DNA from: Synechococcus sp. PCC 7502
Lineage (GTDB): Bacteria > Cyanobacteriota > Cyanobacteriia > Pseudanabaenales > Pseudanabaenaceae
Reading direction: 5' to 3'
NCBI RefSeq assembly: GCF_000317085.1
Contig: NC_019702.1
Location: 2,138,394-2,202,393 of the forward strand
Length of the DNA stretch: 64,000 nt
Made by a program: the position numbers and the translations under genes. Shown here piece by piece: positions 1 to 64,000 of this stretch (its first letter is position 1; each line of letters begins with the position of its first letter). A model generated the notes under the pieces. It saw nothing but the letters and a program-made list of their open reading frames with translations. It was not told the DNA's origin and did no database searches.

Positions 1-3000
1 GATTGGAGATTTCAAACAGCATTTGCTCCTGTTTCAGCTTTTGCTGGAGGGATTTCTCCATAACTTTAAGTTCACTAATATCTTCGGAAATAGTCAATAA
101 ATATTGAACAGTTCCATTTCGATCTAAAATTGGCACTTTGCGAGTGTGGAGAAGTCTAGATCCTCGATTCGCTGTATTAATTATTAACTCGGGAATATCG
201 ACAATCTTGACTAAGTCTATTGCTTCTCGATCTCTGCTCGTGAGATATTCGGCATTTTGGTCAGTATGTAGATCGTAGTTAGTTTTGCCTAAAACTTCTG
301 ATCGGGATTTACCTAATAATTCTTCCCCAGCTTCGTTAATAAGACTAAATCGCAAGTCTTTAGCGTCTTTAACAAGAATTATACTGGGAATATTTTCAAT
401 GATTGAATTTAGGAATGTCTGAGTTTCTTGAATTTGTTGCTCCTGTTGTTTGCGATCGCTAATATCTTGGGCAAAAGTAAGCACAGAGATTAAATTACCA
501 TCATCATCAAAAATTGCTGAGGCATACCACTCTGCATAAATTACTCTCCCATCCTTGGTGTAGTTGCGATTTTCTACCTCAATTCTTTTATTACCCGATG
601 AATTATATAAAGAGCGAAATTCCGCAGCGACCCTGTCTGTATCTTCTGCATGGACAAATTGCCAGCTAGGATAATCCATTGCCATCACCTCATCTTCTGT
701 CCAACCAAAGATTAATTCCGCTTGCTTTGACCACCGCACGACATGGTGATCAGAATCCCATTGAATAATTGCCAAAGGAGAGTTATTAAAGTGATTATCA
801 ACTTGGTTTAGGGAAGTTTGGAGTTTCTGTTCTGCCAGCTTGCGATCAGTAACATCTAGGGTAAAACCATTCCAGTTAATATTTCCATTAATACGATGTT
901 CAGGGTAGGAAATTGAGCGGAGCCACCTTTCACCTTTGGAGGTATAAATGCGATATTCGGCGATAAAGTAATCATTAGTGGTTTCAGCAATTTTTTGCTT
1001 TAACATCATTAAATCTTCAGGAAATACCTTATTCCAAAATAGACTAGAGTCTGTCATGAGTAGTTTTGACTCTACTTCTAAAATATCCCATGACTTGGGA
1101 TTAATGTAGGTAAAGGCATCAGTACCATCGGCATAGGTATCATAGGAATAGATGACGCAAGGAATTTTTTCTGCCAAATTACGAAACTTCTCTTCACTTG
1201 ATTTTAGAGCAATTTCTGATAACTTGCGATCGCTAATATCAAAAATAAATCCTTCCCATGTTATGTCAATATCTTCATCAGAACTATTATTGGATTTTGG
1301 ATAGGAAACTGCCTCTAACCACCTAATTCCTTGAGAAGTACAAATCCGAAATTCTCCCGAAAATTCACTACAACTGCTGACAGAGTTAGCAATTCTCTCT
1401 CTCATAATCGCCATATCCTCAGGAAAAACCATAGACCAAAGATAATTTGAATCTGCCATTAATAACTCTGGGTCTAGCTCCAGAATGTCCCAACAGCGGG
1501 GACTGACATACTTAAAACTATCACTACCATCGGGATAGACCATATATGAATAGATCATACAGGGAATATCTTCTGCCAGTTTACGAAACTTCTCTTCACT
1601 TGCTCGCAGAGATAGTTCTGATAACTTCTGATCGGTAATATCCATTAAAGTTCCGGATATACTGATGACTTTATCATTTTCTTTAATTACTTCACCACTG
1701 GTTCTTACCCATAGATAGCGACCTTTGGCAGTAATAAATGGCGACTCAAAATCATAGGATTCTCCGTAATCAACCGCCCTTTGAAATAATTGTTTGATAA
1801 TTTGAGAATTACCTTCGGTGTAGAAGTTCACTAGGTAGTCGAGGTCTTCGACCAGATTGATTTCAAAATCTAAGGGTAGGTCATGGATGCGATATATCTC
1901 CTCTGTCCAAAATATCTGATTAGAGTCTAATTGGTATGACCAGCCTCCCACCTTTGCCATCTTTTGCGTAGCATTGAGCAGATTTTCACTTTTGATTAAT
2001 GCTTCTTCAGTTCGCTTGCGATCGCTAATATCTTGAGCCATCGAAAGTATAGAAACTAACTTGCCATTATCATCAAAAATCGCTGAATTATGCCATTCAC
2101 AGATAATTATTCTGCCATCTTTGGTGTAGTTGCGATTCAGATGTTGAATTTGCAAATTTTCACCTCTACTATAAGGCTCATGAACCCTAGCGATAACTTG
2201 ATCAAAGTCATCCTCATGGATAAATTGCCAATTTAAGAAATTTTGACCAATTACCTCAGCTTTAGTCCAACCAAATATAATTTCTGCCTGCTTTGACCAT
2301 TGGGTAACACAAAAATTTTGATCCCATTGAATCACTGCCAAAGGTGAATTATCTAGGTGGGCATTAACAAGTTGCAAGGAGGCTTTTAATTGCTGTTCTG
2401 TAGCTTTGCGATCGCTAATATCTTGGGCAAAGGAAAGTACGGAAATCAAATTGCCATCATTATCAAAAATTGCGGAGTTATGCCATTCACAGGTAATTAT
2501 TCTGCCATCTTTGGTGTAGTTACGATTCTCAACTTGAATCTGGCTATATTTACCACCATTGTATAGTTCCCTTACCTTCACCGCCACTCGATCAAAATCA
2601 TCCTCATGGACAAATTGCCAACTCTGATAATCTATATTTAGAATATCAGCCTCAGTCCAGCCAAATATCTTTTCTGCCTGTTCTGACCAATGGGTAATGT
2701 GATGATTTTTATCCCACTGGATTACAGCTAAGGGAGAATTATGAAAATGAGAATGGATTAATTGCAGAGATTCACTTAATTGAACTTCGACAGCTTTGCG
2801 ATCGCTTATATCTTCAGCCATGACAAAATGAGATAACTTACCCTGCCACGATATTTTATGGGAACTAACTTCTACATCAAAAATAGTGCCATCTTTTTTT
2901 TGGTGTCGCCAGTGAGCATCCTCCTCAAGCATTCCCGTTTTACTTAAAAAGCTTGTAACCGCTTGGTTTAGGATGGGAATATCCTCCTTGGGACGAATAT

Positions 3001-3529
3001 CCGCAAGGGTCATGGATAAAAACTCTAACCGAGAATATCCATATAGAGCGATCGCCGCTTCATTTACCTCTAAAAATTGCCATGTATCTGGGTCATAAAT
3101 CCACATGGGCTTGGGATTATTCTCAAATAGTAGTCTATAAGCTTTTTCAGTTTCTAGGCGATCGGTAATATCTTTAATCGACATCACCCCTAAAGTTTCC
3201 TGCCCATGCTCAAACACCTGCGCTGATATCAGAATCCGCCGAATCCTGCCACTTCTTGACCTTAAGTTAGTTTCAAAACCTTTAACTGACTGATGGGAAA
3301 TTAATGGCTGCACAAACCGATTATGATCGTCGGGCTTATCCCAGAGATTTAACTCTAGTCCCGTGGCACCAATTATTTCAGAATGTTGATATTCGCAAAT
3401 CTCACAGAAGGCATCATTAACATTGGTAATGCGGCAATCAGGTATAGTTACCACAACCATCGGGTCTAGGCTGACTTGGAATACTAGGTCAGTAATATTA
3501 ATGGGGGCTTCTGTACCAGATACTGCCAT
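1..3529 (-). CDS. Multi-PAS sensor protein, 3' end beyond window
   Basis: Open reading frame of at least 1176 codons that starts at the ATG at 3529 and is still open at base 1. About nine PAS/PAC units follow one another, each ending in a DISDRK-type helix (DNA near 3160, 2800, 2408, 2021, 1631, 1227, 840, 453 and 85). PAC signatures such as NYTKDGR and SPLAVIQWD recur. The visible end reaches a coiled-coil linker (QQKLKQEQMLFEISN), so an output domain (GAF, histidine kinase or GGDEF/EAL) should lie to the left, but none is visible. Several PAS units are near copies of one another, which points to internal duplication. No membrane segment is seen, so it is probably a cytoplasmic sensor. Ligands are unknown. 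Confidence 0.85.
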   Translation of the reverse strand, partial: MAVSGTEAPINITDLVFQVSLDPMVVVTIPDCRITNVNDAFCEICEYQHSEIIGATGLELNLWDKPDDHNRFVQPLISHQSVKGFETNLRSRSGRIRRILISAQVFEHGQETLGVMSIKDITDRLETEKAYRLLFENNPKPMWIYDPDTWQFLEVNEAAIALYGYSRLEFLSMTLADIRPKEDIPILNQAVTSFLSKTGMLEEDAHWRHQKKDGTIFDVEVSSHKISWQGKLSHFVMAEDISDRKAVEVQLSESLQLIHSHFHNSPLAVIQWDKNHHITHWSEQAEKIFGWTEADILNIDYQSWQFVHEDDFDRVAVKVRELYNGGKYSQIQVENRNYTKDGRIITCEWHNSAIFDNDGNLISVLSFAQDISDRKATEQQLKASLQLVNAHLDNSPLAVIQWDQNFCVTQWSKQAEIIFGWTKAEVIGQNFLNWQFIHEDDFDQVIARVHEPYSRGENLQIQHLNRNYTKDGRIIICEWHNSAIFDDNGKLVSILSMAQDISDRKRTEEALIKSENLLNATQKMAKVGGWSYQLDSNQIFWTEEIYRIHDLPLDFEINLVEDLDYLVNFYTEGNSQIIKQLFQRAVDYGESYDFESPFITAKGRYLWVRTSGEVIKENDKVISISGTLMDITDQKLSELSLRASEEKFRKLAEDIPCMIYSYMVYPDGSDSFKYVSPRCWDILELDPELLMADSNYLWSMVFPEDMAIMRERIANSVSSCSEFSGEFRICTSQGIRWLEAVSYPKSNNSSDEDIDITWEGFIFDISDRKLSEIALKSSEEKFRNLAEKIPCVIYSYDTYADGTDAFTYINPKSWDILEVESKLLMTDSSLFWNKVFPEDLMMLKQKIAETTNDYFIAEYRIYTSKGERWLRSISYPEHRINGNINWNGFTLDVTDRKLAEQKLQTSLNQVDNHFNNSPLAIIQWDSDHHVVRWSKQAELIFGWTEDEVMAMDYPSWQFVHAEDTDRVAAEFRSLYNSSGNKRIEVENRNYTKDGRVIYAEWYASAIFDDDGNLISVLTFAQDISDRKQQEQQIQETQTFLNSIIENIPSIILVKDAKDLRFSLINEAGEELLGKSRSEVLGKTNYDLHTDQNAEYLTSRDREAIDLVKIVDIPELIINTANRGSRLLHTRKVPILDRNGTVQYLLTISEDISELKVMEKSLQQKLKQEQMLFEISN

Positions 3530-3825
3530 AGAATTAGGAATTTATGGATGCTTCAATAATAATCGACAATTAATGGTTGTATTTGTTTGCATATTAATTT
3601 TTGTGTTTTTTCAGATCATTGCTTCTAGAGCATTGGCAAACCTATAAACCTATACTTTGTATTTATATAGCGATCATCATACTCTTGCGTCAATCAAAAA
3701 TTCGCTTTATTAATTTAAAAGAATTTTTTACCCTTTTTCTCTATACAGCCTATTTCACGACTAAGGGATACTTTGGGGTGTATGTTACATTTTATCTATA
3801 AAGCAGTGATTCAGATAGTTAAGAG

Positions 3826-4614
3826 ATGCATAATTCAGCGATCGCCTTTATTACTAAACTTAAAATTAAGGTTGCATTTTATCTAGATGATCTTGAAACC
3901 CCAATTGGCAAAGCCATTAGTATTGCGATCGCTCTTTTAGTTTTAATTTCCGCAGGTATATTTGTCGCAGAAACCTATCCAATTTCTAATAGGACTCAAC
4001 AAATTTTAGATATTATCGATACTTCTATTCTATATATTTTTGGATTAGAGTATTTATTAAGATTTTGGTGTGCTGAGCATAAATCTAAGTACTTTTTTAG
4101 TTTATATTCTTTAATTGATTTAATTGCGATACTTCCATTCTTTTTAGCTGCCGCTGATACCAGATATATCAGATTATTAAGATGGTTTAGATTTTTAAGA
4201 ATTTTTCGATTTTTATCTAAAAAATCACACCAAAATCAAGAATTTAATATTTTTGCAAGAGTCATATTTACACTACTTTCCATAGTATTTATTTTTTCTG
4301 GATTAGTTTATCAATTTGAACATGTAGTTAACAAAAAGGATTTTGGAACTTTCTTAGATGCTTTTTACTTCTCAATTTTTACTATGACTACAGTTGGGTA
4401 TGGAGATGTTACCCCGATTACCTCTGCAGGAAAGTTGATGACGATTTTAATGATTTTAACTGGTATTGCTTTGATTCCTATACAGTTAGGGGAGTTATTT
4501 AAGAAATTAGTCAAAAATGCTAATCAAGTTGATATAACTTGCAGTCAATGTGGTTTTTCTCAGCATGATTCTGATGCTTTATGTTGTAAAATTTGTGGCA
4601 CAAAGTTATTGTAG
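3826..4614 (+). CDS. Voltage-gated potassium channel-type ion transporter with C-terminal zinc ribbon
   Basis: A 262-residue protein with the six-helix plan of Kv-type channels. S1 lies near residues 27-47, S2 at 62-80 and S3 at 90-108. S4 near 112-130 has arginines about every third residue ([18 protein letters not shown]). S5 is near 144-165, the selectivity filter TVGYGD near 189-194, and S6 follows. After S6 a short cytosolic tail carries CSQC and CKIC pairs, a probable zinc ribbon. Filter and voltage-sensor motifs are seen directly; potassium selectivity follows from the filter. The gene stands alone, and its 3' end abuts a fabF remnant on the other strand. Confidence 0.88.
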
Positions 4615-4615
4615 G

Positions 4616-4729
4616 AGCATGCTCACCGAAGGTAGTCTTGATTGCTATGGTTTCACTGGTATCATTAATGGGAGTACTAGTGCCGTGGGCATTGATGTAG
4701 TCGACTGCATCTGGGGTAATATCTGCATC
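4616..4729 (-). pseudogene. fabF: Internal fragment of fabF (3-oxoacyl-ACP synthase II)
   Basis: The minus strand encodes about 38 codons reading [11 protein letters not shown] followed by INAHGTSTP, then ND, E, AIK and FGEHA. This is the signature around the first catalytic histidine of KAS II enzymes. The match stops abruptly on both sides: an in-frame TAA lies just upstream, and the other end runs into the channel gene's stop codon. There is no start, no catalytic cysteine region and no second histidine, so this is a non-functional remnant. It could derive from local recombination with an intact fabF elsewhere. The motif match is strong but short. Confidence 0.72.
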
Positions 4730-4945
4730 TTTTGTTTAGCTTGGGGTATTGGTTGCCTAGTAACAACCAAGCCTCTAAATAACTTGCTGGGGATTTAGGA
4801 CAATAATTAATATTTATACTCATTTAATACTCACTTAACTTTACGCAGGGAAAACAAAGTTAAAATCGCAGTTAAATCCTGGTTGAACATCTTACTCAAA
4901 ATTAGTAATTCAGCACTTAGTAATTTAGCAATAGAGAAAAAGACG

Positions 4946-7369
4946 ATGATAGCAGCCAACCCCAATACTTCTATTAGTGCCTTCGGAGCAGCTAGAGCTA
5001 CAGTAGAAGGTGAACCCTTAAGTGCTGAAGAATTGCTCAAAATACATGCTTACTGGCGTGCTTGTAACTATTTGGCGGCGGGCATGATCTATCTGCGTGA
5101 TAACCCTCTACTCAAAGAGCCCCTTAAACCAGAACATATCAAAAAGCGGCTCTTGGGACATTGGGGATCAAGTCCGGGATTAGCATTTATTTACATCCAT
5201 CTAAATCGATTAATCAAAAAATATAATTTGAATATGATTTTCATGGCTGGACCTGGACATGGAGCACCCGGAGTACTTGCACCGACTTACTTAGAAGGTA
5301 CCTATGCCGAAGTCTATCCCGATAAAAGTGAAGATGAAGAGGGATTGAAAGCCTTTTTTAAACAGTTCTCTTTTCCCGGTGGCATTGGTAGTCATTGTAC
5401 GCCCGAAACGCCCGGTTCTATTCATGAAGGTGGAGAATTAGGCTACAGTCTTTCCCATGCTTACGGTGCTGCTTTTGATAATCCTAATTTAGTGGTGGCA
5501 GTTGTAGTTGGAGATGGGGAAGCGGAAACTGGACCACTGGCTACTTCTTGGCATGGAAACAAGTTTATTAATCCTATTCGTGATGGGGCGGTATTGCCGA
5601 TTTTGCATCTGAATGGTTATAAGATCAACAATCCGACATTACTAGCACGCATCAGTCATGAAGAATTAGCGGCACTATTTACTGGTTATGGCTATACTCC
5701 TTACTTTATTGAAGGCTCCGAGCATGATTCTATGCACCAATCTATGGCAGCTACGGTTGAGCATTGCCTGAATGAAATCAAAAATATCCAAGCGCAAGCC
5801 CGCACCACTGGTATTGCCGAGCGTCCGCGTTGGCCCCTAATTATTTTGCGATCGCCCAAAGGTTGGACTGGACCAAAGTCAGTAGATGGACATAAAGTCG
5901 AAGGATTCTGGCGGGCACACCAAGTTCCCATTGCCAAAATTGATAATCCTGCCCATTTGCAAATACTAGAGGAATGGCTGCTTAGTTATAAACCTGAAGA
6001 ATTATTTGATCACAACGGCACATTACTGCCTGAGTTAAAGGAACTAGCTCCCCAAGGTAATCGCCGCATGAGTGCTAATCCCCATGCCAATGGAGGGCTA
6101 CTAAAGAAAGCCCTAAAAATGCCAGATTTCCGAGACTATGCGATCGCCTTTGAGCAACCCGCCCAGATTGAGGCAGAGAATACTTGGTATTTAGGTGAGT
6201 TTTTGCGAGACATTATGAAGTTAAACCCCCACAACTTCCGAGTGTTTGGACCCGATGAAACTAGTTCTAATAAGCTGAATGCCATCTATGAAGTTAGTAA
6301 AAAATTCTGGATTGAAACTTACCTACCCGAAGATACCGATGGGGGAGAACTAGCAACCGATGGACGGGTGATCGAGATGTTAAGCGAACACACGTTAGAA
6401 GGAATGCTAGAGGGGTATTTACTTACTGGTCGTCATGGCTTTCTGTCCTCCTATGAAGCTTTTATTCATGTGATTGATTCGATGTTTAATCAACATGCCA
6501 AGTGGCTCGACATCTGCAATCATATTCCTTGGCGGTCAGACATTGCTTCTTTAAATTTATTAATTACCTCTACTGTATGGCGACAAGATCACAATGGGTT
6601 TACCCATCAAGACCCCGGATTTCTTGATTTAGTAGTTAATAAGAGTGCCTCCGTTACGCGCATTTATCTCCCGCCAGATGTTAACTGTCTTTTGTCTGTG
6701 GCGAATCATTGCTTGCATAGTCAAAATTATGTGAATGTGATTGTTGCCGATAAGCAATTACACCTGCAATATTTGAGCATAGATGCAGCGATCGCCCATT
6801 GCACTAAGGGCATTGGTATTTGGGATTGGGCAAGTAACGATCAAGGACAGGAGCCTGATTTAGTGATAGCAAGTGCTGGGGATATTCCCACCCAAGAGGC
6901 ATTAGCAGCAATAGTTCTACTTAGAGAAGCATTCCCCGACCTCAAAATTCGCTTTATTAATGTGGTTGATCTATTCAAACTGCAACCAAATACCGAACAT
7001 CCCCACGGCTTAAGTGATGCTGATTTTGATAGTCTTTTTACCCTTGATAAGCCGATTATCTTTAACTTTCATGGCTATCCTTGGTTAATTCACCGCCTTG
7101 CTTACCGTCGTACTAACCACAGGAATCTCCATGTTAGGGGTTATAAGGAGAAGGGAAATATTAATACCCCAATGGAACTTGCTATTAATAATGAAATTGA
7201 CCGTTTTAGTTTAGCGATCGATGCCATTAATCGTATTCCTGCCCTTAAAGTTGCAGGTGCCCATGCTAAGGATAAATTTCGTAATCTCCAAATCGATGCC
7301 CGCCAGTATGCCTATACCTATGGTGTTGATAAGCCAGAATTTACTAAATGGGTTTGGACTATTACTTAA
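4946..7369 (+). CDS. xfp: Phosphoketolase (xylulose-5-phosphate / fructose-6-phosphate)
   Basis: An 807-residue thiamine-diphosphate enzyme that cleaves xylulose-5-P (and usually fructose-6-P) to acetyl phosphate and a shorter sugar phosphate. It gives cyanobacteria a carbon-saving route to acetyl units. Family motifs seen include the GPGHGAPG block near residue 90, [24 protein letters not shown], the ThDP-binding GDGEAETGP, and HQDPGF in the pyrimidine domain. The ATG at 4946 is preferred over an in-frame TTG at 4883 because it follows the purine-rich run gagaaaaagacg and gives the normal family length. Monocistronic, with a MITE-like repeat directly after the stop. Confidence 0.95.
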
Positions 7370-7371
7370 AA

Positions 7372-7489
7372 TAATTTTACAGCAGTTTTTAGTCAAACCC
7401 ACTACAAGGAAAGGGTCGCAGGGCTTAGCCCCGTATTGGTTTTGGCATTTTATCTATAGTACAACTGATCAGAATTTTGCTGTAATTCT
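7372..7489. repeat. MITE-like element with imperfect terminal inverted repeats
   Basis: A segment of about 118 bases with ends AATTTTACAGCA and, read inversely, AGAATTACAGCA. The similarity continues imperfectly inward for about 24 bases (TTTTTAGTCA against AATTCTGATCA). The centre contains the small palindrome GGGCTTAGCCCC, resembling the loops of other short elements in this window. No reading frame is present. It starts three bases after the phosphoketolase stop and may form a transcript-end hairpin. No second copy of this family is evident here, so the mobile nature is inferred. Confidence 0.45.
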
Positions 7490-7667
7490 AAGCAGAAATT
7501 TTTACAGTAGCGATCGCTCTTTTTATTTAGTTATAGACGAAGGCACTGCTGATTTCGATCATTGGATGCGACAAAAAGAAAGATAGCTCTTAGCTTAGTT
7601 GGCACTAGCGATCGCATAACAATCCATCTTCAAAAGCTGTTTGCGGAAAGCGATTGCCACTAATTGG

Positions 7668-8195
7668 CTAATCAGATACAGCTTGTTTTTGCTCTTGCGT
7701 TGGTCTTCTACCCCAAGGCTTTAAAACAGAGATACCGATAATTAAAATGAGAAAAACAACTTGAATTATAGTTCCAATCAAAACACCTTGAGAATCAAAA
7801 GAATAGATAGAGTTGTGGAAAGACTGCAATCCCTCTTCCAAAGAAATATTTTCAGCAACATTTCCCCAAGGGAAAAGCCAAAAAGTCCCAAAGATAACTA
7901 ATCCAGTTGTCAAAATCCATTTAGTAATCACCCAATAAAATTTAGTAAATCCATAATTAGTCATCCAGCATAGAAATGTGGCTGTAAGAACTGAACCGAT
8001 CGCTGATGGAATAACAATATAGTCATCGAGAAGATTAATTGCTGAATTGAGAGCGTAAAGAGCCTGTGCGTTAGTTGAGTTTGTATTTCTCAAGGACAAA
8101 AGAAACATACTCAGGACAGTTCCTGTCCATAGGGAAGCAAAACTAACATGCGCCGACAATAACCAGTTTTTTGCTTTGACACTTAACTTGGGCAT
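7668..8195 (-). CDS. DUF2269-like integral membrane protein
   Basis: A 175-residue protein with about four membrane helices (near residues 12-32, 50-75, 90-110 and 135-158). The fold and the sequence around SAHVSFASLWTG and the C-terminal KPWGRR resemble DUF2269 (predicted integral membrane protein); the function is unknown. The start at 8195 is chosen because the upstream sequence reads ACAGGAGTCAAAATG, a good ribosome-binding site. A longer reading begins upstream at 8237. It lies downstream of the marR gene on the same strand, with an AT-rich repeat-bearing gap between them, so regulation by that MarR protein is plausible. Confidence 0.7.
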   Translation of the reverse strand: MPKLSVKAKNWLLSAHVSFASLWTGTVLSMFLLSLRNTNSTNAQALYALNSAINLLDDYIVIPSAIGSVLTATFLCWMTNYGFTKFYWVITKWILTTGLVIFGTFWLFPWGNVAENISLEEGLQSFHNSIYSFDSQGVLIGTIIQVVFLILIIGISVLKPWGRRPTQEQKQAVSD

Positions 8196-8216
8196 TTTGA
8201 CTCCTGTCGAGCATAT

Positions 8217-8277
8217 ACCTAATATATTAATAGTCAATATATTAAGTATTTATCAATATGTCAATAATTGAGTTTTC
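8217..8277. promoter_or_regulatory. AT-rich repeat block, candidate MarR operator
   Basis: Between marR and the DUF2269-like gene lie repeated copies of AATATATTA and TCAATAT: taatatattaatagtcaat, continuing into atattaagtatttatcaata. They form several overlapping imperfect palindromes of the size bound by MarR dimers. Position immediately 5' of the membrane-protein gene suggests an operator/promoter. This is inference; AT-rich DNA yields such patterns easily. Confidence 0.4.
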
Positions 8278-8283
8278 AAATTT

Positions 8284-8751
8284 TTAGGATAGGTTCTCAA
8301 CAATTCGATCTAATGTCTTTAGAACGATATCCTGCTCATCTTTGGAAATGTCTTTAGTCGCTTTCGCAATTATTGAAGCTCCAATAGGTGGTAAGACTTT
8401 CATAAGCTGCTTGCCTTCTTCGGTAAGCCAGATTTGCACGACTCGGCGATCGCTTAGATTGCGTTCTCTTACAACTAGTTGACGCTCTTCCATTCGATCA
8501 ACTACTCCAGTTAAAGTTGCACCCAGTTGTTTTAGTTTATCTGCGATGCCAGTCGTTGAAAGCCCGTCTTCTTCCCAAAGACAACATAAAACCAAATAGT
8601 GAAATGGAGTTAATCCATAAGGCTCTAGTTGTTCTAAGAAATCTCGATACATTAATTGAGACGCAAGTTTAAGCTTATGTCCCAGATTATAAGGAGCAAG
8701 AGCATACTGCCATTGTTGAAGAAAATCAGCGTCTGAGGATGAGCTAGGCAT
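8284..8751 (-). CDS. MarR family transcriptional regulator
   Basis: A 155-residue winged-helix protein. The N-terminal dimerisation helix is followed by the HTH/wing region (GLSTTGIADKLKQLGATLTGVVDRMEERQLVVRER around residues 65-100), including the DRR wing tip near 102 that is typical of the MarR family. MarR proteins usually repress nearby genes and respond to small phenolic or oxidant signals. The likely target is the membrane protein just downstream on the same strand. ATG start at 8751. The ligand cannot be read from the sequence. Confidence 0.9.
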   Translation of the reverse strand: MPSSSSDADFLQQWQYALAPYNLGHKLKLASQLMYRDFLEQLEPYGLTPFHYLVLCCLWEEDGLSTTGIADKLKQLGATLTGVVDRMEERQLVVRERNLSDRRVVQIWLTEEGKQLMKVLPPIGASIIAKATKDISKDEQDIVLKTLDRIVENLS

Positions 8752-8993
8752 TGGGATCTAAGCAAAGATACTTAATGTGTTAACTATTTTAACCACTACC
8801 TATACCAAAACTATTTTGATCTGTTATTAGACCTGTTAGGGAATAAGCTCAAAAAGTTTGGTAATCTAAGCTGAAAAAGGGGCTTAACGCTGCTCAGTGG
8901 TTGTTGCAGGCAATTACTGTTTGATTTTTTAGTAGCGATCGCTACTGCCGTGAGTCTTGATTTCTAGGCGATCGCTTAATTTCCTAATTATGG

Positions 8994-9668
8994 CTAACAC
9001 CAAGATTGTTCATCGGGTGGATTATTCAACAACTCCCGAATATTTGCCTCAATCACTCGATAACCGACATTGCCGTTTAATCTCTGTCGCCCTTCATTAA
9101 AAATCAGAGTAGGACTGACCGTAACCGTATGTTCTTTGATTAAATCAAAATCCTTGGATAGCAAAGCATAAGCCTCACCACTATCGATCTGCGCTTGAAT
9201 GAGATTAGTATTTAGCCCCAATTTCTCGGCGATTTCAAACTGCACCTTGCGATCGCTAATATCGGCGAGTTTCGTAAAAAATGCCTCTCGAAACGCCCAA
9301 GCGGTTCTTTCTAAAACTGGATCGGATTCTGGAACTAAACCTTTTATCTCTAGCAACTGAATAGCATTCAGAAATAAATGGGCTGATGTGGAAGAAGCGG
9401 GAACTCGTGACCAAACATCAGGATGTACAGAAATATGCTCAAATTTACTAGCGATCTCCTTGACATGATTTTGATATCCCGTTAATCCACCGCGATCGCG
9501 CCATCCATTCTCTAACTTCTCACGTGTATTCCCAAAAACAGGAAGGAAGTGATAATCAATAGTGATATTTTCAGAAAAAGCAATTTTTAGTTCTTCTAAA
9601 CGAACTTGAGCAATGTAAGCCCAAATACAAAGAACATCTGAGAAATAGAAAATACGAATTGGTTTCAT
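8994..9668 (-). CDS. DsbA-fold (FrnE-like) thioredoxin-superfamily oxidoreductase
   Basis: A 224-residue DsbA-family protein. The N-terminal strand ends FYFSDVLCIWAY, with a single cysteine (C14) where DsbA has CxxC, so the second active-site cysteine is missing. The cis-proline loop is TVSPTLIF near residues 178-185. This arrangement fits the FrnE / 2-hydroxychromene-2-carboxylate isomerase branch, which works with one cysteine or glutathione. No signal peptide, so it is cytosolic. It starts two bases after the rhodanese stop, with AAGGAC as ribosome-binding site inside the end of that gene, so the pair is surely co-transcribed. Confidence 0.82.
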   Translation of the reverse strand: MKPIRIFYFSDVLCIWAYIAQVRLEELKIAFSENITIDYHFLPVFGNTREKLENGWRDRGGLTGYQNHVKEIASKFEHISVHPDVWSRVPASSTSAHLFLNAIQLLEIKGLVPESDPVLERTAWAFREAFFTKLADISDRKVQFEIAEKLGLNTNLIQAQIDSGEAYALLSKDFDLIKEHTVTVSPTLIFNEGRQRLNGNVGYRVIEANIRELLNNPPDEQSWC

Positions 9669-9670
9669 AA

Positions 9671-10216
9671 TTATAAAGTCCTTTGATTGTAAGGAAGTTT
9701 CATCAAAAGCATTCCCATAGCGCAGGTATTGGTGACACCAGCGAATACCAAACCACAGCTAACAAATCCACTCAATAGCAAGAACCAAGGGGATACTAAA
9801 ACGCCTAATCCTGTCCCGATTGCCACAAGAGAACCAGCCACAATTTGCACTTGACGAAATAGACTAATGGGAGCATGGCGATTGACCTGTGTTTTGAATC
9901 CTGCAGCTTTCCAGCTTGATAGACCACCTTTAAGCTGCATCACATGCTCATATCCATTTCCTAGTAATTTCTGAGAGGCTCGACTTGAACGCATTCCCGA
10001 TTGACAGCAGATTACTAGGGGCTTATCTCCCGTGTTCTCAATCAGATTTTGGTCAAAGGTTGATAAGGGTATGGAAATAGAACCTACGATATGTTCAGTT
10101 GCATATTCTCTCGATTCTCGGACATCTACCAAGATAACTTCTTGTAAATCGAGCATTTGTTTGAGGGATATGGCATCAATCTCGGTTAATTGCGAGATAT
10201 TGTATTGGTCAATCAT
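9671..10216 (-). CDS. Rhodanese-domain protein with C-terminal DUF2892 membrane domain
   Basis: A 181-residue protein. Residues about 10-110 form a rhodanese domain with active-site loop CQSGMR (catalytic Cys near 71). The C-terminal 60 residues form two membrane helices ending in CAMGMLLMKLPYN, the DUF2892 pattern. Rhodaneses move sulfane sulfur, and this fusion is typical of sulfide/persulfide detoxification operons. ATG at 10216 is preferred to an upstream TTG at 10234. Divergent from an ArsR regulator and followed by a DsbA-fold gene with a two-base gap. Confidence 0.85.
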   Translation of the reverse strand: MIDQYNISQLTEIDAISLKQMLDLQEVILVDVRESREYATEHIVGSISIPLSTFDQNLIENTGDKPLVICCQSGMRSSRASQKLLGNGYEHVMQLKGGLSSWKAAGFKTQVNRHAPISLFRQVQIVAGSLVAIGTGLGVLVSPWFLLLSGFVSCGLVFAGVTNTCAMGMLLMKLPYNQRTL

Positions 10217-10260
10217 AGATTTTATAGTTGGCAATTGACTGCCTGTGTTTAATCATTTCG

Positions 10261-10284
10261 TTATATCACTATATGGTAATATAA
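10261..10284. promoter_or_regulatory. Candidate ArsR operator between divergent genes
   Basis: Inverted repeat TTATAT-N12-ATATAA in the 107-base gap between the rhodanese and arsR starts. It sits where a dimeric ArsR-type repressor would cover both promoters. The repeat is seen; its binding role is inferred from position. Confidence 0.5.
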
Positions 10285-10323
10285 TCAAATAATTAACAAA
10301 ATCTTTTATATTGGTTCTCAATC

Positions 10324-10665
10324 ATGGAAGTTTCTCCTAATGCTTTGGCACAAGTTGCTGATTATTTCAAGGTATTGTCTGAGGTTAGCCGACTTCAAGT
10401 GTTGTGCTGCTTAAAATCTGGTTCTAAAAATGTAAGTGATATTATGGCAGCAACAGGACTGGGGCAAGCGAATGTGTCTAAGCATCTAAAAATATTGACG
10501 CAAGCAGGAATCTTATCTCGTAATCCTTCAGGGGTAAGTGTGTATTATGAAATCGCCGATCCCATCATATTTAAATTATGTGAATTAGCCTGCGATCGCT
10601 TAGCCATTAGTTTGGAATCGCGATCGCAACAGATAAATCAGTTGGAAACTTGGCGAAAATCTTAA
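10324..10665 (+). CDS. ArsR/SmtB-family repressor, possibly persulfide-sensing
   Basis: A 113-residue winged-helix protein. The recognition helix region is LGQANVSKHLKIL (residues 46-58), followed by the wing NPSGVSVYYEI. The metal-site ELCVCDL motif of arsenic sensors is absent. Instead there are cysteines at 28-29 (RLQVLCC) and 86/90 (KLCELACD). A Cys in the first position and one near residue 90-108 is the arrangement used by the BigR/SqrR persulfide sensors. Divergent from the rhodanese-DUF2892 gene, the usual BigR-type neighbour. Sensing chemistry is therefore inferred; the ArsR family call is firm. Confidence 0.88.
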   Translation: MEVSPNALAQVADYFKVLSEVSRLQVLCCLKSGSKNVSDIMAATGLGQANVSKHLKILTQAGILSRNPSGVSVYYEIADPIIFKLCELACDRLAISLESRSQQINQLETWRKS

Positions 10666-10668
10666 GCT

Positions 10669-11184
10669 TGGAGTATTGCCCTAGCGGAAACTCAGCGTCA
10701 AGCTATTTAGGCTGATCCTGCTTGGCATAATGGGAATTATGATCAAGATTTACAACCTAATCAGGGACTGGCGATCGCCCGCGTGATTGCTACTTGTTCC
10801 TACTATAGTCATCTCGATTTTGAGTCAAGGTTTGGGCGCAGGATGGAAAAGTTTGGTGATTTTGCGATCGCTAATTATCTCTACCAAGAAGGCGAAAAAT
10901 TTGTCACTCGGTTTGATGCCAATACCTATATTTCCTTAACTAAAGCAATGAATAGTCACGATCTAGGACGCGATCGCGGTGATAATCACTCGGTTTTAGC
11001 TAGTATTCAGCAACCAACTTTGGTTATTTCCACTCCCACTGACCTGCTATATGGGCTTACAGAACAAGAAGAATTAGCTCGGTTTATCCCCAATGCTAAA
11101 TTTGCCAAACTCAACTCTATTCATGGACATGATGCGTTTTTAATTGCTCTAAAGGAAATTAACAATTTAATCCTAAAAGGTTAA
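10669..11184 (+). pseudogene. metX: 3' half of metX (homoserine O-acetyltransferase), degenerate
   Basis: The frame reads WSIALAETQRQAI, then TAG at 10708, then ADPAWHNGNY, and continues to the stop at 11184. Recognisable MetX features include AETQRQAIxADP, FESRFGR, GEKFVTRFDANTYISLTKAM, HDLGRDR, the late catalytic-loop aspartate (STPTDLLY) and histidine (HGHDAFL). The N-terminal half with the nucleophile serine is absent, and the tyrosine normally after QAI is replaced by a stop. It begins three bases after the arsR stop. A GTG at 10783 could start a 133-residue peptide, but it would not be an active enzyme. A decayed gene is the best reading. Confidence 0.82.
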
Positions 11185-11315
11185 TCTTAAATTTCCTAAT
11201 TCAGTCTTTTGAATTAAATTGAAGGTTTATAAAAGTTAATACTTGCCCATGAACTTTTCTGATTTTGGATCGGTCTAATCTACCTAATCTAAGGTAGATA
11301 ATTTTGGTAAGGCTT

Positions 11316-12557
11316 ATGGATGCATTAGCTAAAAAAGCTCACTTTCTGCGCAGAGCTAGTTTTGGAGCGACCATAGAGGAATTAAATAGTTCCATATCCA
11401 TTTCAGAATTATTAAATAAATGGCTGAACTCTAGAGAAAATGCTCCCGTTCCTAATTTAGGCGTAGTTGAAAAGAATGGAAAGCTTAGGCGCGATCAAAC
11501 CTTAAAATTTTCCGATTGGCTAATTAATCAAACTATCTATGCCAAAAATCCTTTACAGGAGAAAGTGGTTAATTTCTGGAGAGATCATTTTGTGGTATCC
11601 GCTAAAAAAGTGGGCTTACCTCATTCTCTTGCCGATTATGATTCCCGACTGCGCACCTATGCTTTAGGGGATTTTCGAGAACTATTATGGTCGGTTACTA
11701 CCAGTCCAGCTATGCTTTCTTACTTGGATAACGGGCAAAATCGATCAGGCAAAATTAACGAGAATTTTAGCCGTGAAGTTATGGAATTATTTACCCTAGG
11801 GCGGGGACAGTACAGCGAAAAAGATATTCAGGAAGGTGCTAGAGCTTTAACTGGATGGGCGATTAAACCTAATCTCTTGTCTGTTCCAGAAGCTTTATTT
11901 CTACCGCGCCGTCACGATCAGGGGATTAAGACTTATTTAGGCAAAACGGGAAACCTTAACACAGAAGACGTGGTGGATATCTTAGCAAATCATCCCAGTA
12001 CAGCTCGAACTATTGCCCGTAAACTTTGGAGTGTTTTTGCCTATCCCAATCCAGAACCTAATGTAGTCGATCGCCTTGCTAAGGTATATAAACAGAGTGA
12101 TCGCAATATTAAATCCCTAGTTTCTGCCATCTTTTCAAGTCCCGAACTGTACAGCACGAAAGCTTATAGAAGTCTATTAAAAACTCCCATATATTTTATG
12201 ATTGGCAGCATCCGTCAATTGGAAATCCAAGCTGATAGCCTTAAAGTCTTAGGAAGTTTAAAGGCTATGGGGGAAGTTTTCTATAATGCACCTACGGTTA
12301 AAGGCTTTGCCCAAGGTAAGGCTTGGTTAACGGCTCCATCACTTTTAACCCGCCTAAATTTGGCACAACAAATGACCCAAAACTATGGAGATAATGGTGG
12401 GTTTAACTACGATCCGAAAGAACTTACCACTAAGGATTTAGTTGCTTTACTCTTGGATGGTAACACCGAATCCAGCATCGTTGACGCGCTCAAAGGCTTA
12501 TCACCAAGGGATGCCACCGCTCTTATTCTGTCTTCACCCACTTATCAATTAGCCTAA
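11316..12557 (+). CDS. DUF1800 domain protein
   Basis: A 413-residue protein of the DUF1800 family. The N-terminus reads KAHFLRRASFGAT, followed by family blocks such as KVVNFWRDHFVVS, SREVMELFTLGRGQYSEKDIQEGARALTGW and the late LNLAQQMTQN segment. The function is unknown; members are encoded with DUF1501 proteins in many bacteria and are thought to act on the cell surface or in export. ATG at 11316 follows GGTAAGG; a TTG at 11304 is an alternative. No signal peptide is obvious. Seventeen bases separate it from the DUF1501 gene, so they form an operon. Confidence 0.85.
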   Translation: MDALAKKAHFLRRASFGATIEELNSSISISELLNKWLNSRENAPVPNLGVVEKNGKLRRDQTLKFSDWLINQTIYAKNPLQEKVVNFWRDHFVVSAKKVGLPHSLADYDSRLRTYALGDFRELLWSVTTSPAMLSYLDNGQNRSGKINENFSREVMELFTLGRGQYSEKDIQEGARALTGWAIKPNLLSVPEALFLPRRHDQGIKTYLGKTGNLNTEDVVDILANHPSTARTIARKLWSVFAYPNPEPNVVDRLAKVYKQSDRNIKSLVSAIFSSPELYSTKAYRSLLKTPIYFMIGSIRQLEIQADSLKVLGSLKAMGEVFYNAPTVKGFAQGKAWLTAPSLLTRLNLAQQMTQNYGDNGGFNYDPKELTTKDLVALLLDGNTESSIVDALKGLSPRDATALILSSPTYQLA

Positions 12558-12574
12558 TCAATTAGCCTACATCT

Positions 12575-13726
12575 ATGAATAGACGTGACTTCCTAGCTTT
12601 AATGACGTTAACGGCTGCCCTCGCCGCCGCAAGTTCTGGAAATTCAGCAACTGGGGCTAATAACAATCAAAAAACCTTACTACTAATTGAACTAGCAGGG
12701 GGGAATGATGGCTTGAATACTTTCATCCCCTATAGCGATTCTAACTACTATAGATTGCGTCCAAATTTAGGCATCAAGGATGGTATCCCTATTACTTCTA
12801 GCGTGGCATTACATCCTTCTCTTAAAGATTTAAAACCAATTTTAGAACAAGGGAGATTAGCGGTGGTTCAAAACGTCAGTTATCCAGAGCCGAATTTATC
12901 TCACTTCCGCTCTAAGGATATATGGCAAAGCGGGCATCCCCGGGGTTCTACTGATAGCGGTTGGATTGCTAGGTATTTAGAATCTATTCATGCCAAAACT
13001 GCTGATGCCATATTTTTAGGAGAAGAATATCCTTTAGCATTAATTGGGAATGGGGACGATCACTTTCTGCAATTATCTCCGAATCTTATTGTAAAGAATA
13101 AAAGTAAGCTAGGACACGCAATTCAAGCACTTTATCTTGTACCGCAATCTAATGCGATCGCCGAGAAAATTCGCCGTACAGTTTTAGAAAGCGAAGAGGC
13201 AATCAAAAAGTTAAGCCAAGACTTAAATAAACGAATTGCCAATGGCGGATATGCTCCAACTTCTATTGGCAGGCAATTTGCACTCATGGGCAGGTTACTA
13301 GAATCCAGCCCCAAAGTTTTGTATATGACTATCGGTGGTTGGGATACTCATGCTCATCAGCTCCAAACTCATAAGCGTCTTTTAGAAGAATTAAGCCTAG
13401 GCATAGCTGCCTTGGAAAGGGATATCCAATCTAAAGGGATGGGTAAAAATGTCTTGATTATGGTGCAAAGCGAATTCGGTCGCAGACCTGCGGAAAACGG
13501 GACGGGTGGGACTGATCATGGTACTACAGTACCCTTAATTCTGGTAGGGGATGTGCGATCGGGCTTCTATGGGGGGAATCCAGCCCTCGATAGCTTGGTA
13601 AACTCTAACCTACCTGTAAAAGTCGATTTTCGCTCTGTCTATGGAGAAATTCTCAGTAAATGGATTAAGGTGAATCCCACAAAAATTTTAGGTGAAAAGT
13701 TTCCAGAAGTTGGTTTCTTAGCCTAA
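12575..13726 (+). CDS. DUF1501 family protein with Tat signal
   Basis: A 383-residue protein. The N-terminus MNRRDFLALMTLTAALAAAS is a twin-arginine signal, implying export of a folded protein. The body matches DUF1501, an alkaline phosphatase/sulfatase-like fold: ELAGGNDGLNTFIPY near the start, a GGWDTHAHQ block near 255 and EFGRRPAENGTGGTDHG near 305 that probably holds metal ligands. Enzymatic activity is not established for the family. Pairs with the DUF1800 gene immediately upstream. Confidence 0.87.
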   Translation: MNRRDFLALMTLTAALAAASSGNSATGANNNQKTLLLIELAGGNDGLNTFIPYSDSNYYRLRPNLGIKDGIPITSSVALHPSLKDLKPILEQGRLAVVQNVSYPEPNLSHFRSKDIWQSGHPRGSTDSGWIARYLESIHAKTADAIFLGEEYPLALIGNGDDHFLQLSPNLIVKNKSKLGHAIQALYLVPQSNAIAEKIRRTVLESEEAIKKLSQDLNKRIANGGYAPTSIGRQFALMGRLLESSPKVLYMTIGGWDTHAHQLQTHKRLLEELSLGIAALERDIQSKGMGKNVLIMVQSEFGRRPAENGTGGTDHGTTVPLILVGDVRSGFYGGNPALDSLVNSNLPVKVDFRSVYGEILSKWIKVNPTKILGEKFPEVGFLA

Positions 13727-13886
13727 TCTCTTAAAAGTTATTCTTGGACAATTTCTACAACTTTAATTAGCTTTAATTTCGATCAGGTCATAATCATCGC
13801 TGACTTTACAGATTTGGGAAAGTATTGTCCTTAATCACCTTATAATCATAAGTCACAACTAATTTGAATAAACTAAGTCTAAATAG

Positions 13887-15101
13887 ATGGCAGATTGGCA
13901 AGAGGTATCTGGCGGAGTTACGGCGGCAAAAGGTTATCGAGCTTCTGGGATCAAAGCGGGGCTAAAGCCTTCGGGTGCTCCAGATTTAGCATTAATAGTT
14001 AGTGATGTGGGTGCGATCGCCGCAGGGGTATTTACAACTTCTTGTGTACGGGCTGCTTGTGTTGATTTTAACCGTCAGGTTTTAGAGTCGGGATCGCTGG
14101 TTAAAGCCATTCTTTGTAATGCGGGTCAGGCAAATGCCAGCACGGGTGAAGAAGGTTGGCGCAATGCTGTGGAAACTGCCCAACTAGTACAAACTGCCCT
14201 AGAGACTGAAGAGTCTGTATTAGTAGCATCCACTGGGGTAATCGGACGGCAACTGCGTATGGATTTAATTCGTCCCGCCATTCCCCAAGTGGTAGCAGCT
14301 TTATCTGTGGATGGTGGAGATGCGGCAGCCAAGGCAATTATTACCACCGACTTAGTCACCAAAGCGATCGCCCTAGAAGCAGATTTTGATGGTATTCCTA
14401 TTCGAGTTGGTGGTATCTCCAAGGGTTCAGGCATGATTCATCCGAATATGGCAACGATGCTGGCTTTTGTCACCTGTGATGCAGCTGTGGCTCCAACTCT
14501 GTGGCAAGAAATGGTCAGTCGAGCTTGCGATCGCAGTTTTAATCAAATTACCGTTGATGGCGATACCAGCACTAACGATATGCTTTTGGCACTGAGCAAT
14601 GGGCAATCTGGTACTCCCGGTATTCTGGAGGCAGAATCTCCTACGGCACAAAAACTAGAGGCAATGTTAACCGAGGTTTGTATTTATCTAGCAAAGGCGA
14701 TCGCCCGTGATGGCGAAGGAGCCACCTGTTTAATTGAAATTACCGTCAGTGGTGCCAGTGATCAAGCTGCTGCTCGTCAAGTTGCCAAAACTATTGCTGG
14801 TTCTTCTTTAGTTAAATCCGCCGTATTTGGACGTGATCCTAACTGGGGGAGAATTGCGGCTGCGGCAGGGCGATCGGGAATAGTCTTTGATCAAACCCAA
14901 CTGGATATTCAGCTTGGTGATTTTGTAATGATGTCCCAAGGCACACCTCAAACCTTTGATCGAAATGCTGCCAGTAATTATCTGAAAAGTCCTACTGTGC
15001 AAATTAAAGTCAAAATTGGTAATGGGGCAGGAGAGGGTACAGCGTGGGGCTGCGATCTTAGCTATGATTATGTAAAGATTAACGCCGAATATACTACCTG
15101 A
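13887..15101 (+). CDS. argJ: Bifunctional ornithine acetyltransferase / N-acetylglutamate synthase
   Basis: A 404-residue ArgJ. It transfers acetyl from N-acetylornithine to glutamate in the cyclic arginine pathway, and bifunctional forms also use acetyl-CoA. The autocleavage site is seen in KGSGMIHPNMATML, where the new N-terminal nucleophile would be Thr190. DGDTSTND and the C-terminal GRDPNWGRIAAAAGRSG block are also present. Length is normal and the start gives the usual DWQEVSGGVTAAKGY beginning. A 28-base gap to trpG suggests co-transcription. Confidence 0.96.
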   Translation: MADWQEVSGGVTAAKGYRASGIKAGLKPSGAPDLALIVSDVGAIAAGVFTTSCVRAACVDFNRQVLESGSLVKAILCNAGQANASTGEEGWRNAVETAQLVQTALETEESVLVASTGVIGRQLRMDLIRPAIPQVVAALSVDGGDAAAKAIITTDLVTKAIALEADFDGIPIRVGGISKGSGMIHPNMATMLAFVTCDAAVAPTLWQEMVSRACDRSFNQITVDGDTSTNDMLLALSNGQSGTPGILEAESPTAQKLEAMLTEVCIYLAKAIARDGEGATCLIEITVSGASDQAAARQVAKTIAGSSLVKSAVFGRDPNWGRIAAAAGRSGIVFDQTQLDIQLGDFVMMSQGTPQTFDRNAASNYLKSPTVQIKVKIGNGAGEGTAWGCDLSYDYVKINAEYTT

Positions 15102-15129
15102 TTAATACCCATACCCAATTAAAAACAGC

Positions 15130-15738
15130 ATGATTCTGGTTATAGACAACTACGATAGCTTTACCTATAACTTAGTGCAGTACCTAGGGGAGTTGTTACC
15201 CAATTATCCTCACTTAGGAGAAGTATTAGTTAAACGTAATGATGAAATTACGATCACCGAAATCAAAAACCTAAATCCCGTGGGTATCGTTATTTCCCCA
15301 GGACCTGGTCGTCCTGAAGAGTCGGGGGTATCGCTAGATGTCATACAAGAATTAGGGGCATCCACACCAATTTTAGGTGTATGTTTGGGTCATCAAAGTA
15401 TGGGTTTAATCTATGGTGGGAAAGTAGTTCGCGCCCCCTATCTTATGCATGGCAAAACTTCCCAGATTTATCATACCAATACAGGTGTATTTGCAGGCTT
15501 AGATAATCCATTTACTGCCACTCGCTATCATAGTCTCGTAATTGATCCAGAGCATTGTCCAGAGATTTTGGAAATCACAGCATGGACAGAGGACAAGATC
15601 ATTATGGCGGTGAGGCATCGAGATTATCCCTATGTGCAGGGCGTGCAGTTCCATCCTGAAAGCATCCTCACAACTTCGGGTAAAAAGCTCCTAGGCAATT
15701 TCTTAAACAGCCTGAAGCCCTTAGTTAAAATTAGTTAA
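15130..15738 (+). CDS. trpG: Anthranilate/aminodeoxychorismate synthase glutaminase subunit
   Basis: A 202-residue class I glutamine amidotransferase. Seen are the start ILVIDNYDSFTYNLVQYL, the oxyanion region SPGPGRPEESG, the nucleophile in GVCLGHQ (Cys85) and the HPES catalytic pair near the C-terminus. It supplies ammonia to TrpE and/or PabB; the two roles cannot be separated from sequence. No partner synthase gene is nearby. Confidence 0.93.
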   Translation: MILVIDNYDSFTYNLVQYLGELLPNYPHLGEVLVKRNDEITITEIKNLNPVGIVISPGPGRPEESGVSLDVIQELGASTPILGVCLGHQSMGLIYGGKVVRAPYLMHGKTSQIYHTNTGVFAGLDNPFTATRYHSLVIDPEHCPEILEITAWTEDKIIMAVRHRDYPYVQGVQFHPESILTTSGKKLLGNFLNSLKPLVKIS

Positions 15739-15881
15739 ATTAGAATATTTATCCTTAAAAGCCTCAAAACTTAGGAAAACTAGTTGATTTAGGTCTTAAT
15801 CGAGCGATCGCCATTGCTCTAAATTAAGCTATTAAAATAGAACCATAAAAATCAAAATATAAAATTAATATAAAAATTACT

Positions 15882-17717
15882 GTGCAAGAAGATTTTCGCT
15901 TAATTGTTGATTTAGTTCTAGTCCTTTCTGTAGCTTGTGGGGGGGGCTTATTAGCAGCTAGGTTAAACCTTCCCGTAATTTTAGGCTATCTGTGCGGTGG
16001 GATTGTAGTTGGTCCGATGGGCTTAGGTTTGATTAAGGAATTAATTCAAGTAGAAACCTTGGCGCAGTTTGGTGTGGCATTTTTATTATTTGCCCTTGGG
16101 GTGGAGTTTTCCCTAGGACAATTAAAAAAAGTACAGGCAATTGGTTTGGGCGGTGGCACTTTACAAATTTTTAGCACGATCACACTCACAGCTATTGTCT
16201 CTACAGCGATCGGTTGGGTAACTACGCCAGTACAGGGCATATTTTTAGGGGCAATTTTATCCCTATCGTCAACGGCGGTGGTATTGCGGGGCTTGATGGA
16301 ATCTAACGAGTCGGAATCCGTACATGGGCAGATCATGTTAAGCATTTTAATCGTGCAGGACTTAGCTTTAGGTTTGATGTTGGCAGTTTTACCCGCTTTA
16401 GATCAACCCTCGGATGCGATCGCTCTAGCTGTGGTGAAAGCTTTGTTGTTAATGGCTTTATTTGCAGGGGGAGCAATTACGGCAGGTATCTGGATTATTC
16501 CCCCCTTACTAAAAGCCGTGGCTAAAACCGAAAGCCGTGAATTATTTTTGTTAACTGTGATTGTGCTGTGTTTTGCGATCGCCCTCCTGACAGAATATCT
16601 GGGCTTATCCATTGAAATGGGAGCATTTGTTGCTGGTTTAATGATCTCTGAAGTGGAGTATGCCGATCAAACCCTGTCCTATGTGGAACCATTACGGGAT
16701 GTATTTGCTACTTTATTTTTTGCAGCGATCGGAATGCTGATTGATCCATTATTTTTATGGCAGCATTTAGAGTTGATTTTGGGCTTAGTAGCGATCGTGA
16801 TGATTGGCAAGTTTGCGATCGTGGTACCGTTGGTTTTGGTGTTCAAATATCCCCTGCGCATAGCAATTACCGTAGGGTTGGGTTTAGTTCAGATCGGAGA
16901 ATTTTCCTTTGTTTTAGCTAGTGAAGGGCAAATCCTGGGCATTGTATCTCGGCAGGTATATCTCTTGATTTTAGGGACTACGGCTGTGACTTTAATCGTT
17001 ACGCCATTTTTGATGAAGGCAACCCCGAAAATTTTGGAGCTACTAGAAAAAGCACCATTGTTTAAAACTTGGCTGAACCGCATGGATATTCCCCAAGAAA
17101 TTTCTGCTAATGCCAATCTTAAAAATCATGTGGTTGTCTGTGGCTATGGACGGGTGGGACAGAATATCGTGCATTTACTTTTAGCTAAGGGCTACCCCGT
17201 ACTCGTAATTGAATTATCCGAGGCAAAGGTGCAGTTAATGCGCGATCGCCACATTCCGTATATCTATGGCAACTGTGCCAGTGAATTAGTACTAGAAAAA
17301 GCTGAGGTACAACATGCTAAGTCAATGGTGGTAGTGACCCGTGATTCTATGAGTACAAGACTATGTGTTAAACATGCGATCACCCTTGCTCCGAAGCTAG
17401 ACATCGTTGCCCGTGCCTTTAGTGACAGCGATATAGATTCTCTATACCAGTTAGGTGCTAAAGAAGTAGTCCATCCTGAATTTGAAGCCAGCCTTGAACT
17501 GTCAACCCATTTGCTGCAAAGCCTTGGGGAAACCAAACAAGCCATAGACCTAGAAATTATGAATGTTCGCAATCGTCGCTATGCCGATCTCCGTCCTGAT
17601 TTAGTGTGTCCTCTACCAATTCTCAATGCTAGTGACTACCTTGAACCTTCAATGGGCAAAGGCTTAGAACTAGCAGATACATTATCTTCAGAGATACCAG
17701 GTAGTTCTAAACAATAA
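15882..17717 (+). CDS. CPA2 cation:proton antiporter (KefB/NapA type) with TrkA-N domain
   Basis: A 611-residue membrane protein. Residues 1-385 contain about 12 helices of a Na+/H+ exchanger-type domain ([41 protein letters not shown]). From about 405 to 520 there is a Rossmann TrkA-N/RCK domain ([14 protein letters not shown]), with a short TrkA-C-like tail. It exchanges K+ or Na+ for protons; the ion is not determinable. The start is a GTG at 15882 with a weak ribosome site. Its last 82 bases overlap the rpaA gene on the other strand, tail to tail. Confidence 0.92.
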
Positions 17718-18397
17718 CCTGCCCCATAGACGGTTTTAATATATTTAGGATGGCGGGGATCGGGTTCTAGTTTGGTGCGGAGATGACGAATATGAACTCG
17801 AATGGTCTCGATGTCATCATCAGGCTCGTATCCCCAAACTTCCCTAAGAATTTCGCTGGGAGAAACCGTCTGCCCATGCCGTTGTAATAAACAATGCAAA
17901 AGCTCAAATTCCAGATGGGTTAGTTTTACGGTTTGATTAAACCACACTGCTTCAAATCTTTCTGGCACGAGTGTAAGCGCACCATAATTAAGAATTTCAC
18001 TGTGCTTAGCCGCTTGGGGAATGCGATCGGTACGGCGTAATAATGCCCTGACTCTGGCTAGCATTTCTTCTAGCTCAAAGGGCTTGGTGAGATAGTCATC
18101 AGCACCCGCATTAAAGCCTTCTACCTTATCTTGGGTTTGCCCCATGGCAGTTAGCATTAACACAGGAATATCCGCAGTGCGATCGTCACGCCGTAGCCGT
18201 TGACAGACAGTAAACCCATCTACCTGTGGCAACATTAGATCAAGAATAATCATATCTGGGACTAGCTGAATAGCCAAAGCCTGACCTTTCACGCCATCGC
18301 CCGCATGGTTAACTTGATATCCTGCCATTTCCAGATTGACAGTGACTATTTCCGATATGAGAGGATCATCGTCGATGATGAGAATCCGAGGCATCAT
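17636..18397 (-). CDS. rpaA: Circadian/redox response regulator RpaA (OmpR type)
   Basis: A 253-residue OmpR/PhoB-family regulator. Receiver: acidic pocket DDD at 9-11, phospho-acceptor Asp53 (ILDLMLP), lysine in LTKPFE. The C-terminal winged helix includes [26 protein letters not shown] and [20 protein letters not shown]. The linker [16 protein letters not shown] and this DNA-binding block are characteristic of cyanobacterial RpaA, the output regulator of the KaiABC/SasA clock and of phycobilisome coupling, rather than RpaB. The tail after GYCLELP is a poorly conserved extension, coded in the stretch that overlaps the antiporter gene. Confidence 0.92.
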
Positions 18398-18720
18398 TGA
18401 CCGTAAATTTCAGGGTAAGTTTGACTTAATCTATTCACAGTTAATTCCTGCTATAGCTTTGTAGATAGTGTATATCAGTTGAAACATATTTGATCTGTTT
18501 CAGCCTTAGTATGATGACTAATTTTTAATATTTATGTTGATTTTTTTACAAAAGTCAAATTTTAGTAATCAAAAGTAAAGTAATGACATGCGATCGCAAA
18601 TTTCCCCTTTTTAATTATTTGCTTAATGGTTTGTCATTGAGTTGCTGGTCATTGTGCTAGAGGACTTAAACATCGGTATGATGGTAGATAAGGAGTTCGT
18701 CACATAATTTGGGGCTAAAT
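18398..18720. other. Intergenic region between divergent rpaA and GerMN genes
   Basis: 323 bases containing the promoters of both rpaA (left) and the GerMN operon (right). AT-rich, with one HIP1 site near 18590. An AAGGAG at 18690-18695 lies 13 bases before a TTG (18709), which could be an alternative start of the right-hand gene. No RNA gene or repeat is recognised. Confidence 0.5.
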
Positions 18721-19272
18721 ATGGGAATTCACACTAAAGTCAACATTCCTAAATTCTGGATCGGTTCGGCGATCGTTGTGGCTATGATAGTCGGGGCAGG
18801 AACTGCGTATATCCTTAAATCCCCTGATGTTACTATTACTAACCCAACCAGTACCGTTGGTGAAATTACGATTACAGGCTATTTAATTGAACCCCGTGGT
18901 AATAAATTTGTGGCAGTACCAGTGCCAGTCAAGGCTAAAAATAATCAAGATGCGATCGCCACAGCCCTTAATCAGATCATTACGACTAAATCAGATAATC
19001 TTTACAGTGCCATTCCTACGGACACAAAAGTGCTTGACCTTAGGGTAACTGGTAATGACATTTACTTAAACTTGTCTAAACAGTTTACCAGTGGCGGTGG
19101 CAGTGACAGTATGAGAGGCAGACTAATTCAATTGCTATATACGGCGACTAGTCTGAATCCCAATGCCAATTTATTTCTATCCGTAGAAGGTAAACCCCTA
19201 GATTACCTCGGTGGTGAAGGACTCGAAGTTTCCCAACCTTTACGCCGCCAAAATTTTTCCTTAGAGTTTTAA
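18721..19272 (+). CDS. GerMN-domain membrane-anchored protein
   Basis: A 183-residue protein: one N-terminal membrane helix (about residues 12-33), then a periplasmic GerMN domain (YLIEPRGNKFVAVPVPVKAK, and near the end LNLSKQF, QLLYTATSLNPNANLFLSVEGKPLDYLGGEGL). GerMN domains occur in sporulation and cell-wall proteins and probably bind wall or protein ligands; the precise role is unknown. The ATG at 18721 is used; a TTG at 18709 would add four residues. Two bases separate it from nagZ, suggesting a wall-linked job. Confidence 0.85.
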   Translation: MGIHTKVNIPKFWIGSAIVVAMIVGAGTAYILKSPDVTITNPTSTVGEITITGYLIEPRGNKFVAVPVPVKAKNNQDAIATALNQIITTKSDNLYSAIPTDTKVLDLRVTGNDIYLNLSKQFTSGGGSDSMRGRLIQLLYTATSLNPNANLFLSVEGKPLDYLGGEGLEVSQPLRRQNFSLEF

Positions 19273-19274
19273 TA

Positions 19275-20840
19275 ATGCCTAGCCTTCCCGAACTTGATGC
19301 TTTATTGTCTCTACCGTTGCGATCGCAAATTGCCCAAATGATCGTAGTCCGAGCCTCTGGGTATCTTTATGATCATCAAATTCAATATCCCCAATGGGAA
19401 ATTCCAGCGCAGGCATTACATAAATTAATTAGTGATGGAGTGGGGGGGGTAATTTTAGTTGGCGGTAGCGCGCCTGAAATTTATCTGAGAACCCAAGCTC
19501 TGCAAGCTCAAGCATCTATTCCCTTACTCATTGCCGCCGATGTGGAAGAAGGCGTGGGACAAAGATTTAACGGAGCAACATATTTCCCGCCCCCCATGTC
19601 ATTGGGAGCAATTGCTCAGGAATTTGGTAAAGAAATTGGTAATAAATATGCTGAAGCGATGGGGGCAATTACAGCCCAGGAATCACTGGCGATCGGCTTA
19701 AATTGGGTTTTAGCTCCCATTGTCGATATTAATAATAACCCTGCTAATCCTGTCATTAATGTACGAGCCTTTGGGCAGGAACCAGAACAGGTCATAAATT
19801 TAACCACAGCATTTATCAACGGTGTCAGTCACTATCCCGTTTTAACCACTGCTAAGCATTTTCCCGGACATGGTGATACAGCAGTGGATTCCCATTTGCA
19901 AACCCCGGTTTTGGCACATAGCCGCGATCGCTTTGATCAGATCGAACTTCAACCATTTCAGGCTGCGATTAAAGCAGGAGTGGATACGGTCATGTCAGCC
20001 CATGTATTTGCGCCTAGCCTAGATGCCAATACCATTAGTACCCTTTCCCATCCCACCCTAACGGGATTACTCAGGCAGGAGTTGGGATTTACAGGTTTAA
20101 TTGTCACCGATGCTTTAATTATGGCAGGAGTCAGCGATCGCCACAGTCCCGAAGAAGTAGCAGTGCAGGCAATCTTGGCAGGTGCGGATATTTTATTAAT
20201 GCCTGTTGATGCGGAGCGAACTATTAATGCCATCATGCAAGCGGTAGAGTCGGGAAAAATTACGAGAGCACGAATTAAGGAATCCTTAGGCAGAGTCTGG
20301 AAAGCTAAAGCCAAAATCTTTAACTCTGATTTTCGTCCTAGTCTTGAAGATATTGGCAGTGCCGCCAGCTTGAAAATTGCCGCAGAAATCACTACTAAAT
20401 CTATTAAAGTACATCTTCCTAACTCTCGTCCCCTCCAAATTAGGACTAATTTAATTCTGGTTGATGATGTTTTGTCCTGCGGAGAGTTTTTAGATAGCCA
20501 AACTATTAAGAAAATTCCTGATCATATTATTGCTGACGCTCACTCCATTGCTACTATTTGCCAAGGTCTAGATCAGACTACGCCCACCCTAGTCCAAATT
20601 TTTAGTCGAGGCAATCCATTTCGAGGTAATGCAGGTATATATGCGCAAATTGAAAGTTTAATTAAGCAATTAATCAGCCACAATCAATTAAAAGCGATAG
20701 CCCTCTATGGCAGTCCTTATAATCTTGATCGCCTAATTCCCTTGCTTACTCCCAATATTGCTTGGGCATTTTCCTATAGCCAACAAGCGATCGCCCAACA
20801 GGAAATAATGCAAAGACTCGGTATCAATTCTCTAAATTAA
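19275..20840 (+). CDS. nagZ: Glycoside hydrolase family 3, beta-N-acetylhexosaminidase
   Basis: A 521-residue GH3 enzyme. NagZ signature KHFPGHGDTAVDSH near residues 197-210 carries the His-Asp dyad used as general acid/base. The nucleophile aspartate is in IVTDALIM near 277. It removes N-acetylglucosamine from muropeptides in peptidoglycan recycling. The C-terminal 130 residues form an extra domain beyond the compact proteobacterial NagZ, as in many Gram-positive and cyanobacterial forms. No signal peptide is evident. Co-transcribed with the GerMN gene. Confidence 0.9.
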   Translation: MPSLPELDALLSLPLRSQIAQMIVVRASGYLYDHQIQYPQWEIPAQALHKLISDGVGGVILVGGSAPEIYLRTQALQAQASIPLLIAADVEEGVGQRFNGATYFPPPMSLGAIAQEFGKEIGNKYAEAMGAITAQESLAIGLNWVLAPIVDINNNPANPVINVRAFGQEPEQVINLTTAFINGVSHYPVLTTAKHFPGHGDTAVDSHLQTPVLAHSRDRFDQIELQPFQAAIKAGVDTVMSAHVFAPSLDANTISTLSHPTLTGLLRQELGFTGLIVTDALIMAGVSDRHSPEEVAVQAILAGADILLMPVDAERTINAIMQAVESGKITRARIKESLGRVWKAKAKIFNSDFRPSLEDIGSAASLKIAAEITTKSIKVHLPNSRPLQIRTNLILVDDVLSCGEFLDSQTIKKIPDHIIADAHSIATICQGLDQTTPTLVQIFSRGNPFRGNAGIYAQIESLIKQLISHNQLKAIALYGSPYNLDRLIPLLTPNIAWAFSYSQQAIAQQEIMQRLGINSLN

Positions 20841-20869
20841 TCCTTAATTAGCACAATGGGGTTATAGCT

Positions 20870-21103
20870 ATGAAAAAACATACTGGGAACCCTTTAATCA
20901 TCATAGGAGTTGGGGGGATTTGTATTTGTTTAACATTAATTGGGATTTGGATATTTTTAGCACTTTTTCTATCTCTGTGGTTACCAACTACTCCACCGTG
21001 GTGGACGCAGGTGAGGTGGGAGCGACTAAATCCAGTTTTTCTAGTCCTTTTTATTTCAACACTTTTCGTAATGTTAGGGGCTAAATTAAATACTTTAAAG
21101 TAG
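20870..21103 (+). CDS. Small two-helix membrane protein, unknown
   Basis: A 77-residue protein with two predicted membrane helices (about residues 9-38 and 53-71) joined by a tryptophan- and proline-rich loop (PTTPPWWTQVRWERLNP). Basic N-terminus. No family recognised. It lies 29 bases after nagZ on the same strand and may be the last gene of that operon. Confidence 0.6.
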   Translation: MKKHTGNPLIIIGVGGICICLTLIGIWIFLALFLSLWLPTTPPWWTQVRWERLNPVFLVLFISTLFVMLGAKLNTLK

Positions 21104-21436
21104 TCGTTTCTAATCAGAGATAAATTCAGAGATAAATCACTATGATCTCAATGATTTACACATAGATTTTTATACATAGAATGGACTAAAAACAGCTATG
21201 ATTAACCTAAGTTCAATAGTTTCCTAGGCTTCCCCTAAACTTACCTATACTTAGTGTACTTAGGATTAGTATTATTGGGTAGAAAACCAAAACCTTACTA
21301 ACATGAGTAACAGTATTTGTGTAAAGGCATTCAAAGTTTCTACTTGTATAAGCTTGATTTAAAACTAATTACTAATGAGCTTAATTTAATACTTCAAATT
21401 TTTGCTATGAGACCTTCTCGATTGAGTTGAACTATT
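21104..21436. other. Intergenic region before phytochrome gene
   Basis: 333 AT-rich bases between the small membrane protein and the phytochrome kinase. Presumably holds the phytochrome promoter. I see no hairpin with a U-run, RNA gene or repeat. Confidence 0.4.
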
Positions 21437-24208
21437 ATGAAGTCGGCACAACAAATAACCTCTGAATTAACTAACTTAGCCAATGATGAATGTAGTAATA
21501 TTCACCTTATAGGGCAGATTCAACCCCATAGCTTACTTTTAGCTCTGCAAGTTCCAGACTTCACGATCGCTCATCTCAGTGAAAATACGCAAACGCAATT
21601 AGGTATTGAACCACAACTACTACTAGGTCAAAAACTAGCTCAAATATTTACATTAGAATCCATCGAAGCGATCGCTAGTGCCATATCCGAAAGCCTAGTA
21701 ATTGCCAATCCACTTTCTGTAAACCTCATAGCCCACGAATCCTGCAACCTTATAAGTTCTGAGCCAAATTCGAGACCCACAAAGTTTCTTGCCACCATCC
21801 ATCGCTCCAACCAAGAACTAATTATTTTAGAACTAGAGCCAATTCCTCATCGGCAAGATTTTAGTTTAAATAGTTTCTGTGATCAGTTAAAAAATAACGT
21901 ACTCAGCATCAAACAGGGTTCAACCTTAGCGGAACTATATACAAATATTGTCCAAGAAGTGCGTAACGTAACTGGATTTGATCGCGTAATGTTGTACAAA
22001 TTTCAGCATGATTTTAGTGGGGTTGTAGTAGCTGAAGAGGCACCTGATCAACTCGAAAGTTACCTAGGGTTGCATTATCCTGCGGCGGATATTCCCCCCA
22101 TGGCAAGAAATTTATTTACAGTTAACTGGCTTAGGGTAATTCCCGATATTAACTATGAGCCCAGTCCAATTTTAGCGATCGCTCCCAATGCTGTCCCCCT
22201 AGATTTAAGCAAAGTCCTCTGCCGTGGTGTTCATCCTTACCATATAGAATACCTAAGGAACATGGGAGTTACAGCCAGCATGACTATTTCCTTAGTTAGT
22301 GAAAATAGACTATGGGGATTAATCGCTTGTCATCACTACAGCCCCAAGTTAGTTGAGTATGAAGTTCGCAAAACCTGTGAATTTTTGGGACAACTAATCT
22401 CCGTAGAATTGATTTTAAAACAGGAACGGGAATTACAAGAACATTGCCGTCGAGTTCGCTTCATTGAGGAGGAAATCAGGCAAGACTTATCTAAACATCC
22501 CCACAGAATCAATCAAATTTTTCGGCAAAATCAAGATAATCTCCTTGACTTGGTAAAAGCAGATGGCGTAGCGGTCTCCTTAGGCAAACAAATTATTTTA
22601 TTTGGTAAAACTCCCACAGAAACTCAAGTTAAAACCCTGATTGGGTGGTTATTACAGCAGCCAGATCGAGATGTTTTTTATACAGATAGTCTCCCCGAAA
22701 TCTACCCCGAAGCTGATGATTTCCCCGCCCACATTAGCGGTATCCTTGCCACATCAATTGTACTTAAGCTCAGTACCTATCACATCATTTGGTTTCGAGA
22801 GGCACAAAACTACACCATAAATTGGGGCGGTAATCCCCATGAAACAGTCTCAGTTAACGCCGCAGGAATTGTCCGTCTATCGCCCAGAGGTTCTTTTGCG
22901 CTGTGGCAAGAACTAGTCCAAAATCGATCGCTACCATGGGAAGACCTAGATATTGATGCAGGACAAGAGTTAAGACATAGTTTATTAATTACTGCCCTAG
23001 AGTCATCGCAACTTGCTTGGCAAGAGGCAGCGCAACAGGCACAGGAAGCAAGTAAAGCTAAATCTGAGTTTTTGGCAAATATGAGCCATGAAATTCGGAC
23101 ACCATTAAATGCGATTTTAGGATTTACGCAGCTATTAGACATAGAAGAATTAAATCCTGAGATGCATGACTATCTCAAAAGTATTAGTCAAAGTGGAGAA
23201 AGCTTACTAACAATTATTAATGACATCCTAGATTTATCAAAATTAGAAGCTGGAGAGCTAAAGTTACAATCCACGGAATTTGAAGTTCGAGAATTAATCT
23301 GGAAACTAATTAATTTATTTCAGCCCCAAGCCATAGCTAAAGGTATAGTCCTAACGGAAACCGTTGCCGAAAATGTGCCTTTATTTCTGATTGGACCAGC
23401 TACTCGCCTTCAACAGGTTCTGACTAATCTGATTGGTAATGCTGTTAAATTTACGGTATCGGGCAGTATAGCGGTCAACATTGAAGTAGTAGAAGAATTA
23501 ATCTCAGAATCTTTAATTACCCTGCGATTTGAGGTGCAAGATACGGGTATTGGGATTTCACCTGAGTTTCGCGTAAAGATTTTTGAGCCATTTTCTCAAG
23601 CAGATACATCCTCAACTCGTCAATATGAGGGAACTGGGTTAGGGCTAACAATTTGTCGTAAAATTGTGCATCTCATGGGTGGAGAAATTGGATTTGATAG
23701 TACGCTTGGGCAAGGCTCCAATTTTTGGTTTACAAGTACGTTTAGTTTTTCCCCTAATATTCAGGTTAATCAGATCAAGAAATCTAAGTCTATGAGCATA
23801 AATCCAAATCAAGCCTCTAGCAACTCTATCAAGGTTTTAGTAGTAGAGGATAATAATTTAAACCAAAAACTAATGATCAAAATGTTGCAGAATTTTGGTT
23901 ATCAAGTTGATGCGGTCACTAATGGGCAACTAGCTTTGGAACGGGTTAATCAGGAAAATTACACTGTGATCTTGATGGATTGTCAAATGCCTGTACTGGA
24001 TGGATATGAAGCTACCCGCCAGATTAGACTTTTGGAAGATGGAGAACCTCACAGAAGTATCATTATTGGTGCTACTTCCTATGCCATGGTGGGCGATCGC
24101 GAGAAGTGTTTGGAAGCGGGCATGGATGACTATATCAGTAAGCCGATTAAGATGAATGACCTGAGCAGCATTTTACAAAAATGGATCAGAAAAACCTCAG
24201 AATCATGA
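21437..24208 (+). CDS. Bacteriophytochrome-type hybrid histidine kinase (PAS-GAF-PHY-HisKA-HATPase-REC)
   Basis: A 923-residue light sensor kinase. PAS residues about 15-125 contain DECSNIHLIGQIQPHS, with Cys19 at the biliverdin-attachment position of bacteriophytochromes. GAF has the PAADIP motif and CRGVHPYHIEYLRNMG, in which the Cys used by Cph1-type phytochromes is Tyr268 and the next residue is the conserved His269; LIACHH follows. The PHY tongue PRGSF and W-E are near 475-495. HisKA MSHEIRTPLNAI is near 550, followed by ATP-binding N, G1 and G2 boxes. The REC domain (about 795-915) has LMDCQMP. It therefore probably binds biliverdin and responds to red/far-red light. It stands 600 bases before the chemotaxis operon. 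Confidence 0.92.
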   Translation: MKSAQQITSELTNLANDECSNIHLIGQIQPHSLLLALQVPDFTIAHLSENTQTQLGIEPQLLLGQKLAQIFTLESIEAIASAISESLVIANPLSVNLIAHESCNLISSEPNSRPTKFLATIHRSNQELIILELEPIPHRQDFSLNSFCDQLKNNVLSIKQGSTLAELYTNIVQEVRNVTGFDRVMLYKFQHDFSGVVVAEEAPDQLESYLGLHYPAADIPPMARNLFTVNWLRVIPDINYEPSPILAIAPNAVPLDLSKVLCRGVHPYHIEYLRNMGVTASMTISLVSENRLWGLIACHHYSPKLVEYEVRKTCEFLGQLISVELILKQERELQEHCRRVRFIEEEIRQDLSKHPHRINQIFRQNQDNLLDLVKADGVAVSLGKQIILFGKTPTETQVKTLIGWLLQQPDRDVFYTDSLPEIYPEADDFPAHISGILATSIVLKLSTYHIIWFREAQNYTINWGGNPHETVSVNAAGIVRLSPRGSFALWQELVQNRSLPWEDLDIDAGQELRHSLLITALESSQLAWQEAAQQAQEASKAKSEFLANMSHEIRTPLNAILGFTQLLDIEELNPEMHDYLKSISQSGESLLTIINDILDLSKLEAGELKLQSTEFEVRELIWKLINLFQPQAIAKGIVLTETVAENVPLFLIGPATRLQQVLTNLIGNAVKFTVSGSIAVNIEVVEELISESLITLRFEVQDTGIGISPEFRVKIFEPFSQADTSSTRQYEGTGLGLTICRKIVHLMGGEIGFDSTLGQGSNFWFTSTFSFSPNIQVNQIKKSKSMSINPNQASSNSIKVLVVEDNNLNQKLMIKMLQNFGYQVDAVTNGQLALERVNQENYTVILMDCQMPVLDGYEATRQIRLLEDGEPHRSIIIGATSYAMVGDREKCLEAGMDDYISKPIKMNDLSSILQKWIRKTSES

Positions 24209-24809
24209 ATTATCAGTCTTTAGTGATTTCTGAGTTAAGCGTTACTTTACAGAAGTTACAGAAAACTATGGTTCCCCTATCCCCAATACGGAAATCTTTT
24301 ACTGGGAAAGGAGTAATTCACAAAATCCCCTCAAGACATAAGAAGTTCAGTGTCTAAAGGTAAGCGAAGGTTAGTTTTAATCATTTATTTTTAGCATAGA
24401 TAAAAGTCAATTGTTATTTTAATAATTATTGATTTTTATCTATCTAAACTCTAATATACAATTAATTTGACAAGCATTGTTAATGCTTTCAACAGTTTCT
24501 TATTGGTGGTTACTGCTTCAAAAATTAATTTATGTTAACTAATGTACAGCATAGAAAAGCTTGTGTAATCTTTTGTATTATACAAACTTTAGCATTGATG
24601 AAGTCATGTTGTTACCATGATATTCAATAAACTTTATCGATAATAAGAAGATAAAAATGCCCTCAACACTATACACAGAGGGTATTTGAGTTTTGGTTTG
24701 GCTAATCGCTGAAAACCTTGTGTATCAACAAGTTTGCTATTTCCAATTAAGTCCAATATATCTGGTTGCAATTTGCGGGCTATCCTTCGTTGAGGTTAAT
24801 TAAAACAAC
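24209..24809. other. Long intergenic region upstream of chemotaxis operon
   Basis: About 600 AT-rich bases with no credible gene. Contains a stem-loop at 24656-24686 (listed separately) and presumably the operon promoter with a long leader. No tRNA-like fold or repeat copy is recognised. Confidence 0.5.
24656..24686 (+). other. Stem-loop in leader of chemotaxis operon
   Basis: AATGCCCTC pairs with GAGGGTATT (nine base pairs with one G-U) around a 13-base loop. It is followed by TGAGTTTTGG, not a clean U-run, so it is a weak terminator candidate or a leader-RNA structure. Confidence 0.4.
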
Positions 24810-25922
24810 ATGCAAAAGCAATATCAAGCTGGAGAACTTAATAACTTATTAAAATATCTATCTGACTCTGAATTATCAGGAATTCTTCGTATCAATGCTC
24901 AAATTAAGTCGGGAGAAAAACCTCGATCGCGGGTGTTAATTTGGCGAGATGGCAAGATCATCTATGGTGGGGCAAAGATTCCTGATGCTCAAGCTTTTGC
25001 TAAGACCTTAGTCCAAAAATATAAACCCAATTTAGCGGATACAGCACTGCGATTTGCTAGCCGAAATATTACCGATCACCATTCTGTACAGGAACTTTTA
25101 AGCCAATTAATTAAGATAAATGCATTCAAATGGCAACAGGTCAAAGACTATGCCTGTAAACGGATCATTTGGACTTTGGAGCAGGTCATTCCATATTCTG
25201 GTCAGTCAAGCTTTGAACCAGAACTTGGCAATTTCGATCTTTGTTATGAAGGAGGTTCTGATTTTGACTTGCCCCAGTTATTAGGTATGGTCGATGAGCG
25301 CATACCTCTATGGAATACTCTAATTGCTACTATTCCTTCTATGGAAATAGTACCTTTTGTTTGTTCTTCAAACTTGGAAAATATTGCTGATGTTTCTGTG
25401 AAGAAACACCTTGAAAAGTGGGTTGATGGCAAGCGCTCCCTAATTGATATTGCCACACCAATAGACCGTGATCCATTCCAGTTAGCGCAGCTCTACTGTG
25501 GTTGGTGGCAAAAAGATTGGATTACCTTTGTTGATCCTACACTAGTGGAGAATAAGCAGTTACCAGTGATTTTATCAGTCGATGATAGCCCGATTATTCA
25601 AACCATGATTAAGCGCGCATTAAGTTCAGAGTACGAGGTTTTGCTGGCAAATAACGCTGTAGATGCTTTAAACCTGCTTACAAGAGAGGGCGATCGCATT
25701 TCTGTACTAATTCTGGATTTGACCATGCCAGATATTGATGGCTTACAACTTTGCCGCACAGTTCGCAGCATTCCAAAATTTAAAAATTTACCTGTAATTA
25801 TGCTAACCGCACGGGATGGATTCATTGACAAAGTTAAAGGTCAAATGGCAGGAAGCGATCGCTATTTAACTAAACCATTTGCAGCAGAACAATTACTGAA
25901 AATTATCAAGGAGTATGTTTAA
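24810..25922 (+). CDS. PatA/PixG-type response regulator (DUF4388 + receiver)
   Basis: A 370-residue protein. The N-terminal 100 residues form a DUF4388/PATAN-type domain (LLKYLSDSELSGILRIN), followed by a helical middle region. The C-terminal receiver, about 250-370, has VDDSP, the phospho-acceptor Asp in ILDLTMPDIDG, and lysine in LTKPF. This is the layout of PixG/PilG/TaxP1-type regulators, which open cyanobacterial taxis operons and probably act on the type IV pilus motors. Six bases separate it from the CheW gene. Confidence 0.9.
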   Translation: MQKQYQAGELNNLLKYLSDSELSGILRINAQIKSGEKPRSRVLIWRDGKIIYGGAKIPDAQAFAKTLVQKYKPNLADTALRFASRNITDHHSVQELLSQLIKINAFKWQQVKDYACKRIIWTLEQVIPYSGQSSFEPELGNFDLCYEGGSDFDLPQLLGMVDERIPLWNTLIATIPSMEIVPFVCSSNLENIADVSVKKHLEKWVDGKRSLIDIATPIDRDPFQLAQLYCGWWQKDWITFVDPTLVENKQLPVILSVDDSPIIQTMIKRALSSEYEVLLANNAVDALNLLTREGDRISVLILDLTMPDIDGLQLCRTVRSIPKFKNLPVIMLTARDGFIDKVKGQMAGSDRYLTKPFAAEQLLKIIKEYV

Positions 25923-25928
25923 AGCCTC

Positions 25929-27062
25929 ATGGATTCTAAACCTTATCTGATTTTTAACTTGGATAAATTGCAGTATGGCATTGATGCCACATTGGTAAAA
26001 GAAATTTTCCTGATGCCAGAGCTTACCCCTATGCCAGAAGCACCCACGGATATTATTGGTATGCTCAACCTGAGAGGAGAGATTTTGCCTGTAATGCATT
26101 TAGGGCTGCGCTTGGGGCGATCGCAGGTCTGTTGTCAACTAAGCGATCAGATTATCGTTTTAGATTGGCAAGGCTTGTCGATTGGGATGGTGGTAGATTG
26201 CGTGCAGGATTTGCAAACAATTGAGGATGGGGATATTCAAATTCAGTCAGACTACGGGCGCAATATCAACTCAGCTTTTATTGCTGGCATTGCCAAGCAG
26301 GAATCGGAACTTTTGGTATTACTTAATCTAGAAACTTTGATTCGTCAACCCGATCAAGTTGCAGCAATGATCTGGGAGGCTGAGGGTTTAGATCAGTCAG
26401 GGCAGAGTGATGATGACCTCTTATTTTTGGAAGAGATTATAGATCAAGCAGCACCTGATGAACTATTCTTAGCATCTGCTACACCCAATCTAGAAATTAC
26501 CAGAGAAAATATTTCCATTAGATTTGGGAGTTTCTTCGATCGCTATTGTCCTGAAATGTCATTGGCAGATCAGAAAATTTTGCGACAACGGGCTGAAAAC
26601 TTACAGGTGCCGTTGGTCAATACAATGGATTCCACAGGGCTATATCCTCTGGCAATTATCGATCTGGGGGGAGAAGCCTTTGCGATCGATTTAAAATTGG
26701 TTCAAGAATTTACCAGTATCCGCAACCTTACCCATATTCCCTGCTGTCCCCAGCATATTGTGGGCAATATGAACCTGCGAGGAGAAATTATCACCCTAGT
26801 GGACATTTGCAGTGTCTTGAATCTGCCTAGCACTCCCGTCAAGATCGGCACTAAAACGGTGGTAGTGAAGGTAGAGGATATTGTAGCTGGGTTACCAGTT
26901 AATGAGGTTTCTGATGTCTTTTATACCCCACCTTCCGAAATTAAGCCTGTACCCATTGCCAGTATGGGCTATTTGCAAGGAACGATCGCATTATTCGATC
27001 AAACTCTAGGTATTTTAGATTTGCCCAAAATGATGGGAGGGCTGGTTGTGAACGACGAATAA
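25929..27062 (+). CDS. Double CheW-domain adaptor protein
   Basis: A 377-residue protein with two CheW folds: residues about 3-140 (GMLNLRGEILPVMHLGLRLG) and about 235-375 (GNMNLRGEIITLVDICSVL), linked by an acidic stretch. CheW couples receptors to CheA. The NLRGE motif appears in both halves. Cyanobacterial taxis operons usually encode one CheW domain at this position (PixI/PilI), so two in tandem are a modest oddity; both could bridge receptor and CheA arrays. Confidence 0.9.
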   Translation: MDSKPYLIFNLDKLQYGIDATLVKEIFLMPELTPMPEAPTDIIGMLNLRGEILPVMHLGLRLGRSQVCCQLSDQIIVLDWQGLSIGMVVDCVQDLQTIEDGDIQIQSDYGRNINSAFIAGIAKQESELLVLLNLETLIRQPDQVAAMIWEAEGLDQSGQSDDDLLFLEEIIDQAAPDELFLASATPNLEITRENISIRFGSFFDRYCPEMSLADQKILRQRAENLQVPLVNTMDSTGLYPLAIIDLGGEAFAIDLKLVQEFTSIRNLTHIPCCPQHIVGNMNLRGEIITLVDICSVLNLPSTPVKIGTKTVVVKVEDIVAGLPVNEVSDVFYTPPSEIKPVPIASMGYLQGTIALFDQTLGILDLPKMMGGLVVNDE

Positions 27063-27176
27063 TCTTGGTTCAGATCGAATTGCGTTTCTAAATAATAAGA
27101 GGGTTAAATCTTCATCTGATTTTCCCAATGCCATCAAGTCAAAACCCAAAAATTTGTATTAATCAAGGAGAAACTC

Positions 27177-28622
27177 ATGTTAAATAATCTAAATCTGAAG
27201 CAACGTCTATTATTCGGATACTCAGTGCCGATTGTGCTATTCGTGATTTTGGGTGTTACCTACTTTATTAGTGTTAGCAAACGCCAAGCTTTGGAGGTTG
27301 AGAGTACAAAAAGTCTGGATATAGAACGAAGTGTTAATCAATTCACAATTGGAGCTTCTGGCATGATCCGCACTGTTCGAGGTCAGCTTCTTTATCCAGA
27401 AGACGATTTTCAGCCGCCTTTTCAATATGCTTACGGATTACTTAAGCAGGAACGTACTAAGTTAAAGGAGAACCTCAAAGATCCACAATTTCTTGTTTCT
27501 GAACAAGTAAGTTTTATGATTTCTGAGGCTGATAGGCTAGAAAAAATTGCCATTGAGGCGTTTCAGTTAATAAAAGACAGAAAACTAGTTGAGGCAAAGT
27601 CTTTAGTCAGAACATTTCGTATAGATAACTTCATCAAAGCACGAGAAGCGATTATTGCTAAGGATGATGAAGTTTTGAAGAAGTTAAAAGACGAGCAGGA
27701 AGCTGTAGATCGATTCATTCTCATTCTTAGTCTCCTTGGAACTTTGCTTGCCACCATTTTTGCTATGGCGATCGCTCTATTATTTATTGGTAAATCTGTC
27801 GAAGGAGTAAGCCAAGCTGCTAGAACCGTGGCGGCTTCGGCTGCAGAAATTGCGGCGACGGTAGAACAGCAAGAGCGGTCTATTGCTCAACAGGCGGCTT
27901 CAGTTAACCAAACTACAACTACGGTTGAAGAGCTAGGAGTTTCGTCTCGACAATCTGCCCAACAAGCTGATGCCTCAGCCGCAGGAGCCAAGGCAGCTTT
28001 AGCCATAACCGAAGATGGACTCAGAGCCGTGGAAAAAACCACCGAAGGCTTGAATAATTTAAAAGAAAAAGTGCGGGCGATCGCTGAACAAATCATGCGG
28101 TTAAGTGAGCAAACTGGTCAAATTTCGGGGGTGACGGCTGTGGTGGCAGATATTGCTAACCAGACTAATATGTTGGCACTAAATGCGGCGGTAGAAGCAG
28201 CTAGAGCGGGAGAACAGGGTAAAGGCTTTGCCGTAGTTGCTAGTGAAATTCGTAAACTTGCTGATGAAAGCAAAAAATCTGCGGAACGCATCTATCAATT
28301 GGTATCCGATGTCCAAGCAGCTATGAATAGTACAGTGATGGTGACAGATGAAGGTACTAAAACTGCGGATGCTAGTATTCTTCTCGCCCAAGGTACCACC
28401 GATGCCTTTAATTCAGTTACAGAAGCAATTAACAGTGTTTTTCTGAATAACCAGCAAATTGCCCTTGGTTCTAAACAACAGGCTGTGGGAGTACAACAAG
28501 TAATTTCCGCCATGAATGCCATTAACTTGGGATCTAAAGAAGCTGCATCAGGGATGTCGCAAGTCAAAGTCAGTGCCAGTAGTCTAAATACTGTTGCCAA
28601 AGAACTACAAGCATTAACTTAA
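27177..28622 (+). CDS. Methyl-accepting chemotaxis protein
   Basis: A 481-residue receptor. TM1 lies near residues 12-32 and TM2 near 178-205, enclosing a periplasmic helical sensor of about 145 residues. The cytoplasmic coiled coil ends in the hairpin tip [41 protein letters not shown], the CheA/CheW-binding signature. A recognisable HAMP domain is absent between TM2 and the coiled coil. Good ribosome site AAGGAG before ATG at 27177. No GAF/phytochrome-like domain is present, unlike PixJ/TaxD1, so it is not itself a photoreceptor. Confidence 0.92.
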
Positions 28623-28653
28623 TCTTGCCAGCCTTACTAAAGGTCTAACCACC

Positions 28654-30996
28654 ATGATGATTGAAGACGAAGAACTACGAAACCTCTATAAAGTCGCTAG
28701 CAGTGAACATATCCATAAAATCGAAGCAGGGATCTTGCGTCTGGAAAAAAATCCAAAAGATACTGCTCAGCTAGAAGAACTATTGCGTGAAGCCCATTCC
28801 CTCAAAGGTGATTCCCGTATGTTGGGAGTTAGTGATGTGGAAACCCTAATTCACCAAATCGAAGATATATTCGTGAATGTAAAAAAAGGTGAGACTATTC
28901 TTACCTCTGATTTATGCGATCGCCTCTATCAAGGGCTAGATGCTGTAACTAAAATTGCCCACGAAGCGATTACGGGTGAACCTGCCAACGTTGAGGTGTT
29001 TTATACCCTAGCGCAATTGATGGGTGCGGATATAGCTTGTGATGTAGAGAGTAATCCAATGCCCACGGAAATGCCTTTACCAGAAACACAAGGTAATGAT
29101 CTTGATGCTATGTTCGCCGATCTGGAAAATCCCCCCCTAGCTCCAGAAGCTGTGACTATTGCAGAATCTGAAGTTGAAGCTCTTATGAACAGACAATGGG
29201 GAAGGCGAGCAACAGATCCTCAGCCAGATAATGTACCAATTGAAGGTGATTACCAAATTGATACCCTCCGAGTTGATTCCTCACGTTTAGATCGACTTCT
29301 AACCCAAGCTAGCGAGTTGATGGTAACTAAAGGTCGGTTTAGCGATCGCACCCGTGATCTGCAAGCAGTACAAAGCCTATGGGAAGAATGGAAGCGGGAA
29401 GCTTTTAGCAGTCGGATTACCTTTGATGAACTAGAACGGCGTTTACAAACCCCTGATCTGCTCCCAATCCAGAAGTTTTATCACCAAGTTGATAAGCGCT
29501 TAGAGCAATTGGGTATAGCGATCGCCCAACTCAAAAATGCCACCTATGACGATACCGCCCGTTTAGAAATCATTAGCAACGATCTGGAATCAGGGATTCG
29601 CACCCTGCGCTTATTACCGATGTCCACGATTTTTAATCTATTACCAAGATCAGTACGGGATCTCTCTAAACAACTGGGTAAAGAAGTAGAGCTAATAGTT
29701 GAAGGTGGCGATATCCTAGCTGACAAGCAAATCTTAGAAGCGATCAAAGCTCCTCTGGGTCATCTCATCCGCAATGCGATCGATCATGGTATTGAATCCC
29801 CCCGAGAGCGTCAGATTCAAGGTAAACCTGCTATTGCTACCATTCGCCTACGAGCCTATCAAAGTGCTAGCTCTGTTTGTATTGAAGTTCAAGATGATGG
29901 TCAGGGAATTGATACTGAAGCAATCAAGCGTACTGCTCTAGAACGGAGACTACACACAGAAGCTGAACTAGCCACTATGTCCACAGCCCAAATTCAATCC
30001 CTAATCTTTACCCCCGGCTTTTCCACGCGTAGTAGCGTTAGTGAAATCTCTGGTCGAGGCGTGGGCTTAGATGTGGTGCGGGCGAATGTGGAAAGACTGA
30101 AGGGCAGTTTGCAGTTGGAATCAACACCAGGGCAAGGTTGTCTGTTTCGGTTCATCTTAAAACCCAGTCTGGCTACTACCTATGTCGTGATTGTGGAAGT
30201 TGATCGAACTACCTATGCTCTACCCCTGGATTCTGTGCAGACAATGCTCCTGATTTCGCCTGAAAATATCTTTGCGATCGAAGGCAAGCAAACCATGATG
30301 TTTAAAGGTGAGCCAATTTCGCTGGTGTGGCTGGCTGACCTCTTGGAGTTATCAGTGCCAGTTACCACTAAATCTTTCAAAAATTTGCCCTGTATCATCA
30401 TGCAAATTGGGACTGAGCGGTTGGGCGTACTGGTAGATGCGCTCCTAGAGCAGCAGGATATTGTCATGAAACCGCAAAGCAAGTTACTGCAACGTGTCCG
30501 TAATATTGCTGGAGCTACAATCCGAGGTAATGGTGAAGTTTGTATGATACTCCATCCCCCCGATTTATTTAAGTCAGCGAAACAAGGCAACATCTCCGTT
30601 AGTGTCCAAGAATTATCGCAGCAAGTGCAGATTAAGCCTAAAATCCTACTTTGTGATGATTCCATTCCGATTCGGACTCAACTCAAACGGATTTTGGAAG
30701 GATATGGCTACGATGTCACCCCTGCTGTCGATGGTCAAGATGGTTTTACCAAATTGCGATCAGGTAAATTTGATGCCGTAGTTTCTGATGTCCAAATGCC
30801 GAATCTAGATGGTTTAGGACTCACCACTCGCATTCGTCAATTCCGAGAATACGACGAGTTACCAATTGTCCTAATCACAACCCTAGCCTCGGATGAAGAC
30901 AAGCGCCTAGGTGCGCAAGCTGGTGCCAATGCCTACCTCACTAAAGGCAATTTCGATCAACGTGTTTTACTAGATACTTTAAGGAGATTAATTTAA
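28654..30996 (+). CDS. cheA: Hybrid CheA histidine kinase with C-terminal receiver
   Basis: A 780-residue protein. Hpt domain with phospho-His48 (AHSLKGD); acidic linker; dimerisation P3 region near 205-330; HATPase with N box LIRNAIDHGIE, G1 DDGQGID and G2 GRGVGLDVV (about 365-510); CheW-like P5 domain about 515-645; receiver about 660-780 with LCDDS, SDVQMP and lysine in LTKGN. Hybrid CheA-REC is the cyanobacterial PixL/PilL-type layout. It phosphorylates the receivers and CheB encoded around it. Only two bases separate it from the next gene. Confidence 0.94.
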   Translation: MMIEDEELRNLYKVASSEHIHKIEAGILRLEKNPKDTAQLEELLREAHSLKGDSRMLGVSDVETLIHQIEDIFVNVKKGETILTSDLCDRLYQGLDAVTKIAHEAITGEPANVEVFYTLAQLMGADIACDVESNPMPTEMPLPETQGNDLDAMFADLENPPLAPEAVTIAESEVEALMNRQWGRRATDPQPDNVPIEGDYQIDTLRVDSSRLDRLLTQASELMVTKGRFSDRTRDLQAVQSLWEEWKREAFSSRITFDELERRLQTPDLLPIQKFYHQVDKRLEQLGIAIAQLKNATYDDTARLEIISNDLESGIRTLRLLPMSTIFNLLPRSVRDLSKQLGKEVELIVEGGDILADKQILEAIKAPLGHLIRNAIDHGIESPRERQIQGKPAIATIRLRAYQSASSVCIEVQDDGQGIDTEAIKRTALERRLHTEAELATMSTAQIQSLIFTPGFSTRSSVSEISGRGVGLDVVRANVERLKGSLQLESTPGQGCLFRFILKPSLATTYVVIVEVDRTTYALPLDSVQTMLLISPENIFAIEGKQTMMFKGEPISLVWLADLLELSVPVTTKSFKNLPCIIMQIGTERLGVLVDALLEQQDIVMKPQSKLLQRVRNIAGATIRGNGEVCMILHPPDLFKSAKQGNISVSVQELSQQVQIKPKILLCDDSIPIRTQLKRILEGYGYDVTPAVDGQDGFTKLRSGKFDAVVSDVQMPNLDGLGLTTRIRQFREYDELPIVLITTLASDEDKRLGAQAGANAYLTKGNFDQRVLLDTLRRLI

Positions 30997-30998
30997 TC

Positions 30999-31409
30999 AT
31001 GGCTACCCCAATCAAAGTTTTTTTAGTTGAAGATTCTGAAGTGGCATTACAAATTCTGAAACGGCTGCTGAACTCTGCCCCAGAAATTGAAGTTGTTGGT
31101 ACTGCCCATGATGGCTCTCAAGCTCTTGCCCAAATTCCTGCTGCTAACCCCGATGTAGTTTTAACTGATCTACAAATGCCAGTAATGGATGGATTTGATT
31201 TTACCCAAAAGTTGATGGCACAGTTTCCTCGCCCAGTTTTAGTAGTGAGTAATGCAGTACAACCCAGCGATTTTGAAAATATCTATAAACTCATGCAACT
31301 GGGGGCTTTAGACTTTTTCCCAAAACCCACCACTGGTTCACCTACAGATTACGAAAGTATGAAGGGAGCTTTGGTTACTAAAATTAAAGTCTTAGCATCA
31401 AAACGGTAG
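30999..31409 (+). CDS. Receiver-only protein related to CheB receiver domain
   Basis: A 136-residue single receiver: acidic EDSE, phospho-acceptor Asp in VLTDLQMPVMDG, Thr/Ser in VVSNAV, and lysine in FFPKPTTG. It resembles the N-terminal receiver of the CheB encoded 330 bases downstream, including LVVSNAVQ, the D-FPKP-TG-P-DYE stretch and the end of the domain. It looks like a duplicated CheB receiver without methylesterase, and could act as a phosphate sink or a CheY-like output. Tightly coupled to cheA. Confidence 0.88.
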   Translation: MATPIKVFLVEDSEVALQILKRLLNSAPEIEVVGTAHDGSQALAQIPAANPDVVLTDLQMPVMDGFDFTQKLMAQFPRPVLVVSNAVQPSDFENIYKLMQLGALDFFPKPTTGSPTDYESMKGALVTKIKVLASKR

Positions 31410-31457
31410 ACTAACCTTTAATTTCCCCTTACCAAGAGTGAAGATCGTAAATCTTTT

Positions 31458-31491
31458 CCCCTCTCTTTAGCAGGGGGAGGGCTAGGGTGGG
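31458..31491. repeat. Short intergenic repeat-like hairpin
   Basis: CCCTCTCTTT, then AGCAGGGGGAGGGCTAGGGT: a C-rich/G-rich palindromic stretch of a kind seen as dispersed intergenic repeats in many bacteria. No other copy in this window. May fold into a stem between the receiver gene and the mazE remnant. Confidence 0.35.
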
Positions 31492-31505
31492 TTAATTTCC
31501 AGATC

Positions 31506-31742
31506 ATGGTACATGGTACTTTCTTTATCAGAAATCTCCTAAGTATTGAGGTAATAGCTGTGGCAAATATTTTAGTTGGCGATGAACTCGGAATTATCAC
31601 TCCCAAGGATCAGCTCGTCATCAAGCCTATTCGTAAAATTCATGGGAAATACGATCTTCAAGATTTGATTGCTCTCATACCCTCGTGCTATCAAGTTCAA
31701 GAAGAGAATTGGGGAGTTCCTTTGGGTCGAGAGGTTTGGTAG
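31506..31742 (+). pseudogene. MazE/AbrB-type antitoxin remnant inside chemotaxis operon
   Basis: A frame of up to 78 codons. The C-terminal part VGDEL, then DQLVIKPIRK, then KYDLQDLIALI and WGVPLGREVW matches the tail of MazE-type antitoxins (VGDxLxI, LVIxPI, Y-LxELL, W-PVGxEVW). The N-terminal AbrB segment with the RIPK loop is missing or shortened (IEVIAVANILVGDEL), so DNA binding is probably lost. No mazF lies next to it. Its TAG stop directly touches the cheB ATG. It may still be translated from a GTG near 31560. Likely a leftover of an inserted toxin-antitoxin cassette. Confidence 0.5.
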
Positions 31743-32849
31743 ATGATTCCAGTTAATGTGCTCCTTGTTGAAGACTCACCCATTGCCCTTGAAATTCTCC
31801 AGAGGATACTTAGTACTTCTCCCGATATTCAGGTGGTTGGGGTGGCTCACAATGGCAAACAAGCCCTTGATTTAATTCCCACTGTGAAGCCTGATGTGAT
31901 TTGTGTGGATATGTTTATGGAGAGAATGGATGGACTGGAGTTGATCCGTCAGGTGATGGCTAAATTTCCTTGTCCGATTCTAGTTGTTAGTAATGCGGTG
32001 CAGAGTTCAGATACAGATAACATTTTTCGGTTATTACAGGCTGGAGCCGTTGATGTTTTTCCCAAGCCAGCTACGGGTTTACCATCGGACTATGAAAAAG
32101 TTAAAGCTGCACTGATTAATAAAATTAAAGTTTTATCTGGGGTGAGAGTATTTACCAGACCACTTAAAGATTTAGAACCGCCTAAACCTGCGATCGCTTC
32201 GGTAATTCAGTCTCAAATTCAATCACCCTTGCCCGTAATACCTTTAGTTGATCCAATCGCAGCTTTGAAGTCTCAATTTAAAGTGTTAGCGATCGGGGCA
32301 TCGACGGGTGGTCCTAGTGCGTTTGAAAAGATTCTTTATCGCTTTCCCGCTAATTTCCCCATGCCCATAATTTGCGCTCAACATATTAGTGAAGGCTTTT
32401 TAGCAGGACTAGTAACTTGGCTAGATACTAATTGTGCTCTCAAAGTTAAAATCGCTCAAGTTGGAGAATTGCCACAACCGGGGATTATTTACTTTGCCCC
32501 CGAAACCCATCACCTAGAACTGGATAATAAAGGTAAATTTATCTATGCCGTGAGTAGCCAAACTAGAGCCTATCGTCCATCCATTACGATGTTGTTTCAA
32601 TCGATCGCTAGATTCTATGGCAAAACCTGTATGGCAGCACTGCTAACAGGTATGGGTAATGACGGGGCAGAAGGACTAAAAACTATTTTTGATCATGGTG
32701 GGTTAACGATCGCCCAAGATGAAAGTAGTAGTGTGATTTTTGGTATGCCCAAGGAAGCGATCGCTCTCGGTGCAGCTCGATATATTTTACCTTTACAAGA
32801 TATTGCGCCATTTTTAATAACTCAAGCTGTTAGTAGTCGTTCCAATTAA
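31743..32849 (+). CDS. cheB: Protein-glutamate methylesterase CheB
   Basis: A 368-residue CheB. Receiver residues 1-135 (EDSPIALEIL, Asp in CVDMFMERMDG, lysine in FPKPATG), a proline-rich linker, then the methylesterase domain about 180-365. Its catalytic Ser is in AIGASTGGP, His in CAQHIS and Asp in GMGNDGAEG. It demethylates receptor glutamates, and phosphorylation by CheA releases inhibition by the receiver. The presence of this enzyme plus CheR means the pathway can adapt. Confidence 0.95.
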   Translation: MIPVNVLLVEDSPIALEILQRILSTSPDIQVVGVAHNGKQALDLIPTVKPDVICVDMFMERMDGLELIRQVMAKFPCPILVVSNAVQSSDTDNIFRLLQAGAVDVFPKPATGLPSDYEKVKAALINKIKVLSGVRVFTRPLKDLEPPKPAIASVIQSQIQSPLPVIPLVDPIAALKSQFKVLAIGASTGGPSAFEKILYRFPANFPMPIICAQHISEGFLAGLVTWLDTNCALKVKIAQVGELPQPGIIYFAPETHHLELDNKGKFIYAVSSQTRAYRPSITMLFQSIARFYGKTCMAALLTGMGNDGAEGLKTIFDHGGLTIAQDESSSVIFGMPKEAIALGAARYILPLQDIAPFLITQAVSSRSN

Positions 32850-32882
32850 CCTCAAATTCAAGTTCCCAAAGGCTTAACTAAA

Positions 32883-34415
32883 ATGAATCCATCTCTTATC
32901 CATGATTTTGTTCAGCTTATTGCCAGTCGTACGGGAATTCAAGTACAGGATAAAGATCGTACGGAATTAGTCAAAAAAATTAACCTACGGATTACAGCCC
33001 AAAAGTTAACTACCCCAGAAGCATATTATCAGCTTTTAGCAACACCATCGGACGAACAGGAATGGCAAGCTTTAGTCTTACTTTTAACCACTGGAGAAAC
33101 TTATTTTTTTCGCGATCGCGGTCAAATCAACTTAATTCAGCAAACTATCCTACCTGAAATTATTGCCCGTAAACAGTTAGCTATCGCCACAAAACCGACT
33201 TTAAGAATCTGGAGTGCAGGCTGCTCCACGGGAGAGGAACCCTATTCTATTGCCACAATTGTGAAGGAATTAATTCCTAATTATGCCACTTGGAATCTTC
33301 TAATTTTAGGTACAGACATTAATACAGAATCGATCGCTAAAGCCAAAACCGCCAGTTTTAGTGAATGGTCATTTCGGATGGTTAATCCAGACCTGAAGCG
33401 CAAATATTTTAGGAAGCAAGATAAGAGTTGGCAATTAAATGAAGAAGTGCGAAAGATGGTGACCTTGCAAATGGGTAATTTATTGACTGATGACTATCCC
33501 AGTTTAAATTCTAATATCTACAATATGGATATGATTATCTGTCGGAATGTGTTTATTTATTTTAATTCCGATAATGTCGAAACCATCCTGGGTAAGCTTT
33601 ATCAGACCTTAAGTCCGGGCGGATATTTAATAGTTGGACATACAGAATTACATGATTTAAATCTCAGGGGATTTGTCCCTCAGGTATACGATGAATCAGT
33701 AGTTTATCAACGCTCAGAAGATGTGCAGCAAGCCCCATCACGTTTTATTAAATCTCAGCAAACCATTGCTCCTAAATCTCAACCTATAAGTATTCATCAA
33801 CCGAAGTTACCTGTAAAAATTAAGCAATCCTCCATTGGAATCAAATCAGAAGCGAAGCCTATAGTTAAATTAGATAACACATTAGAGAAATTAGGTATTA
33901 AGTCAAGCGATCGCCAAATCCCAAGTTCTGATCTAGATGCTAATCTTCAAAAGGCTCAAAGTCTGTTTGCACAAGGAGAATATACTCGAACTCTGCAAAA
34001 AGCAACCCAACTTTTACAGCACCATCCCGATAATTTTGCCATTACCTATCTCATTGCTCAAACCCATGCCAACTTAGGGAAATATCAAGAAGCGATTTCT
34101 TATTGCCAACAAGCGATCGCCCTCGACTCCATGTCCATTGATATTTATTACTTACTTTCCCACATTGCAGAAGCACAAAATAACCTCAGCCAAGCCAAAG
34201 AATATCTAAAACGCATTATGTATATTGATGAAACTGCGATCGCTGCTTATTTAGACCTAGGTAATATCTACAAAATTGAAGGTGATGATCGTCGAGCCAA
34301 AAAGATGTTTAACCATGCCACTAAACTCTTACAGGAGCTAACTACGGATACTATTCAATATCGAGGAGAAGTAGCAGTTTCAGAATTATTAGAGCAAGTT
34401 AATCAGAACTTGTAG
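32883..34415 (+). CDS. cheR: CheR methyltransferase with C-terminal TPR repeats
   Basis: A 510-residue protein. The CheR domain covers about 1-270: TGETYFFRDRGQ, SAM-binding WSAGCSTGEEPYS, LGTDIN and the IICRNVFIYF motif. A low-complexity linker (about 275-350) leads to two or three TPR units (AQGEYTRTLQKATQLLQHHPDN, GKYQEAISYCQQAIALDS, NNLSQAKEYLKRIMYIDE). Some CheR proteins carry TPRs that dock them to partners. It methylates receptor glutamates with S-adenosylmethionine. Last gene of the operon. Confidence 0.94.
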   Translation: MNPSLIHDFVQLIASRTGIQVQDKDRTELVKKINLRITAQKLTTPEAYYQLLATPSDEQEWQALVLLLTTGETYFFRDRGQINLIQQTILPEIIARKQLAIATKPTLRIWSAGCSTGEEPYSIATIVKELIPNYATWNLLILGTDINTESIAKAKTASFSEWSFRMVNPDLKRKYFRKQDKSWQLNEEVRKMVTLQMGNLLTDDYPSLNSNIYNMDMIICRNVFIYFNSDNVETILGKLYQTLSPGGYLIVGHTELHDLNLRGFVPQVYDESVVYQRSEDVQQAPSRFIKSQQTIAPKSQPISIHQPKLPVKIKQSSIGIKSEAKPIVKLDNTLEKLGIKSSDRQIPSSDLDANLQKAQSLFAQGEYTRTLQKATQLLQHHPDNFAITYLIAQTHANLGKYQEAISYCQQAIALDSMSIDIYYLLSHIAEAQNNLSQAKEYLKRIMYIDETAIAAYLDLGNIYKIEGDDRRAKKMFNHATKLLQELTTDTIQYRGEVAVSELLEQVNQNL

Positions 34416-34471
34416 AAAGCTATACTCGGTTTTCTGATCTCTTTGTCCTATGGTTATTGAGAATTCGTGAA

Positions 34472-35146
34472 CTAAGGAAGCTTTAACATATCGATTATTT
34501 GCGGTGGAATTTGAGGTTTATGCTGCTCCACAACATTCTTAAGTGCGGAACCAACTAATTTTGTGAATACCTCAGACATTAGTAATCCTTGGTAGTTTTC
34601 AGAATTAAGATTTTTTAAATCAACCTTGGGTAACTTAGCTGAAAATGCTGGTAAATTAATCCCCAACTGCACCACCCTAAAACTTACCGAAACATTATTA
34701 ATGGTTGCCGATCGCAAATTAAATTTCTTTTCCTGCCCCGACTGACTACTCTGCTTATGCCCTTCAGCACTTGTGAATATTTCTGTAATATTATTGCGGG
34801 GTAACTGCTGTTCAATATCAATGGAAATTTCTTCTAGTTGTAATTTATCTATTTCGACTCGATCTGAGAGCAGGCTGGTAGGCTGTAGTTGAATTTCAAA
34901 GTTCTGGACTTGTAAAAATTTAGGACTAGAAAAGCCCTGCGGATTATCAATCGCAAATCCATTTAATTGCAAATAACCATCAAAGGGTTTAAAAACCACC
35001 TCTGTAAGGGTCATAGGAACCGCCAATGACTTAGAGAGATTTTGCTGAATCCCAATTTTTAAGATCGTATTGAGGTTAAGAAATAGAACCACAACTAAAG
35101 TTACAACTGACAAAAGGATTAGTAGTATAGTTCTAGAAATTTTCAT
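34472..35146 (-). CDS. AsmA/DUF748-like single-pass membrane protein
   Basis: A 224-residue protein starting KISRTILLILLSVVTLVVVL, one N-terminal membrane anchor, followed by beta-strand-rich sequence with the repeated style VQNFEIQLQPTSLLSDRVEIDKLQLEEISIDIEQ, typical of AsmA/TamB/DUF748 proteins that act in envelope lipid transport. The role here is unknown. The ATG at 35146 is preferred; an upstream in-frame start at 35206 would overlap the divergent carbonic-anhydrase-like gene. Confidence 0.72.
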   Translation of the reverse strand: MKISRTILLILLSVVTLVVVLFLNLNTILKIGIQQNLSKSLAVPMTLTEVVFKPFDGYLQLNGFAIDNPQGFSSPKFLQVQNFEIQLQPTSLLSDRVEIDKLQLEEISIDIEQQLPRNNITEIFTSAEGHKQSSQSGQEKKFNLRSATINNVSVSFRVVQLGINLPAFSAKLPKVDLKNLNSENYQGLLMSEVFTKLVGSALKNVVEQHKPQIPPQIIDMLKLP

Positions 35147-35195
35147 GTAACTACCAAAGAAAAATAAGCTGATGAAGAGATTATAGGAGCTAGTT

Positions 35196-35699
35196 ATGTT
35201 TGCCAAAGTAGATATTTCTCAATCTGCGTTTATTGCTACCGATGCAGTTTTAGTGGGGGATATAAAGCTAGAAATAGGATCGAGTGTTTGGTATAAGGCT
35301 GTGATTAGAGCTGATTTAAATTCTATTCAGATTGGCGCATACAGCAATATTCAAGATGGAGCGATTTTACATGGGGATGTGGGTAAACCATTGGTAATAG
35401 AAGAGTACGTTACAGTTGGACATAATGCCGTAATTCATGGCTTGACCATTGGGCGAGGTAGCTTAATTGGCATTGGGGCAATAATCTTAGAAGGAGTTTC
35501 CGTTGGGGCAGGTAGTATTGTCGGTGCAGGGGCAGTGGTGACTAAAGATGTGGCGGATGGAATTATTGTGGCAGGTATTCCCGCTAAACCCATGCGATCG
35601 CTAAGTAGCGAAGAACAAGCAGACTTAATTATCCATGCTCAGAAATACTACAAATTGGCTCTATATCATGCAGGTAAAGCCACAGATAAAGGCTTTTAG
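35196..35699 (+). CDS. Gamma-carbonic anhydrase family protein (left-handed beta-helix)
   Basis: A 167-residue hexapeptide-repeat protein. Seen are GDIKLEIGSSVWYKAVIRAD, IQDGAILHGD and VTVGHNAVIHG, with the three histidines that bind the metal in gamma-carbonic anhydrases, and V..GIPAKPMR at the end of the helix. It may hydrate CO2 or be one of the YrdA/PaaY acetyltransferase-like relatives; carboxysome protein CcmM has such a domain but carries RbcS-like repeats that are absent here. Confidence 0.9.
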   Translation: MFAKVDISQSAFIATDAVLVGDIKLEIGSSVWYKAVIRADLNSIQIGAYSNIQDGAILHGDVGKPLVIEEYVTVGHNAVIHGLTIGRGSLIGIGAIILEGVSVGAGSIVGAGAVVTKDVADGIIVAGIPAKPMRSLSSEEQADLIIHAQKYYKLALYHAGKATDKGF

Positions 35700-35933
35700 C
35701 TCTTAACTCCTTGCTTATGCTCGTTGATAGTTTAATGCTTCTTTGATTGCTCCGATTGTCGGTATAACACTGATGCAGTGATGTAAGTTATTGTTAGTAA
35801 TTGATTTTGATGTTATTTACAATTTAGTTGAAATTAATAGAAAGATTTTCTTAAGAATCCATGACTCTAGTATCAAAATTTACAGATCACAAACTATAAT
35901 TACAACCGAAATCTCAACCCAATCTATATCTAT

Positions 35934-36587
35934 ATGAGTTCTCCCCAATTAGAAACACTGCTCAATCGAGACTACGAAATTAAAATCGGTGAATATATTA
36001 GTCAAGGCTTTGAAGTTCTTAAACAGTATTTTGGTAGCTTTATTGGATTTTTCTTTCTAACTGCTTTGATCACATTGGCATTAAATCTTGTCCCGATTTT
36101 AGGTGGTATTGCTTCTTCAATTATTGGAGCTCCCCTTGGTGCTGGATTTACCTTTGTTGGACTGGCGATCATCCGTAAGCAACCCTACGTTTTTAATGAT
36201 TTCTTTAAGGGTTTGAGTAATAAATATTTCCTGCAAATTTTTCTCCTTTCTCTAGTTGGTGGAGCAATTACGGCTTTGGGCTTTTTGCTTTTGATTATTC
36301 CAGGTATTTATATTGCCGTTTCCTATGCTTTTGCTTTACAAATTGCGATTGATTGGGAATTAGATTTTTGGGAGGCTTTAGAAACCAGTCGTAAATTTGT
36401 TTCTAAGAATTGGTTTTCTGTATTTGGGTTTCTATTAGTTTTAGGCTTAATAAATTTAGCTGGCGCACTGGTACTCGGCATAGGACTTTTTTTTACAGCC
36501 CCTTTAACCATTTGCTCATTGCTGGTTGCTTATAATGACATCCTTGGAAATAAGCCCGAACCTGAGTTATCCGATTCTTGGGGATAG
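35934..36587 (+). CDS. Multi-pass membrane protein, unknown
   Basis: A 217-residue protein with five or six membrane helices beginning near residue 35. Motifs such as ALPxxPG-like GFLLLIIPGIYIAVSYAFALQIAID and the helix with WEALETSRKFVSKNWFSVF resemble the DUF975 / glycerophosphodiester phosphodiesterase membrane-domain group. No catalytic domain. Solitary gene followed by a terminator. Confidence 0.72.
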   Translation: MSSPQLETLLNRDYEIKIGEYISQGFEVLKQYFGSFIGFFFLTALITLALNLVPILGGIASSIIGAPLGAGFTFVGLAIIRKQPYVFNDFFKGLSNKYFLQIFLLSLVGGAITALGFLLLIIPGIYIAVSYAFALQIAIDWELDFWEALETSRKFVSKNWFSVFGFLLVLGLINLAGALVLGIGLFFTAPLTICSLLVAYNDILGNKPEPELSDSWG

Positions 36588-36617
36588 CGATCGCACTTAA
36601 AATATATCTTGTTAGTA

Positions 36618-36641
36618 TGGGGTAGCAAATGCCCCTTTTTT
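36618..36641 (+). terminator. Intrinsic terminator
   Basis: GGGG-TAGCAAATG-CCCC followed by TTTTTTATT, 31 bases after the membrane-protein stop and just before the methyltransferase start. Confidence 0.65.
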
Positions 36642-36654
36642 ATTCTCTTAAACC

Positions 36655-37503
36655 ATGCTCAACCAACGTATTAAAACATTTTATGATTCTTCCTCTGCAC
36701 TCTGGGAACAGGTATGGGGAGAACATATGCACCACGGCTTTTATGAACAAGGGGAAGCTAGTTATAAAGATCGCAGACAGGCTCAGATCGATTTAATTGA
36801 AGAGTTGCTTAACTGGTCAAGAGTTGAAAATTTAGAAGTTAATACGCAAATTTTAGATATAGGCTGTGGAATTGGCGGTAGTTCTCTATATCTGGCAGAA
36901 AAATTCCCATCATCTCAAGTTACAGGCATTACCCTCAGTCCCGTACAAGCTAACCGTGCTAAAGCCAGAGCCAAAGAGTTTGGATTAGAGTCAAGAACAG
37001 ATTTTCAAGTTGCCGATGCCTTATCTATGCCCTTTGCCAGTAATTCCTTTGATTTAATTTGGTCACTAGAAAGCGGCGAACACATGCCCGACAAGTCTAA
37101 ATTTTTAGCAGAATGTTTACGAGTTCTAAAGCCCAATGGTAAGTTGATTTTTGCGACATGGTGCCATCGTGAGACCCAAGCCAAACCTCTTACGATCAAT
37201 GAAAAGCAACATCTGCAAAGAATCTATGATGTTTACTGCCTACCTTATGTAATTTCCGTATCTGAGTATGAAGCGATCGCCCTAGAGTTAGGTTTTAAAA
37301 ATATCTGCACTGTTGACTGGTCAGAACAAGTATCCCCATTTTGGGATCGAGTAATTGAATCAGCTTTAAGTTTGAGAAATATTTTAGGTGTGATCCAAGC
37401 AGGTTTACCCACAATCATTGCCACAACATCTCTGCGGCTAATGGCTAGGGGTTATAGCCGAGGATTAGTTAAGTTTGGGGTTCTCACTGCTCAGAAGATT
37501 TAA
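36655..37503 (+). CDS. Gamma-tocopherol methyltransferase-like enzyme
   Basis: A 282-residue SAM-dependent methyltransferase. Start region IKTFYDSSSALWEQVWGEHMHHGFY, SAM motif ILDIGCGIGGSSLYLA near residue 63, and WSLESGEHMPDK near 140 are hallmarks of the VTE4 / gamma-tocopherol methyltransferase group, which makes alpha-tocopherol in thylakoid membranes. Normal length. Overlaps the convergent HAD gene by four bases at the 3' end. Confidence 0.85.
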   Translation: MLNQRIKTFYDSSSALWEQVWGEHMHHGFYEQGEASYKDRRQAQIDLIEELLNWSRVENLEVNTQILDIGCGIGGSSLYLAEKFPSSQVTGITLSPVQANRAKARAKEFGLESRTDFQVADALSMPFASNSFDLIWSLESGEHMPDKSKFLAECLRVLKPNGKLIFATWCHRETQAKPLTINEKQHLQRIYDVYCLPYVISVSEYEAIALELGFKNICTVDWSEQVSPFWDRVIESALSLRNILGVIQAGLPTIIATTSLRLMARGYSRGLVKFGVLTAQKI

Positions 37504-38189
37504 GCTGAAGTATTAATAATAATTTCTACAGCTTCTTGTAAATCTTTGGCGATCGCTTGGGGTTGATATATTTCTAACTGGGTTTGATTCCTAATCCCAG
37601 ACAAAACGCCGATGCTGGGGATATTATGAGTACTAGCGGCAACCAGATCAGCCTCAGTATCACCAACCATCCACTGCTTTTCAATTTTGGGTAATGTGGC
37701 GATCGCTCCTGCCATGAGTTTAGGCTTATCTTTTATATCTTGGGTTTTGATATAGTCGTTTTTTAGGCAAAATATGAGATCGCTCTTAAAAAATCTATGT
37801 AAATCGTATCGATCTAAGACTGGAAATAACTCCCATTCACGGCGCATGGTCATAACTGCAAGTTCAAGTCCAGCATTTTGGGCAGTTTCTAAAGCGGCGA
37901 TCGCCCAAGGGTGAATCTGATCAAAGGTGAAGAAGTACTTGGAATTAATATTCTCCCTGCGTAATCTGGCAAAATTTTGGGGTTGGTTGATCAGGTTTAA
38001 GCCCGATTTAATGGCAATTTCTACTTCTGAGGTTTGCGATCGCTTAAATTCCCAAAATTCAGACTTAGTTAGAGGGCTTACTAATTGATTTGGTCCTTTT
38101 ACTTTCTCTAAACAAAATAAATAAACCTGAAAATAGCGTTGTGACACATCCATAATTGGACCATCAAAATCGGTAAACAATCTTTTCAT
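37500..38189 (-). CDS. HAD-superfamily phosphatase
   Basis: A 229-residue HAD hydrolase. Motif I is DFDGPIMD (nucleophile Asp7 in FTDFDG), motif II Thr in VMTMRRE, motif III lysine near KPKLMAG, motif IV VGDTEADLVAA. Resembles the phosphoglycolate-phosphatase-like subgroup; the substrate is not evident. Convergent with the tocopherol methyltransferase, and seven bases after the end of an IS-truncated membrane protein on the same strand. Confidence 0.86.
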   Translation of the reverse strand: MKRLFTDFDGPIMDVSQRYFQVYLFCLEKVKGPNQLVSPLTKSEFWEFKRSQTSEVEIAIKSGLNLINQPQNFARLRRENINSKYFFTFDQIHPWAIAALETAQNAGLELAVMTMRREWELFPVLDRYDLHRFFKSDLIFCLKNDYIKTQDIKDKPKLMAGAIATLPKIEKQWMVGDTEADLVAASTHNIPSIGVLSGIRNQTQLEIYQPQAIAKDLQEAVEIIINTSA

Positions 38190-38195
38190 AGAGCT

Positions 38196-38693
38196 TTAAG
38201 GGGATTCGTAATTGTTAATAATATTAGCGGCTGAAATTGTAAACCCAAGGGCTAAAAGAGGCAGTATTAATCCCCCAAAGTGGATAAAAACCCATCCGAA
38301 AGCCACGCCTACTCCTTCGCTTCCATCAAGACGACTCTCAACAGCAATCTGCCACCAAATAATTAAACCTATAAAATTAAGAAAAAGAAAAGCTACTACA
38401 CATCTTGAAACGAAAATTAAATCCGTAAAGCCTTTCAATCCAATAACTATAAAACTAATAATCCAGCTAATAAATGCAACCCAGAAAACATCATTTACTT
38501 GGTCAAAAAACATACTAAATAAATAACATAAATGAAAGAATGAAATAATAATTATCCATAAAATAGATATTAGAACTCTAAATTTATGATGTCGAATATG
38601 GAGATGGGCAAATATTTCACCAAAATACAGCCCAACTATGAAAATAGCTCCGAATATTAAAGGAATCTGTATCGAGCCTGTTTCATATCTCAT
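38196..38693 (-). CDS. Membrane protein with IS-derived N-terminus
   Basis: A 165-residue protein with about four hydrophobic helices (near residues 10-27, 38-60, 68-85, 95-115) and a final one near 130-155. Family not recognised. The first seven codons (ATG at 38693, RYETGS) lie within the terminal inverted repeat of the adjacent IS5-like element, so the original start is lost and translation, if any, begins in IS sequence. No other methionine occurs before the first helix. Could be a pseudogene or a gene that has adopted an IS-born start. Confidence 0.55.
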   Translation of the reverse strand: MRYETGSIQIPLIFGAIFIVGLYFGEIFAHLHIRHHKFRVLISILWIIIISFFHLCYLFSMFFDQVNDVFWVAFISWIISFIVIGLKGFTDLIFVSRCVVAFLFLNFIGLIIWWQIAVESRLDGSEGVGVAFGWVFIHFGGLILPLLALGFTISAANIINNYESP

Positions 38694-39563
38694 GAGTAGC
38701 AATTCTTTTTAGCATCAAGCGAATAAAGCAAAGATTGAGTTTAGCTGTAGGATTAACGAGAGTTCTCTCAAAGTTCTTAACTAAGATTTTGCATCTTTCA
38801 ACCCAAGTACCCACCTTGTCGGCACAACTACAAACCCAGACAGACCTTTTTCTGCCTGCTTTTGCTTTGATACCTTAGGAGAAATTTCAAACCTAATCTT
38901 AGTCATAATCTCAGGATAAACCTTCTGTAAATCAGTCGTCAATTTTTCGATATGATAACCACTATCCAGCAATATCGTAGTTAGCGTAATGTCATCTGGC
39001 TTCGATTTGAAGTAATCAATGTTAATCGTTAACATTTCAATCAGTCCTTGGTCATCTGATACATTTGCTCTTGTTAAATAGGTAAAGAAAGGAAATCCCA
39101 GAGTGTCAACGGCTAAATGTCTTTTGATCCCGTTAGTTGCTTTGTAGGAGCAGAAGCCCTTGGATTCTATACTTGCATTACAAGTATTTTTCACTGCTTG
39201 TGAGTCAATGATGATTAAAGTTGTCCATTTTGATTTTTTTTGACTGTTCACGGGCTGTTGCATGTAAAGCTTCCATAATCGCAGTAAATGTACCTGTATC
39301 TTTCCACTCCTTGTAGTATCGATACACTGTAGAGAATGGTGGTAAGTCTCGGGGCATATCTCGCCAATTACAACCGTTTTTAAGTTGGTAGAGTATGCCG
39401 TCTAAAATTTGTCTTTTTGTCCAAGTTGGTGGTCTAGTTTGCTTTTTCTTTGGGAGCAATGGTTCTATAATTTCCCATTCTTTATCTGTTAGGCTACTTG
39501 AGTATGGATTTAGCATTTTCTAAGCATCATACATCTTGCTCATAATAGATATGAAACAGGCTC
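38674..39563. mobile_element. IS5-family insertion sequence, inactivated
   Basis: About 890 bases bounded by 17-base perfect inverted repeats GAGCCTGTTTCATATCT (38674-38690 and, inverted, 39547-39563). It contains a broken IS5-type transposase on the minus strand. A TA flanks both ends if two more bases are counted on each side, consistent with a small target duplication but not decisive. Inserted at the 5' end of the membrane-protein gene. Confidence 0.85.
38683..39516 (-). pseudogene. IS5-family transposase, frameshifted and lacking catalytic Glu region
   Basis: First frame (39516-39205): the DUF4096-type start SSLTDKEWEIIEPLLP and a block GILYQLKNGCNWRDMP. At a run of eight A (39240-39247 on this strand) the frame shifts by one to continue SKWTTLIIIDSQAVKN, first Asp, then TILLDSGY, second Asp. 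After PTRWV the expected VERT segment with the catalytic Glu is missing, and homology resumes in the first frame as WVERCKILVKNFERTLVNP, ending with a stop at 38683 inside the inverted repeat. The A8 run could be a slippage site, but the second lesion looks like a deletion, so the element cannot move itself. Confidence 0.82.
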
Positions 39564-39647
39564 TATATAGCGATCGCCTAAACATTAGAGATTTTTGCTC
39601 GGCTTCCGTTGCTACATAACTAATCCTACGCAAGGATAATCATGCTC

Positions 39648-39745
39648 GACGTTGCAGAGTTTAGTATGAATCAAAGATTTCTTAAAGGCTAGGAATAATA
39701 TCCAGCCTAAACTCTAATTTCTTTTATACATAGATATGCAACGCC
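39648..39745. repeat. MITE, GGCGTTGCA family, copy 1
   Basis: 98 bases with ends GACGTTGCA and TGCAACGCC. Shares the interior CAAAGATTTCTTAAAGGCTA, then TCCAGC-TAAACTCTAATTTCT with the copy at 56970-57080. Non-coding. Its right end forms the last codons of a chimeric reading frame that extends to its right. No matching flanking duplication here. Confidence 0.8.
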
Positions 39746-39958
39746 AGGCATTGTATAAAAATCTCCATACCTCTTTTCGATCTGGCTGGCTCACTAAAAT
39801 ATTAACAAACCCTTTCCAATCATCATCTGACATTTTTTCAACATTAAAACCCTGTTTGGCATTTGTCAAAATCTTGACCCAATCCATCCTTCCTTCTGCC
39901 TTAGCCCTTTCTGCAATTCTCTTTTTTACTTCTTCATTTGCAGAATAGTACGCTTTTA
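39746..39958 (-). pseudogene. Fragment of an unknown gene between MITE and IS1
   Basis: About 71 codons in one open frame: LKAYYSANEEVKKRIAERA, then GRMDWVKILTNAKQGFNVEKMSDD, then VSQPDRKEVWRFLYN. The 5' side is cut by the IS1-like element and the 3' side by the MITE, so a 107-codon frame across this region (39714-40037) is a chimera of IS end, fragment and MITE. Helical, charged, family not recognised. Confidence 0.55.
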
Positions 39959-40729
39959 GGTAGTGATCAAGAGGGCATGATGCAGAACTTAGAGTGAATT
40001 TCAGAATTGTAGTGATGGATAAATATCCAAATAGCACCGATATGATTTTCTAATTTCTTAGAAAAAGAAAGAGTTTTTCTAACAAGGCGAGAAATTCTTT
40101 GCCTTAAAGTACAATTGAACCTTTCAATATGATTAGTCTGTCCAGACTCTTTGCCCACAGCCTTATGGCGTTTTTTAGGTAAAATACAGCTATAAGCTTG
40201 CCAGAAGTCAGTATAACAAACAGCACATTGTCGATAAACGGTTGGTAAAGATTGCCATAACCCCAAGGCTGCTTCTTGGTTTCGACTACCAACAAACACT
40301 CCAACAATTTCTCTAGTATTTCGGTCAATTGCTAACCAAATCCATACCTTAAATGACCATAGTTCATCGCACTCAATGGTCAGGCGTGCTTTTTTTTAGG
40401 GATTACCTTAACTTGCGACTCTACAGTTACAGACTTACCATTTATATAACTCTGTAACCACTGTAATGACACCTTGGCAACATGCTTAATCCCTCGCATG
40501 GATATACGTTCTAGCAGCAGATTATCGACTAATTTAATTGTGGATTCAGCTATTGGCTGGTTTTTGGGATTAATCACAAATTGACGATTACACTTTTTAC
40601 ATTTGTAGTTTTGTTTTTTGTGACGGGTTATGCCATTCTTAACTATCTGGTCACTTTCACAGTAAGGACATTTTACTTCTATTTTGTTTTACCCCTTTTT
40701 TTATCTATCATGCCCTCTTGATCACTACC
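39959..40729. mobile_element. IS1-family-like insertion sequence
   Basis: 771 bases, the size of IS1, bounded by 23-base perfect inverted repeats beginning GGTAGTGATCAAGAGGGCAT. Encodes an InsA/InsB' type transposase. The bases outside the two ends do not form an 8-9 base direct repeat. A solitary copy of the end lies at 55277. Confidence 0.9.
39967..40676 (-). CDS. IS1-type transposase (InsA + frameshifted InsB')
   Basis: First part (to 40380): zinc ribbon KCPYC...YKCKKC, then a helix-turn-helix (RGIKHVAKVSLQWLQSYI). A run AAAAAAAAG just before the InsA stop would allow a -1 shift into the second frame, which continues ARLTIECDELWSFKVWIWLAIDR, then CYTDFWQAY and NHIERFNCTLRQR, giving the DDE residues of IS1 transposases, and ends at 39967. 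No ATG, GTG or TTG precedes the zinc ribbon in frame: the codon before KCPYC is GTA, with a TAA at 40691. So the start may have been lost or is non-standard. Confidence 0.78.
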
Positions 40730-40847
40730 CTACCTCAATTACTACTGCTACTAAGCGATCGGAGTTATATATTAACTGTGGTTCTTTGCGCGTAGAGCGA
40801 ATAAGTTCAGAGAATTTATGCTCAGCTTCAGTAATTTTCCAGTTCAT
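40730..40847 (-). pseudogene. Phd/YefM-type antitoxin, truncated by IS1
   Basis: MNWKITEAEHKFSELI, then RKEPQLIYNSDRLVAVVIEVG: the start and core of a Phd/YefM antitoxin (NW-xTEAxxKFSEL, EPQxI--R-xxVAVVI). Coding is interrupted by the IS1-like end, which supplies a stop at once (GGG TAG). The C-terminal toxin-binding part is gone and no toxin gene is adjacent. Confidence 0.7.
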
Positions 40848-41242
40848 AACTAATAAATTATATGGACAATCATGATTCCTCGCTTGATCGAACAGAGTTT
40901 TAGCGAAGAGAGAAATGCCGCAATTCAATCATTCCGAACTTGGATGAGGGAGAGATAATTATCTTGTTAAGAATGAATAATTAAGCTTGATTTTATTTTT
41001 TGAGTTTAATTCTGCGTTGGGTGTTGGTTTTGGCGGTAAGAGATTATCAAAAACTCATCCTAATAACGAGACTAAAAAAAGCTAAGGACTTGTAACTACT
41101 AGATTTCTGCTAAGGTTTGGCACAATTAAGCTAAGCCTTATTTCTTGCTATTCGGGTGGTCAAGGTTTGGTATTCTTATGCTGGACAGAGGCTAAAGAAT
41201 TAATTAAATTTAGCTTGTTAAAAATAACTTTAAATATAACTT
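40848..41242. other. Intergenic region after accessory island
   Basis: 395 bases, AT-rich. The frame upstream of the antitoxin fragment stays open to 40928 but shows no family. Likely contains the promoter of the epimerase gene. No repeat or RNA recognised. Confidence 0.4.
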
Positions 41243-42094
41243 ATGGCTTCCTATACAGTTGAGCAACGTCAGTATAAAACCTATATCCTTGGCGATCGCA
41301 ATTCTAAAATTGAAATAGTTCCAGAACGAGGTGGCATAGTTACCAGTTGGGTAGTGGGGGATCAGGAAATTTTTTACATGGATACAGAGCGATTCACCCA
41401 TCCAGACCTTAGTGTTAGAGGCGGCATCCCCATCCTATTTCCGATCTGTGGCAATATGCCCGATAACACCTACACCCTAAATGGACAGGTTTATCACCTT
41501 ACCCAGCATGGATTTGCCCGTAATTTACCTTGGCAAGTGGATACAGAAGATCAAGATGGCATTAGTTTAATCTTAACTAGCACCCCTGAGACCCTAGCCG
41601 TATATCCCTTTGAGTTTAAGGTGAGGTTTACATACATTCTTACTGGCAGTACTTTGACAATTAAACAAAGCTATACCAATTTGTCTAATCAGTCCATGCC
41701 ATTTTCCGCAGGTACCCACCCTTACTTTGCAACACCAGACAAATCAGAACTAAAATTTGAGTTCCCCAGTGCTGAATTCGTCGATCAAAAATCCTTTGTC
41801 AGTCATGCTTTTTTAGGTGGCTTTGATTTTAGTCTGGATGAAATTGATGTGATGTTTTTTAATGCTGCTGCTCATAATCGAGCCATTATTACCGATGCTA
41901 GTCGCAACTTAAAGCTAACCATAGATTTTGATGAACACCACAAAACCTTAGTATTTTGGACAGTTAAAGGTAAAGATTTTGTCTGTGTAGAACCTTGGAC
42001 AGCCGCCAGAAATTCCTTAAATACGGGAGAAAATTTGCTTTTTGTGGAGCCGAACTCTACGATTAATCTCCAAATCTCGATGACTGTAAATTAA
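41243..42094 (+). CDS. Aldose 1-epimerase family protein
   Basis: A 283-residue galactose mutarotase-fold protein. Seen are RGGIPILFPICGNMP, HGFARNLPW (catalytic His region), the second His in AGTHPYFATPDK, and the Glu near the end in NTGENLLFVEP. Fits the aldose epimerase / hexose-6-phosphate mutarotase group; the sugar is unknown. Cytosolic and monocistronic. Confidence 0.9.
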   Translation: MASYTVEQRQYKTYILGDRNSKIEIVPERGGIVTSWVVGDQEIFYMDTERFTHPDLSVRGGIPILFPICGNMPDNTYTLNGQVYHLTQHGFARNLPWQVDTEDQDGISLILTSTPETLAVYPFEFKVRFTYILTGSTLTIKQSYTNLSNQSMPFSAGTHPYFATPDKSELKFEFPSAEFVDQKSFVSHAFLGGFDFSLDEIDVMFFNAAAHNRAIITDASRNLKLTIDFDEHHKTLVFWTVKGKDFVCVEPWTAARNSLNTGENLLFVEPNSTINLQISMTVN

Positions 42095-42126
42095 TTAAGG
42101 TTTTTGGTAATAAACTGGCACTATTG

Positions 42127-42420
42127 CTAATACTCAATCACAAAGCTTTGATAATTATGATTTTGTATAGGTGTATTATTTAGGCTAATTGGTTCTGATT
42201 CTGAAAGAGAGTTGTACTGGGTAGCCTCTGCCTCTAACTTATTTAGGTTAACTTCTAGCTGATGCAAGCGTTGCTGAATTTCCGAAGTGCGATCGCTAAG
42301 CCGTTTTAATTCTTCCTGTAATCTTTCCCTTTCGTTAGCCAATTGGTGCATTTGAATATAGACAGCAGAAGGGGTCTTGCGCCGTGGCATTGACCTTAGT
42401 TTTGGCGGAATGCGGCTCAT
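42127..42420 (-). CDS. Coiled-coil protein, possibly GvpV-like
   Basis: A 97-residue protein. IPPKLRSMPRRKTPSAVYI is followed by a long coiled coil (about 25-70, QLANERERLQEELKRLSDRTSEIQQRLHQLE). The pattern RSMP-x-K-P-x-x-Y followed by a charged coiled coil resembles gas-vesicle accessory protein GvpV. No other gvp gene lies in this window, so the resemblance may reflect a wider small coiled-coil family. Single gene, convergent with the epimerase. Confidence 0.6.
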   Translation of the reverse strand: MSRIPPKLRSMPRRKTPSAVYIQMHQLANERERLQEELKRLSDRTSEIQQRLHQLEVNLNKLEAEATQYNSLSESEPISLNNTPIQNHNYQSFVIEY

Positions 42421-42586
42421 AGTAATAACTAGGAATTGGGTGCAATCAGTATAACAAAGCCCAGTCTGAGATTAAAATCTAAAAAAAGGGTTAAACTAAT
42501 ATTATATAAATGATGTAAATGCCTGTTAACTTGGGTAGGCTAAAATAATAACTCTCGATTTATTTGAAAACTTAAGGTCTCCGCGT

Positions 42587-43513
42587 ATGCAGTCACAGGA
42601 GAAAAAAACTAGCTTTGAGATTAGTCAAGGCATCTGTCAATATAATTCCCACGATTATTACGCTATTCTTGGGACTCCAATTACTGCGGATATTACTCGA
42701 ATTCGTAGGGCATATCTAAACATTGCTAGAATTCTTCATCCTGACACCTACGGCGATAAACATCCCCCATCAGCTAAAAATCAAGCCACACAGTATCTTG
42801 CTAAGCTAGTTAATCCCGCCTATACCTTTTTAATGGCAGAAAAAGAGAGAGATGAGTACTCGACCATACTTAGGCTCCTGGCTAAACGCATTATTAAACA
42901 AGGGCAGAAAATTACACCTTCTTCAGATGCTGCTAAAAACCTGTTATATTCTCCGAGCTTAAGTAATTATGAACGGGCAGTGGAAGTGATCGCTGCTCAA
43001 CAATATCAAGACTTAGATAAAGCTTTAGAGAGAACTGGTCTAATCAGTGAATTAAATCTAGTTTATATTCTGCATCAAGAGGGTTATCAGCCTCATCCAG
43101 AGCCTAAACAAGTTATATCTGCACCTGTAGATCATAATTTAGGAGCAAAATATCCTACCAATCCTAGATCAGCTAATAATTACCCCACCAAAATTAAAAT
43201 TGCCGAAGAGTATATTGCCAAAAAACAGTGGATGTTAGCGATCAAAGAGTTAAGGGAATATCTACAAATTGATAATCACCATAGTTACTGTCATGCTTTA
43301 TTGGGTCTGGCATATATGAATCAAAAGCTGGACGGCATGGCAAAAATGAGCTTTCAGCAGGCACTAAAATTAAATCCGCAAGAGCCAATAGCTTTAGCAA
43401 ATATTAATAAAATTCCTGATCCTAATTCCCAAACTAAACCCAGTAATAAATCAGAACAAAAAACTGCTACCCCTAAAAAAGGCGGATTCTTTGGCTGGCT
43501 AGGTGGTGGATAA
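42587..43513 (+). CDS. J-domain protein with TPR repeats
   Basis: A 308-residue protein. A DnaJ domain at about 22-85 (DYYAILGTPITADITRIRRAYLNIARILHPDTYGD) with the HPD motif needed to stimulate Hsp70, then a linker, then one or two TPRs near 205-275 (AKKQWMLAIKELREYLQIDNHHSY, GMAKMSFQQALKLNPQEP), ending in GGFFGWLGGG. Common in cyanobacteria; probably targets a DnaK to a specific client. Confidence 0.9.
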   Translation: MQSQEKKTSFEISQGICQYNSHDYYAILGTPITADITRIRRAYLNIARILHPDTYGDKHPPSAKNQATQYLAKLVNPAYTFLMAEKERDEYSTILRLLAKRIIKQGQKITPSSDAAKNLLYSPSLSNYERAVEVIAAQQYQDLDKALERTGLISELNLVYILHQEGYQPHPEPKQVISAPVDHNLGAKYPTNPRSANNYPTKIKIAEEYIAKKQWMLAIKELREYLQIDNHHSYCHALLGLAYMNQKLDGMAKMSFQQALKLNPQEPIALANINKIPDPNSQTKPSNKSEQKTATPKKGGFFGWLGGG

Positions 43514-43543
43514 ATGGTTGTAATAAAGGGGAATATACCTTGA

Positions 43544-44152
43544 TTAAAACTCGATTCCTAGTTGGGCGGGGATTTTTTGGGATACTGGATGTTTAATTAG
43601 CGTTAACTCTGAAACCAGATCAGCAGCTTCGATTAGAGCGAGTGGAGCATAACGACCTGTACTAACCACATGGCAGTGACTAGGACGACTTTGAATGCCT
43701 GCTAATACGGTTTCTAGCTCTAATTGTTGATACTTTAGGGCGATGTGCAGTTCATCTAAAACCACTAAAGAAATTTCAGGATCAATAATGGCACTGAGGG
43801 CAGTTTGCCACGCCGCTTCAGACATCTCACGATCTTGGTTGGGATTTTGCGTCTCCCAAGTAAAGCCGCCGCCAAGGGTATAGATTTGCACAGGAAAGCC
43901 CAAGGTTTGTAATTTAGTTAGCATCAGGCGATCGCCATCGGGATATGCTTGGGAGTTTTTGACAAATTGAACCACTACTACTTTGAGATCATGGGATAAA
44001 TGTCGATACACCATATTCATGGCACCACTAGTTTTTCCTTTACCTAAACCAGTAAAGACCATATACAAGCCTTTTTCGTTACCTTGTCTAGTTGCGATCG
44101 CTTTGGCTTTTGCCTGTTTAATCTTTTGTAGTTGCTCGGCGGCTCTATCCAT
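43544..44152 (-). CDS. cobO: Cob(I)yrinic acid a,c-diamide adenosyltransferase
   Basis: A 202-residue CobO/BtuR enzyme adding the adenosyl group in cobalamin synthesis. Walker A-like TGLGKGKTSGA near residues 31-41, VVQFVKN, and VVLDELHIAL motif. The ATG at 44152 (DRAAEQLQKIKQ) is chosen because it clears the upstream cobW stop; a longer reading from 44185 would overlap it. Forms an operon with cobW. Confidence 0.92.
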   Translation of the reverse strand: MDRAAEQLQKIKQAKAKAIATRQGNEKGLYMVFTGLGKGKTSGAMNMVYRHLSHDLKVVVVQFVKNSQAYPDGDRLMLTKLQTLGFPVQIYTLGGGFTWETQNPNQDREMSEAAWQTALSAIIDPEISLVVLDELHIALKYQQLELETVLAGIQSRPSHCHVVSTGRYAPLALIEAADLVSELTLIKHPVSQKIPAQLGIEF

Positions 44153-44157
44153 ATAAC

Positions 44158-45216
44158 TTAACTTACAGAATCCGTGGCTAAGCAATCGGCAATTTGACTT
44201 AGGAGTAGCTCTTGATCGAGATTCCGTCCAATTAGCACCAGTTGGGTGGGGGCAGGGTTTCCTGCTTCGGTTTTCAGTTCGTAGCGTTTACCACTGAGTT
44301 GAAAAATATAACGATTGGGAATACCAGCAAAATTAAGAATCCCCTTGGCACGAAATACATCTACGGGTAACTGGTGATCAAGAAAGCTTTGGAATTTTTC
44401 GATTTGTAATGGGCGATCGCTTTGAAAAGATACAGAAATAAAGCCGTCATTTTCTAAGTGGTGACTGTGATCGTGGTGATGATGCTCGTGATCGTGATGG
44501 TCGTGTTTGTGATCTATGTGATCATGGTGATCGCTATGTTTGCTTGATTGACTATCTGACTTTTGACTAGCTTGTAAATCCGATGGATCGATTTTGATAT
44601 CTAAAATCAACGGTAAAGGTACTACTCCCTGTTGCGATCGCAGAATTCTGGCACCTTTTTTTTGCTTATTAATAAATGCTTCTAGCTCCGTAACTTTTTC
44701 GGGAGTGACTAGATCGGTTTTGTTGATGATCATGATGTCCCCATACATAAGCTGACTAAAAGCGGCATCGCTATCGTAGTGCTTGGGCGTAAAGGTCTCC
44801 GCATCAATTACCGTAAGAATAGAGTCAAGACGGGTAAGATGTTGTAATTCTGTACCTAAAAATGTGAGGGCAATGGGCAGTGGGTCAGCAACTCCCGTAG
44901 TTTCGACAATCATATAATCTATGCGATCGCTGCGTTCGAGGACACTATAAACCGCATCTACTAAGCCATCATTAATCGTGCAGCAAATACAGCCATTACT
45001 CAGTTCCATCATATTTTCATCCACAGCCACAAGCAACTGACTATCGATGTTAATATCGCCAAATTCATTAACTAAAACTGCTACTTTTAAGTCCGTTTGG
45101 TTTTGGAGAATGTGATTAAGTAAGGTAGTCTTACCACTTCCTAAAAAACCTGTAATTATGGTTACTGGCATTCCCCGCTTAGGAATATTAATCGCTTCAA
45201 TTTGGTTGGCAGTCAT
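44158..45216 (-). CDS. cobW: CobW-type GTPase metallochaperone
   Basis: A 352-residue G3E GTPase. Walker A GFLGSGKTT near residue 23-31, the metal-binding NGCICCT, ETTGVADP and NKTDLV. A histidine/aspartate-rich stretch of about 30 residues (DHHDHIDHKHDHHDHEHHHH) lies before the C-terminal CobW_C domain and would bind metal. Immediately upstream of cobO, five bases apart, which argues for cobalt delivery in cobalamin synthesis rather than a zinc role. Confidence 0.9.
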   Translation of the reverse strand: MTANQIEAINIPKRGMPVTIITGFLGSGKTTLLNHILQNQTDLKVAVLVNEFGDINIDSQLLVAVDENMMELSNGCICCTINDGLVDAVYSVLERSDRIDYMIVETTGVADPLPIALTFLGTELQHLTRLDSILTVIDAETFTPKHYDSDAAFSQLMYGDIMIINKTDLVTPEKVTELEAFINKQKKGARILRSQQGVVPLPLILDIKIDPSDLQASQKSDSQSSKHSDHHDHIDHKHDHHDHEHHHHDHSHHLENDGFISVSFQSDRPLQIEKFQSFLDHQLPVDVFRAKGILNFAGIPNRYIFQLSGKRYELKTEAGNPAPTQLVLIGRNLDQELLLSQIADCLATDSVS

Positions 45217-45339
45217 GCAAAATAGAATTTAAGTGCTGAATTTATGATTTCAAAGTATCATAACCTCAAACTATTATAGCAATGGCGATCGCAGCGATAG
45301 AATACTACCATCCCCATAATCCCGTCAATATCTAAGCAC

Positions 45340-46290
45340 ATGGCTGAAATTCGCTCTATATTTACCCAACTTGATCAGGCTCTTAGTACTGTAGTTTTGG
45401 GACAAAAGTTGTTAGTTAAGCAATTACTAGTAGCACTGCTATCCAGTGGTCATGTGATTTTAGAAGGAGTTCCTGGTACGGGTAAAACCCTGACGGTCAA
45501 AGTTTTAGCAAAGTTAATTAAAGCCGATTTTCGCCGAGTGCAACTGACTCCCGATATTCTACCCTCGGACATTTTGGGAACTAATATTTTTGATTTGAAT
45601 AGCCGTGAATTTGTACTGAAAAAGGGTCCGATTTTCACGGAAGTGTTGCTGGCAGATGAAATTAACCGTACTCCACCTAAAACCCAATCAGCACTCCTAG
45701 AAGCAATGGAAGAACGACAAGTGACCTTAGATGGGGTTAGCTTAAAGTTGTCAGATGTATTCTGGGTAATTGCCACCCAAAACTCTCTGGAATTTGAAGG
45801 TACCTATCCCTTACCAGAGGCACAACTAGATCGATTTTTATTTAAGTTAATTGTGGAATATCCCGATCAAACTGCGGAAAAGCAAATGTTACTAAATAGC
45901 CAAGATGGGCAAGTCGGTGGGAAGATCGATTTAGAAATTTTAGAGGCGATCGCTTCCGTACCGCAAATCCTTGCTGCCAGACTAGAGGTTAAAGCCGTAG
46001 AGGTCAAGGATAATATTTTGGATTATATTTTGGAATTAGTAAAACGCTCCCGTCAACATCCCGATCTTTCCCTTGGGGCATCCCCTAGATCGGCAGTAGC
46101 TTGGTTACAGGCAACGAAGGCACATGCTTGGTTAGAAGGTCGAGATTTTGTAACGCCCGATGATGTTAAGGCGATCGCCCCACCATTACTAAGACATCGG
46201 TTAATTTTACGTCCAGAATCTCAACTGGATGGGCTGAGTATAGATACGGTAATTAACTCTTTACTCAGTCAAGTTCCTGTACCAAGATAG
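45340..46290 (+). CDS. MoxR-family AAA+ ATPase
   Basis: A 316-residue AAA_3 ATPase. Walker A GVPGTGKT near residue 48, Walker B LLADEINRTPP, sensor region WVIATQNS and SPRSAVAWLQ. MoxR proteins are chaperone-like and usually neighbour VWA-domain genes; none is seen here. Followed 17 bases later by a DUF6671-like gene, so possibly co-transcribed. Confidence 0.92.
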   Translation: MAEIRSIFTQLDQALSTVVLGQKLLVKQLLVALLSSGHVILEGVPGTGKTLTVKVLAKLIKADFRRVQLTPDILPSDILGTNIFDLNSREFVLKKGPIFTEVLLADEINRTPPKTQSALLEAMEERQVTLDGVSLKLSDVFWVIATQNSLEFEGTYPLPEAQLDRFLFKLIVEYPDQTAEKQMLLNSQDGQVGGKIDLEILEAIASVPQILAARLEVKAVEVKDNILDYILELVKRSRQHPDLSLGASPRSAVAWLQATKAHAWLEGRDFVTPDDVKAIAPPLLRHRLILRPESQLDGLSIDTVINSLLSQVPVPR

Positions 46291-46306
46291 TCATAATAGA
46301 TTTAAA

Positions 46307-47191
46307 GTGGTTTCTAGTAATTCCCCCTTAAATTCGATCGAGTTTCAGGATCGTCTTGCCGTAATTGCGACTATGCATCGGAAGGAGATCGTGATCGCGC
46401 CAATTTTAGAAACATCATTGGGATTGCGAATCATAGTTCCCCAAGATTTTAGTCAAGATTTTAATAGCGACCTATTTGGTACATTTACCCGTGATATTGA
46501 TCGCACTAATAGTCAAGTCCAAACAGCCAAACTTAAGGCAGAAAAAGCTATGGAGTTGTTGGATGTGGATTTGGCGATCGCCAGTGAAGGTAGTTTCTTT
46601 CCCCATCCCTTCTTAGGTATTCCCTTTAATCGTGAAATCGTCTTAATCAGAGATCGTAATTATGACTTCACAGTATATGGAGAATTCCTATCTACAGATA
46701 CCAATTTCAATCATCAAGAGGTCTCTAGCTATCAGGAAGCCTATGAGTTCGCCCTACGGGCAGGATTTCCGAATCATGGAATTGTGATCATGCCTGATGC
46801 TCATACCTCTGCCAAGGAAGCAATTTATAAGGGCATAATCTCTGAAGAAATGCTCAAGAAATCCGTCAATGAACTATTAAAGCGATCGCCCCAAATCCAT
46901 ATTGAAACTGATATGCGCGCACTCTACAATCCCACAAGGATGAATAATATTGCAAAAGCCACCCAAGTCCTAGTTCGCAAACTTCAACAACTTTGTCCTA
47001 ATTGTAATTTTGTGAATTTCGACGTAGCTGAGAGTATTCCAGGTTTACCCTGTGAACTATGTGGACTTCCCACTCAAGTTACTCGTTCTCATATATATGG
47101 CTGTGATCGCTGCAATTTTAAACAGGAAATACTATTCCCCGATGGAAATCAAACTAGTGATCCTATGTACTGCTCTTACTGTAATCCTTAA
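46307..47191 (+). CDS. DUF6671-like protein with C-terminal zinc ribbons
   Basis: A 294-residue protein starting at GTG 46307. A globular N-terminal part (LAVIATMHRKEIVIAPILE, EGSFFPHP, YGEF, HTSAKEAIYKGI, ETDMRAL-NPTR) resembles DUF6671. Residues about 225-294 contain CPNC, CELC, CDRC and CSYC pairs, two zinc-ribbon modules. Function unknown. The gene follows a MoxR ATPase closely. Confidence 0.7.
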   Translation: MVSSNSPLNSIEFQDRLAVIATMHRKEIVIAPILETSLGLRIIVPQDFSQDFNSDLFGTFTRDIDRTNSQVQTAKLKAEKAMELLDVDLAIASEGSFFPHPFLGIPFNREIVLIRDRNYDFTVYGEFLSTDTNFNHQEVSSYQEAYEFALRAGFPNHGIVIMPDAHTSAKEAIYKGIISEEMLKKSVNELLKRSPQIHIETDMRALYNPTRMNNIAKATQVLVRKLQQLCPNCNFVNFDVAESIPGLPCELCGLPTQVTRSHIYGCDRCNFKQEILFPDGNQTSDPMYCSYCNP

Positions 47192-47290
47192 AGGAATTGT
47201 TAAAGGGTGGTTCAAGCCATTGGTTTCACTTATATTTTGTGCCAATGGGGGTATCTGCAAATAATAAGGGGGCGATCGCTGCGGCAGTGC

Positions 47291-47674
47291 CTAATCGAGA
47301 ATCAAGGTTTCTTCAATACTGAAATATTGATCGATGCGATCGCATAAACCAGATGCCGTTAAACTCTGTACATTGGAACTAATAATATAACTTTGGGATG
47401 GGGAAGCCCGAAAAGCCGCAAATGCCTCATTACAATAGGCAAGTTTAGAATCGGGTAATGCCTTAAGCCAATCGTCGCCCTTAATAATTCCTGATAGTAC
47501 GGGTGCGCCATTTTGAGGCTGAACAACCCGTCGAGATGTTGCCGCATTCACAGGGCTAGGTAAAGCTAAGGGCAAAATTACTAAAAAAAGCACCAGATAC
47601 TTAAATAAATAATTAACTAAGCAATTAGTAAGACTTTTAAGCGAATTTCGTATGATAAAAAATGGTTTTTGCAT
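47291..47674 (-). CDS. Secreted/periplasmic protein, unknown
   Basis: A 127-residue protein with a hydrophobic N-terminus (LVNYLFKYLVLFLVILPLALPSPVNA) that looks like a signal peptide cleaved after VNA. The mature part of about 85 residues has two cysteines (AYCNEAF, GLCDRI) that could pair. ATG at 47674 preferred to a TTG at 47689. No family recognised. Confidence 0.6.
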   Translation of the reverse strand: MQKPFFIIRNSLKSLTNCLVNYLFKYLVLFLVILPLALPSPVNAATSRRVVQPQNGAPVLSGIIKGDDWLKALPDSKLAYCNEAFAAFRASPSQSYIISSNVQSLTASGLCDRIDQYFSIEETLILD

Positions 47675-47763
47675 AATATTGAGATTCAAATGTTTACTCT
47701 ACCTAAGGGACTCGGGTAAGATTATGTAATGTATGTCATCCTAGAACATTTACTAGAGCATTT

Positions 47764-49335
47764 ATGAGTGCAGAATTGAGTCCTAAAAATATTGTAGTTA
47801 TCACTCATGATGCCTCTGAGCATGATGTTTTTGCCCTGCTATGGCAACAAGGTTACTCAGTTCAAGCCAGTGGCTTAAATAATGAAGCGATGCTGGCATT
47901 TGCCGATTTAGTAATCATAGCTGATCAACTTTTAGGGCATTATAATTACCAAGATATTCAAAATTTTTACGAAATCCTTAATAGTAAATATGCAGATACT
48001 CCCGTAATTTCCTTAGAAGGTTATGGACAGTTATCAGGAACCCAAATATCTTTATTTCTCGGGGATGTTAGCGATCGCCTGCAATATAGCACCAAGATTA
48101 AGCAGCTTAAACAACAAAACTTAGACCTGATCAATCAACTGCAAAAAAATAAAGATACATCCGAGTTGGCATTAACAACCCAAAGTGAATTTTTAACACG
48201 CATTAGCCATGAATTTCGCACTCCCTTAAATGCCATTTTGGGATTTTCTCAACTCATGAGTTGGGATCAACTTTTAACTACTGAGCAACGCGGCTATACC
48301 GAAATCATTTATCAAAGCGGTAAACAACTTTTATCCTTAATTAATGACATCCTCGAAATGTCTAAAATCCATTCCCATCGCCTTGAAATAGATAAAAAAG
48401 TATTTGTGGTGCGGGAAATGATTAACGATCTAAAGCATATTTTTAATCCCAAAACCGAGAAAAAAAACCTAGAACTCATCCTTAATATTGCCGAAGAAGT
48501 ACCAGTCTGCATCCAGTCCGATGAAACCAAGCTTAGACAAATACTCGTAAATATCCTGAATACTGCGGTGCAATCTACCCAAGCAGGAAGCATTACCGTA
48601 AATATATTTATAGCTGGGAATCCCTTGAGTAAAGTCTTAACCCTAGTCTTTGAAATTAAAGATACTGGGTTAGGCATTCATCATCTTGAAGTTGAGAGGA
48701 TTTTTGAGCCTTTTGTCCAAAGTGGGATTAAGTTTGAAGATGGAACTGGCTTAGGACTTTCTATTAGTAAGCACTTTGCTTCATTGTTAGGTGGAGAGCT
48801 ACAAGTTAAAAGCGAACTAGGGGAGGGAACCACATTTACCCTAAGTATTCCAGTGGAATTTCCCATTAGCTTAAATACATTTAGTAGCGATCGCCCATTG
48901 CAATTAGGGAATCAATTAGGTGATCAAACCACCGTATCCAGTTTAAAAATCCTGTTAGCTGAGGATAGTCTTGTTGATCAAAAAGTTTTAGTCAGAATCC
49001 TGAATAAAATGGGTTACGCCGTAGATGTGGCTAGGGATGGACTAGAGGTATTAGCAGCCCTAGAGCATAAGTGCTATGACATTATTTTTATGGATGTACA
49101 AATGCCCAACATGGACGGTATTGAGGCAACTAAGGAAATTTTACAAAGATTTAATAACGCTCCTGTTATTATTGCCCTGACGGCTGGAGCATTACCCGAA
49201 AATCGCAATCGCTGTATTGAAGCTGGGATGAATGAGTTTATGACTAAGCCCATCCGACCCAAGCAGCTAAAAATCGTCTTAGATCACTGGGAACACCAAC
49301 TTTCCAGCGGCAATTTCTATGGATTAGTTAATTAG
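47764..49335 (+). CDS. Hybrid histidine kinase with N-terminal receiver-like domain
   Basis: A 523-residue protein. Residues about 8-110 look like a receiver fold without a clear phospho-Asp (LVIIADQLLG). A coiled coil leads to HisKA (RISHEFRTPLNAILGFSQLM, His near 150), then HATPase (DTGLGIH, GTGLGLSI). A C-terminal receiver at about 395-515 has LAEDS, Asp in FMDVQMPNMDG and lysine in MTKPI. Cytosolic; no membrane segment. Signal unknown. Confidence 0.88.
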   Translation: MSAELSPKNIVVITHDASEHDVFALLWQQGYSVQASGLNNEAMLAFADLVIIADQLLGHYNYQDIQNFYEILNSKYADTPVISLEGYGQLSGTQISLFLGDVSDRLQYSTKIKQLKQQNLDLINQLQKNKDTSELALTTQSEFLTRISHEFRTPLNAILGFSQLMSWDQLLTTEQRGYTEIIYQSGKQLLSLINDILEMSKIHSHRLEIDKKVFVVREMINDLKHIFNPKTEKKNLELILNIAEEVPVCIQSDETKLRQILVNILNTAVQSTQAGSITVNIFIAGNPLSKVLTLVFEIKDTGLGIHHLEVERIFEPFVQSGIKFEDGTGLGLSISKHFASLLGGELQVKSELGEGTTFTLSIPVEFPISLNTFSSDRPLQLGNQLGDQTTVSSLKILLAEDSLVDQKVLVRILNKMGYAVDVARDGLEVLAALEHKCYDIIFMDVQMPNMDGIEATKEILQRFNNAPVIIALTAGALPENRNRCIEAGMNEFMTKPIRPKQLKIVLDHWEHQLSSGNFYGLVN

Positions 49336-49472
49336 TTTAATTTAGTCAACTAGTAAATGATCAAAAATTTGTCTATGAGTAACTTTTCGTGGGTAGATTA
49401 CTTGTTACGATGATCCACTATTCCAAATTCATCTAAGTCAAACGCACCCAAGTCAGTAACTGAGGAAACACA

Positions 49473-51644
49473 ATGAGTAGCAACGCGTCACGCCTGCAAT
49501 CCATACAAAAAATTACGAATCGTGAAACACTAAGCCTTAATCCGCCCGGTCGTCTGGAAGATTTATGGGCAACAGATGTATTTAGCCTAAGCAAAATGCA
49601 GGCAAGTCTTCCTAAAAATGTCTTCAAATCCTTAAAGAAAACTATTCAAACTGGTGAGACCATTGATCCTTCCATTGCTGATGTGGTAGCGATCGCCATG
49701 AAAGATTGGGCAATTTCTAAAGGCGCACTGTACTATGCCCACGTTTTTTACCCGCTTACCAATGCCACCGCAGAAAAGCATGATGGTTTTATCTCTGTCC
49801 AAAGTGATGGTTCTGTAATCTCAGAGTTCTCAGGTAAATTACTAGTTCAAGGTGAGCCTGATGGGTCTTCCTTCCCTAATGGTGGTATTCGTTCTACCTT
49901 TGAGGCACGGGGCTATACTGCTTGGGATGTGACCAGTCCTGCCTACATTATGGAAACCGATAACGGTGCTACCCTTTGCATTCCGACCGTATTCGTATCT
50001 TGGACGGGAGAAGCATTAGATAAAAAGACTCCTCTACTACGTTCCAATGCCGCCATGAATAAGGCTGCCACTAAAGTTCTTAAACTATTAGGAAATACCG
50101 AAGTTGCTCCTGTTAATTCTAGCTGTGGAGCTGAGCAAGAATACTTTTTAGTCGATGCCAACTTTGCCAACAGCCGTCCCGATTTACTCTTGGCGGGAAG
50201 AACTCTATTTGGTAAACCTGCTGCGAAGGGACAACAATTTGATGATCACTACTTTGGTGCCATTCCAGAGCGAGTGCAGTTATTTATGCAGGAAGTAGAA
50301 GAAAGAGCATACAGACTTGGTATTCCTGCTAAAACTAGACATAACGAAGTTGCCCCTGGACAATTTGAAATCGCCCCATTTTTTGAGGCTGCCAACGTAG
50401 CCACGGATCACCAACAGCTACTGATGACCCTTTTACGAATTACCGCTAAGAAGCATGGTTTTGTCTGTTTACTCCATGAAAAGCCTTTCAAAGGTATTAA
50501 TGGCTCTGGTAAGCACGTTAACTGGTCTGTTGGTAATGCCACTCAGGGTAATTTGCTTGATCCCGGTGATACCCCCCATAGCAATGCTCAGTTCTTGGTA
50601 TTCTGTGGAGCCGTAATTAGAGGGGTGCATTTATACGGTTCTCTATTGCGGGCTGTAATTGCGACTGCTAGTAATGATCATAGACTGGGTGCCAACGAGG
50701 CTCCTCCTGCGATTATGTCTGTGTACTTGGGTTCCCAACTAGAGGATGTATTCGAGCAGATTAAACAGGGCGACGTTAAAGGCTCTAAGTCTAAAGGCTT
50801 GATGAATATTGGGGTTGATACCTTACCTATTTTCCCTAAAGACCCCGGCGATCGCAATCGTACATCTCCATTTGCATTTACAGGAAATCGCTTTGAATTC
50901 CGCGCTGTAGGTTCTGGTCAATCGGTGGCAGGTCCATTGGTTGCTATGAATACAATTTTGGCGGATTCCTTAACTTGGATCGCTGGTGCGCTAGAGGCTG
51001 AATTAGCAAAGGGAACAGAGTTAAATACTGCGATTCATTTAATTCTAAAACAAGTTATAGACGAGCATGGTGCTGTAGTCTTTAACGGAAATGGTTATTC
51101 TGAAGAATGGCATAAACTGGCTGCGGAAAGAGGTTTACCAAATCTCCGTACGGCGGCTGATGCTCTGCCAGTATTAAAACAACCTCACATTGTCGAACTC
51201 TTTGAAAGATTGGGTGTTCTCAGTCCCGTTGAGCTAGCAAGCCGATTTGATACCTATGCTGAACAGTACATTCTTTCCATTGAAGTCGAAGCAAAATTGG
51301 TAATTAGTATCGCCAAAACTATTATTTATCCTGCTGCTGTTACCTATTTAACTAGATTGTCTGGGGCGATCGCTTCTTTGAAAGAAGTTGGCGTAGAGTT
51401 ATCAACAGAGACTGCAGAAAAAGTTGCTGGTTTAGTGAAGTCATTAACCGATACTGTAAGTAAGTTAGAAACAGCTTTACATAACCATGATTTTGAGTCC
51501 ACTGAAGACCACCTGCAATATTCAGCTAAAACTATTCGTCCATTAATGGATAGCGTTAGAGAATTTGCAGATGCCCTAGAAGGTGAAGTTGCCGATGAGC
51601 TTTGGACTCTGCCCACCTATCAAGAAATGCTATTTATTAAGTAA
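49473..51644 (+). CDS. glnN: Glutamine synthetase type III
   Basis: A 723-residue GSIII enzyme joining ammonia to glutamate. Seen are the family start [25 protein letters not shown] (metal site), [25 protein letters not shown] and [20 protein letters not shown] (substrate loops). Much longer than GlnA (about 470 residues) and typical of cyanobacterial glnN, often induced by nitrogen shortage. A clean NtcA box could not be found in the 137 bases before it. Followed by a terminator. Confidence 0.96.
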
Positions 51645-51708
51645 GAATCTTCATCTATTTAATTTATCTATCTAAATTTAGAATGAATTAACTGAATAGA
51701 TTAACTAA

Positions 51709-51733
51709 TGGGGGCTATGCCCCTTTTTTATTT
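51709..51733 (+). terminator. Intrinsic terminator of glnN
   Basis: GGGGC-TAT-GCCCC followed by TTTTTTATTTTT, about 65 bases after the glnN stop. Confidence 0.75.
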
Positions 51734-51779
51734 TTGAAGCTTAGTTGAGCCTACAGGTATTGTAGCCACATAAAATTAC

Positions 51780-51807
51780 AAAAAAAGAGTGCCTAAAGAC
51801 ACCCTGC
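51780..51807 (-). terminator. Intrinsic terminator of psaC
   Basis: On the minus strand AGGGTGTC-TTTA-GGCACTCT (eight pairs including G-U) followed by TTTTTTT. Lies about 35 bases after the psaC stop and back to back with the glnN terminator. Confidence 0.65.
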
Positions 51808-51841
51808 CAAATATTTGAGAATATGTTAAAAATAATAACAA

Positions 51842-52530
<689 letters not shown>

Positions 52531-54267
52531 ATGTATCCTGTAGATCGCGATCGCAAAGTTAAGTCTCGTTCTCAGCTAGATTTACGAGATTTAGTCCTGT
52601 TTGCTGCCTTAATTGCTCTGATCTTTGCCATTATTCGCATTGGCTCAGAGTTTGGCGGTGTTTATAAATCCGATCTAAAAATTGAAACCGATATTAGTCT
52701 ATTGCCTGCCTATACGGGGCAAACTCTTTTACGCATGACTTTTGCATATTTATTATCCTTGGGATTTACCTTGGTTTATGCCTATATTGCCTATCGCTCT
52801 AGGGTAGCGGCGATGGTTTTGTTGCCATTACTAGATATTTTGCAGTCGATTCCAGTGTTGTCATTTTTGCCAGGTGTAGTTTTAGCATTAGTGGCATTGT
52901 TTCCCGGTCAAAGGATTGGCGTAGAAATTGCTTCCGTGGTTTTAATTTTTACAGGGATGACATGGAACATGACTTTTAGTTTTTATCAGTCCCTTTCTAG
53001 TATTCCCCGTGAGCTAATTGAGGCAGCTAATACCTATCGGTTGAATGCTTGGCAAAGATTTTGGACTTTGGAATTACCCTCTGGCATTATTGGCTTGGTT
53101 TGGAATAGTGTAATGTCAGTGGCAGGGGGTTGGTTTTTCTTAATTGCGATCGAGTCTTTTACCTTGGGGAAGAAAGATTTTCGGCTACCCGGATTAGGTT
53201 CTTTTTTGGGGGCGGCAGCAGCTAAGGGAGATTTTGGGGCGATCGCTTGGGGGTTGATAGTTTTAATTAGCGTAATTATTGCCATAGATTTTTTAATTTG
53301 GCAGCCTGCGATCGCTTGGGCAGAGAAATTTAAGTATGAAACCAGTGGTGAAAAGAACCCGCCTGAGTCGGTAGTTTTAGATTGGATTAGGCGATCGCCA
53401 ACCTTAAGAGCATTTGATCAACAGCTATTTCAACCTCTGCGGACAGCTTTGGATCAAGGTATGGTTTGGGCATTTCCTCCACAAATTGTCACTAAGTCTC
53501 ATAAACGTTCTTCGGTGGCAATGCAGTGGGCTAACTGGCTATTTTTAAGTGGTTTTGGCTTAATTGTGCTGTGGGGAACATGGGAAGCTTTAATGCTGTT
53601 GAAAGTAATTAGTCTTGAAGATTGGGGCAGAGTGCTAACAGGAGCCTTACTCACTGCCTTAAGGGTAATCACAGCATTAATATTATCTTTACTATGGACT
53701 GTCCCTGTGGGGGTAGCGATCGGGCGTAATCCTCGACTGGCAAAGCTATTACAACCTATTGTCCAAATTGCAGCTTCTGTTCCTGCGACGGCACTATTTC
53801 CAGTATTATTACTTGCCCTTGCTCAAATTGGCGGTGGATTGCAAATTGGCTCGATTATGCTAATGCTATTGGGAACTATGTGGTATGTGCTATTTAATGT
53901 AATTGCAGGGGCGCAGTCAATTCCTGCGGATTTATTTGAAGTAGCAAAGGTTTATAAGCTAAATCGGATTCAACGTTGGCGGACTGTGATCTTACCTGGT
54001 ATTTTTCCCTATTTGGTCACAGGTATAATTACGGCGGTGGGTGGTGCATGGAATGCAAGTATTGTTAGTGAATATATTGAATTTCAGGGTAAAACCATCT
54101 CAACACCGGGTTTGGGGGCTACGATCTCGCAAGCTACGGCTACTGGTAACTTTCCGTTGTTATTAGCGGCAACAGCAGTTATGTCTTTGTTAGTGGTTAT
54201 GACGAATCGGCTGGTGTGGAGACCTTTATATCGCATTGCCCATGAAAAGTACCAACTTTTAGGATAA
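52531..54267 (+). CDS. Fused double-permease ABC transporter subunit (NitT/TauT-like)
   Basis: A 578-residue membrane protein made of two BPD_transp_1 (MetI-type) domains, about residues 55-265 and 365-570, each with about six helices and an EAA-type loop (ELIEAANTYRLNAWQRFWTLELP and DLFEVAKVYKLNRIQRWRTVILP). Such duplicates resemble the SsuC/TauC family used for nitrate, sulfonate or similar anions. No ATPase or binding-protein gene is adjacent; the partners must be elsewhere. Confidence 0.88.
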   Translation: MYPVDRDRKVKSRSQLDLRDLVLFAALIALIFAIIRIGSEFGGVYKSDLKIETDISLLPAYTGQTLLRMTFAYLLSLGFTLVYAYIAYRSRVAAMVLLPLLDILQSIPVLSFLPGVVLALVALFPGQRIGVEIASVVLIFTGMTWNMTFSFYQSLSSIPRELIEAANTYRLNAWQRFWTLELPSGIIGLVWNSVMSVAGGWFFLIAIESFTLGKKDFRLPGLGSFLGAAAAKGDFGAIAWGLIVLISVIIAIDFLIWQPAIAWAEKFKYETSGEKNPPESVVLDWIRRSPTLRAFDQQLFQPLRTALDQGMVWAFPPQIVTKSHKRSSVAMQWANWLFLSGFGLIVLWGTWEALMLLKVISLEDWGRVLTGALLTALRVITALILSLLWTVPVGVAIGRNPRLAKLLQPIVQIAASVPATALFPVLLLALAQIGGGLQIGSIMLMLLGTMWYVLFNVIAGAQSIPADLFEVAKVYKLNRIQRWRTVILPGIFPYLVTGIITAVGGAWNASIVSEYIEFQGKTISTPGLGATISQATATGNFPLLLAATAVMSLLVVMTNRLVWRPLYRIAHEKYQLLG

Positions 54268-54360
54268 AAACAGGTTAGAAAGTCTATTAGAGTAAGCGAC
54301 TTTGAGAATTTTATACTCTCGCAAGAATTTACTATTTCACCTGCTGTCCAAAGAGTGAAT

Positions 54361-55212
54361 TTAACCTAGCTCTAAAGTCGTTACTCCATAAATTTTATGC
54401 ACAGGCATGATGGGGGGGGATTGGGTGTACATTCTGGTGGTTTCAAATACCAATGACATACCATAACTTTTTGCGAGTACCATAGCTGCTTGATTAATTT
54501 CAGGCATATCAATAAACACAAGACTACCAGCAGGGGCATAAGCCAAGAGCGACTCTAATAGGCGGGCTGCGAGTTCAGGAGAATCGGCACATAAAGAACC
54601 AATGCGAAATCCACCATGACAAGCCCGAATTACCCCATGAGCTACCAGTTCTTGATTTTGGATAATTCCTAAGGCTGTACCATATTTTTGTTTAATCCAT
54701 GATTGCCAGAATTTAGGGCGGGGAACAGGAAAAATATCACAGGCTAAAACTTGGGAAAGAGGTAGTTCTGATAGAGACACTAGGTTAGGATTCTTACTTA
54801 TACCTCCTGTACCTAAAGTTTGAAAACGTAAATGTCGATAGGCAATTTTAAAACCTGATTTTTGATAGTTGCTTTGTTGGGCAATAACTCCATCTAAACC
54901 AATATTACGTTCTTGATGTTTCCCTTGTAAATATTCCATAGCTCGATGCCATAGGGCAATGCCAAAGCCTTGATGACGAAATTCTGGTTGAACAATATAA
55001 AACCCAATAAATCCGTAACTATGATCATAGGCTACACCTGAAATACAGCCGACAGGTTCACCATCCCAAAACCCCATAAAAAAGCCCTGTGGGTCAACGG
55101 GATAGTAATGATTGGCATCATCTATTCCTGGTTTCCAACCCTCTTGTTCTGCCCATTGCAGAGGAATTACTAATTCTTGGTGAGTAATAGAACGAATATG
55201 GAAGTCTTGCAT
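54361..55212 (-). CDS. GNAT acetyltransferase with second Acetyltransf_18-like domain
   Basis: A 283-residue protein. The first half is a GNAT domain with the acetyl-CoA loop VQPEFRHQGFGIALW near residues 74-88 and GVAYDHSYGFIGFYIV. The second half (about 140-280) resembles the YitH/YitI-type C-terminal domain (AHGVIRACHGGFRIGSLCAD, QAAMVLAKSYGM). Substrate unknown. Monocistronic. Confidence 0.85.
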   Translation of the reverse strand: MQDFHIRSITHQELVIPLQWAEQEGWKPGIDDANHYYPVDPQGFFMGFWDGEPVGCISGVAYDHSYGFIGFYIVQPEFRHQGFGIALWHRAMEYLQGKHQERNIGLDGVIAQQSNYQKSGFKIAYRHLRFQTLGTGGISKNPNLVSLSELPLSQVLACDIFPVPRPKFWQSWIKQKYGTALGIIQNQELVAHGVIRACHGGFRIGSLCADSPELAARLLESLLAYAPAGSLVFIDMPEINQAAMVLAKSYGMSLVFETTRMYTQSPPIMPVHKIYGVTTLELG

Positions 55213-55555
55213 GGATTTAACTTGCTTAGATTTAAAGTGAAAGCTTCTTAAATAAACCTGACTAAATCAATCTGTTGGTAGTGATCAAGAGGGCATGGAA
55301 AACCCAGAAATAAACTATTCTCCATGTTAAGAAAGAAGAATCAGACTATTTGAATAGGCGATCGCATTCCTAAACTGACCGATAAAATAACGTATTTTTA
55401 AAGTTTAGTATTTTAGTGAATCATTATTTTGGTGAGAATTAGGATTTAGATTAGTTTTGATCGCACCAAGATTTGGTAGATTAAAGTACTTGGATCAAAG
55501 CTTTCTTGGTTTTTATACCTGATTTTTATAAAGTTTTATAAAGTGTGACTAATTT
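55213..55555. other. Intergenic region before the small IF-2N-like gene
   Basis: 343 bases. Includes a solitary IS1-like end (55277-55297) and AT-rich DNA with a HIP1 site near 55360. Presumably has the promoters of the GNAT gene (left) and of the photosynthetic cluster (right). Confidence 0.5.
55277..55297. repeat. Solitary IS1-like terminal repeat
   Basis: GGTAGTGATCAAGAGGGCAT (and the following G) is identical to the outer 21 bases of the IS1-like element's end at 39959. No transposase or second end is present nearby, so this is a relic of an insertion or of an incomplete transposition. Confidence 0.8.
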
Positions 55556-55732
55556 ATGGGTTTTGCTGATTTATCCATTGAAGAAATTGCTGAAGACTAT
55601 AATCTTACGGTAGCGTTGGTTTGTGAGATTTGCGATCGCCTCAATATTTCTTATCAAGACCCCAAAACCAAATTAGGACTAGAAGATGCAAAAGCCATAA
55701 TACTTGTGGCACAAAGTCAAATAAAATCGTAG
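55556..55732 (+). CDS. Small IF-2 N-domain-like protein
   Basis: A 58-residue protein, GFADLSIEEIAEDYNLTVAL, then VCEICDRLNISYQDPKTKLGLEDAKAIIL. It resembles small cyanobacterial proteins with an IF2_N-like fold (a helix-turn-helix-like ADLSI-EIA-xY-L pattern followed by LALEDAKAI), sometimes annotated as an initiation-factor-2-like protein. It begins 46 bases before psbV on the same strand, so it may be co-transcribed. No translational function is shown. Confidence 0.75.
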   Translation: MGFADLSIEEIAEDYNLTVALVCEICDRLNISYQDPKTKLGLEDAKAIILVAQSQIKS

Positions 55733-55778
55733 TAGATTTATATCTAACTTTAATTATTTAGCAAGACTACATACCTGC

Positions 55779-56273
55779 ATGAAAAATATCTATAAGTATC
55801 TAGTGTTGGCGATCGCCGTGGTTACTCTGGCATGGCAGTTATCGACACCTAATGTTTGGGCTGCTGCTGACTCTGCCGAATTACGCACCCTACAGTTAAA
55901 TGCTGACAAAACTATTACATTCTCTGCTAAAGAACTAGCAAAGGGCAAGAAATTATTCTCCAGTGCCTGTGCCAACTGTCATGTGGGCGGAGCAACATTT
56001 ACCAACCCCAACGTTGGACTTGACCCTCAAACCCTAGCTTTAGCAACTCCCCGCCGAGATACAGTCGAAGGCTTAGTAGATTACTTGAAAAATCCTACTA
56101 CCTATGACGGTGTAGATGAAATCTATGAACTCCATCCTAGTTTGAGAAGTACAGATATTTTCCCAACTATGCGTGGCTTAACTGACAAAGATTTAAAACT
56201 AATTGCTGGCTATATGCTTTACCAACCTAAGGTAAGAGGTATTGGCTGGGGTGGCGGTAAGATCTACTATTAA
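55779..56273 (+). CDS. psbV: Cytochrome c-550 of photosystem II
   Basis: A 164-residue precursor. Signal peptide residues 1-29 (YKYLVLAIAVVTLAWQL...VWAA) sends it to the thylakoid lumen. Heme attachment CANCH at 63-67, second axial His in the ELHPS segment, and the end GWGGGKIYY are diagnostic of PsbV. It stabilises the manganese cluster from the lumenal side. Thirty-seven bases before petE. Confidence 0.97.
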   Translation: MKNIYKYLVLAIAVVTLAWQLSTPNVWAAADSAELRTLQLNADKTITFSAKELAKGKKLFSSACANCHVGGATFTNPNVGLDPQTLALATPRRDTVEGLVDYLKNPTTYDGVDEIYELHPSLRSTDIFPTMRGLTDKDLKLIAGYMLYQPKVRGIGWGGGKIYY

Positions 56274-56310
56274 GATAATATTAAAAATACAACCCTAACA
56301 TTACAATTCC

Positions 56311-56682
56311 ATGAAAACCGTAACTTCTTATTTCAAACAGGTAGCCCTTGTAGTTTTAGGCTTATTAGTTGCCTTTAATTTCTTTACTGCAAACGTTGCT
56401 GCTGAAACCTATACTGTCAAAATGGGTTCTGATAAAGGTGCATTAGTATTTGAGCCTAAGGATATTATTATTAAGCCCGGTGACACCATTAAATGGATCA
56501 ACAACAAGGCATATCCCCATAATATTATCGTTCAAGGTGAAGCTGAGTTATCTCATAAAAAACTACTAGTAAAACCTGCCGCCGAAGTTGAAAGCACTTT
56601 TACCGCCCCCGGTGAATATAGTTACTACTGTACTCCCCATCGTGGTGCTGGCATGGTTGGCAAGGTAACTGTTCAAGGCTAA
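56311..56682 (+). CDS. petE: Plastocyanin
   Basis: A 123-residue precursor of the lumenal copper protein that carries electrons from cytochrome f to photosystem I. Signal peptide to about residue 31 (NVAA), mature domain of about 92 residues. Copper ligands are His70, Cys107, His110 and Met115 (YPHN and YYCTPHRGAGM). Downstream of psbV on the same strand and followed by a terminator. Confidence 0.97.
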   Translation: MKTVTSYFKQVALVVLGLLVAFNFFTANVAAETYTVKMGSDKGALVFEPKDIIIKPGDTIKWINNKAYPHNIIVQGEAELSHKKLLVKPAAEVESTFTAPGEYSYYCTPHRGAGMVGKVTVQG

Positions 56683-56705
56683 TTAATTATCTATTTGATA
56701 CCTTT

Positions 56706-56733
56706 GGGGGAGCTTTATCGCTTCCCTTTTTTA
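56706..56733 (+). terminator. Intrinsic terminator of petE
   Basis: GGGGGAGC-TTTATC-GCTTCCC followed by TTTTTTA, about 25 bases after the petE stop. Confidence 0.75.
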
Positions 56734-56835
56734 TGCTTATTTTCAATATGGGAATTCAAAAGAAATAGTCTTCCCATTTTAGAACTGCACCCTAATATTA
56801 GAATCATTAATAATCTGCAAATCCCTAAAGAATAA

Positions 56836-56956
56836 GACTTACGCACTCAAATTAGTAAAGTTCTGACAAAACGGAGTTTCAGGGCGTAGCTCTCAATTGG
56901 GGCTTTGCCCCAAACCTATTATAAAATCTGGGTTTTTCTTTTATCCTGCGTAAGTC
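56836..56956 (+). repeat. MITE, GACTTACGCA family, copy 1
   Basis: 121 bases with perfect ten-base ends GACTTACGCA and TGCGTAAGTC. The central palindrome TTGGGGCTTTGCCCCAA could fold. A nine-base direct repeat CTAAAGAAT flanks it (56825-56833 and 56957-56965), with two extra bases on the left. No coding frame. A second copy, inverted, is at 52232. Confidence 0.85.
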
Positions 56957-56969
56957 CTAAAGAATTAAT

Positions 56970-57080
56970 GGCGTTGCATAATGAAGTATGAGCCAAAGAT
57001 TTCTTAAAGGCTATGAATAGTATCCAGCATAAACTCTAATTTCTAGAGTTTGTTCATTTCATACCTAAATCTGCAACGCC
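56970..57080. repeat. MITE, GGCGTTGCA family, copy 2
   Basis: 111 bases with nine-base ends GGCGTTGCA and TGCAACGCC, exactly flanked by the eight-base target duplication GAATTAAT (56962-56969 and 57081-57088). Shares its interior with the copy at 39648. Non-coding, so it must be moved by a transposase encoded elsewhere. Confidence 0.9.
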
Positions 57081-57098
57081 GAATTAATGAATGAAGAA

Positions 57099-57833
57099 TT
57101 AAAGCATTTTTTCCAAAAACTGTTTTGCCCGATCGCACTGGGGTTGAGAAAAGAAATCACTGGGAGCCGCATCTTCAGCTAGTTTTCCTCCATCTAAAAA
57201 GAAAATTCGATCAGCTACTTCCCGCGCAAAATTCATTTCATGGGTGACGATCGCCATAGTAATACCCGTAGAAGTTAACGATTTCATTACATCTAATACT
57301 TCCTTTACCATCTCTGGATCGAGAGCAGAGGTAGGCTCATCAAATAAAATCACCTCTGGTTCCATTGCCAAAGAGCGAGCGATCGCTACCCGTTGTTTTT
57401 GTCCTCCCGATAATCTGGACGGGAAAACCTCCGCTTTTTCTTGGAGTCCAACTTTTGCTAATAAGGCTTTACCTTTTTCATTTGCCTCTTCTTTGTCAAT
57501 TTTTTTAATCTTGATCGGAGCGTAGGTAATATTTTCTAAAACGGTTTTGTGAGGAAAAAGATGAAAATGCTGAAATACCATGCCGATATTTTGACGAATT
57601 TTAGCGACATCCTTAATCGCACTCAGATCAGTACCATTGAAATAAATCCTACCGCCCGTCGGTTTTTCCAAGAGATTCAAACATCTTAAGAATGTGGATT
57701 TCCCACAACCTGAAGGACCTATGATGGCAACAACTTCACCCTTATGAATATTTGTAGTTATCCCCTTAAGAACATGGAGCTTACCAAAGGATTTATTTAG
57801 TTCTTCTACTTGAATTATGCGATCGCCTGCCAT
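57099..57833 (-). CDS. Polar amino-acid ABC transporter ATPase (GlnQ/HisP type)
   Basis: A 244-residue ATPase. Walker [10 protein letters not shown] near residue 38, Q-loop [11 protein letters not shown], signature LSGGQKQR and Walker [15 protein letters not shown]. The ATG at 57833 is preferred because GGGAGAG precedes it; a longer reading from 57908 would overlap the permease gene. Last gene of the operon binding protein - permease - ATPase. Confidence 0.94.
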
Positions 57834-57864
57834 ATTTCTCTCCCAAAACTTACTCTTACCTAGC

Positions 57865-58524
57865 CTAGTCAATCCGCCGCATCCATTTCTCCAGAGACGA
57901 TGCCCCAAAGGTTAAGGTAATTACCAATACATAGTAAATAACCCCTGCAATCATTAATGGTTCAAAATAGATATACTTCTCAGCCCCTACAATCTGAGCA
58001 CTTCTAAGAATATCAACCGCCCCAATCGTTGAGACTAAAGCCGAATCCTTTAATAAAGCTATACTTTCATTTACCAGTGCGGGCAGAATATTTTTTAATG
58101 CTTGGGGCAGAATAATATCCCACATATACAGCAAGTACGGCACGCCCAAAGACATAGCGGCTTCCCTTTGTCCTTTATCAACCGCTAATATTCCACCTCT
58201 GATAGTTTCAGATACATAGGCACCAGAGTTAAGGGAGAAAGTAATTACCCCTGCTTGCAGCGCCGAAATGTTATAGCCCGTAAGCTGTGGTGTGGCAAAA
58301 TAAACCAAAGTCAGCATTAAAATCAAAGGTACGCCCCTAAATATAGAGGTGTATGCTTGGGCAAAGTAATCAAGGGGCTTAATCCCAGAAATTTTAAATA
58401 GGGATAAAACTACACCCCAAATAAACCCAAATAATGCTGATAGTAGGGTAAATTGAAAAGTTGTAGGAATTCCGTTAAGGATAAAAGGGATAGAACCCCA
58501 AACTTTAGAAAACTCTAAGTTCAT
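57865..58524 (-). CDS. Polar amino-acid ABC transporter permease
   Basis: A 219-residue HisM-type permease with about five helices. The EAA loop [36 protein letters not shown] near residues 125-160 contacts the ATPase. [16 protein letters not shown] is typical. Its ATG overlaps the binding-protein stop by four bases (ATGA). One permease gene only, so it probably works as a homodimer. Confidence 0.93.
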
Positions 58525-59324
58525 TTGTTAGCTTGCCCAAACCATTTTGTTGCTAATTTATCAATTTCGCCCGATTCCTTCATCTTTTTCAGCACTTTAT
58601 TAAAGTCTTCAACATTAGCTGAACCTTTCGGGAAGGCAACGGCTGCCCCTGATGCTCCTTCGGAAGGTAAAACATTAAATTCCACATCGGGGTTACTAGC
58701 TTTAAAACCCGTAGCTACGGTATCTTCAATAATTGCCGCATCCAGACGCTTAGACTTCACTTCTTGAATAATTTCAGGAATTTTATTGAGGCTAACGATC
58801 TGAATATTCTTAACTTTTTTTAAAATTTCCTTGAGGTTTCCTTCTTGAATCGAACCTAGTTGTACCCCAACTTTTAAACCAGATAACTGTTCAGCTTTAG
58901 TTAAGTTTTTACCTTTTAAAGACAAAATCGTATCCTTGGCATCGTAGTACAAAATCGAGAAATCTACGCTCTTAGTACGTTCAGGGGTTGGAGTCATCCC
59001 TGCCATGACAAAATCCGCTTTTTTCGCCTGAATTGCGGGAATTAGCCCATCGAAATTAGTTTCATTAATCTTGAGCTCAAATCCGAGTTCTTTAGCAATG
59101 TATTTAGCAATATCCACATCAAATCCCACGATTTCTTTGCTCCCACTTGAAGTGTCATAAAACTCATAGGGTGGATAGTCGGGAGAAGTAACCATAGTCA
59201 GTACTTTGGTTGTACTAGGAGTTGTGGTTGCTGTTGGAGGTGTAGCTTGTTCGCATCCAGATAGTGTCCCAACAGTTATAGATGTTAAGCAGGCGATCGC
59301 CCAAAATGCCGTTCTACGTTTCAT
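58521..59324 (-). CDS. Amino-acid ABC transporter substrate-binding lipoprotein
   Basis: A 267-residue SBP_bac_3 protein. Lipoprotein signal with lipobox LSGC near residues 21-24, then the family start SPDYPPYEFYD, GFDVDIAKYIAKELGF, FDGLIPAIQAKKADFVMAGMTPTPERTK and VGVQLGSIQE. It binds a polar amino acid outside the inner membrane; the residue is not predictable. First gene of the operon. Confidence 0.93.
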   Translation of the reverse strand: MKRRTAFWAIACLTSITVGTLSGCEQATPPTATTTPSTTKVLTMVTSPDYPPYEFYDTSSGSKEIVGFDVDIAKYIAKELGFELKINETNFDGLIPAIQAKKADFVMAGMTPTPERTKSVDFSILYYDAKDTILSLKGKNLTKAEQLSGLKVGVQLGSIQEGNLKEILKKVKNIQIVSLNKIPEIIQEVKSKRLDAAIIEDTVATGFKASNPDVEFNVLPSEGASGAAVAFPKGSANVEDFNKVLKKMKESGEIDKLATKWFGQANK

Positions 59325-59436
59325 AGGTATTAACTAGGTATTAACAATGCAAAAGATAGCTGGATAAAAAGTAGAAAAAGCAGCAGAGGTTAATTAAATC
59401 CATCTACTGCTTACGATTTAGATAAAACGTAACTGA

Positions 59437-60990
59437 TTAGAATACAAAGGATGTTCTGAGAACACCAACAACTACACCGCTATTAGCAGGGTCTTGATTT
59501 GGTCTGGTTAGATAGATAATGCCAGGAGTAATAGAGATATTCTTGCCAAGTTGGAACCTGTAGGAACCTTCAATGTGGAAACCAGTAGCACCATCAGCAG
59601 AAACGCCTGCACCACTTGAGACTACAGTAGGTTGTTGACCAAAGGTAATAGCAGCAAGATTACCCTCTTTGAATAAGTCAGGGAAGACAAACTGTACAGC
59701 ATAGTTAATAATTTGGGCATTACCTGTGAACGCACTAGATGAAGCATTAGTGTAACCGAACCAGCCTGCCAACTGGAACTTATCAGAGAAGTCATAGCGT
59801 GCTTGAATAGCACCAGTGTTTCCAGTTACATTTGGGGATGGAACCTTAGACTTCAAACTGCCCGCAAGAGTATCAACGCCAAAAGCAGGGGAGAAAGTAT
59901 TAGCGTAGAACAGACCTAAGTTCAATTTACCAAAGTAGGCATTCAGGTTTGCAAAGATCATACGACCTCCACCAGTTACGCCAACTGATGGGCTAGCAGA
60001 AGCTCCAGCCTCAGCGATGTATCCAGCAGTACCAACAAAGTTATCACTGAACTTATAACTTAAGCTACCACCTGCTGCACCTGAGCCAGTGGTGAACGGA
60101 TAAAGAGAAGGATTACTGTTGGCAAAATTGGAAATAGCCCCCGTAGCATAGCTACCTAGAGGAGTTACGGAGTCAACGCCAATGTAAGTAACATCAGTAA
60201 TGCTAGTACCAACATATACTGTGAGCTTATCAGTTAGAGGGAAATTGTAGATTAGGTTATCAAGGATAAAAGTATTCCCTGTGGAACTACTTGGTAGAAG
60301 TCTGATTTCATCAGGACTGGGAGCGCTATTAAGTGCGACATTTTGAGCTGCCAAGCGAACGTTTAGGTTGTCTTTACCAGTGAAGCTGGTGTCAAAGTTT
60401 AGGCGAACCCTAGTACTAAGGGTAACATTATTAGAAAAGCCGTTGGCATTATTCGCAGCAGTCAAAAAGGTAATGACTTCAGCATTTAACTTAGTTACTG
60501 TAGAAAACTGTTGCGCTTCAAGGGTTTCTACTTTAGATTCTAAAGCATCGACACGTCCCTTAAGAGCAGTTAACTCAGCCGCAAATTCAGTTTGCAGTTT
60601 TTGCAAAGTAGCTAGGTCTGCTTTTCCAACTTTGTCAGCAAGTCCAGTGGAGATTAGCTCGTTAATTTTGTCTAAGCAAGCATTTAAACCAGCAGCAAAT
60701 TCATAGCGGCTTAAGGCACGGCTGCCACGATAGGTACCATTGGGATAGCCAGCAATACAACCATAGCGTTCTACAAGGGATTGCAATGCTGTAAATGCCC
60801 AATCAGTGGGTTGTACGTCGGAAAGTTGGGAAACAGAAGTTACTTGGGATAGGGTGCCGCCAGTTTCCTTAGATAGTTTTTGTAATGTGCTAGCGGAGGG
60901 TTCTACGGATTGAGTATCAGCAAAGGCTGTTGGAGCCAATCCACCTAGGGCAGCGATTACTCCTAGGGTTGCAATAGTAAATTTTTTCAT
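59437..60990 (-). CDS. SLH-domain OprB-type outer-membrane porin
   Basis: A 517-residue protein. Signal peptide to about residue 25 (TAFA), then a single SLH domain (about 55-110: VQPTDWAFTALQSLVERYGCIAGYPNGTYRGSRALSRYEFAAGLNACL), then a coiled coil (KLQTEFAAELTALKGRVDALESKVETLE), then a beta-barrel ending in LRTSFVF with a terminal aromatic. This is the common cyanobacterial Som/iron-uptake porin plan: the SLH part holds peptidoglycan and the barrel lies in the outer membrane. Confidence 0.93.
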   Translation of the reverse strand: MKKFTIATLGVIAALGGLAPTAFADTQSVEPSASTLQKLSKETGGTLSQVTSVSQLSDVQPTDWAFTALQSLVERYGCIAGYPNGTYRGSRALSRYEFAAGLNACLDKINELISTGLADKVGKADLATLQKLQTEFAAELTALKGRVDALESKVETLEAQQFSTVTKLNAEVITFLTAANNANGFSNNVTLSTRVRLNFDTSFTGKDNLNVRLAAQNVALNSAPSPDEIRLLPSSSTGNTFILDNLIYNFPLTDKLTVYVGTSITDVTYIGVDSVTPLGSYATGAISNFANSNPSLYPFTTGSGAAGGSLSYKFSDNFVGTAGYIAEAGASASPSVGVTGGGRMIFANLNAYFGKLNLGLFYANTFSPAFGVDTLAGSLKSKVPSPNVTGNTGAIQARYDFSDKFQLAGWFGYTNASSSAFTGNAQIINYAVQFVFPDLFKEGNLAAITFGQQPTVVSSGAGVSADGATGFHIEGSYRFQLGKNISITPGIIYLTRPNQDPANSGVVVGVLRTSFVF

Positions 60991-61256
60991 TTTATGGTCT
61001 CACACCTATAAGGTTAGTTGGTACTTATGCTGTCTAAATCTACAGAATATTTAGACTTTAGTTCTGTATATTTTAATACAAACTCATGTGCTTAAGGATA
61101 CCAAGTTTAACGTATTGGGTACCTAAATGCCTAGCGATCGCTAGAATAGTTAACATAATTTCGTAAAAACTTGAGATTCATAATCTCCCCCCTACTCGAA
61201 TCTCTTACTCAAATTCAAGACTGCTAAAATCATTAAAAGTGCAGGCTCTAAAAGCT

Positions 61257-61889
61257 ATGGTTATTTCCAACTCTCCATCACCACTAACCATCCTTGAAAA
61301 TGGCGATCGCCTCAATCGAGAAGAATTTGAGCGGCGTTATACAGCATCAAAAATTAAAAAAGCAGAACTCATCGAAAGCATCGTACACGTGGCATCTCCC
61401 CTACTCTATACCCCCGATGGTAAACCTCACAGCAATATCATCACTTGGCTTGGTACATATCAAGCAGTGATCGCAGGACTAGAAGTTGGGATCGAGCCTA
61501 CAGTCCGCCTTGATGATGATAACGAACCTCAGCCTGATGCTGTACTGTTCCGTGTCAATGGCAATGCTAAAATTGATGCCGATGGATATATCTCAGGTGC
61601 ACCCGAACTCATCGCCGAAATTGCCGCTAGTACCGTCTCCTACGATCTGCACAGCAAAAAACGTACTTATGAACGTAATGGGGTAAAGGAATACATAGTT
61701 TGGCGGACATTAGATCGTCAAGTTGATTGGTTCATCCTTGAAAATGGTAAATATAATAAATTAGAACCTGATGAATTAGGAACTATCCGTAGCCAAGAGT
61801 TTGCAGGTTTGTGGCTAAATGTAACAGCAATCTTAAGCAATGATATGTCAGCAGTTCTTAAAACATTGCAGGATGGACTATATAATTAA
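61257..61889 (+). CDS. Uma2 family (DUF820) putative endonuclease
   Basis: A 210-residue protein with a PD-(D/E)xK-like core: VRLDDDNEPQPDAVLF followed by ELIAEIAAST and YDLHSKKRTYERNGVKEYIVW, the standard Uma2 arrangement. Numerous in cyanobacteria, role unknown. The ATG at 61257 is chosen over GTG at 61239. Monocistronic, 52 bases before leuD. Confidence 0.9.
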   Translation: MVISNSPSPLTILENGDRLNREEFERRYTASKIKKAELIESIVHVASPLLYTPDGKPHSNIITWLGTYQAVIAGLEVGIEPTVRLDDDNEPQPDAVLFRVNGNAKIDADGYISGAPELIAEIAASTVSYDLHSKKRTYERNGVKEYIVWRTLDRQVDWFILENGKYNKLEPDELGTIRSQEFAGLWLNVTAILSNDMSAVLKTLQDGLYN

Positions 61890-61941
61890 TCAAATTCTAT
61901 AGATACGGGATTTGTAATTAACTAAAAAATTAACTAAAGCT

Positions 61942-62493
61942 ATGAGTAAGATCGTTAAAGGAATAGTATTTGTTGTGGATGACAATATTGACACCGATCA
62001 AATCATTCCTGCAGAATACTTAACTTTGGTTCCTTCCAAGCCTGATGAGTACGAAAAACTAGGTAGTTATGCCATGATTGGGCTACCCGATCGCTTTGGT
62101 AAATTCATCCCTGAAGGAGCAGCTAAAACCCCATACCCAATTATTATTGCGGGGGAAAATTTTGGTTGTGGCTCCTCCCGTGAACATGCCCCGATCGCCC
62201 TAGGAGCATCTGGGGTAGAAGTAGTAGTGGCACAGTCATACGCCCGAATTTTCTTTAGAAATAGCACTGCCACAGGGGAATTATATCCTTGGGAATCTAT
62301 CGATAGGCTTTGCGATCGCTTTAGCACTGGACAGGTAGCAATCCTAGACTTTGACCACAACCAAATTACCAACGAAACTACGGGTGAAGTGTTTGCCCTC
62401 AAGCCCCTCGGCGATGTTGCCCCAGTCATTGACGCAGGAGGACTGTTTGCCTACGCCCGTCAGACAGGTATGATTCCTACACTGGCTAAATGA
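61942..62493 (+). CDS. leuD: 3-isopropylmalate dehydratase small subunit
   Basis: A 183-residue LeuD/aconitase swivel-domain protein. [15 protein letters not shown] near the start and [37 protein letters not shown] are signature sequences. With LeuC it isomerises isopropylmalate in leucine synthesis; leuC is not adjacent. Its TGA overlaps the next ATG. Confidence 0.95.
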
Positions 62494-62642
62494 GCTACAA
62501 GGGCAATAAATTCCATCTACCTACTAAAATTTGTGTCACCTGTGGCAAACCTTTTACTTGGCGCAAAAAATGGGAAAGATGTTGGGATGAGGTTAAGTAT
62601 TGTAGCGATCGCTGTCGCAGGCAAAAATCTACTAATACCTAG
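62490..62642 (+). CDS. DUF2256 family small zinc-binding protein
   Basis: A 50-residue protein with [20 protein letters not shown] followed by YCSDRCRR, the DUF2256 pattern of paired cysteines. Function unknown. It starts inside the leuD stop (ATGA), so it is translationally coupled. Confidence 0.85.
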
Positions 62643-62708
62643 TAAAAGCTTCACTAAAGTTCGAGATATTTACAACAAAGTTGAGGTTACTAATTCCCCA
62701 TAGAAATT

Positions 62709-63584
62709 ATGAATAAAGCCGCACTGCCACGATTACCGCAATGGCTAAGACCTAAAATTGGTAGGGCAAGTGAGATTTCGACTGTGCAGCAGATTATTAA
62801 ATCTCGAAATATTCACACCATTTGCGAGGAAGGTAGATGTCCTAATCGGGCGGAATGCTATGCCAATAAGACAGCAACTTTTTTGTTAATGGGAGCAACC
62901 TGTACCCGTAATTGTGGCTTTTGCCAAGTGGATAAAGGTCATGCCCCGATCGCTTTAGATCAAGATGAACCGCGTAAAATAGCAGAGGCGATCGCTTTAC
63001 TAGGACTGGAGTATGTAGTTTTAACTTCCGTTGCCCGTGATGATTTATCCGATCAGGGTGCTAAGCATTTTGTGGATGTGATGCAGGCAATTCGCCAGAT
63101 TAACTCCAAACACAAACCAGAGATTAAAATAGAGGTTTTGACCCCAGACTTTAGAGGCGATCGTACCTGCATCGAAACCGTAGTTAAAGCATTACCCGTA
63201 TGTTACAACCATAATATTGAAACAGTACAGCGATTACAGGGTGTGGTGCGGCGAGGTGCTAAATACGATCGCTCCCTTGGGGTACTACAAACCGTGAAAG
63301 AACTAAATCCTCAGATCAAAACCAAGTCTGGATTAATGGTGGGTCATGGTGAAACTGCTCAAGAAATTAGAGAAACCATGATTGATCTGCGTACTGTTGG
63401 CGTTGATCACCTTACCATTGGGCAGTATCTGCAACCTAGCCTAGAGCATTTACCCGTTCGTAAATATTGGACACCTGCGGAATTTATAGAATTAAAAGTG
63501 ATCGCCCTTGAAATTGGCTTTACCCATGTGGAATCAGGGGCATTGGTACGCAGTTCCTATCACGCTGGACACTATTTTGATTAA
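62709..63584 (+). CDS. lipA: Lipoyl synthase
   Basis: A 291-residue radical SAM enzyme that inserts two sulfurs into octanoyl-protein. Auxiliary cluster ligands [12 protein letters not shown] near residues 38-49, radical-SAM cluster CTRNCGFC near 64-71, and the C-terminal R-S-S-Y (VRSSYHAG). Normal length. Sixty-six bases after the DUF2256 gene. Confidence 0.96.
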
Positions 63585-63632
63585 TTTCTGATAAATTCTA
63601 GAATTAAATTCTTCTCTAGCTTTCTTATCAAT

Positions 63633-63977
63633 TCAATTTGGAGATTTTAAGCGAATGAGCCATGATAATTTCTTTTGCTTTAAATCTGGACAATCAACAA
63701 TAAAGTTATTAATTTCCAAGGGCAATTGTTTCTTACTTTTAGCTCTTCTTAGCTTTTCCTCGGAGCAGCCTAAAATATTTGCAGCTTCGGCGGTACTCCA
63801 AAAGCGCATAGTCAAGTTTGGCGGTGGATTCTGAAGTTTTGTCGCAATCTGATCCCAAGTATGAACATAGGCATCTGTAGCTTCTTCGTGGGCAATTACG
63901 ACAACTTGCTCTGGGGAAACTTCGGGATCGGAGATCGCTTCACTGGATTCATTGGGACTATAAATCTCCGTATCCAC
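63633..63977 (-). CDS. Possible helix-turn-helix protein, start may lie outside the window
   Basis: A 114-residue reading from a GTG at 63977. The same frame stays open to the right edge, so the gene may begin outside. Residues about 58-80 (FWSTAEAANILGCSEEKLRRAK) look like an excisionase/MerR-type helix-turn-helix, preceded by an acidic segment. Family not recognised. Confidence 0.5.
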   Translation of the reverse strand: MDTEIYSPNESSEAISDPEVSPEQVVVIAHEEATDAYVHTWDQIATKLQNPPPNLTMRFWSTAEAANILGCSEEKLRRAKSKKQLPLEINNFIVDCPDLKQKKLSWLIRLKSPN

Positions 63978-64000
63978 ATAAACTGTAAAATTAAGGAGGT

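What the first reader, a model, noticed from the sequence alone, without database searches (positions are those of the whole stretch)
56825..57088. Two MITE families inserted side by side, one with a clean 8-base duplication
The 56970-57080 element is bounded exactly by GAATTAAT, and the 56836-56956 element by CTAAAGAAT direct repeats; the duplications overlap, so one insertion followed the other into an adjacent site. Sister copies lie at 39648 and 52232. The pre-insertion sequence can be reconstructed. Autonomous partners are unknown.
Basis: seen in the sequence. Interest (0 to 1): 0.6.

Follow-up and report, generated by a model that had tools for sequence, protein, structure and literature searches.

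The report
Two neighbouring MITEs, IS701- and IS1-type
In a cyanobacterium of the Pseudanabaena family, two different kinds of tiny gene-less jumping DNA landed almost on top of each other between two genes, and the larger mobile elements that most likely moved them can be named; this is an ordinary, well-explained case.

Summary
Both elements are real repeats with many copies in the genome. Element B (56970-57080, 111 bp) has an exact 8-bp target duplication, GAATTAAT. Element A should be drawn at 56833-56959 (127 bp). Its duplication is the 5-bp AAGAA (56828-56832 / 56960-56964). The 9-bp CTAAAGAAT is those 5 bp plus CTA, which is the element's own end on the right and chance on the left. 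The autonomous partners, called unknown, can be named. B shares its ends and 8-bp duplication with an intact 753-bp IS1-family element in a relative. A shares its terminal 13 bp and 5-bp duplication with a ~1.05-1.09-kb IS701-family element, of which two open copies lie in the same genome. A same-genus relative has the same gene neighbours without either element. The overlapping duplications do not tell which came first: both orders give exactly the sequence seen. New members of known kinds, low interest. One unexplained point: 8 of 11 full-length B copies, including five 100% identical ones, lack a duplication. In one, B replaces exactly 438 bp of a transposase gene, and four others abut truncated insertion sequences, suggesting adjacent deletion, as known for IS1.

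The parts
56833..56959 (.). MITE A, 127 bp, non-coding, IS701-type ends (TAAGACTTACGCA ... TGCGTAAGTCCTA; the left end carries one G->A change against the consensus YAGGACTTACGCA)
56833..56845 (+). left terminal inverted repeat of A
56947..56959 (-). right terminal inverted repeat of A
56828..56832 (.). left 5-bp target duplication of A (AAGAA)
56960..56964 (.). right 5-bp target duplication of A (AAGAA), overlaps B's left duplication
56970..57080 (.). MITE B, 111 bp, non-coding, IS1-type ends (first 23 nt identical to an IS1-family element in a Pseudanabaenaceae relative)
56970..56991 (+). left terminal inverted repeat of B
57059..57080 (-). right terminal inverted repeat of B
56962..56969 (.). 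left 8-bp target duplication of B (GAATTAAT)
57081..57088 (.). right 8-bp target duplication of B (GAATTAAT)
39648..39745 (.). sister copy of B, 98 bp, 13 bp shorter than full length, no target duplication
52232..52348 (.). diverged sister copy of A, no target duplication
56311..56682 (+). flanking gene, plastocyanin-like (petE; named by its sequence, not searched)
57099..57908 (-). flanking convergent gene, amino-acid-type ABC transporter ATPase (named by its sequence; listed start codon uncertain); its stop lies 10 bp beyond B's right duplication

Best explanation
Two independent, non-autonomous MITEs inserted in succession into the convergent intergenic spacer between a plastocyanin-like gene and an ABC-transporter ATPase gene of a Pseudanabaenaceae cyanobacterium. 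A carries only the terminal recognition sequence of an IS701-family element and was probably moved in trans by its transposase, which duplicates 5 bp of target. B carries the ends of an IS1-family element and was probably moved in trans by its transposase, which duplicates 8 bp. The second arrival used a target that overlapped the duplication left by the first; which came first cannot be read from the sequence. Shown: copies, ends, duplication lengths, matching autonomous elements, and absence of both elements in a relative. Inferred: mobilisation in trans by those transposases.
For: Multi-copy in own genome. B: intact 753-bp IS1-family elements with one 235-aa reading frame and the same ends in relative G039, three copies with perfect 8-bp duplications AACTTTTC, CAAAATGG and CCAAAAGC; the window B's first 23 nt are 100% identical to the end of an IS1 in G046. 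The decayed own-genome copies carry the IS1 transposase domain (PF03400, NF033558). B copies elsewhere have exact 8-bp duplications: GGATTTCA on a P. galeata CCNP1313 plasmid (G023), AAAAATCA (G040), GACTGGCT in a genome of another family. A: 1.05-1.09-kb elements with TAGGACTTACGCA at both ends encode an IS701-family transposase (NF049921, 385 bits against a cut-off of 250); the G004 copy has a 5-bp duplication AGAGT in the same frame. Independent experiment: IS701-family ISDge5 makes 5-nt duplications (CACCA, TCTTC) with terminal repeat CTCAGGAGTTGCACCT, and IS1-family ISDge2 makes an 8-nt duplication (PMC8533066). Duplication statistics. Element-free spacer in the same-genus genome G001.
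Against: MITE A shares only about 13 bp with the IS701 element, so descent from it is not shown. None of the five near-full-length IS701 copies in the own genome has a target duplication, so the 5-bp rule for this IS rests on one copy in a relative, on the MITE copies and on the literature. All own-genome IS1 copies with B's ends look decayed. The relative's spacer is too diverged to place the insertion point to the base.
Confidence: 0.93

Rival explanations
1. A and B form one composite mobile unit that moves together.
For: They lie 10 bp apart.
Against: Every other copy found of A or B stands alone, each family has its own duplication length, and A alone or B alone occurs in other genomes.
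Confidence: 0.01
2. The repeats are maintained as structured RNA or DNA elements (for example bidirectional terminators or attenuators between convergent genes) rather than being mere transposon relics.
For: Both fold far better than shuffled sequence on both strands (z -3.2 to -5.9) and they sit between two convergent gene ends.
Against: Inverted repeats fold by construction. No Rfam family matches. The only terminator-like site in the spacer lies outside both elements, at 56706-56727. The same-genus relative does without them.
Confidence: 0.05
3. MITE A is moved by a transposase other than the IS701-family one found here.
For: Only the outer 13 bp are shared, and A copies are older and more diverged than the IS701 copies.
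Against: TAGGACTTACGCA stands at both ends of the IS701 elements, the 5-bp duplication agrees, and the own-genome search for AGGACTTACGCA shows no other transposon-sized pair with a different transposase.
Confidence: 0.12

Closest known systems
IS1 family (ISDge2 in Deinococcus geothermalis; cyanobacterial IS1-family elements)
   Same: GG-starting terminal repeats, 8-bp target duplication, zinc-ribbon plus DDE_Tnp_IS1 transposase in the matching autonomous element
   Different: B has no gene; beyond about 23 bp at the ends its interior is not IS1-derived in any way detected here
IS701 family (ISDge5 in D. geothermalis)
   Same: CAGGA-type terminal repeat, variable 5-bp target duplication, IS701 transposase in the matching element
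   Different: A has no gene and shares only about 13 bp with the autonomous element
Nezha MITE of cyanobacteria (Zhou, Tran and Xu 2008, known here only from a reference list)
   Same: Short non-autonomous inverted-repeat element in cyanobacteria
   Different: Its sequence and duplication length could not be compared: the paper is not in the library

Membership tests
MITE (both elements) | Short, no transposase gene, terminal inverted repeats | tested here: met
   127 and 111 bp; inverted repeats of 13 and 22 nt; no open frame of 60 aa or more over them
MITE (both elements) | Many dispersed copies with target duplications | tested here: met
MITE (both elements) | Ends shared with an autonomous transposon | tested here: met
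   IS701 for A, IS1 for B
MITE (both elements) | Moves when the partner transposase is supplied | not testable with these tools
   needs a transposition assay
IS1-derived MITE (B) | 8-bp target duplication | tested here: met
   window copy and 4 others exact; intact IS1 in G039 3 of 3. Eight of 11 own-genome full copies lack it (two have exactly 8 bp, one 7 bp)
IS1-derived MITE (B) | Ends match an IS1-family element encoding an IS1 transposase | tested here: met
   23 of 23 nt with the G046 IS1; NF033558 and PF03400 hits in own-genome copies
IS701-derived MITE (A) | Ends match an IS701-family element | tested here: met
   13 of 13 nt at the right end, 10 contiguous of 13 at the left end of the window copy; NF049921 hit
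IS701-derived MITE (A) | Same target duplication length as the partner | tested here: inconclusive
   A: 5 bp in 10 of 23 copies. The IS701 partner shows 5 bp in one copy (G004) and none in five own-genome copies; literature ISDge5 has 5 nt
IS701-derived MITE (A) | Interior descended from the IS by internal deletion | tested here: not met
   no interior similarity; so it is called 'moved by', not 'descended from'

The most novel reading that the evidence does not exclude
MITE B, although only 111 bp and gene-less, acts as a deletion maker. Its recent insertions in this genome usually come with loss of adjacent DNA and without a target duplication: 8 of 11 full copies, 5 of 5 identical ones, one measured 438-bp loss, four more abutting truncated insertion sequences. 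The same may hold for the IS701 copies, which also all lack duplications.
Probability: 0.4. Interest if true: 0.4.

Novelty: new member of a known kind. Interest (0 to 1): 0.22.

Why it matters
It names the likely partners of two MITE families of Pseudanabaenaceae and gives their duplication lengths and exact ends, so copies elsewhere can be annotated. The lack of duplications around young B copies, with one measured 438-bp loss, hints that even gene-less miniature elements can drive adjacent deletions and so genome loss. That is documented for full insertion sequences (PMC11708052); no report for MITEs was seen in the few papers read here.

Tried and rejected
Reading A as a TA-target (IS630/Tc1-type) element: rejected, because the end opposite the TAG end is CAG in many copies and the flank statistics peak at 5 bp outside YAG/CTR. 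The 9-bp duplication of A: rejected (no 9-bp match in any of 23 copies at any frame tested). Ordering the two insertions: impossible from sequence. Explaining missing B duplications by recombination between copies: no left flank matches the right flank of another duplication-less copy (best hit 7 of 8 to the window copy, which is itself perfectly paired); loss of partner copies cannot be excluded. Placing the empty site to the base in G001: spacer too diverged. The Rfam search was empty. The only genome-contig scan gave one Pseudanabaena biceps copy. Literature searches for IS701- or IS1-derived MITEs in cyanobacteria gave no direct match.

Full report
OBSERVATION. The window (C3:2138394-2202393 of a 3.58-Mb genome) belongs to a cyanobacterium; the MITE-B family occurs in Pseudanabaena biceps O153 and on a P. 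galeata CCNP1313 plasmid, and the genomes searched as its family include the latter, so Pseudanabaenaceae is the likely family (inference). The spacer lies between a plastocyanin-like gene ending at 56682 and a convergent ABC-transporter ATPase gene ending at 57099 (both named from their translated sequence).

COPIES. Element B has 11 full-length 111-bp copies in the genome, five of them 100% identical and three more within 1-2 differences of these; the window copy is the odd one (15-18 differences). Element A has about a dozen more diverged copies (71-82% to the window copy) and recurs in the same-genus genome G001 and in two other genera of the family (G005, G011).

BOUNDARIES AND DUPLICATIONS. 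B: GAATTAAT on both sides, exact. Over 16 copies from several genomes, 5 have an exact 8-bp duplication against 0.30 in shuffled flanks. A: scanning the frame over 23 copies, the duplication signal is strongest by far in the frame 3 bp outside GACTTACGCA, at 5 bp: 10 of 23 against 0.44 shuffled, p <= 0.0005; by eye a few further copies fit 6 bp or more. So A runs 56833-56959 and its duplication is AAGAA.

ORDER. Inserting A (5 bp) and B (8 bp) into CAAATCCCTAAAGAATTAATGAATGAAG gives exactly window 56818-57096 whichever goes first. The overlap shows succession but not order. In G001 (82-83% identical flanking genes) the spacer is short and has neither element.

PARTNERS. B: in relative G039 three copies of a 753-bp element with the ends GGCGTTGCATAATAAAGTATGAG / GGCGTTGCAGGATAAAGTATGA and a single 235-aa IS1-type frame each have a perfect 8-bp duplication. 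A 752-bp element in G046 is identical to the window B over its first 23 nt. In the own genome the IS1 copies with these ends are decayed: 725 bp with frame breaks, or split by an IS630 element. The protein pieces hit PF03400 and NF033558. A: five near-full-length elements in the own genome, four of about 1.05 kb and one of 1.93 kb enlarged by another transposase gene, have AGGACTTACGCA-type ends; two have an unbroken 338-aa frame, a clear IS701-family transposase (NF049921, 385 bits). In G004 a relative (87% protein identity) has the same ends and a 5-bp duplication AGAGT. Published transpositions agree: IS701-family ISDge5 gives 5-nt duplications with terminal repeat CTCAGGAGTTGCACCT, IS1-family ISDge2 gives 8 nt (PMC8533066).

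HOW IT WORKS. Most likely both are passengers moved in trans by those transposases (inferred). The interiors show no descent from the partner elements. A regulatory or terminator role is possible but unsupported.

AN UNEXPLAINED POINT. Eight of the 11 full B copies in this genome lack the duplication, among them all five identical ones, so decay is not the reason. In copy L040 the flanks are two parts of one transposase gene, and an intact copy in G001 has 438 bp more exactly at the B position. Four further copies abut truncated insertion sequences: L033 at an IS1, L035 and L038 at IS701 elements, L041 at another transposase. Adjacent deletion during transposition fits best: loss of duplications through adjacent deletions or recombination is documented for insertion sequences (PMC11708052), and IS1 deletion formation is a classical finding (Reif and Saedler 1975, cited in PMC2246112). 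Recombination between copies is not supported by the flanks but cannot be excluded.

VERDICT. The finding is real and now explained: two MITEs, IS701-type and IS1-type, new members of known kinds.

Noticed in passing
L040 1501-1611 (own genome C3:2078902-2079012) against L267 1818-2255: A young MITE-B copy stands exactly in place of 438 bp of a transposase gene and has no target duplication.
   Followed up: partly
L070, L071, L072, L073, L083 (own genome): All five near-full-length IS701 copies lack a 5-bp target duplication, although the MITEs with the same ends often keep theirs.
   Followed up: partly
L036 / C3:1669316-1669414: A MITE-B copy has lost its first 14 bp right up to an apparent 8-bp duplication CTAATTTG.
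   Followed up: no
L061 1082-2959 (C3:2694881-2696758): An IS1-family element interrupted by an IS630-family element.
   Followed up: partly
L120 292-2263 (Pseudanabaena biceps O153): A 1972-bp IS1-type element with an 8-bp duplication GATTTTCA carries an unrelated transposase-like frame inside it.
   Followed up: no
L037 right flank and over 30 other places: A near-identical transposase element is present in more than 30 copies in this 3.58-Mb genome, including its small contig C1.
   Followed up: no
window 39205-39516 and 39967-40577: Remnants of two transposase genes (one IS1-like) flank the shortened MITE-B copy at 39648.
   Followed up: no
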